Virus record (IMG/VR): IMGVR_UViG_3300032164_001143
Location: 1-46,298 of that record
Length of the DNA: 46,298 bases
From: a virus
Direction: 5' to 3' (one strand)
Positions 1-46,298 of this stretch are shown in pieces (the first letter of the stretch is position 1; the number at the start of each line of letters is the position of its first letter). The notes beneath the pieces were generated by a model, which saw only the letters and a program-made list of their open reading frames with translations, did not search any database and was not told the origin of the DNA. A program made the translations under genes and the position numbers.

Positions 1-289
1 CCGCGCCGACATCGAAAATTGTGGGATCTTACGATTATGTAACAGTTACCTTTGCTTAGGCGAACAACGCGCCGAAATCTAACGCTCCTACCATGTCATA
101 CATGTTGGCATGATGCGATGTAGAAGCAATGAAAACGCAAACCGTAGGGATCTCGCGGGCCTTCATTGGAATCTGAATAGTTCTATGTTTAAGCATATTT
201 GGTAATGGTCATTGAATGGCGAGCTAATGGCGCCGGCGTGCGAATTCAATGGCTTGTGACAACGCCACAACGTCCTATGTAGGGACGGA
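1..289. other. Non-coding left end
   Basis: I see no convincing gene here. The stretch is less GC-rich than the genes and ends in the ribosome binding site of the first glycosyltransferase gene (AGGGACGG before the ATG at 290). A small palindrome GTAACAGTTAC lies at 39-49. A weak promoter-like pair, TTGTGA at 254-259 and TATGTA near 276-281 with about 16 bases between, would fit the first gene but matches the consensus poorly. If the genome is circular or circularly permuted, this stretch joins the non-coding right end to give about 620 bases between divergent transcription units. Confidence 0.5.
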
Positions 290-1255
290 ATGCTGACGAT
301 CGCGTATATCGGGAATTACCGCCACTCGCATTGCACTGAATGCCACGTGTCGAAGACGTTGCAGTCTTTGGGCTGCGATGTCATCCAGTACCAGGAGGAC
401 CAGTACTCAGCGGAGCAGATCCTCGCCTCGCTCCCACCGAGCACCGACCTGATCCTCTGGTCGCGGACATGGGGCCTGCGGGACAAGGGCGGGGAGATGA
501 TCATCCGAGCGGCCCCTTGCGTGACCGCCGCGTTGAGCCTGGACCTCTACGTGGGCCTTGAGCGGCAGACCTGGATCGATGAGCATCCGTGGTGGAGGAG
601 CACTCATGTTTTCACCGCCGACGGAGGGCATGAGGAGTTCTGGAAGCAGCGGGGCATCAACCACCACTGGCTTCCGGCCGCGGTCTACGATAAGGAGTGC
701 TACCTCGCCGAACCCATCGAGAAGTATTCAGCTGATGTCGCTTTCGTCGGGGTGACGAGAAGCTATCATCGAGAGTGGCCTTATCGGATGCGGCTTCTTG
801 AGTGGCTGCGGAGCCAATATGGTACGCGCTTTTTGAAGATCGGCTTCCCGCTCGTGAGCATCCGCAACAACGAGCTGAATGAGCTCTACGCGAGCGTGAA
901 GATCGCGATCGGTGACACGCTCTGCCTGGGCTTCCAGCACCCGAACTACTGGAGTGATCGGGTCTACGAGACGACGGGGCGCGGAGGCTTCATCATTCAC
1001 CCGTTCGTCCCCGGGATGGAAAAACACTTCGAGAACGGAAGGCACCTAGTCTTCTACCAATACGGAAACTTCGAGCAGCTCCGCGAGCTCATCGATTACT
1101 ACCTCAAGCACGACGACGAGCGCGAGAAGATCCGCCTCGCTGGCCATCTGCACACGAGAACGAATCACACGTACAGGCATCGGATGCGCGAGCTTCTCGC
1201 GACGGTGTTCCCTGGCCTCGAGATTCCCCGAGAGGGGATTGAAACACTGAGATGA
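290..1255 (+). CDS. CgeB/YkvP-like glycosyltransferase
   Basis: The 321-residue protein looks like a GT-B fold glycosyltransferase of the CgeB/YkvP type. The clearest part is the C-terminal half, where DRVYETTGRGGFIIHP at about residues 221-236, followed by an FENGRHLV stretch and a helical end, matches the nucleotide-sugar binding domain often named glycosyl transferase 1_2. The N-terminal half starts with MLTIAYIGNYR, a typical first Rossmann strand. It would move a sugar from an activated donor onto a surface glycan or protein. There is no membrane segment or signal peptide. It opens a cassette of sugar and methyl transfer genes ahead of the packaging genes. The acceptor is unknown: virion protein or host envelope glycan are both possible. 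Confidence 0.8.
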   Translation: MLTIAYIGNYRHSHCTECHVSKTLQSLGCDVIQYQEDQYSAEQILASLPPSTDLILWSRTWGLRDKGGEMIIRAAPCVTAALSLDLYVGLERQTWIDEHPWWRSTHVFTADGGHEEFWKQRGINHHWLPAAVYDKECYLAEPIEKYSADVAFVGVTRSYHREWPYRMRLLEWLRSQYGTRFLKIGFPLVSIRNNELNELYASVKIAIGDTLCLGFQHPNYWSDRVYETTGRGGFIIHPFVPGMEKHFENGRHLVFYQYGNFEQLRELIDYYLKHDDEREKIRLAGHLHTRTNHTYRHRMRELLATVFPGLEIPREGIETLR

Positions 1256-1261
1256 TAAAAA

Positions 1262-1360
1262 GGGGCGCAAGCGGATCGTGATAGTGGCCACTACAACGGT
1301 GCGTCGCTGGGTATACCCGGCGAGGGACTAAGCGAGGTTCGAATCCTCGCGCGCCCCCCA
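1262..1360 (+). tRNA. tRNA-like element 1, atypical
   Basis: The 3' part is a textbook tRNA half: T stem CGAGG/CCTCG (1333-1337 and 1345-1349) around a TTCGAAT loop, then acceptor strand CGCGCCC and an encoded CCA at 1358-1360. The 5' strand GGGCGC at 1263-1268 pairs with 1351-1356, and G1262 can pair with C1357, as in tRNA-His. Position 7-66 would be an A-C mismatch. The middle does not fold into a normal D and anticodon arm. It holds two near-palindromes instead (about 1276-1297 and CGCTGGGTATACCCGGCG at 1305-1322), and at 99 nt it is long. No anticodon can be assigned. It sits 9 bases before the next start codon. It may be a real odd tRNA, a tRNA remnant or a tRNA mimic. Confidence 0.4.
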
Positions 1361-1369
1361 GGAGAGAAA

Positions 1370-2077
1370 ATGTTCCCGAGAACGATCACAGCTTATGAGG
1401 GCAGGAATGTGTTCTGCCGCGACGAGGCCGATATCAAGGTCGTCGCTGAGATGGAGTCGGATGTCTACAGGCTGAATTCTCATCGGCTGAGTGGACTGCC
1501 GATCATCGACTGCGGCGCGAACATCGGAGCCTTCTCGCTCTTCGCGCGGTGGAAGTCGCCAAAGGCGCGGATCGTCGCTCTCGAGCCGGATCGAGACAAC
1601 TTTTCGATCCTCGAGAAGAACGTCGAGGGGACATCGATCGAGATCGCGAATCGCGCAGTGATGGGGCATCACGGTGAAGTCGCGATGGAGCCAAGCTCGA
1701 ACACCGCTTGCAAAGCTCACTATCTCCTCCCTCCGAGTCCGATCGAGGAGTGGATGCTCGACGTCTCCCTCGTCAACAGCCTCCCGCCGACGTGGAGCAA
1801 GGCCGAAGCGATCACCCTCCCCGAGGTCTTCTCGATCTATGGGCTCGACGAGGTCGATGTTTGCAAGATGGATATCGAGTGTTCTGAGTATGGAGTGATC
1901 GAGAATACTCCGTCGGATGTGCTGAAGAAAATCCGCTACCTCGCGCTCGAGCTGCACGCTCATACTCCGACGGTGTTCGGGAAGCTCCTTGCGAAGATGA
2001 CGCTGACGCATCACGTCGAGACGTTGGGGTCGTACATGTTCTCAGCTTATGCGTGGTGCAGGCGATACAACCTCTGA
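1370..2077 (+). CDS. FkbM family methyltransferase
   Basis: A 235-residue SAM-dependent methyltransferase. IIDCGANIGAFSL at residues 44-56 is motif I, ALEPDRDNF about 24 residues later is the acidic motif II, and DVCKMDIECSEY near residue 162 is the conserved FkbM block. These enzymes O-methylate hydroxyls, commonly on sugars or polyketides, so it fits its glycosyltransferase neighbours and may cap a glycan. The start is supported by AGGAG at 1360-1364. The gene lies between the two tRNA-like elements, whose T-arm sequences form near-identical 19-base direct repeats around it. This hints that it may have been inserted as a unit. Confidence 0.85.
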   Translation: MFPRTITAYEGRNVFCRDEADIKVVAEMESDVYRLNSHRLSGLPIIDCGANIGAFSLFARWKSPKARIVALEPDRDNFSILEKNVEGTSIEIANRAVMGHHGEVAMEPSSNTACKAHYLLPPSPIEEWMLDVSLVNSLPPTWSKAEAITLPEVFSIYGLDEVDVCKMDIECSEYGVIENTPSDVLKKIRYLALELHAHTPTVFGKLLAKMTLTHHVETLGSYMFSAYAWCRRYNL

Positions 2078-2083
2078 CAGCCA

Positions 2084-2195
2084 GGACGTTCGTCGTCGGA
2101 ATAGACTATGCCGGAAAGCCAGACCGACGACGGGGAAGCGAAGGGGGCCGCGCATCCTCCGAGCGAGCGAGGTTCGAGTCCTCGCACGTCCGCCA
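2084..2195 (+). tRNA. tRNA-like element 2, atypical
   Basis: The 3' half again looks like a tRNA. T stem CGAGG/CCTCG with loop TTCGAGT spans 2168-2184, followed by acceptor strand CACGTCC, a G at the discriminator position and CCA at 2193-2195. GGACGT at 2084-2089 pairs with ACGTCC at 2186-2191; 7-66 is a T-C mismatch, in the same place as in element 1. Instead of D and anticodon arms there is a perfect 9-bp stem (CGTCGTCGG with CCGACGACG) and a GC-rich stretch. The length is 112 nt. The last A of the CCA is the first base of the probable ATG of the next gene. No anticodon is assigned. Confidence 0.35.
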
Positions 2196-2944
2196 TGGTA
2201 GCTCTCAGCCAGCAGCCCGCGCCCAAGGGCATCGACCTCCGCCTCGGTGATTGGCGCGAGACGATGAGCGATGTCGTCGTTGACACGCTCATCACAGACC
2301 CTCCCTATGGCGAGCGCACGCATGCGGCGAACACCGTCGAGAGCCTGAACGGTGTGGGCATGGTGCGGGCGAGCGGTGCGGTAGACCCGCCGAGGTACCG
2401 GCGCGCTCTCGTCTATGACTCGTTCACCGCCGAGGACGTGGTCGAGTTTGTCTCATCGTGGAAAGACCGCGTGGGAGGGTGGTGGTGCATCTTCTCCTGC
2501 TCGGATCTGGCGCACGTCTGGCGAGGAGCGCTTGAGGAGATTGGGCTCTTTGCCTTCGCGCCGATCGCATGCGTAGCCAGCGGTGGAACGGTGCGCCTGG
2601 CCGGCGATGGGCCGGCAAACTGGACCGTCTATCTCAATGTTGCCCGACCTCGGCACGCCCCCTACAGCAAGTGGGGGAGCCTCCCCGGGGCCTATATCAT
2701 GAGGGGGCGCGACCCGGATCCGATGTGTCGTATCGGCGGGAAGAGGATCGACCTGATGCGCGCCGTCGTTCGGGACTACACGAGGCAGGGTGACCTCGTC
2801 GGCGATCCTTTCGCTGGTCATGGGACGACGCTCCTTGCCTGCGAGGCCCTCGGGCGGCGCGCTGTAGGATCGGAGATCGAGCCCGAGGCGCACGCGATAG
2901 GGCTGGAACGGATTGCGCGAGGGAATCAGTTAGGACTTCTTTGA
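2195..2944 (+). CDS. Beta-class DNA methyltransferase
   Basis: A site-specific N4-cytosine or N6-adenine DNA methyltransferase. The catalytic motif TDPPYG is near residues 34-39 and the SAM-binding motif FAGHGTT near 205-211. Motif IV before motif I is the beta-class order. I chose the ATG at 2195 because the following segment ends in LRLGDWRET just before DPPY, the usual N-terminal layout. An upstream ATG at 2108 would put the tRNA-like element inside the gene. No clear ribosome site precedes 2195. There is no partner endonuclease nearby, so it is probably an orphan enzyme that protects phage DNA from host restriction. Its target sequence cannot be told from the window. Confidence 0.85.
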   Translation: MVALSQQPAPKGIDLRLGDWRETMSDVVVDTLITDPPYGERTHAANTVESLNGVGMVRASGAVDPPRYRRALVYDSFTAEDVVEFVSSWKDRVGGWWCIFSCSDLAHVWRGALEEIGLFAFAPIACVASGGTVRLAGDGPANWTVYLNVARPRHAPYSKWGSLPGAYIMRGRDPDPMCRIGGKRIDLMRAVVRDYTRQGDLVGDPFAGHGTTLLACEALGRRAVGSEIEPEAHAIGLERIARGNQLGLL

Positions 2945-3636
2945 TCGTGATCCCTCTCTACATCATCGGCGATTCTCACACTCGCCTCTACTTCTCGACG
3001 ACGAACAGAGCCGATCCACTGATCGTGCAAAGGGAGGTCGTCGGCCCCTGCGAGTGCATCTCGGAGACTCGCTACATCTATGCGGGGATGTCTCTTGGAG
3101 GATTCTCCGAGGAGACCGCGAGCAGCGAGGAGAGGGTCTTTCTTGGGCACCTCGCCGAATACCTGCAAGGGAAGACCTTCGACAATGTCGGGCTCATCTT
3201 CGGCGAGGTCGATATTCGCTGGCATGTCGTCCGCGAGCTGAAGGAGAAGAAGCTCGAGGAATCTCTCGGGAGCCGCCTGGCCGTTTACGAAGCTTTCATC
3301 GCCCGCGAGCTGGCTCCTCGCGTTGCTGGCAAGATCGTAGTCTTCGGCGGGATCCCTTACTCTCGTCGATACTCCGAGGCTGTGAATCATCCGGATGGGG
3401 TTTTGAACGTCTACGCGAGAAGGCTCGACGAGACTCTCTCTCTCATGTGCGCGGCTCATAGGTGGTATCACCTCTCGATCTTCGACGAGGTCTTGGGGCC
3501 GGATGGGTATCTCGATCCTCAGTACCTCAACCGAGACGAGAGCGAATGTACGATCCACCTCGAACCGAGCCTGACGAAGGCAATCGTCGCTGAGAAGCTG
3601 AATAGGATCTTTGATGGGTCAACGAATCATCCTTGA
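2941..3636 (+). CDS. SGNH/GDSL-like hydrolase
   Basis: A 231-residue protein with the block layout of SGNH hydrolases: IIGDSHTR at the N-terminus (nucleophile Ser12), FGEVDIRW near residues 87-94 in the position of the GxND block, and a C-terminal ESECTIHLEP with a candidate catalytic His near 206. Family members remove or transfer acyl groups on sugars and peptidoglycan. In this cassette it could trim or add acetyl groups on a glycan. It starts with TTG at 2941, overlapping the previous stop as TTGA; a GTG at 2947 is the alternative. The GDSH variant of GDSL is also common in phage-encoded members. The exact substrate is unknown. Confidence 0.65.
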   Translation: MIVIPLYIIGDSHTRLYFSTTNRADPLIVQREVVGPCECISETRYIYAGMSLGGFSEETASSEERVFLGHLAEYLQGKTFDNVGLIFGEVDIRWHVVRELKEKKLEESLGSRLAVYEAFIARELAPRVAGKIVVFGGIPYSRRYSEAVNHPDGVLNVYARRLDETLSLMCAAHRWYHLSIFDEVLGPDGYLDPQYLNRDESECTIHLEPSLTKAIVAEKLNRIFDGSTNHP

Positions 3637-4105
3637 GCTCGGGTCGGGAGCGAATCCCTTTCATCAGTCATCTGATGAATCTCGCGTGATTCACCTCGAT
3701 TGCGTCGAGGGCCCTCACGTCGAGCTGTACTGCAATCTCGAGCACGGGATCCCCTTGCCTTCAAACTCTGTCGACGAGGTCCTCGCTATCGACGTCCTCG
3801 AGCACCTGCGGGACATCGTGGCGATCGTCGATGAGATGCACCGCGTTCTCGTCGATAAAGGTCGTGCAACGATCCGCGTCCCTCAGTTTGGGACCTACAA
3901 CCACGTCACCGACCCGACGCACGTGAGAGGTTTCTCAGAGGACAGCTTCGATTTCTTCGACGACGAGACACCGCTCGGTAAGGGCAACGGCCGGATCTAT
4001 ACGTCGAGGAGATGGAAGATGTTAAACAAGGAGAAGGCGATATTGAATCTCCTCTTCACCATGGCGGCGATCAAACCCGGCGGCGAGAAGAGGAGAGCGC
4101 TGTGA
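3614..4105 (+). CDS. Class I SAM methyltransferase
   Basis: A 163-residue Methyltransf_11-type protein. ILELGSGANP at the N-terminus is a compact motif I, DEVLAIDVLEHLRD is the motif IV/post-IV region and EMHRVLVDKGRATIRVPQ is the typical strand-5 area. The protein is short and ends soon after the core, so substrate-binding additions are few. The ATG at 3614 overlaps the end of the hydrolase gene by 23 bases; a TTG one codon upstream is also possible. It is probably co-translated with its neighbours in the surface-modification cassette. The methyl acceptor is not evident; sugar or small-molecule targets are typical for this family. Confidence 0.75.
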   Translation: MGQRIILELGSGANPFHQSSDESRVIHLDCVEGPHVELYCNLEHGIPLPSNSVDEVLAIDVLEHLRDIVAIVDEMHRVLVDKGRATIRVPQFGTYNHVTDPTHVRGFSEDSFDFFDDETPLGKGNGRIYTSRRWKMLNKEKAILNLLFTMAAIKPGGEKRRAL

Positions 4106-5013
4106 AGATCAATCTCGTCACGAACATCCGAGATGGGAAGGGTCTTCTTCGCGACGCGCAGATCATCGAGGAGATCGCCAAGAGCATCGGGCACGACGTT
4201 AAAACCTTCGACTTCCGCGATCCGCCTGGTCGACGTGATGCCGCTCTGGCGATTCACTTCGAGGTGTACGCTCACGCCTATCTCACGACGGCGATGAGGC
4301 ATTGGATCTTCCCGAATCCGGAATGGTGGTATCCCAATTTTAACGATCGGCTCATCCTCGACTTTGAGAAGGTCCTCTGCAAAACGCGCTATGGACATCA
4401 GCTCTTCGCGGACCTTTGCAGCAACTCGGAGTATGTAGGCTTTCAAAGCCACGACATACGCGACGAGTCGATCAAGAGAGCGCGAGCGTGGATCCATGTC
4501 GCGGGCGGGTCGACGGCAAAGGGGACGAAGGCGATCCTGGATGCGTGGGACGCTTACGAGATCGAACACCCTCTTGTCATCGTCGGGACAACGATCGAGC
4601 GGCGACCTGTCAGGAACGTTCATTTCGTCCTGCGCCTCCCCGAGGAGGATTACAGGATCGCCATGAACACCTGCCTCTTTCACATTCAGCCGTCGGAGAC
4701 GGAGGGATTCGGACACGTGCTACACGAGGCGCTCAGCGTTGGGTGTGTGCTCGTGACGAGCGATTGGCCTCCCATGTCTGAGATCACCTCGGCGATCACG
4801 ATACCAATCGAGCAGGGAAGGACAGGGAGGCGCCAGCTCGCTCAGACTGCGGAGATAACCCCGCGGGGGATCCATGAGGCTGTCAGTGCGGTCGAGGCTC
4901 TCACGGAGAAGCAGGTCGAGATGTACAGGGTGAGCTCACGCGAAGAGTACGAGGGAGAGAGCTCGCGGTTCCGGTCAAAGATGGTCGAGCTCCTCTTAGG
5001 AGAGAGAAAGTGA
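4102..5013 (+). CDS. GT4-like glycosyltransferase
   Basis: A 303-residue GT-B fold enzyme. The donor-binding signature ETEGFGHVLHEALSVGCVLV lies in the C-terminal half, with the two Glu residues seen in GT4 enzymes, and AGGSTAKGT precedes it as the usual interdomain stretch. I start it at the GTG at 4102, overlapping the upstream TGA as GTGA, because residues from there (VKINLVTNIRDGKG) form the first Rossmann strand. The longer frame from 4012 only adds sequence that overlaps the methyltransferase. It would be soluble and cytoplasmic. With the other transferases it probably builds a short glycan on a virion or host surface target. Confidence 0.8.
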   Translation: MKINLVTNIRDGKGLLRDAQIIEEIAKSIGHDVKTFDFRDPPGRRDAALAIHFEVYAHAYLTTAMRHWIFPNPEWWYPNFNDRLILDFEKVLCKTRYGHQLFADLCSNSEYVGFQSHDIRDESIKRARAWIHVAGGSTAKGTKAILDAWDAYEIEHPLVIVGTTIERRPVRNVHFVLRLPEEDYRIAMNTCLFHIQPSETEGFGHVLHEALSVGCVLVTSDWPPMSEITSAITIPIEQGRTGRRQLAQTAEITPRGIHEAVSAVEALTEKQVEMYRVSSREEYEGESSRFRSKMVELLLGERK

Positions 5014-5906
5014 ACTTGAATCTTATCTGTGCATGCCCCTCGAAGGGACAGGTTACCGAGTGGCTACAGGACCAGTGCCTCAACCTCTTCCTCGCGTGCG
5101 CCATGAGCCAGCACAAGCCCGACGGGTCTCTTGTTCTGCCGACGAGCGCCAGGCATGCGGTGAAATGGAGCGGGCTCACTCGATGCCGCATGACCGACGT
5201 AGCTCAGTCGAGGAACAAGATCCTTTTCGCCGCGCTCTATGGACACCTGCGGGCGCAAGAGAAGACAGGCCGGACGATGCAGCCCGCGGACTGGATGCTG
5301 ACCTACGACAGCGACAACTTCCATCTCGCTGGCGAGGACATCACCCGCATGGTAATCGAGGGCGAGCGCAAGGGCGCAGCGGCGATCGGCGCTCCGGTCT
5401 CTCGTCGAGACGGTTTCTGCAACTTCCAGGTCGACATGAGGGCGCACGTTCGCCGCGCCGACTTCGGCGACTATGCGGGGAGGCTCCTCCAGGTCGAGAG
5501 GCTCGGGGCTGCTTTCATGGCGGTGAACCTCAACTGGATCCGCCGGCACTGGCCGAAGCCGCCATGGTTCGCCTTCGTCGAAGGATGCGACGAGAACGGG
5601 GAGCCGACCTGGACATCCGAGGACTTCTACTTCTGCGACGGGCTTCACGAGCGAGGCGGCGAGCTCTGGCTTGATGCGAGGTTTGAGCCTCGACACGATG
5701 GAGTTGAGTATCACGACTCCGTCCCCGGAAGACACATGCCGCAGCCCTTGAGGTACAGGGTGCCGGAGGAGAGCGATGAGCGAGATCGTCGAGATCCTGC
5801 CAGTGATCGACCGGACGATGAGCAGCTCGGGGTTCTCGATCTCGATCCGATGCGAGGGATTAAAGATCGACTTGGCGACGCGGAACCTGTGCAAACGGCT
5901 GGCTGA
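5010..5906 (+). CDS. GT-A-like phage glycosyltransferase
   Basis: A 298-residue protein resembling the GT-A type transferases found in many phages. A DSDN motif near residues 98-101, inside WMLTYDSDNFHL, is in the place of the metal-binding DxD. A later TSEDFYFCDGLHERG block carries the Glu-Asp pair expected of the catalytic base, and a DGVEYHDS segment supplies a late His. Start GTG at 5010 overlaps the previous stop as GTGA, with AGGAGAG just upstream. The last about 45 residues are charged and low in structure, and they overlap the next gene by 131 bases. That tail may be read-through of little function. It ends the surface-modification cassette. Confidence 0.65.
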   Translation: MNLNLICACPSKGQVTEWLQDQCLNLFLACAMSQHKPDGSLVLPTSARHAVKWSGLTRCRMTDVAQSRNKILFAALYGHLRAQEKTGRTMQPADWMLTYDSDNFHLAGEDITRMVIEGERKGAAAIGAPVSRRDGFCNFQVDMRAHVRRADFGDYAGRLLQVERLGAAFMAVNLNWIRRHWPKPPWFAFVEGCDENGEPTWTSEDFYFCDGLHERGGELWLDARFEPRHDGVEYHDSVPGRHMPQPLRYRVPEESDERDRRDPASDRPDDEQLGVLDLDPMRGIKDRLGDAEPVQTAG

Positions 5907-6315
5907 GATCAGCGCGAAGCATCTCGCCAAGGACATCGAGCAGGGGCTGGACGCGAAAGGCGCACCGCTGGCCCGCCTCGCTCCTGCGACGATCAAGCGC
6001 CGCGAACAGCGGGCAAGACAAGCGGCTACGAACATGTCGCCGAGCTTGGCGCAGAGGCTCCGAGGAGCGTCCATCGTCTCGACGACAACTCCGATGATGG
6101 AGACGGGGACGTTCGCTAGATCGTTACGAGTGCGGCTTGGATCGACGGTTTCCATCGAAGGAGATGGAGGAGCGGCGGTGGACGATGGAAGAGGAGCAAG
6201 GCGGTATGCCATCGAGACGAAATACCCTGGGCTCCTCGATGTACCCGAGAGCGCGGAGAGGGACATCAACGCGGCTCTTGAGGCTCACCTGGAAGACATG
6301 ATGCGAGGAGTTTAG
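5776..6315 (+). CDS. Possible virion morphogenesis protein
   Basis: A 179-residue protein of uncertain family. The central part, KDIEQGLDAKGAPLARLAP followed by ATIKRREQ, resembles the segment of gpG-like virion morphogenesis or tail completion proteins in which a D-x-x-G-x-P-W/L motif precedes a basic helix. This is a weak match. The ATG at 5776 has a strong GGAGGAGAG ribosome site but overlaps the upstream gene by 131 bases; a later ATG at 5818 would shorten that. It sits directly before the terminase genes, where a head or packaging role would be natural. Confidence 0.45.
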   Translation: MSEIVEILPVIDRTMSSSGFSISIRCEGLKIDLATRNLCKRLAEISAKHLAKDIEQGLDAKGAPLARLAPATIKRREQRARQAATNMSPSLAQRLRGASIVSTTTPMMETGTFARSLRVRLGSTVSIEGDGGAAVDDGRGARRYAIETKYPGLLDVPESAERDINAALEAHLEDMMRGV

Positions 6316-6675
6316 ATGGGCGGAGTAGGATCGGGTTATCGCGCGAGGCAGTACGACAAGATTATCGACCCCAAGACCAAGGCGGCTCTGTGGGCGGGAC
6401 TGCGAAAGAAGATTATCGAGGGCGATGTTCAAGCGCTGCTCGAGCACTCAGTTCGCCTTCAGGACGCCTACCTGAGCGGGAAGATCACAGGGTCGCAGCT
6501 CAGGAGCTGCATGACCGTCATCGCGGTGCAGCGGACGATCATGGGCCCGGTGGACATGAATCGGCGCACGCGCAAGCTGGAGGCGCTCGAAGGGTTCATC
6601 AGTCGCCCCAAGAGCAAGCTAGAGCTCCGCGACGTTGGGCCTCCGCCCGACTCGATGACCATGGACATACCGTGA
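6316..6675 (+). CDS. Candidate small terminase subunit
   Basis: A 119-residue helical protein that begins MGGVGSGYRARQYDK, a glycine-rich basic start often seen in small terminase subunits. It ends only three bases before the large terminase gene. It has no clear helix-turn-helix by eye. Position and size are the main evidence: the small subunit recognises the packaging site on phage DNA and hands it to the large subunit. It begins one base after the previous stop. It could instead be an unrelated small packaging or regulatory protein. Confidence 0.4.
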   Translation: MGGVGSGYRARQYDKIIDPKTKAALWAGLRKKIIEGDVQALLEHSVRLQDAYLSGKITGSQLRSCMTVIAVQRTIMGPVDMNRRTRKLEALEGFISRPKSKLELRDVGPPPDSMTMDIP

Positions 6676-6678
6676 TGG

Positions 6679-8280
6679 ATGGCGGGATACCTCGCATGGA
6701 AGAAGCTCGAGGCTCTCGAGGCCAAGACATCCAAGGAGCGGTTTGTCGACCTGGCGGTGCGCTACAGGCTGCTCAACGACGACGCTACCGTCGGAGGACT
6801 GCTCAGTGATGCTAGTGGTCGGCCGATCATATCCGGATGGAGATGGGACAGGATCGGCGGGTGCTGGGCGCGAGCGAGCGCTGACGACATCTTCTGTCAT
6901 GAGTACACCGTCCAGAAGCAGCAGGTTCCGATCATCGTCGAGACGACGCCCGATGTCATTCAGGTCGGGATGCTCGCCGGCAGGCAGGCCGGCAAGACGC
7001 ACTGCGGGATGCTCGAGATCATCAAGGAGGCTTTGCGCTGGCCTGGGCGCGACTCCGCCGTCATCAGTCGGGACTACAAGGCGAGCAGAGAACCTGAAGA
7101 GGTCTTCCGCTCGATGCTGCACCCGAGCTGGAACATCCGCGAGTGCAAGAGCGACAGGATCTACACCTTCCCGCATGGGCACAAGGTTTTTTTCCGCTCG
7201 CGCGAGGCGATCGATTCGGTTCGTGGTCCGTCGCTAAAGACGATCCTCCTCGACGAGTTCGCGCTCTACCAGGAGGAGGACTACATGACCGCGGTGGGAT
7301 GCGGAGCAGCATCCCGAGACTTCCGGCTCATCTTCGCGACGACGCCAAGGAGAGAGGTCGTGTGGTTCCGCGAACTGGTCGAGAAGTGGAAGAAGAGAGA
7401 GAAGAGCAAGGTCTTTGTCCTTCGGACCTATGACAATCCTCGACGAAATGAAGCGGTCATCGACGAGATCAAGGCGAATACTCCCGCCGATCTCTACAAC
7501 CAGGAATTCGAGGGCGAGCTCGTTCGCCCGCGTCATGCGACCTACTACCTCTTCGATGCTGCTCGCCACATCCGGCCGAAGCCTCAGACGGGAGACATCA
7601 CCCGCGACTTCTGTCGAGAGCACTTCGGCGAGCCGGCGAATTTCATCGGCGGATGGGATTTCGCTCGTGAGGCCACTGTCGTCGCGAAGGTCTTCCGCGA
7701 CGCCCACGAGGTTACGATCGGCCGGCGGTCGAGGATCATCAGGACTGAGTATCTGTGGATCGTCGGTGAGGTCGTCGATGAAAACTCGACAACCGAGCAT
7801 GTCGCTGAGCGGGTCGCCAACACCTTCGGTCGTAACATCTGCTGGGTTACGGATGCGATGGGGGCTTATGACCGATGCGGAGGGCGAGGGACAAACGATG
7901 AGGCGGCGGCGATCACGATCTTGCGCTCGACTGGATTCACAGCGGTCGAGCCGGTCGCGAGGTCTAACCCCAACGTCGAATTCAGGATCCGTCACGTCCT
8001 CCGCATGCTTCACAGCGTCCAGACCTGGCCATGGTGCCCCGACGGGGAGACCCGCCTGTATCTTGAGCCTGGCAGAACACCGCGGCTCAAGGACGCGCTT
8101 GAGAGCCACAAGAGGGATCGCCGGACGGGGAGACCTGAGAAAGACGGGTACCATGAACATGTGCTCGATGCCCTCGGCTACCTCATCTTCTACTGCTTCC
8201 CGATTGAGGACCTTGAGAGGGACAAAGAGATCGATCGTACTGAGATCGAGGAAAGCACGCCGCTGATCCTCGAGGACTAG
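6679..8280 (+). CDS. terL: Terminase large subunit
   Basis: The 533-residue packaging motor. The N-terminal ATPase has Walker A AGRQAGKT near residues 100-107 and Walker B TILLDEFA near 188-195, followed by FATTPR as the coupling motif. The C-terminal nuclease of RNase H fold starts with GGWDFAREAT near 323, carries WVTDAMGAYD in the middle and ends with HVLDALGYLIF near 497, supplying the metal-binding Asp residues. It translocates DNA into the procapsid at the portal and cuts the concatemer. Size and motif order are normal for the family. It is followed 9 bases later by the portal gene. Confidence 0.95.
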   Translation: MAGYLAWKKLEALEAKTSKERFVDLAVRYRLLNDDATVGGLLSDASGRPIISGWRWDRIGGCWARASADDIFCHEYTVQKQQVPIIVETTPDVIQVGMLAGRQAGKTHCGMLEIIKEALRWPGRDSAVISRDYKASREPEEVFRSMLHPSWNIRECKSDRIYTFPHGHKVFFRSREAIDSVRGPSLKTILLDEFALYQEEDYMTAVGCGAASRDFRLIFATTPRREVVWFRELVEKWKKREKSKVFVLRTYDNPRRNEAVIDEIKANTPADLYNQEFEGELVRPRHATYYLFDAARHIRPKPQTGDITRDFCREHFGEPANFIGGWDFAREATVVAKVFRDAHEVTIGRRSRIIRTEYLWIVGEVVDENSTTEHVAERVANTFGRNICWVTDAMGAYDRCGGRGTNDEAAAITILRSTGFTAVEPVARSNPNVEFRIRHVLRMLHSVQTWPWCPDGETRLYLEPGRTPRLKDALESHKRDRRTGRPEKDGYHEHVLDALGYLIFYCFPIEDLERDKEIDRTEIEESTPLILED

Positions 8281-8289
8281 GAGCCTCCC

Positions 8290-9771
8290 ATGCTGTGGGG
8301 TGATCGATCGTATGAAATCGTCAACAGGTCCTATAGCGAGGCGAAAACTCAAGCTGAGACTCGTCGCATGGAGGCAGCTGCTCGTCGGCTCGGGATGCTC
8401 GAAGACGACTGGAAGGATCTGCTCACGAACAAGATCTTTTCCCGCTACAAGAGCGAGAGACTGAAGAGCGAGATATCTGGGATTATCTCGACTGAGCACA
8501 ACGTCTTCAGGCGGCTCACGAACGAGCTCAGCCAGGTTTACAAGCTCCCAGCGCTCAGAAGGATCGAAGGGGACAAGCAGCAGAACGCGATCTGTCAGGC
8601 GCTCTGGAGAGAATCGAATATCGACGCGGTGCTCGACCAGGCCGACAAGTATCTGACCGCGCTGAGGGACATCCTCATCATCCCCGAGGTCGTGGCCGGC
8701 CGTCTCCGATATCGGATCGTCCCGCCCGATCGCTTCACTGTCTTGCAGCACCCCGACGATCCTGGGTCTGCCGTCGGCTTCACGTATCAACGCACCCTGG
8801 CGAATACCGCGGCCTACGGGAAGATTGAGACGGTTCACGGGGATGTGCAGCAATGGCAAATCTGGACAGCGAAGGGCCTCGATCGACGATGGGATCATGG
8901 GATCGGGAGATTGCCCGCCCTCATCGTCCATGCCGAGGAGCGGACCGGTGACGACTTCTTCGGTGATACCGTCTTCTCCGACGTCTACGAAGCCAACCTC
9001 AGCGTCGGCTGTGATCTCGTGATGCTCACTCGACTGATCAAGTGGCAGTCGGAGATCCAGGTCACTTACAAGGGCAGACCCCGCGAGCTGGCCAAGGGCA
9101 TGGGGGTCGGAGCTGACAACATCTGGGCGGCCCCCGGTGACTTCAGCTCGATCAACTTGCAGGCCGACCCTGGAAAGCTCCTCGAGGTGATCCGCTTCCG
9201 CATCGGGTCGATCGCTCAGAGCTATGGACTGGCCGGAGACATGTACGATCTCAGCGCGTCACCGAGCTCAGGCTTTCAACTCAGGCTGAAGAGGATGCCG
9301 CTCATCGAGGCGCGGGCTCGACGGGTGCCGACGTGGAGGCGAGCAGAGTCGGAGCTATTCAGGCTCACCGCGCTCATCTGCGAGCGCGAGCACCCGACGC
9401 TCAAGCCCGACTCGCTCGCAGACTTCCGCGTCGATCACACGGATGAACCGATGATCGAAGATCCGAAGACAGAGCAGGAACTCTTCCGAGGATGGATCGC
9501 CGACGGCCGAATGGCTCCCGAGGAGCCTCTCCGTCGAGACAATCCCGATCTGAGCGTCGAGGAGGCGGAAGCACTTCAGCGAGCGAACCTCGAGAAGAGG
9601 GCGAAGATCATGGAGTTCATGTCCTCGCGGAACATGAGCAGCGACGGCGAGAAGATCGTCGAGAGGACAGCTCAAGAGAACGGAGCGCAGGGAGCGGCGG
9701 CTCGAGGCCGACCAGGCAAGCAGCCGGATGATGCCTTCACGCGCAAGATGCTCGAGGAGCTTGGATCATGA
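8290..9771 (+). CDS. Portal protein
   Basis: A 493-residue protein directly after the large terminase. The mixed N-terminal domain, the RYRIVPPDRF and VLQHPDDPGSAVGF strands and the long C-terminal helices rich in Glu and Arg fit an SPP1/HK97-type portal. The segment SYGLAGDMYDLSASPSSGF is in the position of the portal loop before the final helix bundle. Twelve copies would form the ring through which DNA enters the head and to which the tail connectors bind. The C-terminal tail (about residues 440-493) is polar and Ala/Gly-rich. The stop overlaps the next start as ATGA. Confidence 0.85.
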   Translation: MLWGDRSYEIVNRSYSEAKTQAETRRMEAAARRLGMLEDDWKDLLTNKIFSRYKSERLKSEISGIISTEHNVFRRLTNELSQVYKLPALRRIEGDKQQNAICQALWRESNIDAVLDQADKYLTALRDILIIPEVVAGRLRYRIVPPDRFTVLQHPDDPGSAVGFTYQRTLANTAAYGKIETVHGDVQQWQIWTAKGLDRRWDHGIGRLPALIVHAEERTGDDFFGDTVFSDVYEANLSVGCDLVMLTRLIKWQSEIQVTYKGRPRELAKGMGVGADNIWAAPGDFSSINLQADPGKLLEVIRFRIGSIAQSYGLAGDMYDLSASPSSGFQLRLKRMPLIEARARRVPTWRRAESELFRLTALICEREHPTLKPDSLADFRVDHTDEPMIEDPKTEQELFRGWIADGRMAPEEPLRRDNPDLSVEEAEALQRANLEKRAKIMEFMSSRNMSSDGEKIVERTAQENGAQGAAARGRPGKQPDDAFTRKMLEELGS

Positions 9772-10097
9772 GCCCGCTCACCCAGGCAAAGAAGGATCTC
9801 GTGAGAGCGCGAGCGCTCGCGGAGGGCATCGATCCTGATGCCGCTGTCGCCAGCGTCGAGCGTATGCACGACCAGGCCGAAAGCGAGAGGGCGGTCATGG
9901 ATGGAGACGAGGGAGACGAAGACGAGGGAACGACAACCCCCCCAGCACCGACGAAGGCTCCCGAGGATAAACCGCTGTATCAATGGCATGCCCCTTTTGT
10001 CCTCGTCCGAGAATTGAGAGAGCGCTTGGGTCTCGTCGAGAGGATTCCCGGCGACGATCTGACTTGCGCTGAGTTCATGTCGAAATCGAACAAGTAG
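9768..10097 (+). CDS. Small head-region protein
   Basis: A 109-residue acidic protein with no recognised domain. The middle (about residues 40-65) is a linker rich in Asp, Glu, Gly, Thr and Pro; the ends are helical and more ordered. Its ATG overlaps the portal stop as ATGA, and the scaffold gene follows 8 bases later. That places it in the head assembly operon. It might be a scaffold accessory or internal head protein, but nothing in the sequence decides this. Confidence 0.65.
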   Translation: MSPLTQAKKDLVRARALAEGIDPDAAVASVERMHDQAESERAVMDGDEGDEDEGTTTPPAPTKAPEDKPLYQWHAPFVLVRELRERLGLVERIPGDDLTCAEFMSKSNK

Positions 10098-10105
10098 GAG
10101 AATCG

Positions 10106-10894
10106 ATGTCAGAAGAAATCAAGGTCGCGGTGGAGACCGCGGCGCCGAAGTCTACCCCGAGCATGGCGGATGCCATGCCGCGCTCGCCAGATACCTCACC
10201 CAGTCGAGCGCCGGAGGATTCCGCGGGCGGTGGCACCTCGAAGACGGAGCGGGAGGTCTATCTCGAAGGGGAGCTCAAGAAGACGATCGAGGCGAGAGAC
10301 CTCGCCAAAAAGCGCTTTCTTGATTCACCCGAGGGACTAGAGCTCCTCGCGAAGGCGCGCAAGGCCGAAGAAGTCGAACGCGCTCAAGTCGATGCTGAGA
10401 GGAAAGCCGCCGAGGAGCGAGGGGAATGGAAGCGCCTCCATGACGAGGAGAAATCTCGTCGGGAAAAGCTGGAGTCTGAGATCACAGAGTCGCGACGGAG
10501 ATCGCAGCTCGACGCTATCAGACACGAAGCGCTCGACGCCTATCGTGATGGGAGCGGGATCGACGCGGAGACTTTCGGGCTGCATCTCGACAAGGCCCTC
10601 GCTGACGGCTCAGTCAAGATCGGCGAGGATGGCAAGCCCGACGGGATCCGCGAGTTCGTGAAACGACTAGCCGAGGGCAAGCCCTTCCTCTTTGCCTCGC
10701 AGCAAGAGGCACTGAGGCGGGTGACCGAGGGGGTCGGGAATACCCTCCGCGCTGCATCAACCGCGCTCGGTGAACGCAAGCTAGACAACGCTCCTCGTCG
10801 AAGGGCTTCGCTCGCGGAGCCGAACATCGACAACAGGAGTATGGAGCGAGCACTCGCGGCAAGGCAGAACACGAGCATCTTGCCGCAGAAGTAG
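10106..10894 (+). CDS. Capsid scaffolding protein
   Basis: A 262-residue protein with the layout of phage scaffolds: a disordered Ser/Pro-rich N-terminus (residues 1-45), a long charged coiled coil (about 50-140, rich in Glu, Lys, Arg and Ala) and a smaller C-terminal part ending in basic residues. It lies between portal and major capsid genes, the standard place. The product would form the temporary core around which the capsid shell assembles. It resembles GP20-type scaffolds in composition; I see no protease motif. AGGAG precedes the ATG. Confidence 0.75.
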   Translation: MSEEIKVAVETAAPKSTPSMADAMPRSPDTSPSRAPEDSAGGGTSKTEREVYLEGELKKTIEARDLAKKRFLDSPEGLELLAKARKAEEVERAQVDAERKAAEERGEWKRLHDEEKSRREKLESEITESRRRSQLDAIRHEALDAYRDGSGIDAETFGLHLDKALADGSVKIGEDGKPDGIREFVKRLAEGKPFLFASQQEALRRVTEGVGNTLRAASTALGERKLDNAPRRRASLAEPNIDNRSMERALAARQNTSILPQK

Positions 10895-10910
10895 CTCGAG
10901 GAGATCGAAC

Positions 10911-11840
10911 ATGGCGATCACGGGATTCACCGGAACCGCTCAACTGGGTGATTCAGTACAGGCCGAAACCATCGCTGACAAGGTCGTCAAGACGGCCTAT
11001 TGCACAGCGGTTGCTGATGCTCTTATCAACGCTGACAGCTCCTGGAGCGGGCACGACTTCATCACCGGCTCGACGGTCAAGAGCTATTCTCGGCTGGGCT
11101 CGCTCAGCGCCGCTGCGCTCACTCAGGGAACCGACGGAACCCCGACGGCGCTCACGGATTCGCAGGTGTCCGCGACGGTGAGCGAGTGCGGCGTCGGCGT
11201 TGACTATGGCGATATGCTGCGCTTCGCTCAGAGCTCACCGGGCGGTAAGGCGAAAGTCGCCGGCCTGATGGGCAAGGCCTACGGGGATTACGTCGACGCG
11301 ACGATCCTCGGGCTCGCCTCCTCTTTCACTGATTCCGTCGGCGCGGTCGATGCACTCACGCTCGACGAGTTCCTCCAGGCGATCCACGAGCTCGAGGAGA
11401 ATCAGGCCGACGGCCCCTTCGCGTCGATCCTGCACACCGCCGCAATCAACAACCTCCGCGCAGCTCTCGGAGGAACCTCGGGCTCGACCGCCGCGGTGTT
11501 CGCCCGCCTCGGCCTCGACAGGATCGGCCCCGCGCTGATCAGCGGATTCTGCATGAACCTGTATGAGGTCGACGTCTTCAAGACGACAAACTCGGACCAG
11601 AACGCCAGTGAGACGGGCTGGATCGGGATGCTCCTGCCGATGTCGCAGGACATGCCGATCGTCAGGACGATCGCCCGGTTCCCCGCGGACGATCCCGACT
11701 GGCCGAACATGGCCTGGGATGGACGCTTCGAAGAAGAGCGCGATGCGTCGGGTCGCCTCACCGAAATGTGGGTCACCGGATGCTGGGGCGTCGCGGTGAT
11801 CGCGGCTGACTTCGGCGTCGGAATTCTATCGACGAAGTAA
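10911..11840 (+). CDS. Major capsid protein
   Basis: A 309-residue protein after the scaffold gene. The N-terminal ADKVVKTAYCTAVADALIN, the central helix VDALTLDEFLQAIHELEENQ and the C-terminal strands MWVTGCWGVAVIAADFGVGI fit an HK97-fold capsid subunit. It has little Lys in the N-arm and no obvious protease delta domain, so assembly probably uses the separate scaffold. Strong start context (GAGGAGATCGAAC before ATG). It is the last gene before a strongly structured intergenic region, which may set its expression relative to downstream tail genes. Confidence 0.85.
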   Translation: MAITGFTGTAQLGDSVQAETIADKVVKTAYCTAVADALINADSSWSGHDFITGSTVKSYSRLGSLSAAALTQGTDGTPTALTDSQVSATVSECGVGVDYGDMLRFAQSSPGGKAKVAGLMGKAYGDYVDATILGLASSFTDSVGAVDALTLDEFLQAIHELEENQADGPFASILHTAAINNLRAALGGTSGSTAAVFARLGLDRIGPALISGFCMNLYEVDVFKTTNSDQNASETGWIGMLLPMSQDMPIVRTIARFPADDPDWPNMAWDGRFEEERDASGRLTEMWVTGCWGVAVIAADFGVGILSTK

Positions 11841-11846
11841 ACAGGT

Positions 11847-11943
11847 CTCGATCTCGACGGGGTAGAGCTATCTTGCTGCTCAAGGACCGCACCGTCCCGG
11901 GCTTTGGGTGGCTGTCCCGGGATAGCTCCCCGTCGAGGTCGAG
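11847..11943 (+). ncRNA. Structured RNA after capsid gene
   Basis: A 16-bp stem joins 11847-11862 with 11928-11943 (15 Watson-Crick pairs and one G-T). After a three-base bulge TAG, a further 7-bp stem AGCTATC/GATAGCT (11866-11872 and 11921-11927) follows. The 48-base interior can form GGAC/GTCC and CGGG/CCCG hairpins, giving a multi-branched shape. No U run follows, so it is not a classic terminator. The ribosome site AAGGAG of the next gene begins 8 bases after the stem. It could be an mRNA stabiliser, a processing site, a translation control or an independent small RNA. Confidence 0.55.
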
Positions 11944-11964
11944 GTATTTTAAGGAGACGGAAAA

Positions 11965-12414
11965 ATGGCAAAAGAGTTTGCAACATCCGAGGCATTCAAG
12001 ATCAAGAAGCAAGGATCGGGTGGCCCGCCTGCCCGCAAGATCCTCGCGTACAATCCGCGAGGGCATGGAGTTCTGCTTCATTGCGATTACCACGATGTGA
12101 GCTTTCGCGACCGATACCGCGTCGCGGGCTTCGTCTTCCCCGACGAGTATGAAAACAAGGAGGAGCTCGCCAAGATCCTCTCGTCCCGCATGAACGAGAG
12201 CGAGGCCGCGCGACTGCGTCGAGCTGCGCTCAGTCCCGACGGCCGAAAGAAATACGAGAACATGGCGATGTACCAGGGGGTCTTCAATGAGCAGTTCGAG
12301 AAGTTCATGAAGACGACCTCGGCGCGCGAGCATCCGCAAGTCACCGCCGCATCATTGGCCGCGGATGCGCCCGCACCGCCACCGATCGAGCGCAAGACGG
12401 AGAAGGGGCGATGA
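11965..12414 (+). CDS. Hypothetical head-tail region protein
   Basis: A 149-residue protein with no recognised domain. The N-terminal half is mixed (ILAYNPRGHGVLLHCDYHDV, then FVFPDEYENKEE), the second half is helical and the end is Ala/Pro-rich. It has a good ribosome site (AAGGAG, 11951-11956). Between the capsid gene and the connector genes, a decoration, head completion or connector role is possible, but there is no motif to choose. The stop overlaps the next small gene as ATGA. Confidence 0.65.
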   Translation: MAKEFATSEAFKIKKQGSGGPPARKILAYNPRGHGVLLHCDYHDVSFRDRYRVAGFVFPDEYENKEELAKILSSRMNESEAARLRRAALSPDGRKKYENMAMYQGVFNEQFEKFMKTTSAREHPQVTAASLAADAPAPPPIERKTEKGR

Positions 12415-12578
12415 GCACGAAGTCGCCCCAGACACTCCGCGAAAACTTGGAGCGACGGATCACTCATCAGAACAAGCAGGATGGGCGAGAGAACAGCGCA
12501 AAAGAGAACTACGAGCGCTCCAAGCGGATCTGCGAGAAATCCGAGGCTGAGAAGCGAGAGGGCGATCGCCCTCGCTAG
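12411..12578 (+). CDS. Small charged protein, 55 residues
   Basis: A short frame that starts with the ATG overlapping the previous stop (ATGA) and ends 9 bases before the next gene. The product is very rich in Arg, Glu, Lys and Asn (for example LERRITHQNKQDGRENSAKE) and would be a single charged helix. Translational coupling and tight packing argue that it is real. No function can be assigned. A small assembly helper is one possibility. Confidence 0.55.
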   Translation: MSTKSPQTLRENLERRITHQNKQDGRENSAKENYERSKRICEKSEAEKREGDRPR

Positions 12579-12587
12579 GATCTGATC

Positions 12588-13544
12588 ATGGCGACCTATC
12601 AGTCGATCGTACCAGGGATAAATCAGAAGGTCCTCTTCGAGGTCGCATCGCAGAGGGTGCGCTTCGAGTGTCACGGGTTCCCGACGGGCACAATCGCATG
12701 TGCGATGTACGACACCCGGTATGATCGGGGAGATACAGCAAAGAACCCGATCGTCAGCGGCAACGCGTCAAGGACGTTTGACGAGGCATTGCTCACCGCT
12801 GCGGCGGGGCCGGCGCTCACAGACCCGCGCAACATTCCATACGGGCCGGATGTGTATGGCGAGGTGAGTGTCGGAGATCCGCTCTGGATCGAGAACGCAT
12901 ACCATCAGCGAGAGCGGATCATCATTGCCAAGTACAGCACGAGCGCAATAGGAGCAGCCGACCCTCTCGTCTTCACCTATGCGAAGGATGACAAGCTTCA
13001 ATCGACCGTTTGCCTCTCGCCTGAGATCCCGACGGCATGGGTGAGCGACGAGGACAATCTTGGTCAAGAATATTTAGCCGAGTGGACATACACCGTCGAG
13101 CAGACGATCTTCAAGGTCCGCACACGCTGGGACCTGACGCGAGAGATCCAGGATTCTCACGTCGATGATTCGATCCTCTTCGAGCGTTTTCCCGATCTCG
13201 GCCGGTTCCGATTCCGCTCGAGCCCTGAGACCTTCCTCCCTCTCGTCAAGGCAGCGCAGCGCGACGTTGATGCCATCTGTTGGAAGGTCGGAGTTGATCC
13301 CAATAAGCTCCGAAGCAACGAGCGGCTCAAGTATCTCGTCGAGACACGCGCTCAGCTCCTCATCGCTGAGAACGGTGTGAAGCCGAATGGGCGAGACGTC
13401 GAGGAGTATATCCGGCGGAAGCAATCGGAGTGGGACGACCTCACCTCGGCGATCACCGAGGGTTACTTCCTCCTCCCCGTCGATTCCGATAACGATGACA
13501 TCGCCGATGACACCACAATGCAGACAGTAACCCTGGTGCGCTGA
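12588..13544 (+). CDS. Head-tail connector-like protein
   Basis: A 318-residue protein that seems to have two parts. The N-terminal 150 residues are strand-rich (VLFEVASQRVRFECHGF, VGDPLWIENAYHQRERI) and unassigned. The C-terminal part, with LVKAAQRDVDAICWKVG and AQLLIAENGVKPNGRDVEEY helices, resembles the helical fold of head completion or adaptor proteins that dock under the portal. It ends in an acidic tail. The stop shares one base with the next start (TGATG), as in a coupled operon. The connector role is inferred mostly from position. Confidence 0.5.
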   Translation: MATYQSIVPGINQKVLFEVASQRVRFECHGFPTGTIACAMYDTRYDRGDTAKNPIVSGNASRTFDEALLTAAAGPALTDPRNIPYGPDVYGEVSVGDPLWIENAYHQRERIIIAKYSTSAIGAADPLVFTYAKDDKLQSTVCLSPEIPTAWVSDEDNLGQEYLAEWTYTVEQTIFKVRTRWDLTREIQDSHVDDSILFERFPDLGRFRFRSSPETFLPLVKAAQRDVDAICWKVGVDPNKLRSNERLKYLVETRAQLLIAENGVKPNGRDVEEYIRRKQSEWDDLTSAITEGYFLLPVDSDNDDIADDTTMQTVTLVR

Positions 13545-14008
13545 TGACAGCGACGGTGAGAGACATCGAAGAGAACATCACCGCGACGGTCAAGGCGATC
13601 GCAGCGACGAGAGAACCGTCGCTGAAGTTCTCGAATCTCGACGATGATGCGGCGGCTCTGTCCAATCAACCGTCGCAGAGCGGAAGCGATCGGATGTTTC
13701 AAGTCGAGATGCAGAGGATCGAACATCCGACGCCCGGGGAGTGCTACTGGTCCCCAGGCGAGCGCGAAGTACATGCGACGATCATGGTCATGGTCGGGTA
13801 TTCGAGGACGGGAAACCGAGAGGACGATCGCGAGCGGGTTCTTTCGGACCTGCATGATATCGAGACGGCGATCAACAATCAGACGAATTGGCAGGCAAAC
13901 ACCATCTATCAACAAACTCTGGCGATCAGTGCTCCCGAGGAGACGGAGGCGGGATTCTGGATCTTGAAGATTCCCGTTCTCGCTCACTACATCGAGGCTG
14001 CATCGTAG
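13544..14008 (+). CDS. Tail terminator-like protein
   Basis: A 154-residue protein directly before the tail tube gene. The pattern of an N-terminal helix with ENITATVKAIAATREPSL, a middle strand VHATIMVMVGYSRTG, then a helix with LSDLHDIETAINNQT and a final strand GFWILKIPVLAHYIEA fits the small alpha-beta fold of tail terminator or tail completion proteins. These cap the tail tube end that joins the head. Position agrees with that role. The assignment rests on layout, not on a diagnostic motif. Confidence 0.5.
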   Translation: MTATVRDIEENITATVKAIAATREPSLKFSNLDDDAAALSNQPSQSGSDRMFQVEMQRIEHPTPGECYWSPGEREVHATIMVMVGYSRTGNREDDRERVLSDLHDIETAINNQTNWQANTIYQQTLAISAPEETEAGFWILKIPVLAHYIEAAS

Positions 14009-14023
14009 GATCGAGGAGAAACC

Positions 14024-15271
14024 ATGGCTGTCCCCACTACCACGATCGCCGGTCGAGGCGAGATGATTTTCAAGCAGGAGACGACCGCATGTGCTGCGAT
14101 AGCGGATCCGACAACGTATTGGGCTGCAACGCCGAAGCCTCTGCGAGCCTGGGACGTCGACCTTTCCGGACTCAAGTACAAGAGCGAGAAAGATCCGGCG
14201 CTCCGCCCGTTCGCCTGGATGCGCTCTGCACAGATCATGATGGCCAAGGAGCAGGCCATCAAAGCCAAGTGCTGGCTTCATGGCCTGAATCAGACCGGGG
14301 CCTATGGAACAGCGGTGACTCAGGACAACTTCGGCATGATGCTCCTCTCAGCGATGGGCGGCGAGAGCCTCGGCACGACCCGCTACTGCGCTGCGGGATC
14401 GTCGCCGACGGTCGTCAAGGTGGACTCGGCGACGGGGTTGTCCGCGGGGCAGGCAGTCTACATCAACCATGAGGCGCGCCAGATCCTGTCAATCTCCGGG
14501 GTCGATCTCACGCTCGACATGGCGCTCTCAGCCTCTCCGTCGGCGAGCGATCTGTGCTACGCCTCGGCGACATATTACCTCGAGGCTGATCATCTCTCGA
14601 ACCTCGCCGACGCGAATCACACCACTCTGGCCTGTCTCTATCGAGGGTATGCCGCGACCGATCAATGGCAGATGCGGGGGGTCGTGCCGGAGATCGAGCT
14701 TTCGGACATCGCACCCGGGAAGCCCGCAACCGTCGAGCTCAATCTACTCGGGCAGGACTGGGAGAACGTCACGGGGCCATCGTGGGGAGTCGCTCCGACC
14801 GAGGCTCCTCCGCCCGTCCAGGTGTCCTCGACCGCTGGGCTCTATTACCAGACGGTCGGCGTCACGACGAAGAACTTCGTCCATTGCCGATCGCTCGCCA
14901 TCAAGCTCAACCAGAAGCGTGTAGCCCTCGAATCTCCGTCGGGCAATCAAGGGATCATCGGGCATGCCTGCTTCGGCGATGCCTACCCGTCGATCGAGTG
15001 GGAAGACGCTTTCTCGGTGGACTATGAAACCGCCTACGAGGCGCAGACCAACAAATTCTTTGGCTATCAGCTCGGGAAATCGACGACGAGTCTCGGCGCG
15101 GTCTTGATCACCGGGCAATGCCTCTACCTGGAAGACTCACCACATGCGAGCTCGAAGAACGGGGAGCGCGTCGTCAAGCCGAAATTCTTCGCGTCGAGAC
15201 ACGCGACGGCTGCTTACGACCCGATCCGAAGCCCGATCGCGATCCATCGCTTCCCGAAGCTCGCCGCTTAG
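14024..15271 (+). CDS. Major tail tube protein
   Basis: A 415-residue protein between the terminator-like and chaperone genes, where the tail tube gene of siphoviruses lies. It is strand-rich. One internal section, AGSSPTVVKVDSATGLSAG near residues 125-145 followed by VYINHEARQILSISGVDLTL, looks like an inserted beta domain of the kind seen in phage tail proteins. It is larger than many tube proteins (150-250), which agrees with an added surface domain. Strong GAGGAG ribosome site. It should form stacked hexamers around the tape measure. Confidence 0.7.
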   Translation: MAVPTTTIAGRGEMIFKQETTACAAIADPTTYWAATPKPLRAWDVDLSGLKYKSEKDPALRPFAWMRSAQIMMAKEQAIKAKCWLHGLNQTGAYGTAVTQDNFGMMLLSAMGGESLGTTRYCAAGSSPTVVKVDSATGLSAGQAVYINHEARQILSISGVDLTLDMALSASPSASDLCYASATYYLEADHLSNLADANHTTLACLYRGYAATDQWQMRGVVPEIELSDIAPGKPATVELNLLGQDWENVTGPSWGVAPTEAPPPVQVSSTAGLYYQTVGVTTKNFVHCRSLAIKLNQKRVALESPSGNQGIIGHACFGDAYPSIEWEDAFSVDYETAYEAQTNKFFGYQLGKSTTSLGAVLITGQCLYLEDSPHASSKNGERVVKPKFFASRHATAAYDPIRSPIAIHRFPKLAA

Positions 15272-15286
15272 ATCACAGGAGGACGG

Positions 15287-15829
15287 ATGAAACGGCTCGC
15301 CTTTTCCGACCCGGTCACATCGTCAGTGACCTGGATCTGGAGTCAAGATCCCGCGCTCGACTGGAAGACCAGGAAAGACTTCGCCGACGACGAAAGCTTT
15401 CAGCGCTACCACGCTGAGATCGTGATGCCCATCTGGGGCCGCTACAACGACACGAACGACGCGAAGGTTCTCCCCGTCCGCGAAGGATGGGAGCCGATCA
15501 GGTGGGTGATCGGCAAGCTGTCCATGCTGCAGGTCAAGGCGTTCGCGCAGCTCAAGGACATCGAGGAGAAGATCGCGCGGATCGCCTATGGGGTTCGCGA
15601 CATTCAAGGGCTGCAAGATCCCGACGGCAACACGATCCTCATCGATCGCGTCGAGGGTACTTATGGGAAGTGCCTCCCCGACCACGTCCTCATGTGGATC
15701 ATCAACGACCCGTCGCTCCGCGAGGAGCTTTACTGGAGAGTAGTCGCAGGAGGTATGCTGTCTTCGGGACAGCGGAAAAGCGATCCTGTTCCGGTACTGG
15801 ACGCTCAACCCGCAGACCCTCAAGGATGA
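15287..15829 (+). CDS. Tail assembly chaperone, short form
   Basis: The 180-residue unshifted product of the two-frame chaperone gene between tail tube and tape measure. It is mostly helical (WVIGKLSMLQVKAFAQLKDI) and begins with MKRLAFSDPVTSSVTWIW. In siphoviruses this short form binds the tape measure protein before tube polymerisation. The last 16 residues after the proposed slip site are a dispensable-looking tail rich in Pro and Asp. Good ribosome site AGGAGG. See the next entry for the long form. Confidence 0.75.
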   Translation: MKRLAFSDPVTSSVTWIWSQDPALDWKTRKDFADDESFQRYHAEIVMPIWGRYNDTNDAKVLPVREGWEPIRWVIGKLSMLQVKAFAQLKDIEEKIARIAYGVRDIQGLQDPDGNTILIDRVEGTYGKCLPDHVLMWIINDPSLREELYWRVVAGGMLSSGQRKSDPVPVLDAQPADPQG

Positions 15830-16202
15830 GCGCTTCTGCGATCGGTGCTCTCGGGGCGAAGAAGGATCGTCGCGTCTCTATTTTCAGCAGGTGAACCGAT
15901 GCCCGCTCCTCGACGAGAAAGAATGGGTCGAGGGGCATAGAGACCAGGTCGGGCCCGGAGCTGAGAGCTACCTCGAGCCCGAGGACTATTGCCCCGCATG
16001 GTACGGGAGATCGGGAACAGGAGCGGAGATAGGTCAAGCCATGCGATGGAAGGATTCACTCTCGACGATATACCCGCTCGGAGTGCCGGAAATCGTGATC
16101 GCCGGCGTTGAGTATGCGGATAGCGTTCTCGCAGCCGTCCAGGCCGAGGGTCGCCGCCTCGATGAGATAGAGGCAGAGCAGAGGAGAAGGCGAAATGGCT
16201 GA
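15777..16202 (+). CDS. Chaperone extension reached by +1 frameshift
   Basis: This frame is one base ahead of the short chaperone form. It is open from 15744 and gives a protein-like sequence before any normal start: AILFRYWTLNPQTLKDERF, then CDRC, then a Tyr/Trp-rich stretch and an Arg-rich end. The only useful start, a GTG at 15891, would drop a well-formed 35-residue stretch. CGG-AAA-A at 15773-15779 lets tRNA-Lys move forward by one onto another AAA. The long form would join residues 1-164 of the short form to about 141 more. This matches the known G/GT arrangement of siphovirus tail chaperones. A sequencing indel is the alternative. Confidence 0.7.
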   Translation, partial: KAILFRYWTLNPQTLKDERFCDRCSRGEEGSSRLYFQQVNRCPLLDEKEWVEGHRDQVGPGAESYLEPEDYCPAWYGRSGTGAEIGQAMRWKDSLSTIYPLGVPEIVIAGVEYADSVLAAVQAEGRRLDEIEAEQRRRRNG

Positions 16203-18120
16203 CAAGAGCCTTACCGTGGACTTCGTCGCCAATACCGAAAAGTTCAAGGCAGCGGTCAGGGAGATCGGCGACGGGAACAAGAACTTGATCGGCGAGATCG
16301 AGAACCTCCACTCCTCCGCGTCGTCGACCTGGGGGACTTTGCAGAAGGGTTGGGGCATCGTCACCGATGGAGTAGGGGTCATTACTACGCTCGTCGCGGG
16401 GGTATCGGCGCTCTCCGAGAAGATGAATCAAGCCGCGATTGCATCGATAAAATACAACGAGTCGATGGCATCGACAGAGAAGGATGCCTTCGAAAAGTAC
16501 CAAACGAAATCAGCGGGGCTCATCTCCGACAGTGAGCTCATGGCGAGCGCCTCAAAGGCAATGAGGGGCGAGCTCGCCATGACGCGATCGGAGTTTCAGT
16601 ACGTCACCGAAGCCGCGGTCGTCTTATCTCGGCAGGGGTTCGGAGAAGCTAACGAGATATTGCAGGAGCTCACACGATCGCTCTCATCGGGATCGACAGA
16701 CGCTTTCAAGCAGTACGGGATGGTAATGGAGTCGGGCGGGACGATCGCGGAGAAGCATGCGCGCGCCCTCAGCAAGGTGATCGAGGTCTCGAAAGAATAT
16801 GAAACGACTGTCCCTCGGCTCGAAGAAGTAGATCGTCGGTGGGCTACGCAAAAGGCCAACATGGCTGATGCGACAGAACGCTTTTTTGGAAAGTATACCG
16901 CCGGCATAGAAGTGATGGTCGAGCAGGCGGGGCGGGAGAAGATCATCCGCGAGATCCAAGAGGAGCGGATGAAGAAGATCAACGAGCAATGGGAGGCCGA
17001 GGGCGGGCTGATCCCGATCGTGACCAAGGCCTACGGTGACCTTGGGCCTCAGATGGATCGCTATGCCGATCGGCTCAGGATCATCGCGAACTATGGCTCC
17101 GTCGAGAAATGGGAAGCGACCAACAAGTTCCTCGCTGAGCAAGCGAAGATCTTAGCAAAGGCGCAAGCCTACGCGGCCGACGAGAACGCGAAGGTTCTCG
17201 AGGAGAACGCGAAGGCTCAGATCGAGCAGACAAAGGAAATCTATGAAGAGAAGAAGAGACTAGCGGAGAAGGCAGCGGCGGAGGCGAAGGCCGCGGCTTC
17301 GAGGCGGGACATTGATTTCTCCTTTGAGGGGATGGGCGAGGGGCTCGAGCGGCTCAAGCAGAAGATCGCGGGGCCGGCGGGGTTCGTCGATGAGTTGACG
17401 TCGGCGATCACCGGAGCGAAGCAGAAGGTCGACATCGGCCTCTTCTTTGAATCCACTCTCGAAGGCGCGCGGAAACTCGTGGCACCCGTCGAGGACGCGA
17501 TCGTGGCAGCAGGAGAAGCGCTGAATAGACTCAAGCCTCCGGGCGCTCTCGAGAAATACTGGACGAGCATCAGGGAGAAAGCAGAGGACTATACACAGAT
17601 CCTCGAGGGAACCGCCGTCGGTGCAATGCAAGCCTTTGGGCAGGCATCCGGACAGGCGATGATGCTTCTCATCTCGGGTCAAGAGGGAGCCGGAGCGACG
17701 TTCCAGGCGATGATTCACTCCTTCTGTGAGGCGGAGAGCACGAAGCTATATGGGCTGGCGCTCGAATCACTCGTGATGGCAGGGCTCTCCTGGTACAACC
17801 CAGCGGCTGCTACAGCCTATCTCGCGAGCGCGGGGGTCGCCTTTGGTGGCGCGACATTGATGGCAGGGATCGCCGGACTGACGAAGCCTTCGGAAGCCTC
17901 GTCGGCTGCATCGGCAGGAGGCGGCGGGGGCGGAGCTCGTCCGTCGGAGTATTCCGGGGCGTCAAACAGCAACGCGAGCACGACGCAGAACATCACGATC
18001 CAGATCGGCTATGGGTTCCTTGGCAACCGGAAGGCTCTATCTCGCGAGCTGCAAGGTGTTCTGTCCGAGGGCGAGGCCAAGGGTTGGACTCAGCGATCGA
18101 CTGTGAAGAGGGGTGCGTGA
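16195..18120 (+). CDS. Tape measure protein
   Basis: The 641-residue tail ruler. It is helical and Ala/Glu/Lys-rich, with long coiled coil between about residues 310 and 395 (repeated Ala-Glu-Asn-Ala-Lys and Glu-Lys-Lys patterns). A hydrophobic segment near residues 55-80 (IVTDGVGVITTLVAGVSAL) and another near 545-590 could insert into or cross the host membrane. The C-terminus has a Gly-rich and Ser/Asn-rich hinge. At about 0.15 nm per residue it implies a tail near 95 nm. The start overlaps the chaperone extension by 8 bases. Confidence 0.9.
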   Translation: MADKSLTVDFVANTEKFKAAVREIGDGNKNLIGEIENLHSSASSTWGTLQKGWGIVTDGVGVITTLVAGVSALSEKMNQAAIASIKYNESMASTEKDAFEKYQTKSAGLISDSELMASASKAMRGELAMTRSEFQYVTEAAVVLSRQGFGEANEILQELTRSLSSGSTDAFKQYGMVMESGGTIAEKHARALSKVIEVSKEYETTVPRLEEVDRRWATQKANMADATERFFGKYTAGIEVMVEQAGREKIIREIQEERMKKINEQWEAEGGLIPIVTKAYGDLGPQMDRYADRLRIIANYGSVEKWEATNKFLAEQAKILAKAQAYAADENAKVLEENAKAQIEQTKEIYEEKKRLAEKAAAEAKAAASRRDIDFSFEGMGEGLERLKQKIAGPAGFVDELTSAITGAKQKVDIGLFFESTLEGARKLVAPVEDAIVAAGEALNRLKPPGALEKYWTSIREKAEDYTQILEGTAVGAMQAFGQASGQAMMLLISGQEGAGATFQAMIHSFCEAESTKLYGLALESLVMAGLSWYNPAAATAYLASAGVAFGGATLMAGIAGLTKPSEASSAASAGGGGGGARPSEYSGASNSNASTTQNITIQIGYGFLGNRKALSRELQGVLSEGEAKGWTQRSTVKRGA

Positions 18121-18883
18121 CGTGGCGATCACCTACGACAAATTCGAGGGCCGATGGACAGTCGCCGCGAACACCCACGGGTTCAAGATCGATGGCGGAG
18201 GCCTCGTCTATCTGCCCGCCGGTGATTACTACTGGGGGAGCGGGGTCGATTCGGGAGCCTCGCTCGCGTCGGCGATTGCTGCCCTCATCTCGGGGACTGT
18301 GGGCTCGACGACGGTTGTCGTCGATGATTCGACGGGTGTCATCACGATCCACTTTGGATCGGGCAGCCACACCCTGACGGAGTGGACGACGACGTTTAGG
18401 AACATCTGCGGGATCAACGCGGACTGCACTCCTGGTGCTCATACGTGGACCGGAAACAAACAGGTGAAATACCTCTGGCTACCGGACCACGGGCCCAAGG
18501 ACTTCGAGGGGCCTGCCGCTGGTCTTGGTAAGCGGGTCTTCGATCGCAAGGAGACGCTCGCGCGCAACGGGGCTCAGTGGGACAGGACCGGAGCGGACTG
18601 GTATGAGCGCTCCTACTCCTTCCGCGCGCTCTCTGCCGCGAAGGTCTGGGAGGGGTCTGAGACCGCGGGGAACGAGAGCTTTGAGAGCTTCATCGACGAC
18701 TGCTTCATCTCCGGTCCCGTGAGGCACTACACCGACCGAACCGATGACAACAGCTACCTCGTCGGCTCGACTGCACGCGAGTATGTCCTCGCAGACTTCA
18801 AGGAGTACAACCCGAAGCGCGCGAGCAAAGTTGACAATCTTTGGGATCTCACCTTCGCGGCTCGCCAGTACATCGAGGACTAG
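18113..18883 (+). CDS. Distal tail-like protein
   Basis: A 256-residue protein between tape measure and the large tail tip protein, the place of the distal tail protein in siphoviruses. It is strand-rich, with KIDGGGLVYLPAGDYYW and TTVVVDDSTGVITIHFG. It starts by GTG at 18113, overlapping the tape measure end; a GTG at 18122 is also possible. The distal tail protein forms the ring at the tail end that joins the tube to the hub. No diagnostic motif is visible, so the call relies on position, size and strand content. Confidence 0.5.
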   Translation: MRDVAITYDKFEGRWTVAANTHGFKIDGGGLVYLPAGDYYWGSGVDSGASLASAIAALISGTVGSTTVVVDDSTGVITIHFGSGSHTLTEWTTTFRNICGINADCTPGAHTWTGNKQVKYLWLPDHGPKDFEGPAAGLGKRVFDRKETLARNGAQWDRTGADWYERSYSFRALSAAKVWEGSETAGNESFESFIDDCFISGPVRHYTDRTDDNSYLVGSTAREYVLADFKEYNPKRASKVDNLWDLTFAARQYIED

Positions 18884-18886
18884 AAC

Positions 18887-21800
18887 GTGACGACCATCTC
18901 CGAGCTCGCCAAGCGACACGCTGAGATCGCCTACGTCCTCGAGATCGAGGGCTGTGAGTATGCCTTCACGGATAACGATCCGACGGGCATAGGCGCGCTC
19001 TGGGCGGCCTCTGGGTACACCGTAAAGGGTGGTCTTCTTCGACCGAGCGCGAGCACTCAGGAGATCGATCTCCTCGAGTTCAAGATCACTCCCTCGTCGA
19101 TGTCGTTTCAGCTCGTCGACATAAGCGGGATCTTGGGAACCCTCTTTGCCGACCAGAAGACCGCGACGCTGTTCACGTACCTGACCGAGGCTCTCACGAG
19201 AACCGCGACGAGCTGCAAGGTTCGCAACGCGGCGAGCTTCCCTGCATCGGGAACGATCCACATCGGAGCGGAGCGGATCACCTATACCGGCAAGACAGCG
19301 ACGAGCTTCACGGGGCTCACGAGGGGCACCTTGCCCTGGGCGAATAAAACCAAGTGGGCTCACGCCTTCGAGCAGGGTGAATCGGGGATCGGCGCGGAAG
19401 TCACCACCGACCCGACGATCTGGCGAGGCCGCGGAGTGATGCTCAGGATCGTCGCTCGCGACGCGTCGTCGGGCTCTTGGAACACGCGGGCCAATTCCGT
19501 CCTCGTCTTCGCCGGCACGCTGGCGGAGTCGTGGCAGTACTCGGCGGGAACCTATTCGCTCAATGCGGATTCTGTTGAAAATCTCATGGCGGGGAAGCTG
19601 CTATCAGATCAGTACTCCGCGACGATCTCATGGATACAGATCGGAACTGCCGAGCTCATAGGACTAGTGGAAACCCCAGGCAAGCTCGACGAGAGTGGAT
19701 ACACTTTACATCAATCCTCAATCACCGTCGACGCGGGGTCGTATACGCTGAGTACGCTGATCGAGGCTATCAATGTCGAGCTTGCGGCGAAGAGGGCGAA
19801 GAGGGCGGGCGACATCCAACAACACTGGTCTTTGCAGATTCTCGCCACCGACGACAAAACGGCGAGGGTCCGGTTGATGGTGAAGAATAATTCCGGCGCG
19901 GCGTTAGGTATTCACGTCGACGCTCAGATGAAATTCTTTGGTAAGGCTGTTTGTAAGATACTCGGTATTGAGCAGAAGTACGCGGTCGTCGAAAACATCG
20001 ACGGCGCTGACGGTTTTTGGTACACAGATTTTCTCACCACTCCCAAGACTGTATGGATTGACGGCTTCTCGAAAACACTCACAGTCGACGAGACATCCGA
20101 GGTCGGGACGTGGCACAATCAGAGGCCGTCGGACATCCCCGCCTCGCTCTGGGCGGATGGGGCGCGCGGATTCGTTCTCCTCGGAGAATCGGTCGTTTGG
20201 GCTGTGAGTTACTCGGGAGGGACGATCACGAAATACGCTGAGTGGTGGTGGAAGACCGAGGTCACGCCGGATACAAAGATGCCTGGGATGAATCTTGGAT
20301 GCATGATCCCGGGGATCTGCGCCGAGGGTTGGGTCGCCAATGGAGTCCAGGCGCTCAAAGAAGACTTCGGTTCTGAGACGTCGTCGCTTCAGATCCGGCA
20401 GGTATGGATCGCGGGAGGAACGGTCTGCTCTCTCCTCCTCAAGCTCCTCATGTCGACGGGCTCGTACAACCACAACAGCCTATTCACTGACATGGCTTTG
20501 CCAGGCGCTCTGGTATGGGATGCGTGGCCGGCCTCGATGGGATGCGGGATTCCATCGACGCTGATCGACGTCGGTTCGTTCCAGGCGGTCTCCGCCGCCT
20601 CGGGCGCGAGCGCAGTGCAAAAGCTCGTGTTGTTCAAGGAGGAGGATGCGGCAGTCGAGATCACATCGCTGATCGGATCAATAGGCGCTCATCTCGTTTG
20701 GCACTCTGGGAAGATTCGGGCGATCATGCCGACGACGCTTGAGAGCCTGCCGACCGATTACGAGATCGATTCCTACTCGATCGGGCTCGATGATGTCCAG
20801 TGCGACAACGCGACGGACCTCGTCCGGAACACCTGCTCTCTCAGGTACAATCGAAACCCGGTCAACGACGAGTACCTCTCTCGACCTGTCACCTACGTCG
20901 ATGCCGCTTCTAATTCGATCTATGGGACGAAGAATGAGCTTACCTTCGAGGCTCGCTCCCTCTACGACTTCGATGGCAGCGCGACGAAGGCTTGGCTCTC
21001 GAACATCGCGGCGCCGCTCTGCGCTTACTGGTCGCGCTCGATGCGACGCTACACGATCACCGGGGCACCTGGGCTCTATGGGATATGCGTCGGCGATATC
21101 GTCGAGTTCACCTGCGACGATCCGCCGGACCCGACGACCGGGACTTATGGGCTCGAGGGTGTTCGCGGTTGGGTGATCGCTCTCAGCTACAGCCACGAGG
21201 AGCAGCTCTACGATAGCATCACGATATTGGTCCCGACGATGCGCGCCTATCAGATGGGGCCGGCGGCGAAGCTGGACGCTGACGCGACAGAGGGCGGTTA
21301 CGTCGAGGACGAGTCGCCGATGTCCAACGGGTACTTCAGCCTGTGGACCGAGCTCCACGAGTTTTCTCTATCGTCCGAGTCCATCGACGCGGCCAGCTTC
21401 AGAGTGGGAGACTGGTGCTATCTCACCGAGGCAGATCCCGAATACGTCGACTCGGCATCGATCCTGTGGTGGGAGTTTGAGATCGTCGGCGTCGATACAG
21501 CGACGGGTGAGATCTCTTGCTACGGTGAGATACCTTTCCCGGAGGCCGCGCGCATCCTCACCGGCTACACCTCCGCTAAGGAGTATTACCTCGGGCTCGG
21601 GCTGCACTCAGAGCAGAGCGCGACGAGAATGGAGGGGCAAGCATACTTCTACGCCTCGATCGCCGACGAGGACACTGATCTAGTAGAGTCGCTTGAGAGC
21701 GCGTGCAACTTCGGAGCTTTCCGGCCGAAGGACGTCGACGAGGACGGCTATAACCCCGACGCTTCATCCGGCGTCTATCGTCCGATGGACTTCTATTACA

Positions 21801-22300
21801 CCGACGGGATGCCTTACTCCGTCGCCTTCTTGCGCGACCTGGCGAATACGATCAACGCTTTCTGGCAATACGGACAGCTTCAGCAGGTATTCGGCATTGC
21901 ACTCGCGGAGATTGAATTAGGTGCATATGAGGAATACTCAGCCAGTACAATAGCTCTTATGAGCACTCCGATCCGGATCCCGTTCGGTGTGTCCTCTCTC
22001 ACCGTTGCGGTGTTCTATGGACAATCCTTGAACATCAATACGCTCAACTGCCGTCTGACGATATCGCCCTCTCCAGGCCCAGATGCTGACGGTAATTGGG
22101 TAGGAGAGTATTCCCAGGGGGAATTTTTCGTTGATGTCGGCGCCAGCGAAACATCCGAGGTATGGACGACTAGTCTCGATGGTATTCGCTCCGTGAATGG
22201 CTGGGCCTATCTGACGCTTGAGGCCTATCAATCGTCCGACGACGCATTCATGATTCACGGGGTGTATGCTTATGCGAATCCGAGGGAGTTGCTCCCATGA
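18887..22300 (+). CDS. Large tail tip / hub protein
   Basis: At 1137 residues, the largest protein in the window. It follows the distal tail-like gene and fits a tail-tip hub or tail-associated protein. Near residues 108-145 it has SFPASGTIHIGAERITYTGK followed by SFTGLTRGTLPW, a small beta module common in phage tail proteins. The rest is strand-rich with many Ser, Thr, Trp and Tyr, and no catalytic motif is apparent. It would close the tail tube and hold receptor-binding proteins. It starts with GTG three bases after the previous stop and ends overlapping the next ATG. Confidence 0.7.
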   Translation: MTTISELAKRHAEIAYVLEIEGCEYAFTDNDPTGIGALWAASGYTVKGGLLRPSASTQEIDLLEFKITPSSMSFQLVDISGILGTLFADQKTATLFTYLTEALTRTATSCKVRNAASFPASGTIHIGAERITYTGKTATSFTGLTRGTLPWANKTKWAHAFEQGESGIGAEVTTDPTIWRGRGVMLRIVARDASSGSWNTRANSVLVFAGTLAESWQYSAGTYSLNADSVENLMAGKLLSDQYSATISWIQIGTAELIGLVETPGKLDESGYTLHQSSITVDAGSYTLSTLIEAINVELAAKRAKRAGDIQQHWSLQILATDDKTARVRLMVKNNSGAALGIHVDAQMKFFGKAVCKILGIEQKYAVVENIDGADGFWYTDFLTTPKTVWIDGFSKTLTVDETSEVGTWHNQRPSDIPASLWADGARGFVLLGESVVWAVSYSGGTITKYAEWWWKTEVTPDTKMPGMNLGCMIPGICAEGWVANGVQALKEDFGSETSSLQIRQVWIAGGTVCSLLLKLLMSTGSYNHNSLFTDMALPGALVWDAWPASMGCGIPSTLIDVGSFQAVSAASGASAVQKLVLFKEEDAAVEITSLIGSIGAHLVWHSGKIRAIMPTTLESLPTDYEIDSYSIGLDDVQCDNATDLVRNTCSLRYNRNPVNDEYLSRPVTYVDAASNSIYGTKNELTFEARSLYDFDGSATKAWLSNIAAPLCAYWSRSMRRYTITGAPGLYGICVGDIVEFTCDDPPDPTTGTYGLEGVRGWVIALSYSHEEQLYDSITILVPTMRAYQMGPAAKLDADATEGGYVEDESPMSNGYFSLWTELHEFSLSSESIDAASFRVGDWCYLTEADPEYVDSASILWWEFEIVGVDTATGEISCYGEIPFPEAARILTGYTSAKEYYLGLGLHSEQSATRMEGQAYFYASIADEDTDLVESLESACNFGAFRPKDVDEDGYNPDASSGVYRPMDFYYTDGMPYSVAFLRDLANTINAFWQYGQLQQVFGIALAEIELGAYEEYSASTIALMSTPIRIPFGVSSLTVAVFYGQSLNINTLNCRLTISPSPGPDADGNWVGEYSQGEFFVDVGASETSEVWTTSLDGIRSVNGWAYLTLEAYQSSDDAFMIHGVYAYANPRELLP

Positions 22301-23358
22301 CGAGCCCCGTTGAATACTCTGAGCGCCATATTCACCCGACGGTCGCGGAGCAATATTTCCGAAATGGCAAGCCTGCTCACGGCAAGCAGATTCGCTCTCT
22401 GATGAGAGCCCTCAATACCCTTCAGGCGCGATCGAGGGTTATCATCCCGCCGATGGTTTGGGCTGGCTCATCTGCACTGTCGCACACAGGCGACGGTTGT
22501 ATAGCTCGAGCGGTATATCCCTCATCGTGCAACGGGACGAGATTAGGAGTTAGGTTCGTTTTGTACCCCTCCTCCGATGATACCAAATCTCCTTCGTGGT
22601 ACATGAAGATCGACGGATCGAACGCGACGCCGATCGGGAAGACAAGCCATTTATTCACTCATACCAATTACGCGTCTGGATGGTCACGCGACTCGTGTTT
22701 CATCGTCGACGCAGAATACAGCGTAAGCGCATCGGCGATTCATGAGGTAGAGCTCTGGAGAGCAGATGAAACGACTTTCCATTCCTGGTCACTCTATGAG
22801 GTGGAAGCCCCTTATCTTAGTGGATTGGAGGACTTCGTAAACTCCTCGAAAATCGCGGCGGGTATGCCGATAACGGACGACAATCACGAGGAAGCATGTA
22901 ATCTCATTCGATCGATCTACGATCGGCAACAGGGAGTAGCGCTCAATGTCAATGAAATAACAGGAGGGGACCCTGTCACTGTCACCGACGCTGTTACCGA
23001 TCTCCTAAGAACGGCAGGAGGATGGGCTGATGGAGCGGCCTCCTATAGCTTTGCACCCGTCGGGATTTTGGCACCCTGCACCGATACCTACCTATACAGA
23101 GCTTGGGTCTATGGCAATCTGGATCCGGGCGGGGACTTGACGAACGTGAGCTTCGTGTTTCAGAACGGCGGAGCGGAGACGATCACCGTATCCCTTACGT
23201 CTGAGACTGCGGGTTATGTTTATTCTGATTACACTCCGATACAGGAGACAGTCGGTGAAGCGCACGAGATTAACGTGACGGCGATCTCAACGTCGGGATT
23301 GACCGCGAGCGTATACGCCTTCGGATTGATGAAGCTGTCCTATAGCACTGCACCTTGA
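22297..23358 (+). CDS. Tail tip-associated protein
   Basis: A 353-residue protein with no recognised domain. The first 60 residues are helical and basic; the rest is strand-rich with jelly-roll-like composition (for example SFVFQNGGAETITVSLTSE). This suggests a carbohydrate-binding or fibre-attachment part. Its codon use and base composition are slightly more AT-rich than nearby genes, as is frequent for host-range genes that are exchanged. The ATG overlaps the hub stop as ATGA. A receptor-binding role is inferred from position. Confidence 0.5.
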   Translation: MTSPVEYSERHIHPTVAEQYFRNGKPAHGKQIRSLMRALNTLQARSRVIIPPMVWAGSSALSHTGDGCIARAVYPSSCNGTRLGVRFVLYPSSDDTKSPSWYMKIDGSNATPIGKTSHLFTHTNYASGWSRDSCFIVDAEYSVSASAIHEVELWRADETTFHSWSLYEVEAPYLSGLEDFVNSSKIAAGMPITDDNHEEACNLIRSIYDRQQGVALNVNEITGGDPVTVTDAVTDLLRTAGGWADGAASYSFAPVGILAPCTDTYLYRAWVYGNLDPGGDLTNVSFVFQNGGAETITVSLTSETAGYVYSDYTPIQETVGEAHEINVTAISTSGLTASVYAFGLMKLSYSTAP

Positions 23359-23370
23359 CCTGGAGGAATC

Positions 23371-23715
23371 ATGACGAACGCTGCTGAATCGCTTCTCTCG
23401 CGATGCTGCCTCGGGTCGCACACCACGATCACCCTCGGCGATGCGACGGCATTCTCGTCGGAGCTGGCCCCCGGGATATACGATCTCTACTCCGAGGGCG
23501 TCGGGTGTTACGTTCGAGCGCTCAACCTGACGCAGAAGGACGCGGCGAGCGCATCGTCAAGCGCTCATGCCTATATTCCGGCGGGAGCCTCGAGAGAGTT
23601 CATCGTTCCTCAACCTGAGAACGCTACCTCAGATCACAGCTACCTCGGGGCGATCAGCGCGAGTGCTGGAGTGGCGGGAACGCTGCACATCACTCGCACC
23701 GACGAGAACGCCTAG
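23371..23715 (+). CDS. Small tail-region structural protein
   Basis: A 114-residue strand-rich protein without a recognised domain. It follows the tail tip-associated gene by 12 bases, with a GGAGG ribosome site. The sequence alternates small polar and aliphatic residues (SELAPGIYDLYSEGVGCYV) as in small virion beta domains. It could decorate the tail tip or fibre. It has no signal peptide or membrane segment. Confidence 0.5.
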   Translation: MTNAAESLLSRCCLGSHTTITLGDATAFSSELAPGIYDLYSEGVGCYVRALNLTQKDAASASSSAHAYIPAGASREFIVPQPENATSDHSYLGAISASAGVAGTLHITRTDENA

Positions 23716-23730
23716 AAAGGATCGACGACG

Positions 23731-25074
23731 ATGAGCCTACGATCTCAAGGTCCTTTCACACCACCGGGAGGCTTCACTCCCAGCGGAACGCCGGCGATCG
23801 GCGATGTCCTCGTTTCAAGCGCGGCCTCTCAAGGTAGATGGGCCCGCTTGCCAGCCGCGACCGCAGGGCTGGTATTGACCGCGCAGGGAGCGGGGGCTGC
23901 TCCGGCTTATGCCTCTGTCAACCCGGCGAACATGGTCATCGCCTCGCAAACCGCAGGCGACCTCCTCGTCGCGTCGAGCTCGACGGCCTGGGCGCGTTGC
24001 GCTGCCGTCGCGGTGGGATCTGTTCTCGTCAGCGGCGGGGTCGGCGCTGCTCCTGTCTGGGACAACGACCCGACGCTCATTACGTCGGGCGGGGGGGCTA
24101 CGGTCGTCCCTGGGTTGACGGTGAAGAACGCTACTGCTGCGGCCCTTGGAGCGCAGCAGTGTTCACCGTCGTTCAAAATGGTGGGATACGGCTATGCGAC
24201 TTCCTTGAGCGCCTCCCGGGAGGTTTCTGGTGAGGCGTATATATTACCCGTACAATCCGCCAACAATCCATTAGCCTGGTACTGCATACGAACTACTAAT
24301 CCGGATAATGTCGTGGATGTGGCGCGTTTTTACCAGTCCAACGCATATTTTCCATATGCGATATATGCGGTTTCTGCGAATTTCGCTACGGCTTATGCAG
24401 TCCTCGGATACGACGGTAATTACAATTTTGTCAAGGGGCTTACGAGTCTACCCTTTGTCGTCGGCGGTGCTCTCGCTGTCGGAACCGCAGGAGACGCGAT
24501 CAGGTTCTGGGCGACAGCGGGCCGGCGCACAGCGGGCAATATTCTATCATGGGGCGACGACAATACCGGCTACTCGGAGCAGGGCTATGTTCGGGGTGTC
24601 GACGGGGCGTTCTGCATTTCTCCGACGGCGCGAACAACGGGGACGCCGCAGACCTTCGTCGTAACCGGAGCGGCGCATACCGGGATCACCGCAGGCGCAG
24701 AGGCATCGCTCGTTCATTTCAACATGGCCGCAACGAGGACATGGGCGGCGGGTGCTCTCGCGACTCAGAGATTCTTCCGCATCGATGCCCCGACGATCGC
24801 CTTCGCGTCGGCCTCGACTTGCGCGCTCGCTTCGACGGTCTACATCAGCGGGCCTCCTATCGCCGGAGCAAACTGCACTCTCACTCAAGGGCATCCGATT
24901 CACGTCGATTCAGGAGAGATCCGACTGGATTCGGCTATCGCGATCGATGCGGGAGAGGATCAGGCCGAGCTAGGCAAGACGCCGACGGCTTTCAATAAGG
25001 TAATGAACGAGTGGCTCATCATCCACACTCAGAACGGGCGAAGGGCGATCCCCTGCTTCGCGCCCGACGCATAA
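23731..25074 (+). CDS. Tail fibre protein
   Basis: A 447-residue protein. The N-terminal half contains repeated short segments of the pattern GDVLVSSAAS, GLVLTAQGAG, GDLLVASSST and GSVLVSGGVG with Trp in between, a typical fibre shaft repeat in phage proteins. The middle, residues about 140-260, is richer in Tyr and Asn and may be a host-binding domain. The C-terminus has small beta repeats and ends in a globular part. It would trimerise and bind a host surface receptor. There is no sign of a separate fibre chaperone nearby. Confidence 0.7.
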   Translation: MSLRSQGPFTPPGGFTPSGTPAIGDVLVSSAASQGRWARLPAATAGLVLTAQGAGAAPAYASVNPANMVIASQTAGDLLVASSSTAWARCAAVAVGSVLVSGGVGAAPVWDNDPTLITSGGGATVVPGLTVKNATAAALGAQQCSPSFKMVGYGYATSLSASREVSGEAYILPVQSANNPLAWYCIRTTNPDNVVDVARFYQSNAYFPYAIYAVSANFATAYAVLGYDGNYNFVKGLTSLPFVVGGALAVGTAGDAIRFWATAGRRTAGNILSWGDDNTGYSEQGYVRGVDGAFCISPTARTTGTPQTFVVTGAAHTGITAGAEASLVHFNMAATRTWAAGALATQRFFRIDAPTIAFASASTCALASTVYISGPPIAGANCTLTQGHPIHVDSGEIRLDSAIAIDAGEDQAELGKTPTAFNKVMNEWLIIHTQNGRRAIPCFAPDA

Positions 25075-25084
25075 GGAGAAGGTC

Positions 25085-25390
25085 ATGGCAGACAAAACGA
25101 TCAGCGTGACTATCGAGGAGCCCAAGGTCGCGGCGGGTGATATCGCGTTTTCCTACTCGCGGATCAACGGGGTTCATGCGGTCCAGATGCACAAGCTCGA
25201 CTCATCCGGTCGCCCGGTGATCACGTCATGGGCTCCATCGCCGGCACAGATCAAGGCGATCAAGAAGGCTCTCAAGTGGTGCATTCCAGAATTTAAGTGG
25301 AGGATGATTCTCCCCGACGGAAATCGATTTCAGACCGAGGCTGAGAAGAACGCCGAAGAGGTCGCATTGGGCGACCCGGGCGAACCATAG
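25085..25390 (+). CDS. Small protein after tail fibre
   Basis: A 101-residue soluble protein with no recognised domain. It begins with a strand-like MADKTISVTIEEPKV and has a helix with PAQIKAIKKALKWCIPEF in the middle. AAGGAGAAGG precedes the ATG. It lies between the tail fibre gene and the lysis region and could be a fibre accessory protein. The evidence for a real gene is ribosome site, spacing and codon use; its function is unknown. Confidence 0.5.
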   Translation: MADKTISVTIEEPKVAAGDIAFSYSRINGVHAVQMHKLDSSGRPVITSWAPSPAQIKAIKKALKWCIPEFKWRMILPDGNRFQTEAEKNAEEVALGDPGEP

Positions 25391-25405
25391 AAAGGATGCG
25401 GACGG

Positions 25406-25747
25406 ATGGAAGAGATCACAACGACCGTTGATAGGCTGCGCGAGGTTTATGATCGACACGTAAAGCTCGTCTATACCGCGACGAAGGCGGATATAGACTT
25501 CAAGAGCCTCGTCGAGCGGCACAAGGCGGAGATGGATGCCGTCGCCGCAAAGGCCCGACAGATCGTATCCGAAGCGATGCAGGCTCAGATCGACTATGAG
25601 CGGGCAGTGCTCCAGGCTTGCGAGGATCTGCGGGTTCCGATCGGTCATTCGATCGATGTCTTCGGCGATGGCAAAGTCAAACCTGCGGGCAAGTGCGTCA
25701 ACCCCGACGGGACGCTGAAAGAGGCGAAGGAGGCGAAGGAGGCATGA
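25406..25747 (+). CDS. Coiled-coil protein before lysis genes
   Basis: A 113-residue helical protein. Residues 1-70 are a charged helix rich in Glu, Lys, Ala and Asp (for example FKSLVERHKAEMDAVAAKAR). The C-terminal part contains a short Cys-Gly-Asp-Gly-like turn and ends in a KEAKEAKEA repeat. Its stop overlaps the next start as ATGA, so it is probably translated with the membrane protein that follows. Function unknown; a lysis accessory or tail protein is possible. Confidence 0.5.
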   Translation: MEEITTTVDRLREVYDRHVKLVYTATKADIDFKSLVERHKAEMDAVAAKARQIVSEAMQAQIDYERAVLQACEDLRVPIGHSIDVFGDGKVKPAGKCVNPDGTLKEAKEAKEA

Positions 25748-26301
25748 TGAAAAGGCTTGCTCTGGTAATAACGTTGAGTATTGTGATCTTGCTCGTCCAC
25801 CTCTCTCTCCGGAACATTGCCATGGCTGCCTCAACCGACTTACCATCGGGTGAGACAGTCATATCCATGTTACTAGGCTGGGGCGACAAGGTCGCGTCGT
25901 GGGTGCTCGCGCTCTTTGGCTCGGTGCTCACCGGCTATGTGATCCGCCGCTACATGAAGGGGACAGCGGCGGAAATCTTGGCTCGCGCGTTATCAGAGAT
26001 CTTTGATGCTGTTCTCGAGGTCAAGCAGACCTATGTGGACTCGCTCAAAGATGCCTCTCGCGATGGCAAGCTGACATCTCCCGAGATGCGCGAAGCGCGG
26101 GAGAGGGCGATCAGCATCGCCAAGAGCAATCTCGGGGTGAAGGGGCTCGCTCGCCTCAGTCGGATCCTGGGGGTGGATAACCTCGAGACCTGGCTGACGA
26201 CGAAGGTAGAGAGTGCCATCGGCACAGTGAAGATCACAGCCCCCTCGACGAAGGCGCCGGCATCCAGCTCCCTCCTCCCCAAGCCCGTCCCTTCTCGATA
26301 G
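25744..26301 (+). CDS. Putative holin or membrane lysis protein
   Basis: A 185-residue protein with two predicted membrane segments: KRLALVITLSIVILLVHLSL near residues 3-22 (which could also act as a signal-anchor) and VASWVLALFGSVLTGYVI near 50-67. A long charged cytoplasmic tail follows. It lies upstream of the endolysin gene, as expected of a holin that forms membrane lesions at the time of lysis. The tail is longer than in most small holins. I start at the ATG at 25744, which overlaps the upstream stop. An open frame overlapping its 3' end is described separately. Confidence 0.55.
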   Translation: MMKRLALVITLSIVILLVHLSLRNIAMAASTDLPSGETVISMLLGWGDKVASWVLALFGSVLTGYVIRRYMKGTAAEILARALSEIFDAVLEVKQTYVDSLKDASRDGKLTSPEMREARERAISIAKSNLGVKGLARLSRILGVDNLETWLTTKVESAIGTVKITAPSTKAPASSSLLPKPVPSR

Positions 26302-26540
26302 ACCGCACGATCACCGAAGGTCTAGATCGTGCGGATAAGCTGGCTGGGCGAGGGCGGATTGATCTGTTTGCGTTCGCTCAAGGAGACCTCGACGAGGGTG
26401 ATGCGGGAGTGGCGGCGTCATCGGCTCTGAGGCTCTCCTCGAGCATATCCGCCTTCGCTCGACTGGAGGCCGCTGGCCACTGGGGGATCTCTCGGGGGGT
26501 GGAGTACCTCGGCGAGCTCGGGATAAGAGGAGAGTGGTAA
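26181..26540 (+). other. Open frame with no normal start
   Basis: One base behind the membrane protein frame, this stretch is open from 26181 to the TAA at 26538. Its second half reads like a phage protein in composition and codon use (for example LDRADKLAGRGRIDLFAF and HWGISRGVEYLGELGI). No ATG or TTG occurs in frame; the only GTG, at 26409, would give 43 residues and miss the first good part. It may be reached from the membrane protein by a -1 shift at a run of C (CCCCC near 26239-26243), or by an unusual start codon. It could also be a gene that lost its start. Confidence 0.4.
26303..26334 (+). terminator. Hairpin inside lysis region
   Basis: A perfect 10-bp inverted repeat, CCGCACGATC at 26303-26312 and GATCGTGCGG at 26325-26334, with a 12-base loop, begins just after the stop of the membrane protein. 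It has no U run, so it may slow or partly stop transcription, protect the 3' end or control the following frame rather than be a strong terminator. It lies inside the open frame 26181-26540. Confidence 0.4.
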
Positions 26541-26541
26541 C

Positions 26542-26952
26542 GTGAGAGAAGAGAACGCGCCCTCGGAGCTCGACGACCTGCCTAGCGCTGTCTGGAGGAG
26601 AATCGGCGAGCATGAAGCGAGGCTGGCCAATGGGCGGGAGCGGTTCGAGGAGCTTATCTCGACTGATGCCCGCTTGCGAGATGAGATCAAGTCTGTCCGC
26701 GAGCAGCTCGCCCCGCGGCCAGTCCGGTGGTGGGCTGTGATCGCTGGCGGGTTCGGCGCTCTGGTCACGGTCCTGTCAGTCGTCTGGGCTCTGGCCACTC
26801 AGCTCGCGGCGAGGCCGACCGCGGCAGAGATCACGAATCACCCATCCATCACGAGGATCGATGAGGCGATCAAGTCGCTCGCCCGCACAGTCGAGGAGAC
26901 CCGCGACGATGTGCGGGCGATGCGTGAGCGCATGCTCGGGGGAGGCAAGTGA
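26542..26952 (+). CDS. One-segment membrane protein, lysis region
   Basis: A 136-residue protein with a coiled-coil N-terminus (residues 15-55, Arg/Glu-rich), one membrane segment near residues 64-86 (WWAVIAGGFGALVTVLSVVW) and a second helical tail. The shape fits a pinholin, antiholin or an accessory membrane protein that works with the endolysin, whose gene follows with a GTGA overlap. It starts with GTG at 26542 after a GAGGAGAG ribosome site. No Cys lipobox is present, so it is not an obvious spanin. Confidence 0.55.
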   Translation: MREENAPSELDDLPSAVWRRIGEHEARLANGRERFEELISTDARLRDEIKSVREQLAPRPVRWWAVIAGGFGALVTVLSVVWALATQLAARPTAAEITNHPSITRIDEAIKSLARTVEETRDDVRAMRERMLGGGK

Positions 26953-27605
26953 TCCTTGAGGGTGGATGGCTCACCCCGAGCCTGGAAGAGCCGCCGGTTC
27001 ACCGGCTCTTCACGGATCGAACATGCTCGCTCGCCCTCGGTCGGCCGCTCGGTATCGTCTGGCACGCGCTCGAGGTTCCCTGCTCACCGGGGATCGGGAG
27101 ACGACTATCCGAGAGGATCCGGAAAGGGTGCGGCAAGTCATGGCATGCGGCGATCGAGAGAGACGGGACGATCTACCAGTGCGCCCCGTTCACGCTTGGA
27201 ACGTTCCACACGCGAGGGGTCGGAACCTTCGGGCCTGTCATCCTGCCGGTCTCCGGCTCCACGGCGGGGATCGAGCTGGCCAACGCTGGGCGGGTGAGGA
27301 AGCTCGAGGGGAATTGGTACACTTGGAGCGAGAAATTCCGAGGGTGGGGCATCGATCCCTCGTGTCTCGTGCGCGACACTGATATCGAGTGGAGCTCGTC
27401 AGCGAGTGGGTATTTCCAGCGGTACACCGACGAGCAGATCACCGTCGCCAAGGCGATAGCGAAGGCCTGCGGCGAGAAGTGGGGGTCGTGCGAAGCCTAC
27501 TCACATGCTCAGTTCGACCCGCGGCGCAGGGAAGACCCGGGGCCTTTCTGGCCGATGGAGGAGATGAGGAAAGCGGGGATCCCGGCAGAGGCCCCGGGGG
27601 GCTGA
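26949..27605 (+). CDS. Endolysin, N-acetylmuramoyl-L-alanine amidase
   Basis: A 218-residue Amidase_2-type enzyme that cuts the bond between MurNAc and L-Ala in peptidoglycan. Zinc ligands are expected from His39 in IVWHALEV, His186 in SHAQFDPRRREDPGP, and Asp196 in the same block. A WHAAIERDGTIYQ strand near residues 65-77 and TAGIELANAG near 105-114 complete the fold. No signal peptide is present, so release depends on a holin. It is a single-domain enzyme with no clear cell wall binding repeat. It starts at GTG 26949 overlapping the upstream stop and ends two bases from a convergent gene. Confidence 0.85.
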   Translation: MILEGGWLTPSLEEPPVHRLFTDRTCSLALGRPLGIVWHALEVPCSPGIGRRLSERIRKGCGKSWHAAIERDGTIYQCAPFTLGTFHTRGVGTFGPVILPVSGSTAGIELANAGRVRKLEGNWYTWSEKFRGWGIDPSCLVRDTDIEWSSSASGYFQRYTDEQITVAKAIAKACGEKWGSCEAYSHAQFDPRRREDPGPFWPMEEMRKAGIPAEAPGG

Positions 27606-27606
27606 C

Positions 27607-28176
27607 TTAGAGCACTAGCGCGAAGTCGGTTTTCAACAAGCGGCGCTCGTCTCGGAGCCCCTCGAGGCGCGTTCCTTCGATGGCTCGCGCGAAGCAACCG
27701 CCTTCTTTCGAGCGGAAGTCGGGGGGCCACTCGGGAGACCAGACTTCGACGATCTCCGAGTCGACCACTTCGAGGTAGAGCATCCATTCCCTCGCGTCGC
27801 CCTTGGCCTTGCCTACGAAGAAATCCTCGAGGCATTCCTTGGTCTCCTCGTAGTTCTCCTCGAGGCTGGCCATGACGGCAGAATCCCAGGCGTCCCCGAG
27901 CGGGTCACCTCGACGAGACAACTCCGAGATGTCCTCGGCCCTGTCGATGGGGATGGGCCGAGCGTAGACACGAGCCTGCCTCTGCCCGAAGACGAAGACG
28001 GGCTTTGCCTTGGTCGCCTTCCCTGGTTCCTTCCGCTTGGCCCCTGACGGGGCTTCCGCCTCTACCTCCGCCGCCTTGCGCTTCGCCCCTGCCCCTGCCC
28101 CTGGCGGGTCGACGAACAGGAGCAGGACGACGGCAACGACGGCGACGATGGCGACGATGAGCCACAATGCCCTCAT
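27607..28176 (-). CDS. Membrane-anchored AgmX/PglI-like protein
   Basis: A 189-residue protein with an N-terminal anchor (ALWLIVAIVAVVAVVLLLF, about residues 3-21), a basic Ala/Lys/Glu linker and a C-terminal domain. In that domain, a KECLEDFF helix, a central strand EWMLYLEVVDSEIVEVW and a second Cys in GGCFARAIEGTRLEGL are spaced like the paired-Cys TonB-like domain of AgmX/PglI proteins from myxobacteria. This match is by eye and tentative. It overlaps the upstream gene as ATGA and is convergent with the endolysin gene, outside the phage core. It is probably a lysogenic-conversion gene and hints at the host. Confidence 0.5.
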   Translation of the reverse strand: MRALWLIVAIVAVVAVVLLLFVDPPGAGAGAKRKAAEVEAEAPSGAKRKEPGKATKAKPVFVFGQRQARVYARPIPIDRAEDISELSRRGDPLGDAWDSAVMASLEENYEETKECLEDFFVGKAKGDAREWMLYLEVVDSEIVEVWSPEWPPDFRSKEGGCFARAIEGTRLEGLRDERRLLKTDFALVL

Positions 28177-28562
28177 CTGGACCAGCACACGCCTTCAGAC
28201 TTGCAGGTGCCGTTTTCGGTGTGGCACCTCGCATGGCCCACTCCCCCCACGACTGCCTCACAGAATGAGCCCTCGCCTTCCCAAGGTTCGTAACTCTTGC
28301 ATCGCACGCAAGCGGCTCGTCGACTTTCGCCCCAGCCTGTGCTCCCACTACTCTCAAGTCCGTAACCGCCTCCTCCTCCGCTGAAAAAGCGAATCCAGAT
28401 GGGATCGTTGCTCGCGGAGTATCCGCCCTCGTCGTAGGCCTCCGCCTCCGCCTCTTGTCCCGAGGCCCGCTGATCCGGCGACGGATTCGTCGCTGCAAAA
28501 GAAGTCACCCCGACGGAAGCGAAGATTGCAAGAGCCGCAAACAGATGTTTCATGCGCGTCAT
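28173..28562 (-). CDS. Secreted Cys-rich small protein
   Basis: A 129-residue protein with a signal peptide (MKHLFAALAIFASVGVTSFA, cleaved near residues 23-25). The mature part is Gly/Ser/Glu-rich with at least six Cys in its C-terminal half (for example CVRCKSYEPWEGEGSFCEA and CHTENGTCKSEGVC), which could form disulfides outside the cell. GGAGG precedes the ATG at 28562 at good spacing. It forms a two-gene unit with the anchored protein and has its own upstream region. Function unknown. Exported proteins of this type in prophages often alter the lysogen surface. Confidence 0.6.
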   Translation of the reverse strand: MTRMKHLFAALAIFASVGVTSFAATNPSPDQRASGQEAEAEAYDEGGYSASNDPIWIRFFSGGGGGYGLESSGSTGWGESRRAACVRCKSYEPWEGEGSFCEAVVGGVGHARCHTENGTCKSEGVCWSR

Positions 28563-28604
28563 GTGTGAACCCTCCGGTTACAAGTAGTAACGGGCGGACC
28601 ATCA

Positions 28605-28647
28605 TATAACAGCCTGTTAATGTCAATGGCCTGTTAGTCTGTTACGA
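28605..28647. promoter_or_regulatory. TAACAG repeat cluster upstream of secreted genes
   Basis: TAACAG appears four times in 38 bases: once in plus orientation at 28607-28612 and three times in minus orientation at 28614-28619, 28631-28636 and 28639-28644. The first two form the palindrome TAACAG-C-CTGTTA. In the minus direction TTGACA lies at 28620-28625 and a TATGAT-like box downstream at short spacing. The stretch lies between the integrase stop and the secreted gene start. It may be an operator, a promoter or arm sites of the integrase. Confidence 0.45.
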
Positions 28648-28651
28648 CTTG

Positions 28652-30136
28652 TCAGTGCTTGTTCCGCAGCACCTTCGCCAGTGCGCGGATGCTTGCACGG
28701 AGATGCAAGGGATCGCGCCTTTCCTGCCACTCGGCCAGGATCTTCAGGAGGGTATCACCGACGGGGTCTCCCGCCTTGGCACCATTTGGCACCATCGCGG
28801 GGTCTCCGGTGGTCTCTCTTGGTCTTTGGGTGCGATGGCTCCCGTCGAGAACGGTTCGCCCTGGTTCGCTCCGGTTCGCGTAAGTGCTTGAATTCAATTC
28901 CAGTAGTGAGTAGCATACTTCCTTGTAATCATTGGATATTATTGATGTTTCTTCGGATGGTGCCAAGGCGGTGCCAGATGCGAATTTGGCAATCCGAACC
29001 ACTTGTCCCTCATGTCGTTTGAGCTTCAGGCATGAGACCGCAGAGCACAAAGTCGACCATGGGAGAGTGGTGTATTGGTCCATGACGCTGGACTTTGAGC
29101 CATGGGAAATCCATTTCAAAACGTGCGGCGGAGCTCCATCGGCCAGTGCAAGGCTGATGAAGGTTCGTCTTGCGTCGTGCTGTCGCCGGTGACGCAACCC
29201 GAGCATCTCAAACTCGACGAGCATGCTTCTCCACTCAGTACCCGCCAGTCGATGGACATCACAGTGCCTGCTTGAGCTCGCGGGTAGGATCAAATCCCCA
29301 GGCTTCGGCGATCGGCCTACGTAGCGCTCGAAGCCGCTGAGCTTCCACTCGGCGAGAATCTTGGCCAGCTCGGGATGCACAGGCACAGCGCGCGGGCACT
29401 CTGTTTTGGTTGGTTTGAGCCGGTGAAGCCGCTGGTCGTAGCTGCGCTCGATGCTCAGTCGACCCAGGGGTTCTGCCCTGGGATCGTAGTCGCTCCATTG
29501 GAGCGCGGAGAGCTCGCCGAAGCGCAAGCCGGCGAGGAACAAGAGAGCGTGCTGAACCTTTCGGTCTTCGGCGATCCTCTCATCGGACATGAGGAGCTCA
29601 GCCTCGTCTCGCGTGAAGATCGCAGTTGCTCTCCATGATGGATCCTTGTCCGCGTTGCGAGGTAAATCCCTCTTCGTAAGGACGCAAGGCGAGAAAGAGA
29701 CGACCTCCTGCACGATGGCATCTTTGTAGGCGACTTTTAGCGTCGAGTAGCAGCCGCGGAGCCTCCACGGTGAAAGCTTTTTCTGTTTCATGCCCTCGAG
29801 CCAGCCGATGATGTGACGCGGTTTGATGTCAGTTAGGAGCATGTCGCCGAGGACGGGGAGGATGTGAAGTCTTAGCTGGCCTTCTTGGTTGACCCAAGAG
29901 CCATCGGCTGCCTTGCGCGACGCAATCCATCGAGCAGCCCAGGCCCGAAGAGTCATAGGCCCGCCCTCGTCCATGGCCCGCTTGCGAACATCGATCCCCG
30001 CCTCAGCTTGCCGCAACGTCTCGTGGGCGAGCTCCTTGTCACCTTCCCCATAGGGGGTCGCACAGCGTCGACGGGAGCCGGTCTCGTCGAGATAATCCAG
30101 GTGATACCGTCCGCGCTTCAGGAATATCCGTCCCAT
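28652..30136 (-). CDS. int: Tyrosine integrase
   Basis: A 494-residue tyrosine recombinase. The catalytic set is visible: Arg205 in AGLRFGEL, Lys244 in KPTKTECPRAVPVH, His320 and Arg323 in RQHDARRTF, His345 in ISHGSKS and Tyr355 in MDQYTTLPW. The N-terminal 60 residues (IFLKRGRYHLDYLD) form the arm-binding start, followed by a core-binding helical domain. The last about 120 residues are an extension rich in Ser, Thr and charged residues, absent from most relatives. It integrates phage DNA at attB, and with an excisionase removes it. The HDARRTF and TTLPW context is like integrases I know from myxobacterial contigs, which is inference. Confidence 0.92.
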   Translation of the reverse strand: MGRIFLKRGRYHLDYLDETGSRRRCATPYGEGDKELAHETLRQAEAGIDVRKRAMDEGGPMTLRAWAARWIASRKAADGSWVNQEGQLRLHILPVLGDMLLTDIKPRHIIGWLEGMKQKKLSPWRLRGCYSTLKVAYKDAIVQEVVSFSPCVLTKRDLPRNADKDPSWRATAIFTRDEAELLMSDERIAEDRKVQHALLFLAGLRFGELSALQWSDYDPRAEPLGRLSIERSYDQRLHRLKPTKTECPRAVPVHPELAKILAEWKLSGFERYVGRSPKPGDLILPASSSRHCDVHRLAGTEWRSMLVEFEMLGLRHRRQHDARRTFISLALADGAPPHVLKWISHGSKSSVMDQYTTLPWSTLCSAVSCLKLKRHEGQVVRIAKFASGTALAPSEETSIISNDYKEVCYSLLELNSSTYANRSEPGRTVLDGSHRTQRPRETTGDPAMVPNGAKAGDPVGDTLLKILAEWQERRDPLHLRASIRALAKVLRNKH

Positions 30137-30184
30137 GACGCCTCATAAAAGAGCGCCCATCCCTCGACGGAGAAGTGAGGCTGT

Positions 30185-30275
30185 TTGCGAGGCAGGCCCA
30201 AGACCTCGCCGAGGGGCGGGCGCGTTCTACTGTGTTTGTGGAATGGTGTTCATCGTCCTGGTTCCTGCCTCGCAA
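30185..30275. repeat. 12-bp inverted repeat between int and xis
   Basis: TTGCGAGGCAGG at 30185-30196 and its exact complement at 30264-30275 flank 67 bases in the intergenic region between the integrase start and the stop of the excisionase-like gene. I see no gene in this 160-base gap. Inverted repeats near int may be arm sites or part of the phage attachment site, or an operator for int expression. Confidence 0.4.
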
Positions 30276-30296
30276 GGTAAGCCTAGCATGGTCAAG

Positions 30297-30629
30297 TTAC
30301 TTCTCGAGGATTCTCTTCGCGACCTCGGCGGGGGATGGCTTCGGCTTGCTCTTGCCAGAGAGCAGATGCGCGTCGATATCGGCGCGACGAACCCTGAGCT
30401 TTCCTGCGATGCGCCCGATCGGGACTGCGCCATTCTTCTCCCACTCGCGCAGCTTTCGCCCTGCGGTGTTCCTGTGAACGCATAGATAAGCCGCACATTC
30501 GTTGACCCCCATCCAGCCGGTATCATCGGATCTTCCTCCTGGCAACCTTTCGTCGAGGATCTTGATCACCTTTTGAAGCGTTCGCTCGACGGTCGCCTCG
30601 ACGGTCTGAGCAATCATCGTATCGATCAT
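30297..30629 (-). CDS. Excisionase-like HTH protein
   Basis: A 110-residue protein. Residues 1-30 are a helical oligomerisation-like start. The rest is a MerR-type winged helix as in HTH_17/excisionase family: WMGVNECAAYLCVHRNTAGR as the helix-turn-helix, then a wing with GAVPIGRIAGKLRVRRADID. Adjacent to int on the same strand, it is probably the recombination directionality factor or the int regulator. It starts with the ATG overlapping the stop of a 30-codon gene as TAATG. Small basic C-terminus follows. Confidence 0.65.
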   Translation of the reverse strand: MIDTMIAQTVEATVERTLQKVIKILDERLPGGRSDDTGWMGVNECAAYLCVHRNTAGRKLREWEKNGAVPIGRIAGKLRVRRADIDAHLLSGKSKPKPSPAEVAKRILEK

Positions 30630-30721
30630 TATTTCCCCTTTCTGAGATCGTCGGCGAATTCGTCAAAACTCTCAGGGGTGATTGGCGGGATGCACTTTTC
30701 TGGAGTCGGAGCGAGGCTCAT
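30629..30721 (-). CDS. 30-residue small protein
   Basis: A short frame MSLAPTPEKCIPPITPESF and so on, 30 residues, ends in TAA overlapping the next ATG (TAATG). It starts in an ATGA overlap with a 7-codon reading frame (30718-30741), which itself starts in the stop of the upstream 171-residue gene. The chain of overlaps suggests that ribosomes pass from one gene to the next. No ribosome site is visible. Function unknown. Confidence 0.4.
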   Translation of the reverse strand: MSLAPTPEKCIPPITPESFDEFADDLRKGK

Positions 30722-30737
30722 TTCGGGTGCTCGTTGC

Positions 30738-31253
30738 TCATGCCAGCGCTCCTATAAACGTCCAAGCCGCTGCACCTGGCGGCTTCGGTGCTGTCTTGTC
30801 TTGCCGCGCTCGCGCCATCTGCCGACCGAGTAACCCGTCGAGCTCCTCGGGCGTCGGAGGTCTCCAACCGCACGAGTCGATGCTGTACCCCTGCGGGCCG
30901 TCTGCGGATTCCCGCATCTCGATCTCCGCGACCCAGAGCCCGCCCGCTTTCGGCGCTTCGATGGCGGAGGCCTCGAACCAGTCGGCTACAGCATCCTCGC
31001 CGACGGCCTCGATGGCCTCCCGCGCCCATCCTGTCGCCGCGAGCGGGATGCACATGCCCTGAGTCATGAAGCCGCTAGGCTTGCCTTCAAGATCTGAAGC
31101 TCCCACCATCGCGAACAGTATCTTGTCCATGTGCCCTCCTCGCAGTGCGTTCGTTCTTCGCTCTCGTCGAGCCATGTCGATGTAGTAACGCGCCTCGTCG
31201 GCGGGGAGATCGGCGACGTACTCGGCCTCTTCGATGTCGTCGTCGGTCTCCAT
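30738..31253 (-). CDS. Hypothetical early protein
   Basis: A 171-residue soluble protein with no recognised domain. The acidic N-terminus (METDDDIEEAEYVADL) is followed by MARRERRTNALRGGHMDK and a mixed core containing GWAREAIEAVGEDAVADWF. An internal ATG (MDKILFAMV) could be an alternative start. It is in the leftward early operon upstream of the excisionase-like gene. Anti-host or regulatory roles are usual for such genes, but none can be shown. Confidence 0.5.
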   Translation of the reverse strand: METDDDIEEAEYVADLPADEARYYIDMARRERRTNALRGGHMDKILFAMVGASDLEGKPSGFMTQGMCIPLAATGWAREAIEAVGEDAVADWFEASAIEAPKAGGLWVAEIEMRESADGPQGYSIDSCGWRPPTPEELDGLLGRQMARARQDKTAPKPPGAAAWTFIGALA

Positions 31254-31259
31254 GCCGCG

Positions 31260-31685
31260 TTATCCCGAGTTCGCGACCAGCCAATCCGCTTGAGCTTTAC
31301 GCTCTGCGGCGTAGGCGGCGTCGGAGGCGGCGTAGGAGGCGGCGTCGGCGGCGGCGTAGGCGGCGTAGGAGGCGTAGGCGGCGTAGGAGGCGGCGTCGGC
31401 GGCGGCGGAGGCGGCGGCGGCGGCGGAGGAGAAGGCGGCGTAGGAGGAGGCGGCGTAGGAGGAGGCGGCGTAGGAGGAGGCGGCAGCGCGTTTCAGTTCT
31501 GCGTCTGAAACGCGCTCTGGATCGGCAACCTTTCGACGAACAACAGCTAAGCTCTCTTCTACTCGCGGATCGGTATTGAGATGTTTCACTCGCTCTGCAC
31601 AAAAGAGAGCAAACGCTCGTTTGGATTTCTGTCCTTCATTTGGGAGGAGGGGCAATAGCTTATCAATGGTCTCTTCAGATGTCAT
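31260..31685 (-). CDS. Ala/Ser/Tyr repeat protein
   Basis: A 141-residue protein with a normal N-terminal helical part (about residues 1-66, KLLPLLPNEGQKSKRAFALF) and then a low-complexity stretch of AASSYAA and AAYAASYAA units up to residue 125. The DNA of this stretch, about 31305-31490, is a run of 15-base units like GGCGGCGTAGGAGGA. AAYAA-rich helices occur in several phage and plasmid proteins of unknown role. The repeat may expand and contract. Its stop lies 6 bases from the next gene start. Confidence 0.55.
   Translation of the reverse strand: MTSEETIDKLLPLLPNEGQKSKRAFALFCAERVKHLNTDPRVEESLAVVRRKVADPERVSDAELKRAAASSYAASSYAASSYAAFSSAAAAASAAADAASYAAYASYAAYAAADAASYAASDAAYAAERKAQADWLVANSG
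31305..31490. repeat. GGCGGCGTAGGAGGC-type tandem repeat
   Basis: The sequence is made of imperfect 12- to 15-base units on the plus strand, with the clearest three being GGCGGCGTAGGAGGA units near 31432-31480. Inside the gene at 31260-31685, they encode AASSYAA-type repeats on the minus strand. All three plus-strand frames also look open because stop codons are absent, so the long Arg- or Gly-rich frames there are artefacts. Confidence 0.8.
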
Positions 31686-31990
31686 GCTCGTCGGTCTCCA
31701 TTTTCATGAGGCCCCGCGAAGCTGAGCCTATAAGCCCTGGTCCTCTGCCCCCTCGCGCTCGTGCGGTAGCCGATGCTCCAATAGAAGACCGCCCCGGGAA
31801 TCACGAAGGCCCGCTCATCGTCCGCGACTACAGAGAGGGAAAACGTCGCCTCCTCCTCGGGCTTGGAGCGATCTGTCATGTCGTAGAGAACCGCCGCAAA
31901 CTCGTGATCGTCGACGCGGCGGACGACGCACTCCCATCGCTGGACGATGTCGAGGTCATCCACGATCGTCAACCCTCTTCGTTCGTCCAT
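31682..31990 (-). CDS. Hypothetical early protein
   Basis: A 102-residue protein without a recognised domain: RRGLTIVDDLDIVQRWECVV, then a strand-rich middle (EEATFSLSVVADDERAFVIP) and an Arg-rich end (RTSARGQRTRAYRLSFAGP). It looks like a small OB- or SH3-like beta protein, by composition only. I start at the ATG at 31990, after a GAGG-containing ribosome site, because the longer frame overlaps the upstream gene. It ends overlapping the next start as ATGA. Confidence 0.5.
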   Translation of the reverse strand: MDERRGLTIVDDLDIVQRWECVVRRVDDHEFAAVLYDMTDRSKPEEEATFSLSVVADDERAFVIPGAVFYWSIGYRTSARGQRTRAYRLSFAGPHENGDRRA

Positions 31991-32207
31991 TCTCTTGCCT
32001 CGCCTTCCTGTGCTCATCCGACTGCGGGCACGTTGCGAAGTGAGATCGGTGCACGATGACTCCGCGACAGCGGGATTCACAGATCCCCACTCCACCCTCG
32101 AGCAACCACAACGTCTCGCTCTCCGCATCGATCGGCATCGTCTTGCCCGCGGGGGTTGTCGCCCAGATGATCTCTTTGCCGCATGACTTGCAATTCTTGG
32201 TGCTCAT
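31956..32207 (-). CDS. Small zinc-ribbon-like protein
   Basis: An 83-residue protein that begins MSTKNCKSCGKEIIWATTPA, a CxxC zinc knuckle followed by a KTMPIDAE turn. A later HRSHFATCPQSDEHR segment supplies His and Cys residues that could complete the metal site. This form is common in small phage proteins related to RNA polymerase or repressor binding, but the role is open. It overlaps its neighbours on both sides (4 bases upstream, 35 downstream). Confidence 0.55.
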   Translation of the reverse strand: MSTKNCKSCGKEIIWATTPAGKTMPIDAESETLWLLEGGVGICESRCRGVIVHRSHFATCPQSDEHRKARQENGRTKRVDDRG

Positions 32208-32716
32208 CGATCATTGCCTCGCACCACGAGAGGATCGCCCTGATGCAGACGCTCCCACTCCTCGCGGGTCACCTCGACTGCCGCCCCGTTCTTCCGCACC
32301 CAGATCCCCGACCCGACGCTCCTCCTGCTCGATGGTCGCTCGAACCATGCTTTGATCGCGGTCATCCAGTCCGAACGACAGAGCTTGCAGACCCGGAGCG
32401 TGTAGATGCTCATTGGCCTGAGCTCGCCATGACACTTGACCGTCCCGCCCGCGATCGTGAGCTTCGCACCGTTCGGCCCCGCATCGAAGACCACCGGAGC
32501 GCGAGCCGCTTCGAGATCGTCGTTCGAGGCCTTGAAGAGATGCTGCTTGACGAAGGGCAATCCAAGCTCAGCCATCTCATAGAAGCAGGCATGCCAGAGC
32601 GTGCGGCGGTCTTCACCCGCTTCGCCGCATCGGTCGCAAAGCTCTCCGGTCTCTTCTTCGGACATGACATATCCCTTCAGGTCAGGGCTCCGACCATTAC
32701 CGAGGATCATTGACAT
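32204..32716 (-). CDS. Hypothetical protein with CxxC motifs
   Basis: A 170-residue protein. Near its N-terminus, ELCDRCGEAGEDRRTLWHAC holds a CxxC followed by His and Cys, a probable zinc site. A second CKLCRSDW lies near residue 115. The C-terminal end, GSGIWVRKNGAAVEVTREEW, is strand-rich. The start at 32716 shares one base with the previous stop (TGATG). DNA or RNA binding is possible. No family was recognised. Confidence 0.5.
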   Translation of the reverse strand: MSMILGNGRSPDLKGYVMSEEETGELCDRCGEAGEDRRTLWHACFYEMAELGLPFVKQHLFKASNDDLEAARAPVVFDAGPNGAKLTIAGGTVKCHGELRPMSIYTLRVCKLCRSDWMTAIKAWFERPSSRRSVGSGIWVRKNGAAVEVTREEWERLHQGDPLVVRGNDR

Positions 32717-32943
32717 CACTCGCCGTATTTCTCGAACAGGAGTTGTCTCGTGTACGCGACCGCGTCCAGGAGCTCCTGGTACAGATCCCTGAGCGGGTCG
32801 CGCCCATTGAAGGGTTGCAGCGGGGTGCCGTATTTTCGACACCCGAACGCATCTCGATCTGCCATATCGATGAGGACGAGGCGCCAGACAGGCGGGTGCT
32901 GGTTGGTCGTCGGAGCGGGCTCGGGTGTGTCGGCTGAAGACAT
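32716..32943 (-). CDS. MazG-like phage protein
   Basis: A 75-residue protein. RDAFGCRKYGTPLQPFNGRD followed by a YQELLDAVAYTRQLLFE helix is a pattern I know from many phage proteins related to MazG-type or dATP/dGTP pyrophosphohydrolases: the Glu-Asp helix would bind metal. It is shorter than full MazG domains, so it may be a reduced form. I choose the ATG at 32943 because GGAGG lies 6 bases ahead; one at 32949 has no spacing. The 58 upstream codons of the long frame cross a terminator and a tRNA and cannot be coding. Confidence 0.55.
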   Translation of the reverse strand: MSSADTPEPAPTTNQHPPVWRLVLIDMADRDAFGCRKYGTPLQPFNGRDPLRDLYQELLDAVAYTRQLLFEKYGE

Positions 32944-32959
32944 TCTCATCCTCCAATCG

Positions 32960-32989
32960 AAAAGGCCCGTCAGCCCAACGCCGACGGGT
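32960..32989 (-). terminator. Rho-independent terminator-like hairpin
   Basis: On the minus strand CCCGTC (32983-32988) pairs with GACGGG (32966-32971) across an 11-base loop, followed by CC and a TTTT run at 32960-32963. It lies downstream of the minus-strand tRNA and ahead of the MazG-like gene. A close copy of this hairpin, without a full T run, is found at 36075-36098. It may end the tRNA transcript or attenuate the operon. Confidence 0.55.
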
Positions 32990-33038
32990 TGCTCTGGGAG
33001 TGTTCTCGTACTCGTTCGCGTCGATTCTCCGAGAGCGC

Positions 33039-33114
33039 TGGGCACCGGCGACGGATTCGAACCGCCTAGCATCGACGCTGATAGCGTCGAGATCGCTCCA
33101 AGCGAAGACCGGCG
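33039..33114 (-). tRNA. tRNA, possible Asp with AUC anticodon
   Basis: Exactly 76 nt with encoded CCA. Acceptor CGCCGGT pairs with GCCGGTG (two G-U pairs). Anticodon stem CGACG/CGTCG encloses the loop CTATCAG. T stem GGCGG/CCGTC encloses TTCGAAT. Standard placement of U33 gives anticodon AUC, which would read the Asp codon GAU; A34 is very unusual there. The D arm is short (UCGC/GCGA with a 5-base loop carrying GG), position 8 is not U, and the discriminator is C. It lies in a gap between minus-strand genes and is followed by a terminator-like hairpin. It is either functional and odd, or decaying. Confidence 0.55.
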
Positions 33115-33123
33115 CGTATTCAT

Positions 33124-33384
33124 CTATCTCTCCGCGGTTTCGATCTCGTACCCGAGGGATCTGAGGACCCTCTCCCCTGCATCCATTGCCAAATCTACCG
33201 AAGCGATCCCATCTACTTTGATCCCCGCGTCACACTCGAAGGTCCATCTCCCGATGCCTTCACAGCGAATGGATGCTACTGTGCTTTCTCCTTCCCTGCA
33301 CTCATAGCGCTGAGACACTTCCTCCATCGGCTTCGCGTGCTGGAGCCGATTGCCGATGGCAACCCAGTCAGATACCTTCGTCAT
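33124..33384 (-). CDS. Hypothetical small early protein
   Basis: An 86-residue protein of unknown family. The N-terminal MTKVSDWVAIGNRLQHAKP is helical, then strands TVASIRCEGIGRWTFECDAG and a helix with ASVDLAMDAGERVLRSLGY. This small alpha-beta shape resembles regulatory or anti-host phage proteins but carries no motif. It overlaps the nuclease gene end by 17 bases and is followed by the tRNA. Confidence 0.5.
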   Translation of the reverse strand: MTKVSDWVAIGNRLQHAKPMEEVSQRYECREGESTVASIRCEGIGRWTFECDAGIKVDGIASVDLAMDAGERVLRSLGYEIETAER

Positions 33385-34555
33385 CGCTCACCCTCCCTCC
33401 TTCGATTTTCTTCTTCGGTCGCCACTCGCAGACATTGCTCTTGAGCGTGACGCCTCCACGCTTCGCTACCGCGTCGAGGATCGCATCGAGAGCCTTAGTA
33501 ATTCCTCTTGGTCCCGTGATCGATCTCAGCGATGTTCTGATCGCGCTGATGCTGGTCGAGTGCTCGCAGCAAGCCCGCGCAAAGCCTTCCCCATGCAGCT
33601 CTTCGAGCACAGCGTAGGCCTTTTCTCCATCGATGGCTCGTCGACCCGGCCCGACCCCATAGACCACTCCATTCTCCAGCTCGATCGGATGCGAGTAGGC
33701 ATAGCTCCGGAGTGCCTCGCCGATCTCGTCGGTGAAAGAACGAAGCTGCTTGAAGGCCAGGTATGCTTGCTGAGCGCGCTCCTTCGTGAGTTCGGCGATC
33801 GGCTGCCGCAATATCTCGTCATGCTCGCCGGCCCCCAGCGCGCGGATGAGGCCGACCCTCGCGGGACAGTAGATCGCCGAGTGACAGTAGCGACACCACG
33901 AGCCCGCTCTCACCTGCGGTGCATTGCCCCGCGCAACCCAGTCGCGAGACTCCTCGACTGACTTGATCATCTCGACGAGCTGGTCGGCGAAGAGGTCGAG
34001 GTCGAAGATATCGACGTCAGCGGTGTCCCTCCGCGAGTGCTCGCCCTCGAGACCAGGCCAGACAATCGAGATGCGCGCGGCCTGACGCTGGAAGACGTTG
34101 CAGGCGACGAGGGCATAGAACATGAGCTGCGCGTTGTCCTGCGCCTTGATCCCCGCCCGCCCTGTCTTGTAGTCGATGACGTGTACTCGGCTGGCATCGA
34201 TTCCGACCACGTCCGCTGTCCCGGGGATGTCGCCCCATGGCAGGTCGGGATAACATCGCGCCCCCTGCTCGGAGATGATGCGGCCGAACCGCTTCGAGGT
34301 GTTCCAGACCATCGGGACTTCAAGCGACCATTCCCCACCGAGTTCTTCGAGCGGCGCGCCGATCTCTTCGCAGGTCTCTCGCCATTCCTCCGAGGTCTCC
34401 TCTATTGCCTTCTCCCTGCCGACCTCCTGCCTTCGCCGCAGGTACTCATGGATAGCTGTCCCTCGCTCAGCCGCCTCACTCGTGCTTGAGATCGCGGGCA
34501 GATGAGCCGATGGCGGACATCGCAGGATCCGCTCGAGCTGAGAGGCGGAAATCAC
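33368..34555 (-). CDS. RecB/Cas4-like PD-(D/E)XK nuclease
   Basis: A 395-residue nuclease. ISASQLERILRCPPSAHL at the start is the typical entry with a first Cys, and RGTAIHEYL supplies the conserved His. GTADVVGIDASRVHVIDYKTG near residues 112-132 is the catalytic core (Asp, then Asp-x-Lys). AQDNAQLMFYALVA is the QxxxY helix. WCRYCHSAIYC gives the remaining Cys of a possible Fe-S cluster. The exonuclease would act with the RecT-like protein encoded just upstream to recombine phage DNA. It overlaps that gene as ATGA. Confidence 0.8.
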   Translation of the reverse strand: MISASQLERILRCPPSAHLPAISSTSEAAERGTAIHEYLRRRQEVGREKAIEETSEEWRETCEEIGAPLEELGGEWSLEVPMVWNTSKRFGRIISEQGARCYPDLPWGDIPGTADVVGIDASRVHVIDYKTGRAGIKAQDNAQLMFYALVACNVFQRQAARISIVWPGLEGEHSRRDTADVDIFDLDLFADQLVEMIKSVEESRDWVARGNAPQVRAGSWCRYCHSAIYCPARVGLIRALGAGEHDEILRQPIAELTKERAQQAYLAFKQLRSFTDEIGEALRSYAYSHPIELENGVVYGVGPGRRAIDGEKAYAVLEELHGEGFARACCEHSTSISAIRTSLRSITGPRGITKALDAILDAVAKRGGVTLKSNVCEWRPKKKIEGGRVSDDEGI

Positions 34556-35529
34556 TTGACCTCTTCTCGAGCTTGCGCCTCGATTTCCATCTTGCGCGCC
34601 GCGTAGAGACCTCGCAGGGTCTTGACTTCAGCGTCGGTGATGCGGTGCACAGTCTGAGCCTTTTGGATCTGCTTCGCGGTCTCGACCAGGCTCTCCTGAT
34701 CAATCGAGGTGCCGATCAGGCTCTTGAGGAACGAGAGCGCCTCACTCTCTACCGCGGTGATCTCTGCCCCGAAGCCGGCCGGAAGGTCGTCGCTCTCCAC
34801 GTCTGCGAAAGAATCGACGGGAGTGAACTTCGCATCAATGACGGTCTTGGGTTCGGGAGTGGGCGCGGCAGGGGGCTCGAACTTCGCTGATTCCTCGACT
34901 GCAAGCTCCCTGATCTTCCTCGACGGTCCGCTCGTCTTGATCTCGATTGAGGCAACCGAGGCCACCGAGGCAACCGGAGCCCTCACTTCCTCCTTGAGAT
35001 CCTCGATGTCAGTGATCTCGGAGAAGCCCATCAGGATGTCAGGGTAGAGAGCGCGGGCAAGCTTCGAGGCCGCTCTCCGCCGGAGCATGTCCTCCGGGTT
35101 CGCCTTCCAGTTCTGTCGGCCGGTGAGCCCCGCACGATTCGCTTGCTCGATGGTATAGGAGAGCCTCACCGCGGAGGATGTCCCGACCCTCCGGCTCTCG
35201 TAGGTCGCTTCCTTGTCGGTCGAGCTGACCAGGTGGAAGAACTGGCAGGTGTTTCGATGCTGGAGGCACAGAGCCTGCATCAACTCAGCCGACATGCAGG
35301 GCTTCCCATCGACGACATAGATGGCCCGAACCGATTGCATGGGGGTCAATCCCAGCTCGAGACCTTGCAGGAGGATTATATAAGCATCATCCGGATTCTT
35401 GAGGTGCGGGATGAGTGAACACTTGGCCACTGCCTGAGCAAGCGACCAGGTCTCCTCCCATGTGCGGGGTATGAGCGCGTGAGACAGCGGTTGCGTCTGC
35501 ACGACGAGGGCTTGATTCACTTCGGTCAT
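34552..35529 (-). CDS. recT: RecT-like single-strand annealing protein
   Basis: A 325-residue protein. The N-terminal 190 residues have the signatures of RecT-type annealing proteins: LIPHLKNPDDAYIILLQGLE, LGLTPMQSVRAIYVVDGKPC and AELMQALCLQHRNTCQFF, then NPEDMLRRRAASKLARALYP. The C-terminal part is a Pro/Ala-rich linker and a helical end that could bind a partner. It pairs homologous single strands and works with the nuclease gene that follows. The start overlaps the upstream stop as ATGA. Confidence 0.75.
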   Translation of the reverse strand: MTEVNQALVVQTQPLSHALIPRTWEETWSLAQAVAKCSLIPHLKNPDDAYIILLQGLELGLTPMQSVRAIYVVDGKPCMSAELMQALCLQHRNTCQFFHLVSSTDKEATYESRRVGTSSAVRLSYTIEQANRAGLTGRQNWKANPEDMLRRRAASKLARALYPDILMGFSEITDIEDLKEEVRAPVASVASVASIEIKTSGPSRKIRELAVEESAKFEPPAAPTPEPKTVIDAKFTPVDSFADVESDDLPAGFGAEITAVESEALSFLKSLIGTSIDQESLVETAKQIQKAQTVHRITDAEVKTLRGLYAARKMEIEAQAREEVK

Positions 35530-35885
35530 TGGTCGTCTCTCCTTAGTCGATCCCGGATGTTCTCGACCACCTTCACTCGCTGATGTTCGAAGAAGTCGAG
35601 CAGTTTTCTCATGCCTCTCTCGTCGAGGACATACAACTTCGAGCTCGCGTAGAACGACACCTGTCCTTGGTCATTCAGCGTGACACCGATCGATTTACCG
35701 TCGACGTCGACGACCTGCATCGAGGCGACCGTCTTGGGCTGGACCCATTCCTTGGGCACCTCCCCGCTCGTCTTGACGCGGTCGAAAAACTCGACCACCT
35801 TGCGCGCCAATGAATCGTCAATCCGATCACCGGCGAGCGCAATAATGTCATGCACCTCAGCCGAAAGGCTGTCCGAAGGTTCCAC
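35526..35885 (-). CDS. Hypothetical protein before recT
   Basis: A 119-residue protein of unknown family. A helical start (AEVHDIIALAGDRIDDSLAR) leads to a strand-rich middle (VDVDGKSIGVTLNDQGQVSF) and a helical, basic end. It begins with GTG after GGAGGTAAGG and overlaps the RecT gene start as ATGA. Position suggests a recombination accessory or a Gam-like host nuclease inhibitor, but sequence evidence for either is missing. Confidence 0.5.
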   Translation of the reverse strand: MEPSDSLSAEVHDIIALAGDRIDDSLARKVVEFFDRVKTSGEVPKEWVQPKTVASMQVVDVDGKSIGVTLNDQGQVSFYASSKLYVLDERGMRKLLDFFEHQRVKVVENIRDRLRRDDQ

Positions 35886-35889
35886 GTCC

Positions 35890-35997
35890 TTACCTCCAGT
35901 GTGAGAGGAGGAGCCCCATCACAACGGCGATCGCCACAAGAGCAATCGCCACAACTCCTAGCCAACGCTCTTCGCGCCTTAGCTTAGTCCGAGGCAC
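35890..35997 (-). CDS. 35-residue membrane peptide
   Basis: A short frame starting GTG at 35997 gives a basic N-terminus (PRTKLRREERW), one clear membrane helix of Val, Ala, Ile and Leu (GVVAIALVAIAVVMGLLLS) and a short end. The TAA is 5 bases before the next gene. Its ribosome site, CGAGGG, is the far end of the strong hairpin 36003-36068, which could mask it. Such peptides may act in superinfection control or as membrane toxins. This is the first gene of the leftward early operon if the frame at 35979-36251 is not coding. Confidence 0.45.
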   Translation of the reverse strand: MPRTKLRREERWLGVVAIALVAIAVVMGLLLSHWR

Positions 35998-36002
35998 AAT
36001 AA

Positions 36003-36068
36003 CCCTCGCTGAGGCCGGCCGTCCATGCCTTGGGGGGGAGGAAGGCAGACGGCCAGCCTCAGCGAGGG
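36003..36068. promoter_or_regulatory. 27-bp hairpin overlapping a ribosome site
   Basis: A 21-bp inverted repeat with one mismatch joins 36003-36023 and 36048-36068, and TGCCTT/AAGGCA inside it (about 36025-36030 and 36042-36047) extends it to 27 pairs around a G-rich loop. In minus-strand RNA the 3' arm contains the ribosome site of the membrane peptide gene. It may hold translation off or act as a terminator or attenuator. In plus RNA the same hairpin forms but no plus gene is near. Confidence 0.55.
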
Positions 36069-36416
36069 AGAGGACCCGCCAGCCCTATGCCGACGGGGTG
36101 CTGGGGGAGGTCGTCCCTTGGGATGCCCCACAGCGTTAGCGTCTAAGCCGAGAGCATTGTCATTGCCCTCAAGGCCACAATAAGAATTCTTACGGAACCC
36201 GTCCATCCGTACAATCCTCCCGCGCTCGACCTCAATGCCGAGCCCTGCCACGCGGGAAAATCGTTAACAGTAAGTTGATTTAGTGTCAAATATAATTTTG
36301 TAGATATGTCTTAACACTGCGTTATTCCAATGCGCTTAACAGATCACTCTTCGGGTACGCGACCGCGCGGATAGGAAAATATTTAGCCTATATGCAATAT
36401 TCCGGCGGAGACTTAA
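36069..36416. promoter_or_regulatory. Early intergenic control region, minus strand
   Basis: This 350-base gap lies between the early operon and the repressor-like gene. A hairpin at 36075-36098 copies the terminator-like hairpin at 32960-32989. On the minus strand TTGACA (36284-36289) and TAACGA (36261-36266) with 17 bases between form a candidate promoter. TTAACA/C occurs at 36264-36270, 36311-36317 and 36336-36342 and may be operator sites. From 36270 to 36400 the stretch is clearly AT-rich. The long frame at 35979-36251 is Pro/Arg/Gly-rich and not convincing. Confidence 0.45.
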
Positions 36417-36998
36417 TTAGCCGTTGGGTCGTTTTCTGATTCTCTTTGGCGGGAGTGGAATGAGGAGAGGCTCGTCGGGCAATATCTGGCCCTCGAGTGG
36501 CGGGACGGAATCATTCAGATCCGCGAGAAGGCCTCTGACATAGCGGACGGCGATTGAAACAAGGGCTCTTCCAATGTCAGGACCAATCTGAGTCTTGGCT
36601 ACGTGCAAGCATCGGAGGAGCGTGATCTCGTCGTCCGCGAGCTCCCATAGCTCGTAGAGGGGGATACCCAGCGCCTTGAACATCGCGGGGAGCTTTTCGC
36701 TCTGCCTCGTTATCCTCGTTCGGTCATTCTCGGAGACGGGCCAGAACTGGGTGACTTCTGCGGGCGCGAAAGTCATCCCATGCTCCTCGAAAAACGCACT
36801 GACACGACCTGGCTTGAGCCTTCCGGTGTGAGGATTCCCCATGCCCTTCTCGAGTAACTTACGCCTCATCAACTCACGAGAATAAGGCGTGATCTTATAA
36901 GGTTGGCTCTCCGGCTTGACTCTTCCCATGACTGCTACTCGTGCTGCGCCCGGGCGCAGCTCGCCGGGACGTCCTCGGCATCTCCGTAACTTTACCAT
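36417..36998 (-). CDS. Repressor-like regulatory protein
   Basis: A 193-residue basic protein. The central part has KPGRVSAFFEEHGMTFAPAE as a candidate helix-turn-helix followed by FKALGIPLYELWELADDE, the ending typical of XRE-type domains. The remainder is helical and ends in a Pro/Lys/Arg tail. It is divergent from another XRE protein, the layout of a lysogeny switch. The ATG at 36998 lies 5 bases after the -10 box of a good promoter, so the message is probably leaderless; a later ATG at 36929 is possible. DNA binding is inferred. Confidence 0.55.
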   Translation of the reverse strand: MVKLRRCRGRPGELRPGAARVAVMGRVKPESQPYKITPYSRELMRRKLLEKGMGNPHTGRLKPGRVSAFFEEHGMTFAPAEVTQFWPVSENDRTRITRQSEKLPAMFKALGIPLYELWELADDEITLLRCLHVAKTQIGPDIGRALVSIAVRYVRGLLADLNDSVPPLEGQILPDEPLLIPLPPKRIRKRPNG

Positions 36999-37003
36999 GC
37001 CAA

Positions 37004-37032
37004 AACATAACACTTTGCTTATGTAGTGGCAA
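37004..37032 (-). promoter_or_regulatory. Promoter of repressor-like gene
   Basis: On the minus strand TTGCCA (37027-37032) and TATGTT (37004-37009) are separated by exactly 17 bases. Transcription would start near 36997, at the first base of the ATG at 36998, giving a leaderless mRNA. The -35 boxes of this and the opposite promoter are 37 bases apart, so both could be controlled by shared operators. Confidence 0.6.
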
Positions 37033-37069
37033 CCTGCCGACGGAGAATTGCGAAATATTTGCTCGACGC

Positions 37070-37098
37070 TTGACGTAAATTAACCCATGGTTTATTTT
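37070..37098 (+). promoter_or_regulatory. Promoter of divergent XRE gene
   Basis: TTGACG (37070-37075) and TATTTT (37093-37098) have a 17-base spacer. The start point would fall at about 37105-37106, on the A of the ATG at 37106, and no ribosome site fits between. This is again a leaderless arrangement, as in the lambda cI maintenance transcript. Confidence 0.6.
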
Positions 37099-37105
37099 GT
37101 GGGCG

Positions 37106-37327
37106 ATGAAAAAACCGACTAGGGGGCAAAGTCTGGGCGATCGGATATCGGTCGCTATGGCTAAGAGAGGCATCAGTCGCGGGCAGCTCGCCGAGGCAAT
37201 GGGAGTGACCTACGTGGCAGTCTATTGTTGGTCGAAGGACACGCGGACGCCTCCGGTCGCGACTCTGCGTCGATTGGCGAAGATCCTTCGCGTCCCCTTT
37301 GCACATCTGATCGAGGCCGTCGAATGA
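37106..37327 (+). CDS. XRE-family transcription regulator
   Basis: A 73-residue protein made almost wholly of one lambda-type helix-turn-helix domain: GDRISVAMAKRGISRGQLAE and then AMGVTYVAVYCWSKDTRTPP as the recognition region, ending in RLAKILRVPFAHLIEAVE. At this size it is Cro-like: DNA binding and dimer formation without a sensor or protease domain. It opens the rightward operon that carries the helicase and lies opposite the repressor-like gene. It probably represses the opposite promoter or its own. Confidence 0.75.
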   Translation: MKKPTRGQSLGDRISVAMAKRGISRGQLAEAMGVTYVAVYCWSKDTRTPPVATLRRLAKILRVPFAHLIEAVE

Positions 37328-37370
37328 CCGTCGATGAGCGCAGGCATGAAACGCGAGAAGGAGGAAATAG

Positions 37371-37886
37371 ATGAGCGACGAGAAATACGAAACCCTGTAT
37401 GTGAATCTGCTCGAGGAGGAGATCGCCAGGTATGCGACGGAGATGGCGGTGCTCGATGAAACAATCCGGATGAAGGAGGACGAGGCGAAGCGGGCCGCTG
37501 CGACGTACAAAGAAGACCTGAAGACGCTCGATGCCCGAAGGGCGACCTTGGCTCAGCGCGTCCGCGAGCGCAAGGAGAGGCGGGATGTTCCGGTCGCTGA
37601 GCAAAAAGACTTCTCGCGGAAAGCGATCTCCACCATTCGTCTCGACACTGGCGAGATCGTCCGCGAACGGGCGATGAGTTCGGAAGAGCTTCAGACCGAG
37701 CTCGACTTTAAGAAGACCCGGAAGTTCAAGGCCGAGGTCGCCGAGACCTCCGAAGAGCCGACGCCAAGAAGAAGGAAACAGAGCCCAACTCCAGCGGGCG
37801 ATCCCATCGTCGAGGCCTGCAAGGAGGCGGGTCTCGAGAGCCAGGTATCCCTCGCTCAATGCACCCTTGAGGACATGGCCGACTGA
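37371..37886 (+). CDS. Coiled-coil early protein
   Basis: A 171-residue protein. The first 85 residues are a long charged coiled coil (TIRMKEDEAKRAAATYKEDL). Then follows ISTIRLDTGEIVRERAMSSE, a strand-turn-helix found after coiled coils in small phage proteins. The C-terminal part is Pro/Arg/Lys-rich with a short helix at the end. GAAGGAGG precedes the ATG. It lies between the Cro-like gene and the helicase; a helicase loader or a structural bridge is possible. Function unknown. Confidence 0.55.
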   Translation: MSDEKYETLYVNLLEEEIARYATEMAVLDETIRMKEDEAKRAAATYKEDLKTLDARRATLAQRVRERKERRDVPVAEQKDFSRKAISTIRLDTGEIVRERAMSSEELQTELDFKKTRKFKAEVAETSEEPTPRRRKQSPTPAGDPIVEACKEAGLESQVSLAQCTLEDMAD

Positions 37887-37919
37887 TCTGGTTGTTCTTG
37901 AACGGGAGCTGGAGGACGG

Positions 37920-39383
37920 ATGAGCGAGGGTGGTGGAAACGGGACAACCGGCCCGCAAGCGCTGGCTACTGACCGGACGGAACGCAGCATCGTCAGCACG
38001 ATCCTCGCCACCAAGGGAGCAGTGCTCTACGAGCTGCGCCTCGATCCCGCGACGATCTTCAACCCACGAGTAAGGCAGTTCCTCGTGGCCGCGCTCAGGT
38101 TGCACGGGGACGACTACCAGATCACTCCGGAGATCCTTGCCGCTCACGCTCCCGAGGTCGACCAGACCTGGCTAGCGGCGATCGTGGGCGACTTCGATGT
38201 CTCGTCCAACCTCGAAGACCTCAAGGCGAACCTGCCGCTCATCGAGGAGTCGCATCGGGATCGAGAGATCCGGAAGGCGGCCAGCTCGCTCACGCGAGAA
38301 CCCGGCGATGAGCTCGCGCTGGCCAGGATCCGCCTGCTCGCGGACCCGGCGCGGAAGAGGAAGGACGATGACTACCTGGTCGACGTGGCTGAGTATCTCG
38401 GGGCGGATGAGCCCTCAGATGACACCGCGGAGGACTGGACGGTTGAAGGCCTCATTCCGTCCGCGGCCCCTTCCGCCATCGCGGGCGAGCCCAAGAGCGG
38501 CAAGACGATCCTAGCAGAGGAGATTTGCATCTGCGTTGCCGCGGGCATCCCGATCCTTGGGTTCCCCGTTCGGCAAGGTCCGGTTCTCCTCTTCCCGTTC
38601 GAGGATCCCAAGAGGCTCACTCAGCGACGGTTATGGTGGATAGCGCGCGCTCACGGGATCGACCCCCGCAGCCTTGCCGGATCGCTTTGCGTGAGTGACC
38701 AGTCGCTTGGACTCGATGAGCGCTCCGACGTTGAACGCCTGCGCCGCTCGATCGAGCGCTATCACCCCCTCCTCATCCTCATCGACAGCCTCTCCCGGAT
38801 CCACTCAGGCGACGAGAATTCCAAGCAAGACATGGGGGTCGTGCACAAGGTCTGGGGCGACCTGGCGCGTGAGTACGAGTGCGCGATCGTCATCATCCAC
38901 CATTTCGCGAAGAGCAACGAGCGAGACAAACGGGGGCCAGGGCAGAGGATGCGAGGGTCCAGCGACATTCATGCGCTCGTCCGCCAGGTCGTGGGCGTGA
39001 TGGGAGCCGAGGAGGATCAGGTCAAGACGATTTCTTGCTCAGGCAACTTGGATGGCAAGCCCAAGCCCTTCTTGGCCGAGCTCGTGGGCAGCGAGGACAG
39101 AGGCAAGAAAACCCTCTCCTGGGCTCACAGGGGCAACGCCAGGGAGTATCAGGACTCGCGCATCAGGGAGGCAATCGTCGCGGTTCTGGGTGGCAATGGC
39201 GAGGGTCTGGGAGCAAAGGCGGTCAGGGATGGGGTTCGCGCACTGATCGGGAGGGCTTCGAGCGAAGGGATCGACCACACACTCCGGAGGATGAAGGTGG
39301 AGGGACTGATCGACCAAGCGGTCGGAACCCGCAACGGTCAAATCAAGCCCTACCGACTAATCCGATCGCAGGAGCAAAACTGA
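37920..39383 (+). CDS. RepA/DnaB-like replicative helicase
   Basis: A 487-residue protein with three parts. Residues 18-145 are helical and resemble a DnaB N-terminal domain (TERSIVSTILATKGAVLYEL). Residues 175-400 are a RecA-fold ATPase: Walker A GEPKSGKT at 189-196, Walker B PLLILIDS with Asp289, and AIVIIHHFAKS as motif H3. The last 80 residues are a winged-helix-like end. It should be a hexameric helicase or RepA-type primase-associated ATPase that starts phage DNA replication. The iteron cluster immediately downstream is its natural partner. Confidence 0.75.
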   Translation: MSEGGGNGTTGPQALATDRTERSIVSTILATKGAVLYELRLDPATIFNPRVRQFLVAALRLHGDDYQITPEILAAHAPEVDQTWLAAIVGDFDVSSNLEDLKANLPLIEESHRDREIRKAASSLTREPGDELALARIRLLADPARKRKDDDYLVDVAEYLGADEPSDDTAEDWTVEGLIPSAAPSAIAGEPKSGKTILAEEICICVAAGIPILGFPVRQGPVLLFPFEDPKRLTQRRLWWIARAHGIDPRSLAGSLCVSDQSLGLDERSDVERLRRSIERYHPLLILIDSLSRIHSGDENSKQDMGVVHKVWGDLAREYECAIVIIHHFAKSNERDKRGPGQRMRGSSDIHALVRQVVGVMGAEEDQVKTISCSGNLDGKPKPFLAELVGSEDRGKKTLSWAHRGNAREYQDSRIREAIVAVLGGNGEGLGAKAVRDGVRALIGRASSEGIDHTLRRMKVEGLIDQAVGTRNGQIKPYRLIRSQEQN

Positions 39384-39687
39384 TGATCTCCGTCGCTGAG
39401 CAACCTTGCCGACCATGCCGGTACCTTGCCGCGGCAAGGTTATCAGCGACGATAAATGCAAACCTTGCCGATCCTTGCCGGTATCTTGACCTTGCCGGGC
39501 CCCGTACCCCGGACGGCCCCCGAGCAAACCTTGCCGCCGGGTATGTATTATATACCCGGCAAGGTTGCGGGGGCCTGGACGGGTTAAGCGGCAGGGATCC
39601 GGAAAAGAGGGATCAAGAGAAGATCTTAATCCCATGCGGCAAGGTTTCGGATGGCGGGGTGAATTGTATTCAGAGGGAGGGACGGCA
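39384..39687. other. Iteron-rich replication origin candidate
   Basis: I see no gene in this 300-base gap. AACCTTGCCG or its complement CGGCAAGGTT occurs exactly at 39402-39411, 39461-39470, 39537-39546, and inverted at 39432-39441, 39567-39576 and 39637-39646. Copies with one or two changes lie at 39422, 39471 and 39488. At 39423-39440 two units form an 18-bp palindrome. Between 39537 and 39576 two inverted units flank CCGGGTAT...ATACCCGG with an AT core (GTATTATAT), a likely melting site. This is a typical iteron origin next to a helicase gene. An operator array for a repressor is the alternative. Confidence 0.7.
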
Positions 39688-39900
39688 ATGTCGAAAGGCA
39701 GCCCGGGAGTGAAACGTGGGCCGAAGTTTTGGATCGGGCTGAGGGTCTGCCGCAGGTGCGGGGCGCAGGTGCCGAAGACCTGGCGAGTAGCTCACCTCGA
39801 AGCGAAGCATGACGTTTGGAGGCCGACCAGGCAGGAGATCGAGGAGTGCTACGGGGAGATGGGCAGCAAGGGCAAGAGCGAGAGGAGACAGGCATGCTGA
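39688..39900 (+). CDS. Small C2H2-like zinc protein
   Basis: A 70-residue basic protein. FWIGLRVCRRCGAQVPKTW followed by RVAHLEAKHDVW has the CxxC...HxxxxH spacing of a small C2H2-type zinc knuckle. It starts at the ATG at 39688 with GAGGGAGGG upstream; the longer frame extends into the iteron region and is not coding there. It overlaps the Dam gene start by 7 bases. DNA binding near the origin or at promoters is likely. Confidence 0.55.
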   Translation: MSKGSPGVKRGPKFWIGLRVCRRCGAQVPKTWRVAHLEAKHDVWRPTRQEIEECYGEMGSKGKSERRQAC

Positions 39901-40922
39901 AGGCTCCCTTTCCCTGGTTCGGCGGAAAGTCGCGGGTCGCTCCGATCGTCTGGGATCGGTTCGGCGACGTCGCGAACTACATCGAGCCTTTCTTTGGGAG
40001 CGGTGCTGTCCTGCTCGGGAGGCCTCACTACAGCGGACAGACCGAGACCATCAACGACGCCGACGGATTTGTCGCGAATGCCTGGCGGGCGATCAAGACG
40101 CATCCCGATGAGACCGCCGACTTTGCCGACTGGCCGTGCAATGAGAACGATCTGACCGCTCGACACATTTGGCTCGTCGGGCAGAGGAAGACTCTCACCG
40201 AGAAGCTCGAGGGAGATCCGGAATACTGCGACCCGAAGATCGCGGGCTGGTGGCTTTGGGGGATCGCGGGCTGGATAGGACGCGGATGGTGCAGCGGAGT
40301 GGGCCCCTGGTCTTCGGTCGATGGCAAGCTCGTCAACCTGAGCAACGACGGGCGAGGCGTGAATCGCCAGCGCGTCAACCTGAGCAACGACGGGCGAGGC
40401 GTGAATCGCCAGCTCGTCAACCTGAGAAACGACGGGCAAGGCGTGAATCGCAAGACAGCGATCCACGATTGGTTCGGGGAGCTCAGCCTTCGCCTCCGGC
40501 GGGTCCGCGTTGCTTGTGGTGATTGGGCGAGAGTGTGCGGTCCCGCAGTGACGCGAGCGCATTCCGTCGCATCCGTCGGGATCTTCCTCGATCCGCCTTA
40601 TTCGCACGAAGAGCGCTGCGGCGATCTTTACGCCGTCGAGATGAAGATCGCCGACGCAGTGCGCGAGTACGCGATCGAGGTCTCTCGTTCGCCTCGGGTT
40701 CGCGTCGCGCTCTGCGGTTATGAGGGCGAGCACACGATGCCGGAGGGCTGGGAGGTCTTCGAGTGGAAGGCTGCGGGAGGGTACGGGTCGCAGGGGCGTG
40801 AGAGAGGACGAGAGAACAAGGTTCGGGAGCGGATCTGGTTCTCGCCATCGTGCAGGAAATCGCAACTTGGTCTTTGGGACATGCGGCAAACAGAGGAGAT
40901 CGACGATGAGGACGGAAACTGA
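39894..40922 (+). CDS. dam: D12-class DNA adenine methylase (Dam-like)
   Basis: A 342-residue N6-adenine methyltransferase of the D12 class. PFPWFGGKSRVA near the N-terminus is motif X with I, YIEPFFGSGAVLLG near residue 35 is the SAM-binding region, and GIFLDPPYSHEE with DPPY at 233-236 is motif IV. Its target may be GATC, as in relatives. A triple 14-residue repeat is inserted at residues 146-187 (see repeat entry). I start at the ATG at 39894, overlapping the zinc protein; the longer frame lies out of place. It probably protects phage DNA or times replication. Confidence 0.85.
   Translation: MLKAPFPWFGGKSRVAPIVWDRFGDVANYIEPFFGSGAVLLGRPHYSGQTETINDADGFVANAWRAIKTHPDETADFADWPCNENDLTARHIWLVGQRKTLTEKLEGDPEYCDPKIAGWWLWGIAGWIGRGWCSGVGPWSSVDGKLVNLSNDGRGVNRQRVNLSNDGRGVNRQLVNLRNDGQGVNRKTAIHDWFGELSLRLRRVRVACGDWARVCGPAVTRAHSVASVGIFLDPPYSHEERCGDLYAVEMKIADAVREYAIEVSRSPRVRVALCGYEGEHTMPEGWEVFEWKAAGGYGSQGRERGRENKVRERIWFSPSCRKSQLGLWDMRQTEEIDDEDGN
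40329..40454 (+). repeat. Three 42-base tandem repeats in Dam gene
   Basis: Units 40329-40370, 40371-40412 and 40413-40454 differ at only a few bases; each encodes 14 residues of the type VNLSNDGRGVNRQ plus one. It lies in the middle of the D12 methylase, outside the catalytic motifs. I recall short repeats of similar sort (with GNAGRGVHR-like units) in other phage Dam enzymes. The number of units could vary. Confidence 0.85.
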
Positions 40923-41793
40923 GAAGACTGAGAAGACTGACAGGCCGAAGGCGGTGAGCAGCGGAGCTCTGGCGGCTTTCCCTGGAGCGCCGGAGTGTCA
41001 CGTGCTGAGCAACGGGCGGAGGGTGATCACTCAGAGAGGCATCGTCAGGTGTTTGACCGCGAAGAACGCGGATGGGAGTGGTGGGCGCGAAAGTGGCGGT
41101 TTAGAGGTATATTTAGATGGATTACCCAATAATAATAATAGGTTTAACCCGGGCGAGCACTTAGTGGAATTCGACCATCCGGAGTGCAAGACAGCGATCG
41201 GATGGGATGCGGAAACCTTCGTCGACATCTGCCTCGCCTATATCGATGCGAGTGAAGCGGGTCTCCTTCGGCCCAATCAAGAGCACCTCGCCGCCCGCTC
41301 GCGCCAGGTCGTCAAGGCTCTAGCCAAGACCGGCATCGTTGCCCTCATCGACGAGGCGACAGGCTACCAAGTCAGTCGCGAGGTCAACGAGCTCAACAAG
41401 CTCTATCAGCGAATCCTCCGAGACACCCCGCAGAAGTGGGAGAGGCTCTTCGACAAGAAGTTTCAGCATGAGATCGAAACAATCCACAACAAGCCGCACA
41501 AGGCCGGGTTCCCAGGGTGGATAAGAGAGCTGATTGGAAGAATCTATGACGGGGTTTTAGGCAAGCCGATCATGGGCGAAGTCCGACGGAGAAACCCGAA
41601 CCCTAGTCACCGAAATAATCACCACCAACACTTTCAAGATCCGGTGAGGGCGTTCATCAAAAACCGCGCGAACATCGTTGAGGCAATAGCGATGACGAGC
41701 AGTAATAAGAACGAATTCAATAAGCGTGTGAATCACTATCTGAAGAAGCATGGGCTTCAATTAGACCTCGACCTCGAAGATGGCGAGGGATGA
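40906..41793 (+). CDS. P63C domain protein
   Basis: A 295-residue protein. The segment VVKALAKTGIVALIDEATGY followed by QVSREVNELNKLYQRIL and a WERLFDKKFQHEI helix matches the P63C domain, named after a C-terminal part found in phage and mobile-element proteins of unknown biochemical role. The N-terminus has a TEKTEKTDRPKAV repeat and the C-terminus is basic with His/Asn-rich turns. The ATG at 40906 overlaps the Dam gene by 17 bases. Base composition is more even in 41090-41170 (AAT-rich), perhaps a site of small insertion. Confidence 0.7.
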   Translation: MRTETEKTEKTDRPKAVSSGALAAFPGAPECHVLSNGRRVITQRGIVRCLTAKNADGSGGRESGGLEVYLDGLPNNNNRFNPGEHLVEFDHPECKTAIGWDAETFVDICLAYIDASEAGLLRPNQEHLAARSRQVVKALAKTGIVALIDEATGYQVSREVNELNKLYQRILRDTPQKWERLFDKKFQHEIETIHNKPHKAGFPGWIRELIGRIYDGVLGKPIMGEVRRRNPNPSHRNNHHQHFQDPVRAFIKNRANIVEAIAMTSSNKNEFNKRVNHYLKKHGLQLDLDLEDGEG

Positions 41794-42218
41794 CGAAGTC
41801 GGGCGGACAGATGCTTGAAGCCCTGATCTACGCTCCGCCCTGGCGCGAATGGGTGGGCGACGAGCTGAGAGGCGGGGCGGTCGTTTGTCATTGGCGAGAG
41901 TATGGACCTGTCGATTCTGTAGCCTTCGCCAAGCAGAAGAACGAATGGCTATCTCGTCGCGAGGGCGGGGGGCTTTGGGACGAGGGCGAGAACCTGGCGC
42001 AGCGGGCGAGAGCGGCGCAGATGATGATAATCAGGGATCGTCGGGTGAGCGATTTTGTGAGAGAGAATAGCGGCGACATTCCTCCTCGGGAGCTTGAGTG
42101 CTACCTCTTGATATGGGAAGAGGGGCTGGGGCTGCGGCGGACGGCCAGGAGGATGGGGGTCGCCATCCCTACGGTTAGGAACTGGGTAAAGAGGCTGACT
42201 GAGAGGGCGAGCGGATGA
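41790..42218 (+). CDS. Sigma-70 region 4-like HTH protein
   Basis: A 142-residue protein. The C-terminal part, PPRELECYLLIWEEGLGLRR and then TARRMGVAIPTVRNWVKRL, has the shape of a sigma factor region 4 or resolvase-type helix-turn-helix. The N-terminal part is Trp-rich and unassigned. It might be a late gene activator, a role often filled by such proteins in phages. The ATG overlaps the P63C stop as ATGA and its own stop overlaps the next start. Confidence 0.6.
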   Translation: MTKSGGQMLEALIYAPPWREWVGDELRGGAVVCHWREYGPVDSVAFAKQKNEWLSRREGGGLWDEGENLAQRARAAQMMIIRDRRVSDFVRENSGDIPPRELECYLLIWEEGLGLRRTARRMGVAIPTVRNWVKRLTERASG

Positions 42219-42598
42219 ATCCGACAAAAAAACAGCTTGAGGATATCGCCGAGGAGCTGGCGCGCCTCGATTCACTGGAGTGGTTCAAAGGTAAGGAAGC
42301 CAGTGTTACTTTCAATGAGGACGCTAAGGTCTTCAGGGTCGAGACGACCGACAAGCGCGCCTTCAACGACATCAGCCTTGATCTCGTGCAGAAGGTCTGG
42401 CTCGATCGGCAGATTGACGAGGAGGCGATCATCGAGAGGATTAAAGGCGCGGTGTGTATAGTTTGCGAGGGCTGCGCGGAGCTTTCGAGACGAGTAGAGA
42501 AGCTTGAGCAAAAGGTCGCACTGCTCGACGAGATACACGTCGCGCTGCTCGACGAGATAAAGGCAGATAAGCTCCAAGTCGTCAGGGTGAACAAATGA
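42215..42598 (+). CDS. Hypothetical coiled-coil protein
   Basis: A 127-residue protein. The middle region (AVCIVCEGCAELSRRVEKLE) has a CxxC pair followed by a coiled coil with repeated VALLDEI units near the end. This could bind metal and form oligomers. The ATG overlaps the upstream stop as ATGA and the stop overlaps the RusA start. It belongs to the replication operon; role unknown. Confidence 0.5.
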   Translation: MNPTKKQLEDIAEELARLDSLEWFKGKEASVTFNEDAKVFRVETTDKRAFNDISLDLVQKVWLDRQIDEEAIIERIKGAVCIVCEGCAELSRRVEKLEQKVALLDEIHVALLDEIKADKLQVVRVNK

Positions 42599-43080
42599 AA
42601 TCGATCTCATTCTTCGTCGCCGGAGTTCCTCGGCCGCAGGGATCGAAGCGGCTCGTCGGCTTCAAGACAGGGCACGTTCACATGATCGAGGCATCGCCGG
42701 AGCACAAGAACTGGAGGGCATCAGTGAGCGGAGTGGCGCACGAGGCGGTCGCTCGCGAAAAGCTCGAGATGATCGACGGTCCAGTCGCCCTTGAGGTGCG
42801 CTTTCAATTCGTGCGGCCCGCGAGCCATTATGGGAAACATGGGGTAAAGCCGAGCGCCCCGCCATACCCGAAGGCTTACGACCTCGATAAGCTCGTCCGC
42901 AGCGTCGGGGATTCCCTCTCGGGCATCGTCTACCGGGATGACGTCGAGATCATCACGATCATCGCGCGAAAAGAGTGGGGAGATACCGTCGGCGCGCTCG
43001 TAAAGGTTTCGACGGTGGAGATGGAGACGAAGACAGAACCTGCGGATGTGGCCAAGAGCGAAAGGCTCCCAGGACTATGA
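42595..43080 (+). CDS. rusA: RusA-like Holliday junction resolvase
   Basis: A 161-residue resolvase. FFVAGVPRPQGSKRLV is the start, AYDLDKLVRSVGDSLSG supplies Asp96, Asp98 and Lys99, and IVYRDDVEI gives Asp115/116; these are the acidic metal ligands and the family order. It cuts four-way junctions made by recombination or replication, freeing DNA for packaging. The protein is a little longer than E. coli RusA (120), due to the C-terminal end. It overlaps neighbours by ATGA on both sides. Confidence 0.85.
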   Translation: MKSISFFVAGVPRPQGSKRLVGFKTGHVHMIEASPEHKNWRASVSGVAHEAVAREKLEMIDGPVALEVRFQFVRPASHYGKHGVKPSAPPYPKAYDLDKLVRSVGDSLSGIVYRDDVEIITIIARKEWGDTVGALVKVSTVEMETKTEPADVAKSERLPGL

Positions 43081-43253
43081 GCGAGGCAAAACGAAACGAG
43101 CGATTGATGGGGCTGCTCACGGTGATTGAGATCTATGTTGCTGGGATGCAGGAAATCGCACGCAAGTCCGATAGACCCGACTGGTGCGAGGCTTGCTCGC
43201 GACTGCAAAGCGCGACGGTACAACTGCGGGCAAAGCTGGGAGCAGGAGAATGA
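43077..43253 (+). CDS. Small helical protein, 58 residues
   Basis: The ATG at 43077 overlaps the resolvase stop as ATGA; 58 residues with NERLMGLLTVIEIYVAGMQE and a RPDWCEACSRLQSATVQLRA end. It has a CxxC. The frame extends upstream of 43077 but only inside the RusA gene. It stands in the chain of overlapping genes and ends in the next ATGA. Function unknown. Confidence 0.5.
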   Translation: MSEAKRNERLMGLLTVIEIYVAGMQEIARKSDRPDWCEACSRLQSATVQLRAKLGAGE

Positions 43254-43801
43254 CTATCTTCATCGACCTCGATGGAGTGATCGCGGATCTGGTTACTCCC
43301 TGGTGTGAGTACCTCCGGCGCGAGCTGGGTGTCGATATCGCGCATGAGACGGTGAATCGCTATGACCTCACGCAAGCGGTTATTGAGATCGAGCCGAGGT
43401 TATGCGAGCTGAGACGGGGTGACGTGAAGAAGATCGTCAATCGCTTCCTCGATACCCCTGGTGTCTTCTCGATGCTCGAGCCTTATCCGCTCGCGCGGGA
43501 GACGGTCCTCAGCATGGTCGATATAGGGCACGACGTGAGGATCGCTAGCTCTCCTTGGAAGCCCTGGTCCGCTGGCGAGAAGATCGAGTGGGTGAGGAGG
43601 CGCATCTCGACGAAGATCCCCGTCATCCTCCTCCATGATAAGAGCATCCTCTCAGCGACGGGAGGCATCCTGATCGACGACTGCCCGAAGCATGTCGATC
43701 CTTGGGGTCGGCGAGGGTGGCTAATGGATCGACCCTGGAATCAGGGGCCGACTGCTCACCGCACGACTTGGGAGGGCGTCCTCCACGCATTCCTCGCATG
43801 A
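43250..43801 (+). CDS. HAD-like 5'-nucleotidase family protein
   Basis: A 183-residue haloacid dehalogenase-fold phosphatase. IFIDLDGVIADL is motif I with Asp6 and Asp8, IASSPWKPW is motif II and ATGGILIDDCPKHV motif IV. This is the layout of 5'(3')-deoxyribonucleotidase-like proteins carried by phages, which may adjust nucleotide pools. The ATG at 43250 overlaps the upstream stop; residues upstream of it in the frame lie inside the previous gene. Lys of motif III should be in VKKIVNRF or the later KIEW stretch. Confidence 0.75.
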   Translation: MTIFIDLDGVIADLVTPWCEYLRRELGVDIAHETVNRYDLTQAVIEIEPRLCELRRGDVKKIVNRFLDTPGVFSMLEPYPLARETVLSMVDIGHDVRIASSPWKPWSAGEKIEWVRRRISTKIPVILLHDKSILSATGGILIDDCPKHVDPWGRRGWLMDRPWNQGPTAHRTTWEGVLHAFLA

Positions 43802-44373
43802 GCGGAGCATGGGGCGTCGTCGTTGACGGGGTCGCAAAGATCACCTACTGCCATCGCGACGCTCATCCTGAGTGTCTTGGGATGAGGGTCTATGCCGCGG
43901 TCAAAATATTCCGACCCCTGGCATGGCTCAAGGATCTCGCCCGCAGTCTAAGGGTTGTGGACCCTCGGCAAGATGCAAGCGCGGATGACATCGAGAAATA
44001 CCGCCCGATCGCAGATGTGGCGGTCGGGTCAAAGAGGATCGAGGATTGGTACTGCCTGATCCGCAGGCTTCAGCTCGCACCCAGCAAGACGCTTCTGCAG
44101 GGCATCATGCTGGACGCGTCGCGGTTCCCCGAGGATTCGGCTCAATGCGAATGGGCCTATGTCCTCGACCTCGACGAGGGTGCCTTCGAGGTCTACCAGG
44201 GCGAGCAGGAGGAGCCGCACGACCGCGGGCGGTTCGCCTCAGCGATGGTGCAGGGTGACCCGAGGCATCCCGTCTATCCCTGCGCGCTCGTGCTGAGCGT
44301 GCCGATCGGGGAACTGGATGACGGGTGGCTCGAGAAGCTGAAGGTAGTCGCAGAGGAATGGCAAGACGTGTGA
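43798..44373 (+). CDS. Hypothetical protein
   Basis: A 191-residue protein without a recognised domain. It begins MSGAWGVVVDGVAKITYC and has a central mixed part with CEWAYVLDLDEGAFEVYQGE, typical of small proteins with an Asp/Glu-rich strand. It starts in the stop of the phosphatase gene (ATGA) and ends in a 24-base gap. It might be a nucleotide-related enzyme partner or anti-host protein; nothing decides. Confidence 0.5.
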   Translation: MSGAWGVVVDGVAKITYCHRDAHPECLGMRVYAAVKIFRPLAWLKDLARSLRVVDPRQDASADDIEKYRPIADVAVGSKRIEDWYCLIRRLQLAPSKTLLQGIMLDASRFPEDSAQCEWAYVLDLDEGAFEVYQGEQEEPHDRGRFASAMVQGDPRHPVYPCALVLSVPIGELDDGWLEKLKVVAEEWQDV

Positions 44374-44397
44374 TAGAAGAATCACGAAAGGAAGATA

Positions 44398-44604
44398 ATG
44401 ACCCGACGAACCGGAAAGACAAAGCAACCCAAGCCTGCCACTCGACGCGGTCCAGGGAGACCGACTGACGAGCAGAGGAGGATACGTGCGATTGCCGAGG
44501 AGTTAGCGCGCTCGCTGGCCTATGATTGCATATCGGCGGTGCAGACAGCACTCCGCGCCTATGCGCTGCGAGGAGAGCGAATGAGACCGCGGGCGAGGGC
44601 GTGA
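44398..44604 (+). CDS. AT-hook-like small basic protein A
   Basis: A 68-residue protein. TRRGPGRPTDEQRR is an AT-hook-like motif (Gly-Arg-Pro with basic flanks), followed by one helix with AEELARSLAYDCISAVQTA. A clear GAAAGGAAG ribosome site precedes the ATG. The next gene encodes a similar protein, so they are probably duplicates. It could bind the DNA minor groove and shape chromatin or silence host genes. The end is Arg-rich. Confidence 0.6.
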   Translation: MTRRTGKTKQPKPATRRGPGRPTDEQRRIRAIAEELARSLAYDCISAVQTALRAYALRGERMRPRARA

Positions 44605-44619
44605 GTGAAAGGGAAAACG

Positions 44620-44841
44620 ATGGCAAGAACCGGGGCGAAGACGAAACGAGGAAGACCGATCGACGAAGAAAGGGTTAGACAACTGTTCGAGGCCTATGCC
44701 CGAGAGCTCTCCAACGCTTGCCTCGCCGCGATAGACAAAGTGAACTATCAATGGACGGAGCTCGGTGGGCTGCTTAGTCCGGCGCGGGCGGCGCGGGCTA
44801 CACGATCGACACGCGCTACACGATCGACACGCGCAAGCTAG
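44620..44841 (+). CDS. AT-hook-like small basic protein B
   Basis: A 73-residue protein with the same plan as its neighbour: TKRGRPIDEERVRQ as AT-hook-like start, then a helix with LFEAYARELSNACLAAIDKV that aligns with the first protein. The C-terminus has two copies of an 18-base repeat (44798-44815 and 44816-44833) giving ATRSTRATRSTRAS. Its TAG shares CTAG with the stop of the convergent gene. The ATG at 44620 is preferred over a GTG at 44605. Confidence 0.6.
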   Translation: MARTGAKTKRGRPIDEERVRQLFEAYARELSNACLAAIDKVNYQWTELGGLLSPARAARATRSTRATRSTRAS

Positions 44842-45311
44842 AGCTTGGTCGGATCGCTCGGGGCAGTAGAAAGAGGAGTGATGAGGCAAGAGACACCGCG
44901 CCCGATCGTGCACATGTAATAGGAGCCACATGCCAGCATTCGGTACGCTGTCTCTCCTGCGGTGGACCAGGCTGATTCCGCCACGAGTGAGATCTCCTGC
45001 GGGGAGCACCCGGTCTGGATGGCGAGCCGATCGATGAGGATACTCATCCGCACCTTCGCGCGGCTTTCTTTTGATTCGGTGCACTCGGTTATTGAGTTGG
45101 AACCATACCCGCAGTCGTACATTCGGCCATCCGCTGGGCACGTCGCAATCCATGACCGATCCCATCTTCCGCACTCGGGCTTGTCGCCACATTTGATCTT
45201 CGGCTGCGTGGGACATTGCCAACCAGCAGCGTAGGTTGTGTCGCGGACACGCCCCGAGTGAGCCATCACGCACGACAGACTGACGAGCGATAACATGACG
45301 ATGCGCTTCAT
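44838..45311 (-). CDS. Secreted Cys-rich protein
   Basis: A 157-residue protein with a signal peptide (MKRIVMLSLVSLSCVMAHSG). The mature part has at least eight Cys (WQCPTQPKIKCGDKPECGRW, ATCPADGRMYDCGYG and others), suggesting disulfide bonds outside the cytoplasm. A Cys in the leader is not in a good lipobox. It is at the right end of the phage and transcribed apart from the core genes, so it is a lysogenic-conversion candidate. Function unknown. It is co-translated with its upstream neighbour (ATGA). Confidence 0.6.
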   Translation of the reverse strand: MKRIVMLSLVSLSCVMAHSGRVRDTTYAAGWQCPTQPKIKCGDKPECGRWDRSWIATCPADGRMYDCGYGSNSITECTESKESRAKVRMSILIDRLAIQTGCSPQEISLVAESAWSTAGETAYRMLACGSYYMCTIGRGVSCLITPLSTAPSDPTKL

Positions 45312-45583
45312 GTTCCCTCCTTCGATAGTTTCCGGCCTAGAATGCCTAGCCCGGCGCTCACGACCTCGCTCGCTCGCTCGTCTCGGGTAATGCCAAGGCG
45401 GGCCGCATCATCGCCGATCGCGTCGGATAGGTGCCGGGGAAGTCTCAGAAATTGCCCGCAGGCGACCGAGAAGCAGGCCGAGCTCATCCACGCTCCTCGC
45501 TCCATGGTGCCCCGAGCCGTGTCGATAGCGGCGAGGACATCGGTCCCGATCGATAGGCTGATGCGTCTGAGTCGGGGGTTCAT
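45308..45583 (-). CDS. Hypothetical, possible ribbon-helix-helix protein
   Basis: A 91-residue protein. It starts with RRISLSIGTDVLAAIDTARG, a strand then helix, as in ribbon-helix-helix repressors, and repeats a helical second part (AARLGITRDERASEVVSAGL). A MetJ/Arc-type DNA-binding role is likely but not certain. The ATG at 45583 is close to the stop of a 27-residue gene and its stop overlaps the secreted protein start. Confidence 0.5.
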   Translation of the reverse strand: MNPRLRRISLSIGTDVLAAIDTARGTMERGAWMSSACFSVACGQFLRLPRHLSDAIGDDAARLGITRDERASEVVSAGLGILGRKLSKEGT

Positions 45584-45586
45584 GCT

Positions 45587-45670
45587 TCATCTCTCTCGGA
45601 GAGCGCGAACACTGTTGTCCACATCGTCAAACGTGAGCTGGGCTCGTGATAGGAGCTCTTCGTCCCGCAT
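45587..45670 (-). CDS. 27-residue small protein
   Basis: The frame from ATG 45670 encodes MRDEELLSRAQLTFDDVDNS and a short basic end. A strong GGGGGAGAGG site 6 bases before the ATG and exact fit between the stop of the upstream gene (2 bases) and the start of the next (3 bases) support it. Acidic helix; function unknown. Confidence 0.45.
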   Translation of the reverse strand: MRDEELLSRAQLTFDDVDNSVRALRER

Positions 45671-45672
45671 GG

Positions 45673-45942
45673 TTACCTCTCCCCCTTCTTCGCTGCCTTC
45701 GCTGGCGTGGCTTTGGGGGGCTCAAGAGCCGCAAGAGCTCGCTGGATGCGCGTGAGCGCCGCTTGGCTCTGCACGCTGGGGATTGTCGCCTTCGCCAAAG
45801 CGACGAGGTCGCGGGCTTGGACGTCGAGAGACCGTCCGTCCCATGCGATGGGATCGGGCCAGCAAGAGCCCTGATGGCAGGGGTCGAGGGCTTCGGACAA
45901 CTCAAGCACCTTAGCGCGGGTAGCGTGTTGTGTCATCGTCAT
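45673..45942 (-). CDS. Hypothetical protein, first gene of right minus operon
   Basis: An 89-residue protein. MTMTQHATRAKVLELSEALD, a CHQGSCWPDP Cys pair and a helix with LVALAKATIPSVQSQAALTR, then an Ala/Pro/Lys tail. Starts at 45966, 45951 or 45936 are also possible. An AT-rich stretch upstream (TATATCATTATATG on the minus strand) would be a good promoter. It begins the small operon that ends in the secreted protein. Function unknown. Confidence 0.45.
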   Translation of the reverse strand: MTMTQHATRAKVLELSEALDPCHQGSCWPDPIAWDGRSLDVQARDLVALAKATIPSVQSQAALTRIQRALAALEPPKATPAKAAKKGER

Positions 45943-45966
45943 GTCTATCATAGATGCTATGGCCAT

Positions 45967-46298
45967 GCCAAATATACATATAATGATATAGCATAGATAG
46001 CGGCGTGCGTCTGGTGCAGGGGGTGACGATTTGCGGCACAGTTGGGCGGGATGACGGCAAGTGAGCTAAAGAATTGAAATTAATGTATGTAAAATTTGCA
46101 TGGTGGTTCTGAAAAGATTGCGAGCGGGCCACTGAGCTGTGCTCATTCGAGGCCTACGCTGTGCTCATTCGAGGCCTACGCTGTGCTCATTCGAGGCCTA
46201 CATGGTGGGCAGAAGTAGCATGTCACGACCGACGATGCTTACGACGCGGGAACCCTCCGGCTAGAAATAGTCAATGATATTGCGGGTCGAACGCGCCC
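45967..46298. other. Non-coding right end
   Basis: There is no convincing gene in this 330-base stretch. It includes an AT-rich part (about 45965-46000) with likely minus-strand promoter elements, a second AT-rich part near 46070-46100, and three tandem repeats described separately. I cannot find a repeat shared with the left end of the window, so I cannot tell whether the ends are physical ends. Confidence 0.5.
46136..46201. repeat. Three perfect 22-bp tandem repeats
   Basis: GCTGTGCTCATTCGAGGCCT followed by AC is repeated exactly at 46136-46157, 46158-46179 and 46180-46201. A unit of 22 bp, two turns of the helix, is typical of iterons or repressor sites. Each unit contains the palindrome AGGCCT. 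It lies in the non-coding end, upstream of the late genes if the genome is circular. It may be a protein-binding array for packaging, replication or late control. Confidence 0.8.

Follow-up and report, generated by a model that had tools for sequence, protein, structure and literature searches.

Two tRNA-like elements without an anticodon raise the question of what such RNAs may do between the genes of a phage. They lie in a 46,298-nt stretch of viral DNA, which was analysed as a whole and is called the window here, and where an earlier note had placed them around an FkbM gene and against gene starts, with RNase P processing signals, tRNA mimics and marks of cassette insertion offered as possible readings. 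Both elements, here termed TLE1 and TLE2, were confirmed at these positions on the plus strand. Their helix, their place relative to stop codons and their counterparts in other phages are set out below, together with the reading that we favour and its alternatives.

Architecture of the two elements

TLE1 (1263–1360), supported by its sequence, its fold and a strict motif, consists of 98 nt, or of the 99 nt previously counted if G1262, which may pair with C1357, is included. Its 5′ acceptor strand GGGCGC (1263–1268) pairs with GCGCCC (1351–1356), which is followed by C73 (C1357) and an encoded CCA (1358–1360), and its T arm GCGAGG-TTCGAAT-CCTCGC (1332–1350) has a 6-bp stem and a consensus T loop. 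RNA folding places two internal arms between them, a long irregular hairpin that replaces the D and anticodon arms (1271–1304) and a 7-bp hairpin, CGCTGGG/CCCGGCG, with a TATA loop (1305–1322). TLE2 (2084–2195) has the 112 nt noted before and is supported by sequence and the strict motif in its acceptor/T-arm helix only: the 5′ acceptor strand GGACGT (2084–2089) pairs with ACGTCC (2186–2191), G73 (G2192) and CCA (2193–2195) follow, and the T arm GCGAGG-TTCGAGT-CCTCGC (2167–2185) again has a 6-bp stem. The 19-base T arms differ in one base, as had been described, and the acceptors in two pairs, with both partners changed in a compensatory manner.

The T arm, paired acceptor and encoded CCA ascribed to both elements by the earlier note are thus present as a 6-bp acceptor and a 6-bp T stem, 12 perfect base pairs in total, which are divided 7/5 in a tRNA. 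The mismatch at 7-66 that it had seen in both elements is found at that position in each, but is an artefact of a forced 7/5 split, because G48-C66 forms the sixth T-stem pair of a 6/6 helix. The features of an acceptor/T-arm substrate of RNase P, namely a 12-bp coaxial helix, a T loop and a 3′ CCA, are present in TLE1 and TLE2 alike.

Position between genes

The neighbours of the two elements in the window are a glycosyltransferase and methyltransferases, all encoded on the plus strand. A glycosyltransferase-like gene (290–1255; Pfam Glyco_trans_1_2, 5e-24) lies upstream of TLE1, the FkbM-type methyltransferase gene (1370–2077; Methyltransf_21, 1.6e-9) between TLE1 and TLE2, and a DNA methyltransferase gene of the N6/N4 type (2195–2944; N6_N4_Mtase, 7e-15) downstream of TLE2. 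The TGA of the first gene stands 7 nt before TLE1 and the TGA of the FkbM gene 6 nt before TLE2; approximately 5.5% of positions would qualify as equally stop-adjacent. Throughout the gene run 290–11840 only two gaps exceed 20 nt, one of 114 and one of 117 nt, and it is these two that TLE1 and TLE2 fill, the remaining junctions measuring −26 to +16 nt, with an approximate start used for the junction from 5906 to 6315, where the list of open reading frames gives an overlap.

The 3′ ends are as close to the next start codons as had been noted, at nine and zero bases. The ATG of the FkbM gene (1370) follows nine bases 3′ of TLE1, the A of whose CCA is the first base of the AGGAG Shine–Dalgarno sequence of that gene, and CCA of TLE2 and the ATG at 2195 have one A in common. 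An alternative ATG at 2108, inside TLE2, could open a longer methyltransferase reading frame; since homology to phage methyltransferases begins past residue 40 of this longer form in nearly all listed matches, translation more probably starts at 2195. Only H40 departs from this pattern, and most of its additional match falls within the adjacent gene, ahead of the methyltransferase start as annotated. Separately, ATTCCCCGAGAGGGGATTGAAAC (1223–1245, plus strand), which lies where the glycosyltransferase gene ends, approximately 17 nt before TLE1, agrees in 21 of 23 bases with a CRISPR repeat family, in the 3′ part of the repeat; with an E value of 0.8, below threshold, it can be a solo repeat or a chance match.

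tRNA identity, fold and chance

A normal tRNA fold was looked for in both elements and none exists. ARAGORN called neither element in the window, an Rfam search that included the tRNA models returned no family at threshold, and a good anticodon hairpin of 5 bp and 7 nt with U33 is absent from both, which bears out the previous observation that a normal anticodon arm is lacking. Anticodon-like hairpins amount to none in TLE1 and one candidate of four pairs in TLE2, and the best weak tRNA-like resemblance in Rfam is, for both, mascRNA-menRNA (RF01684), with 17.6 and 16.4 bits against a threshold of 42.5. Without an anticodon arm and without a model match, a normal, an intron-containing or a tRNA-Sec gene was rejected.

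The strict motif, composed of a 6-bp T stem, GTTCRANYC, a 6-bp acceptor and NCCA, was found at two places in the window and had no occurrence in 12 Mb of Markov sequence searched on both strands. Taken singly, the two acceptor matches carry modest weight (local shuffle p = 0.075 and 0.041). Compared with shuffled sequences, the fold of the whole element is significant for TLE1 (z −4.1) and not for TLE2 (z −0.6), the interior of which is therefore without demonstrated structure. A third candidate (27659–27729) was rejected, being without G53-C61 and having a fold no better than expected by chance. The only tRNA called by ARAGORN in the window is a near-canonical tRNA-Asp on the minus strand (33039–33114, anticodon ATC). 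It has C73 and a short D arm, the Rfam tRNA models do not match it at threshold, and it begins approximately 9 nt past the stop codon of the gene upstream; a terminator-like hairpin follows near 32980.

The same helix in other genomes

Searches with the terminase, FkbM and glycosyltransferase proteins found no close relative of this phage, and viral contigs were therefore scanned for the T arm. A perfect in-register acceptor partner upstream was found for 45 of 81 non-redundant viral T arms against 4.1 expected, with shuffle tests at shifted registers as controls and the reverse control of the same scan near chance (6 versus 3.7); no more than 12 of the 81 are picked up by ARAGORN. Replication with a different T stem gave an acceptor in 11 of 26 non-tRNA matches (1.1 expected), and bacterial genomes contain 23 acceptor-paired cases among 63 (3.5 expected). 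Members of this class range from 39 to approximately 140 nt, the short ones being laid out as acceptor, linker of 8–22 nt and T arm; the 3′ CCA of TLE1 and TLE2 is missing from most other viral elements. Conservation of the paired stems in relatives, the lack of which the earlier note would have taken as a refutation, can be stated for compensatory changes in other phages, but not for close relatives, which were not found.

Part of the class has a different appearance. Tandem arrays of anticodon-less tRNA-like elements, often among real tRNAs, are seen in L035, L108, L036, L004, L016/L071, L219 and L226, and since some long viral elements occur within tRNA arrays, a portion of the class may well serve a different function. 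Some long viral elements retain Leu-like D arms. Related phages (L102/L112 and L090/L101) have swapped the middles of their elements and retained the acceptor, D-arm and T-arm ends, and long elements of L066 and L004 enclose a second complete T arm, as if tRNA-like units were nested. In actinobacteria of several genera (Jiangella, Micromonosporaceae and others), a tRNA-like RNA of 96–102 nt shares the 6/6 helix and likewise lacks an anticodon (L130:5080–5177 and ten further loci in alignment A3: L131, L145, L147, L151, L152, L160, L174, L179, L188 and L193). Its mean column identity is 88%, one acceptor pair covaries (L179), and it is present as a single copy in the four genomes checked and absent from Rfam.

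Minimal elements on stop codons

Elements of at most 60 nt (39–60 nt), here called minis, were compared with the stop codons of same-strand open reading frames in a window of −7 to +15 around the 5′ end of the element. Such a stop is found at 14 of 21 non-redundant minis against 0.85 expected; at elements of 61–130 nt there is little or no excess (4 of 53 against 2.2), which limits the claim of punctuation, since the stop-codon excess is largely missing in longer elements. No Rfam family claims the minis tested. Their linkers contain TGGT in 6 of 13 cases (0.7 expected, p 5e-5, for a form chosen post hoc), and this motif recalls the GG that the D loop presents to the T loop; plain GG in short linkers is a weak test (11 of 11, with 7.8 expected). 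By sequence, many unrelated phages place similar, mostly shorter, putative tRNA mimics right behind stop codons.

The densest case is L227 (IMGVR_UViG_3300013947_000051), in which a mini follows each of six genes in a row, the 5′ acceptor beginning at or just past the TAA stop. L113 and L250, the latter a contig related to L227, carry three minis each, as compared with the two elements of the window. Across six distinct mini copies, pairing holds in 97% of cells and both sides have changed in four of the five T-stem pairs; these T-stem bases lie outside the query, and the covariation score was reached by no shuffle. A mini together with approximately 45 nt of the following leader is near-identical before different genes in L227 and L253, as if one module had been copied.

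In Tangaroavirus, the genus to which L113 led, the cultured Prochlorococcus phages 9515-10a, P-SSP10 and NATL2A-133 carry two minis each, with the annotated stop codon within the acceptor or the linker. The cyanophage minis lie in the T7-like part of the genome, ahead of the RNA polymerase gene; in NATL2A-133 the two elements flank a DNA methyltransferase gene. In the cyanophages L254, L255, L256 and L113, a second hairpin stands 3 nt after each mini, those of the three cultured phages included, and its stem changes in a compensatory manner (GACTCTC/GAGAGTC versus GACTCAC/GTGAGTC).

In an independent scan only the T loop and the acceptor AGCTAG/CTAGCT were specified, with no constraint on the T stem. 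All six T-stem pairs are present in 15 of the 16 unique matches, which comprise 14 different T-stem sequences, and the single failure also lacks GG in the linker. Twelve of the 15 fully paired elements lie on same-strand stops, with 1.0 expected, and antisense stops are without excess.

Discussion

With a confidence slightly above even, we regard TLE1 and TLE2 as non-decoding tRNA-like elements which mark gene boundaries in a polycistronic transcript and are natural minimal substrates of RNase P. In bacteria, this enzyme needs no more than a hairpin of acceptor stem, T stem and T loop for cleavage, and certain mRNAs and phage RNAs are also among its substrates (PMC11143913). A signal that has the form of the RNase P hairpin and lies on stops between co-directional genes is most readily explained by a cut site that separates messages, probably into pieces of one gene each. 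TLE1 and TLE2 would offer the enzyme its recognition part of a tRNA, and host RNase P would cut 5′ of each helix, at sites predicted from the 12-bp rule between 1262 and 1263 (or 1261 and 1262) and between 2083 and 2084. The upstream message would be released a few nucleotides past its stop codon and the downstream message would keep a folded, 5′-phosphorylated leader, with possible effects on message stability. At TLE2, 3′ trimming to the CCA would remove or expose the start codon, such that RNA maturation and translation could compete; the overlap of the CCA with the Shine–Dalgarno sequence (TLE1) or the start codon (TLE2) would be awkward were both ends fully matured.

The processing signals for RNase P proposed by the earlier note receive strong indirect support from the recurrence of minis at gene-boundary stops, from which we infer cleavage itself, and the tRNA mimicry that it considered holds in form, in the T loop, the acceptor and the GG-bearing, D-loop-like linker of the minis. 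Because TLE1 and TLE2 (98 and 112 nt) exceed the 39–60 nt of the minis behind the statistics, the step from the class to the window is taken by architecture: the shared 6/6 helix, the missing anticodon, the stop-adjacent position and the filling of gaps suggest that the long elements of the window act like the minis. Evenly balanced, in our judgement, is the wider proposition that phages of several hosts use anticodon-less tRNA mimics that keep the elbow as punctuation for host RNase P; this family would be built of acceptor, GG-bearing linker and T arm, down to 39 nt and often overlapping the stop, with TLE1 and TLE2 as long members.

Alternatively, the elements could be independent non-coding tRNA mimics that are excised and act in trans, for instance as decoys for tRNA-cutting defences of the host or tRNA-binding proteins, and their intergenic place would merely be a way of being transcribed. 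TLE1 is a stable, well-folded RNA, some viral elements with conserved ends and swapped middles stand in tandem arrays among real tRNAs, and phage tRNA arrays are linked to counter-defence by reports cited in PMC12803027. We nevertheless hold action in trans to be unlikely for the window, as the minis possess little beyond the helix recognised by RNase P and sit on stops far above chance, and as the interior of TLE2 is unsupported.

That the elements are decayed tRNA genes, which lost the anticodon domain and survived in gene gaps, appears very unlikely to us. Phages often carry tRNAs, the window has its near-canonical one and the Leu-like D arms of some long elements fit such an origin, but decay would not spare 12 perfect pairs and the CCA while erasing the rest, nor are six in-register copies with covarying T stems expected from it in one operon, and the 6/6 split contrasts with the 7/5 of the near-canonical tRNA of the window.

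Cassette exchange, in which recombination at tRNA-like sites brought the FkbM gene and left the T arms as direct repeats, draws on the near-identical 19-base T arms on both sides of one gene, on the DNA methyltransferase gene similarly enclosed in NATL2A-133 and on whole element-plus-leader units recurring before different genes in L227 and L250, yet it is highly improbable, since only the T arm and 3′ end match closely, the acceptors are each paired with a 5′ partner of their own, as would not be so in a scar, and neither the class-wide location at stop codons nor covarying stems are expected of insertion scars. Of the earlier note's suggestion of cassette insertion, the repeated T arms and the flanked gene stand. 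An attP site or an integration remnant appears improbable from the genes next to the elements, which are a glycosyltransferase and methyltransferases in the window and diverse in the wider class, where integrase-like families were matched by single neighbours only.

The proposed punctuation by elements cut by RNase P would have counterparts in known systems. In mitochondrial tRNA punctuation, folded tRNA units between genes and against stop codons also mark the cuts of the transcript, whereas those are real decoding tRNAs and the phage elements are anticodon-less, down to 39 nt elsewhere, and only putatively cut. RNase III sites in the T7 early mRNA are intergenic RNA structures at which a phage transcript is cut between genes; the fold is different, and so is the enzyme if the RNase P reading is correct. 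The mascRNA of MALAT1, a tRNA-like hairpin behind a long RNA, is reported to mark an RNase P cut, but is mammalian and single copy, and shared ancestry is not indicated. RNase P also acts on structures other than tRNA in mRNAs and phage RNAs (PMC11143913). The cases known from E. coli polycistronic mRNAs, the phage P1/P7 C4 RNA and M3 RNA are isolated, irregular structures, whereas here gene boundaries in many phages repeatedly carry a standard acceptor/T-arm module.

The minimal model substrate, an acceptor stem with a T stem-loop, shares the 12-bp helix and the T loop, and in the window the CCA, but it is synthetic, whereas the phage elements are genomic, divided 6/6 and, in the minis, equipped with a GG-carrying linker. 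Allo-tRNAs and tRNA-Sec are also longer than usual and divide the acceptor/T helix in an uncommon way, yet they still decode, unlike the TLEs with their 6/6 helix and no anticodon arm; the canonical tRNA differs from the TLEs by its cloverleaf with a 7-nt anticodon loop, its 7-bp acceptor and its 5-bp T stem.

No description of tRNA-like punctuation in phages was found in the open-access papers searched. Since tRNA finders miss the signal and Rfam has no entry for it, it has probably been overlooked in many genomes, and as cultured Prochlorococcus phages carry minis, the idea of punctuation is directly testable. If correct, it would constitute a bacterial-virus counterpart of mitochondrial tRNA punctuation, itself missing from Rfam, and show the minimal RNase P substrate as it occurs in nature. 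Phages would turn a tRNA-maturation enzyme into an mRNA cutter by means of a standard and very small signal, and single genes in a dense operon would obtain separate message ends and stabilities.
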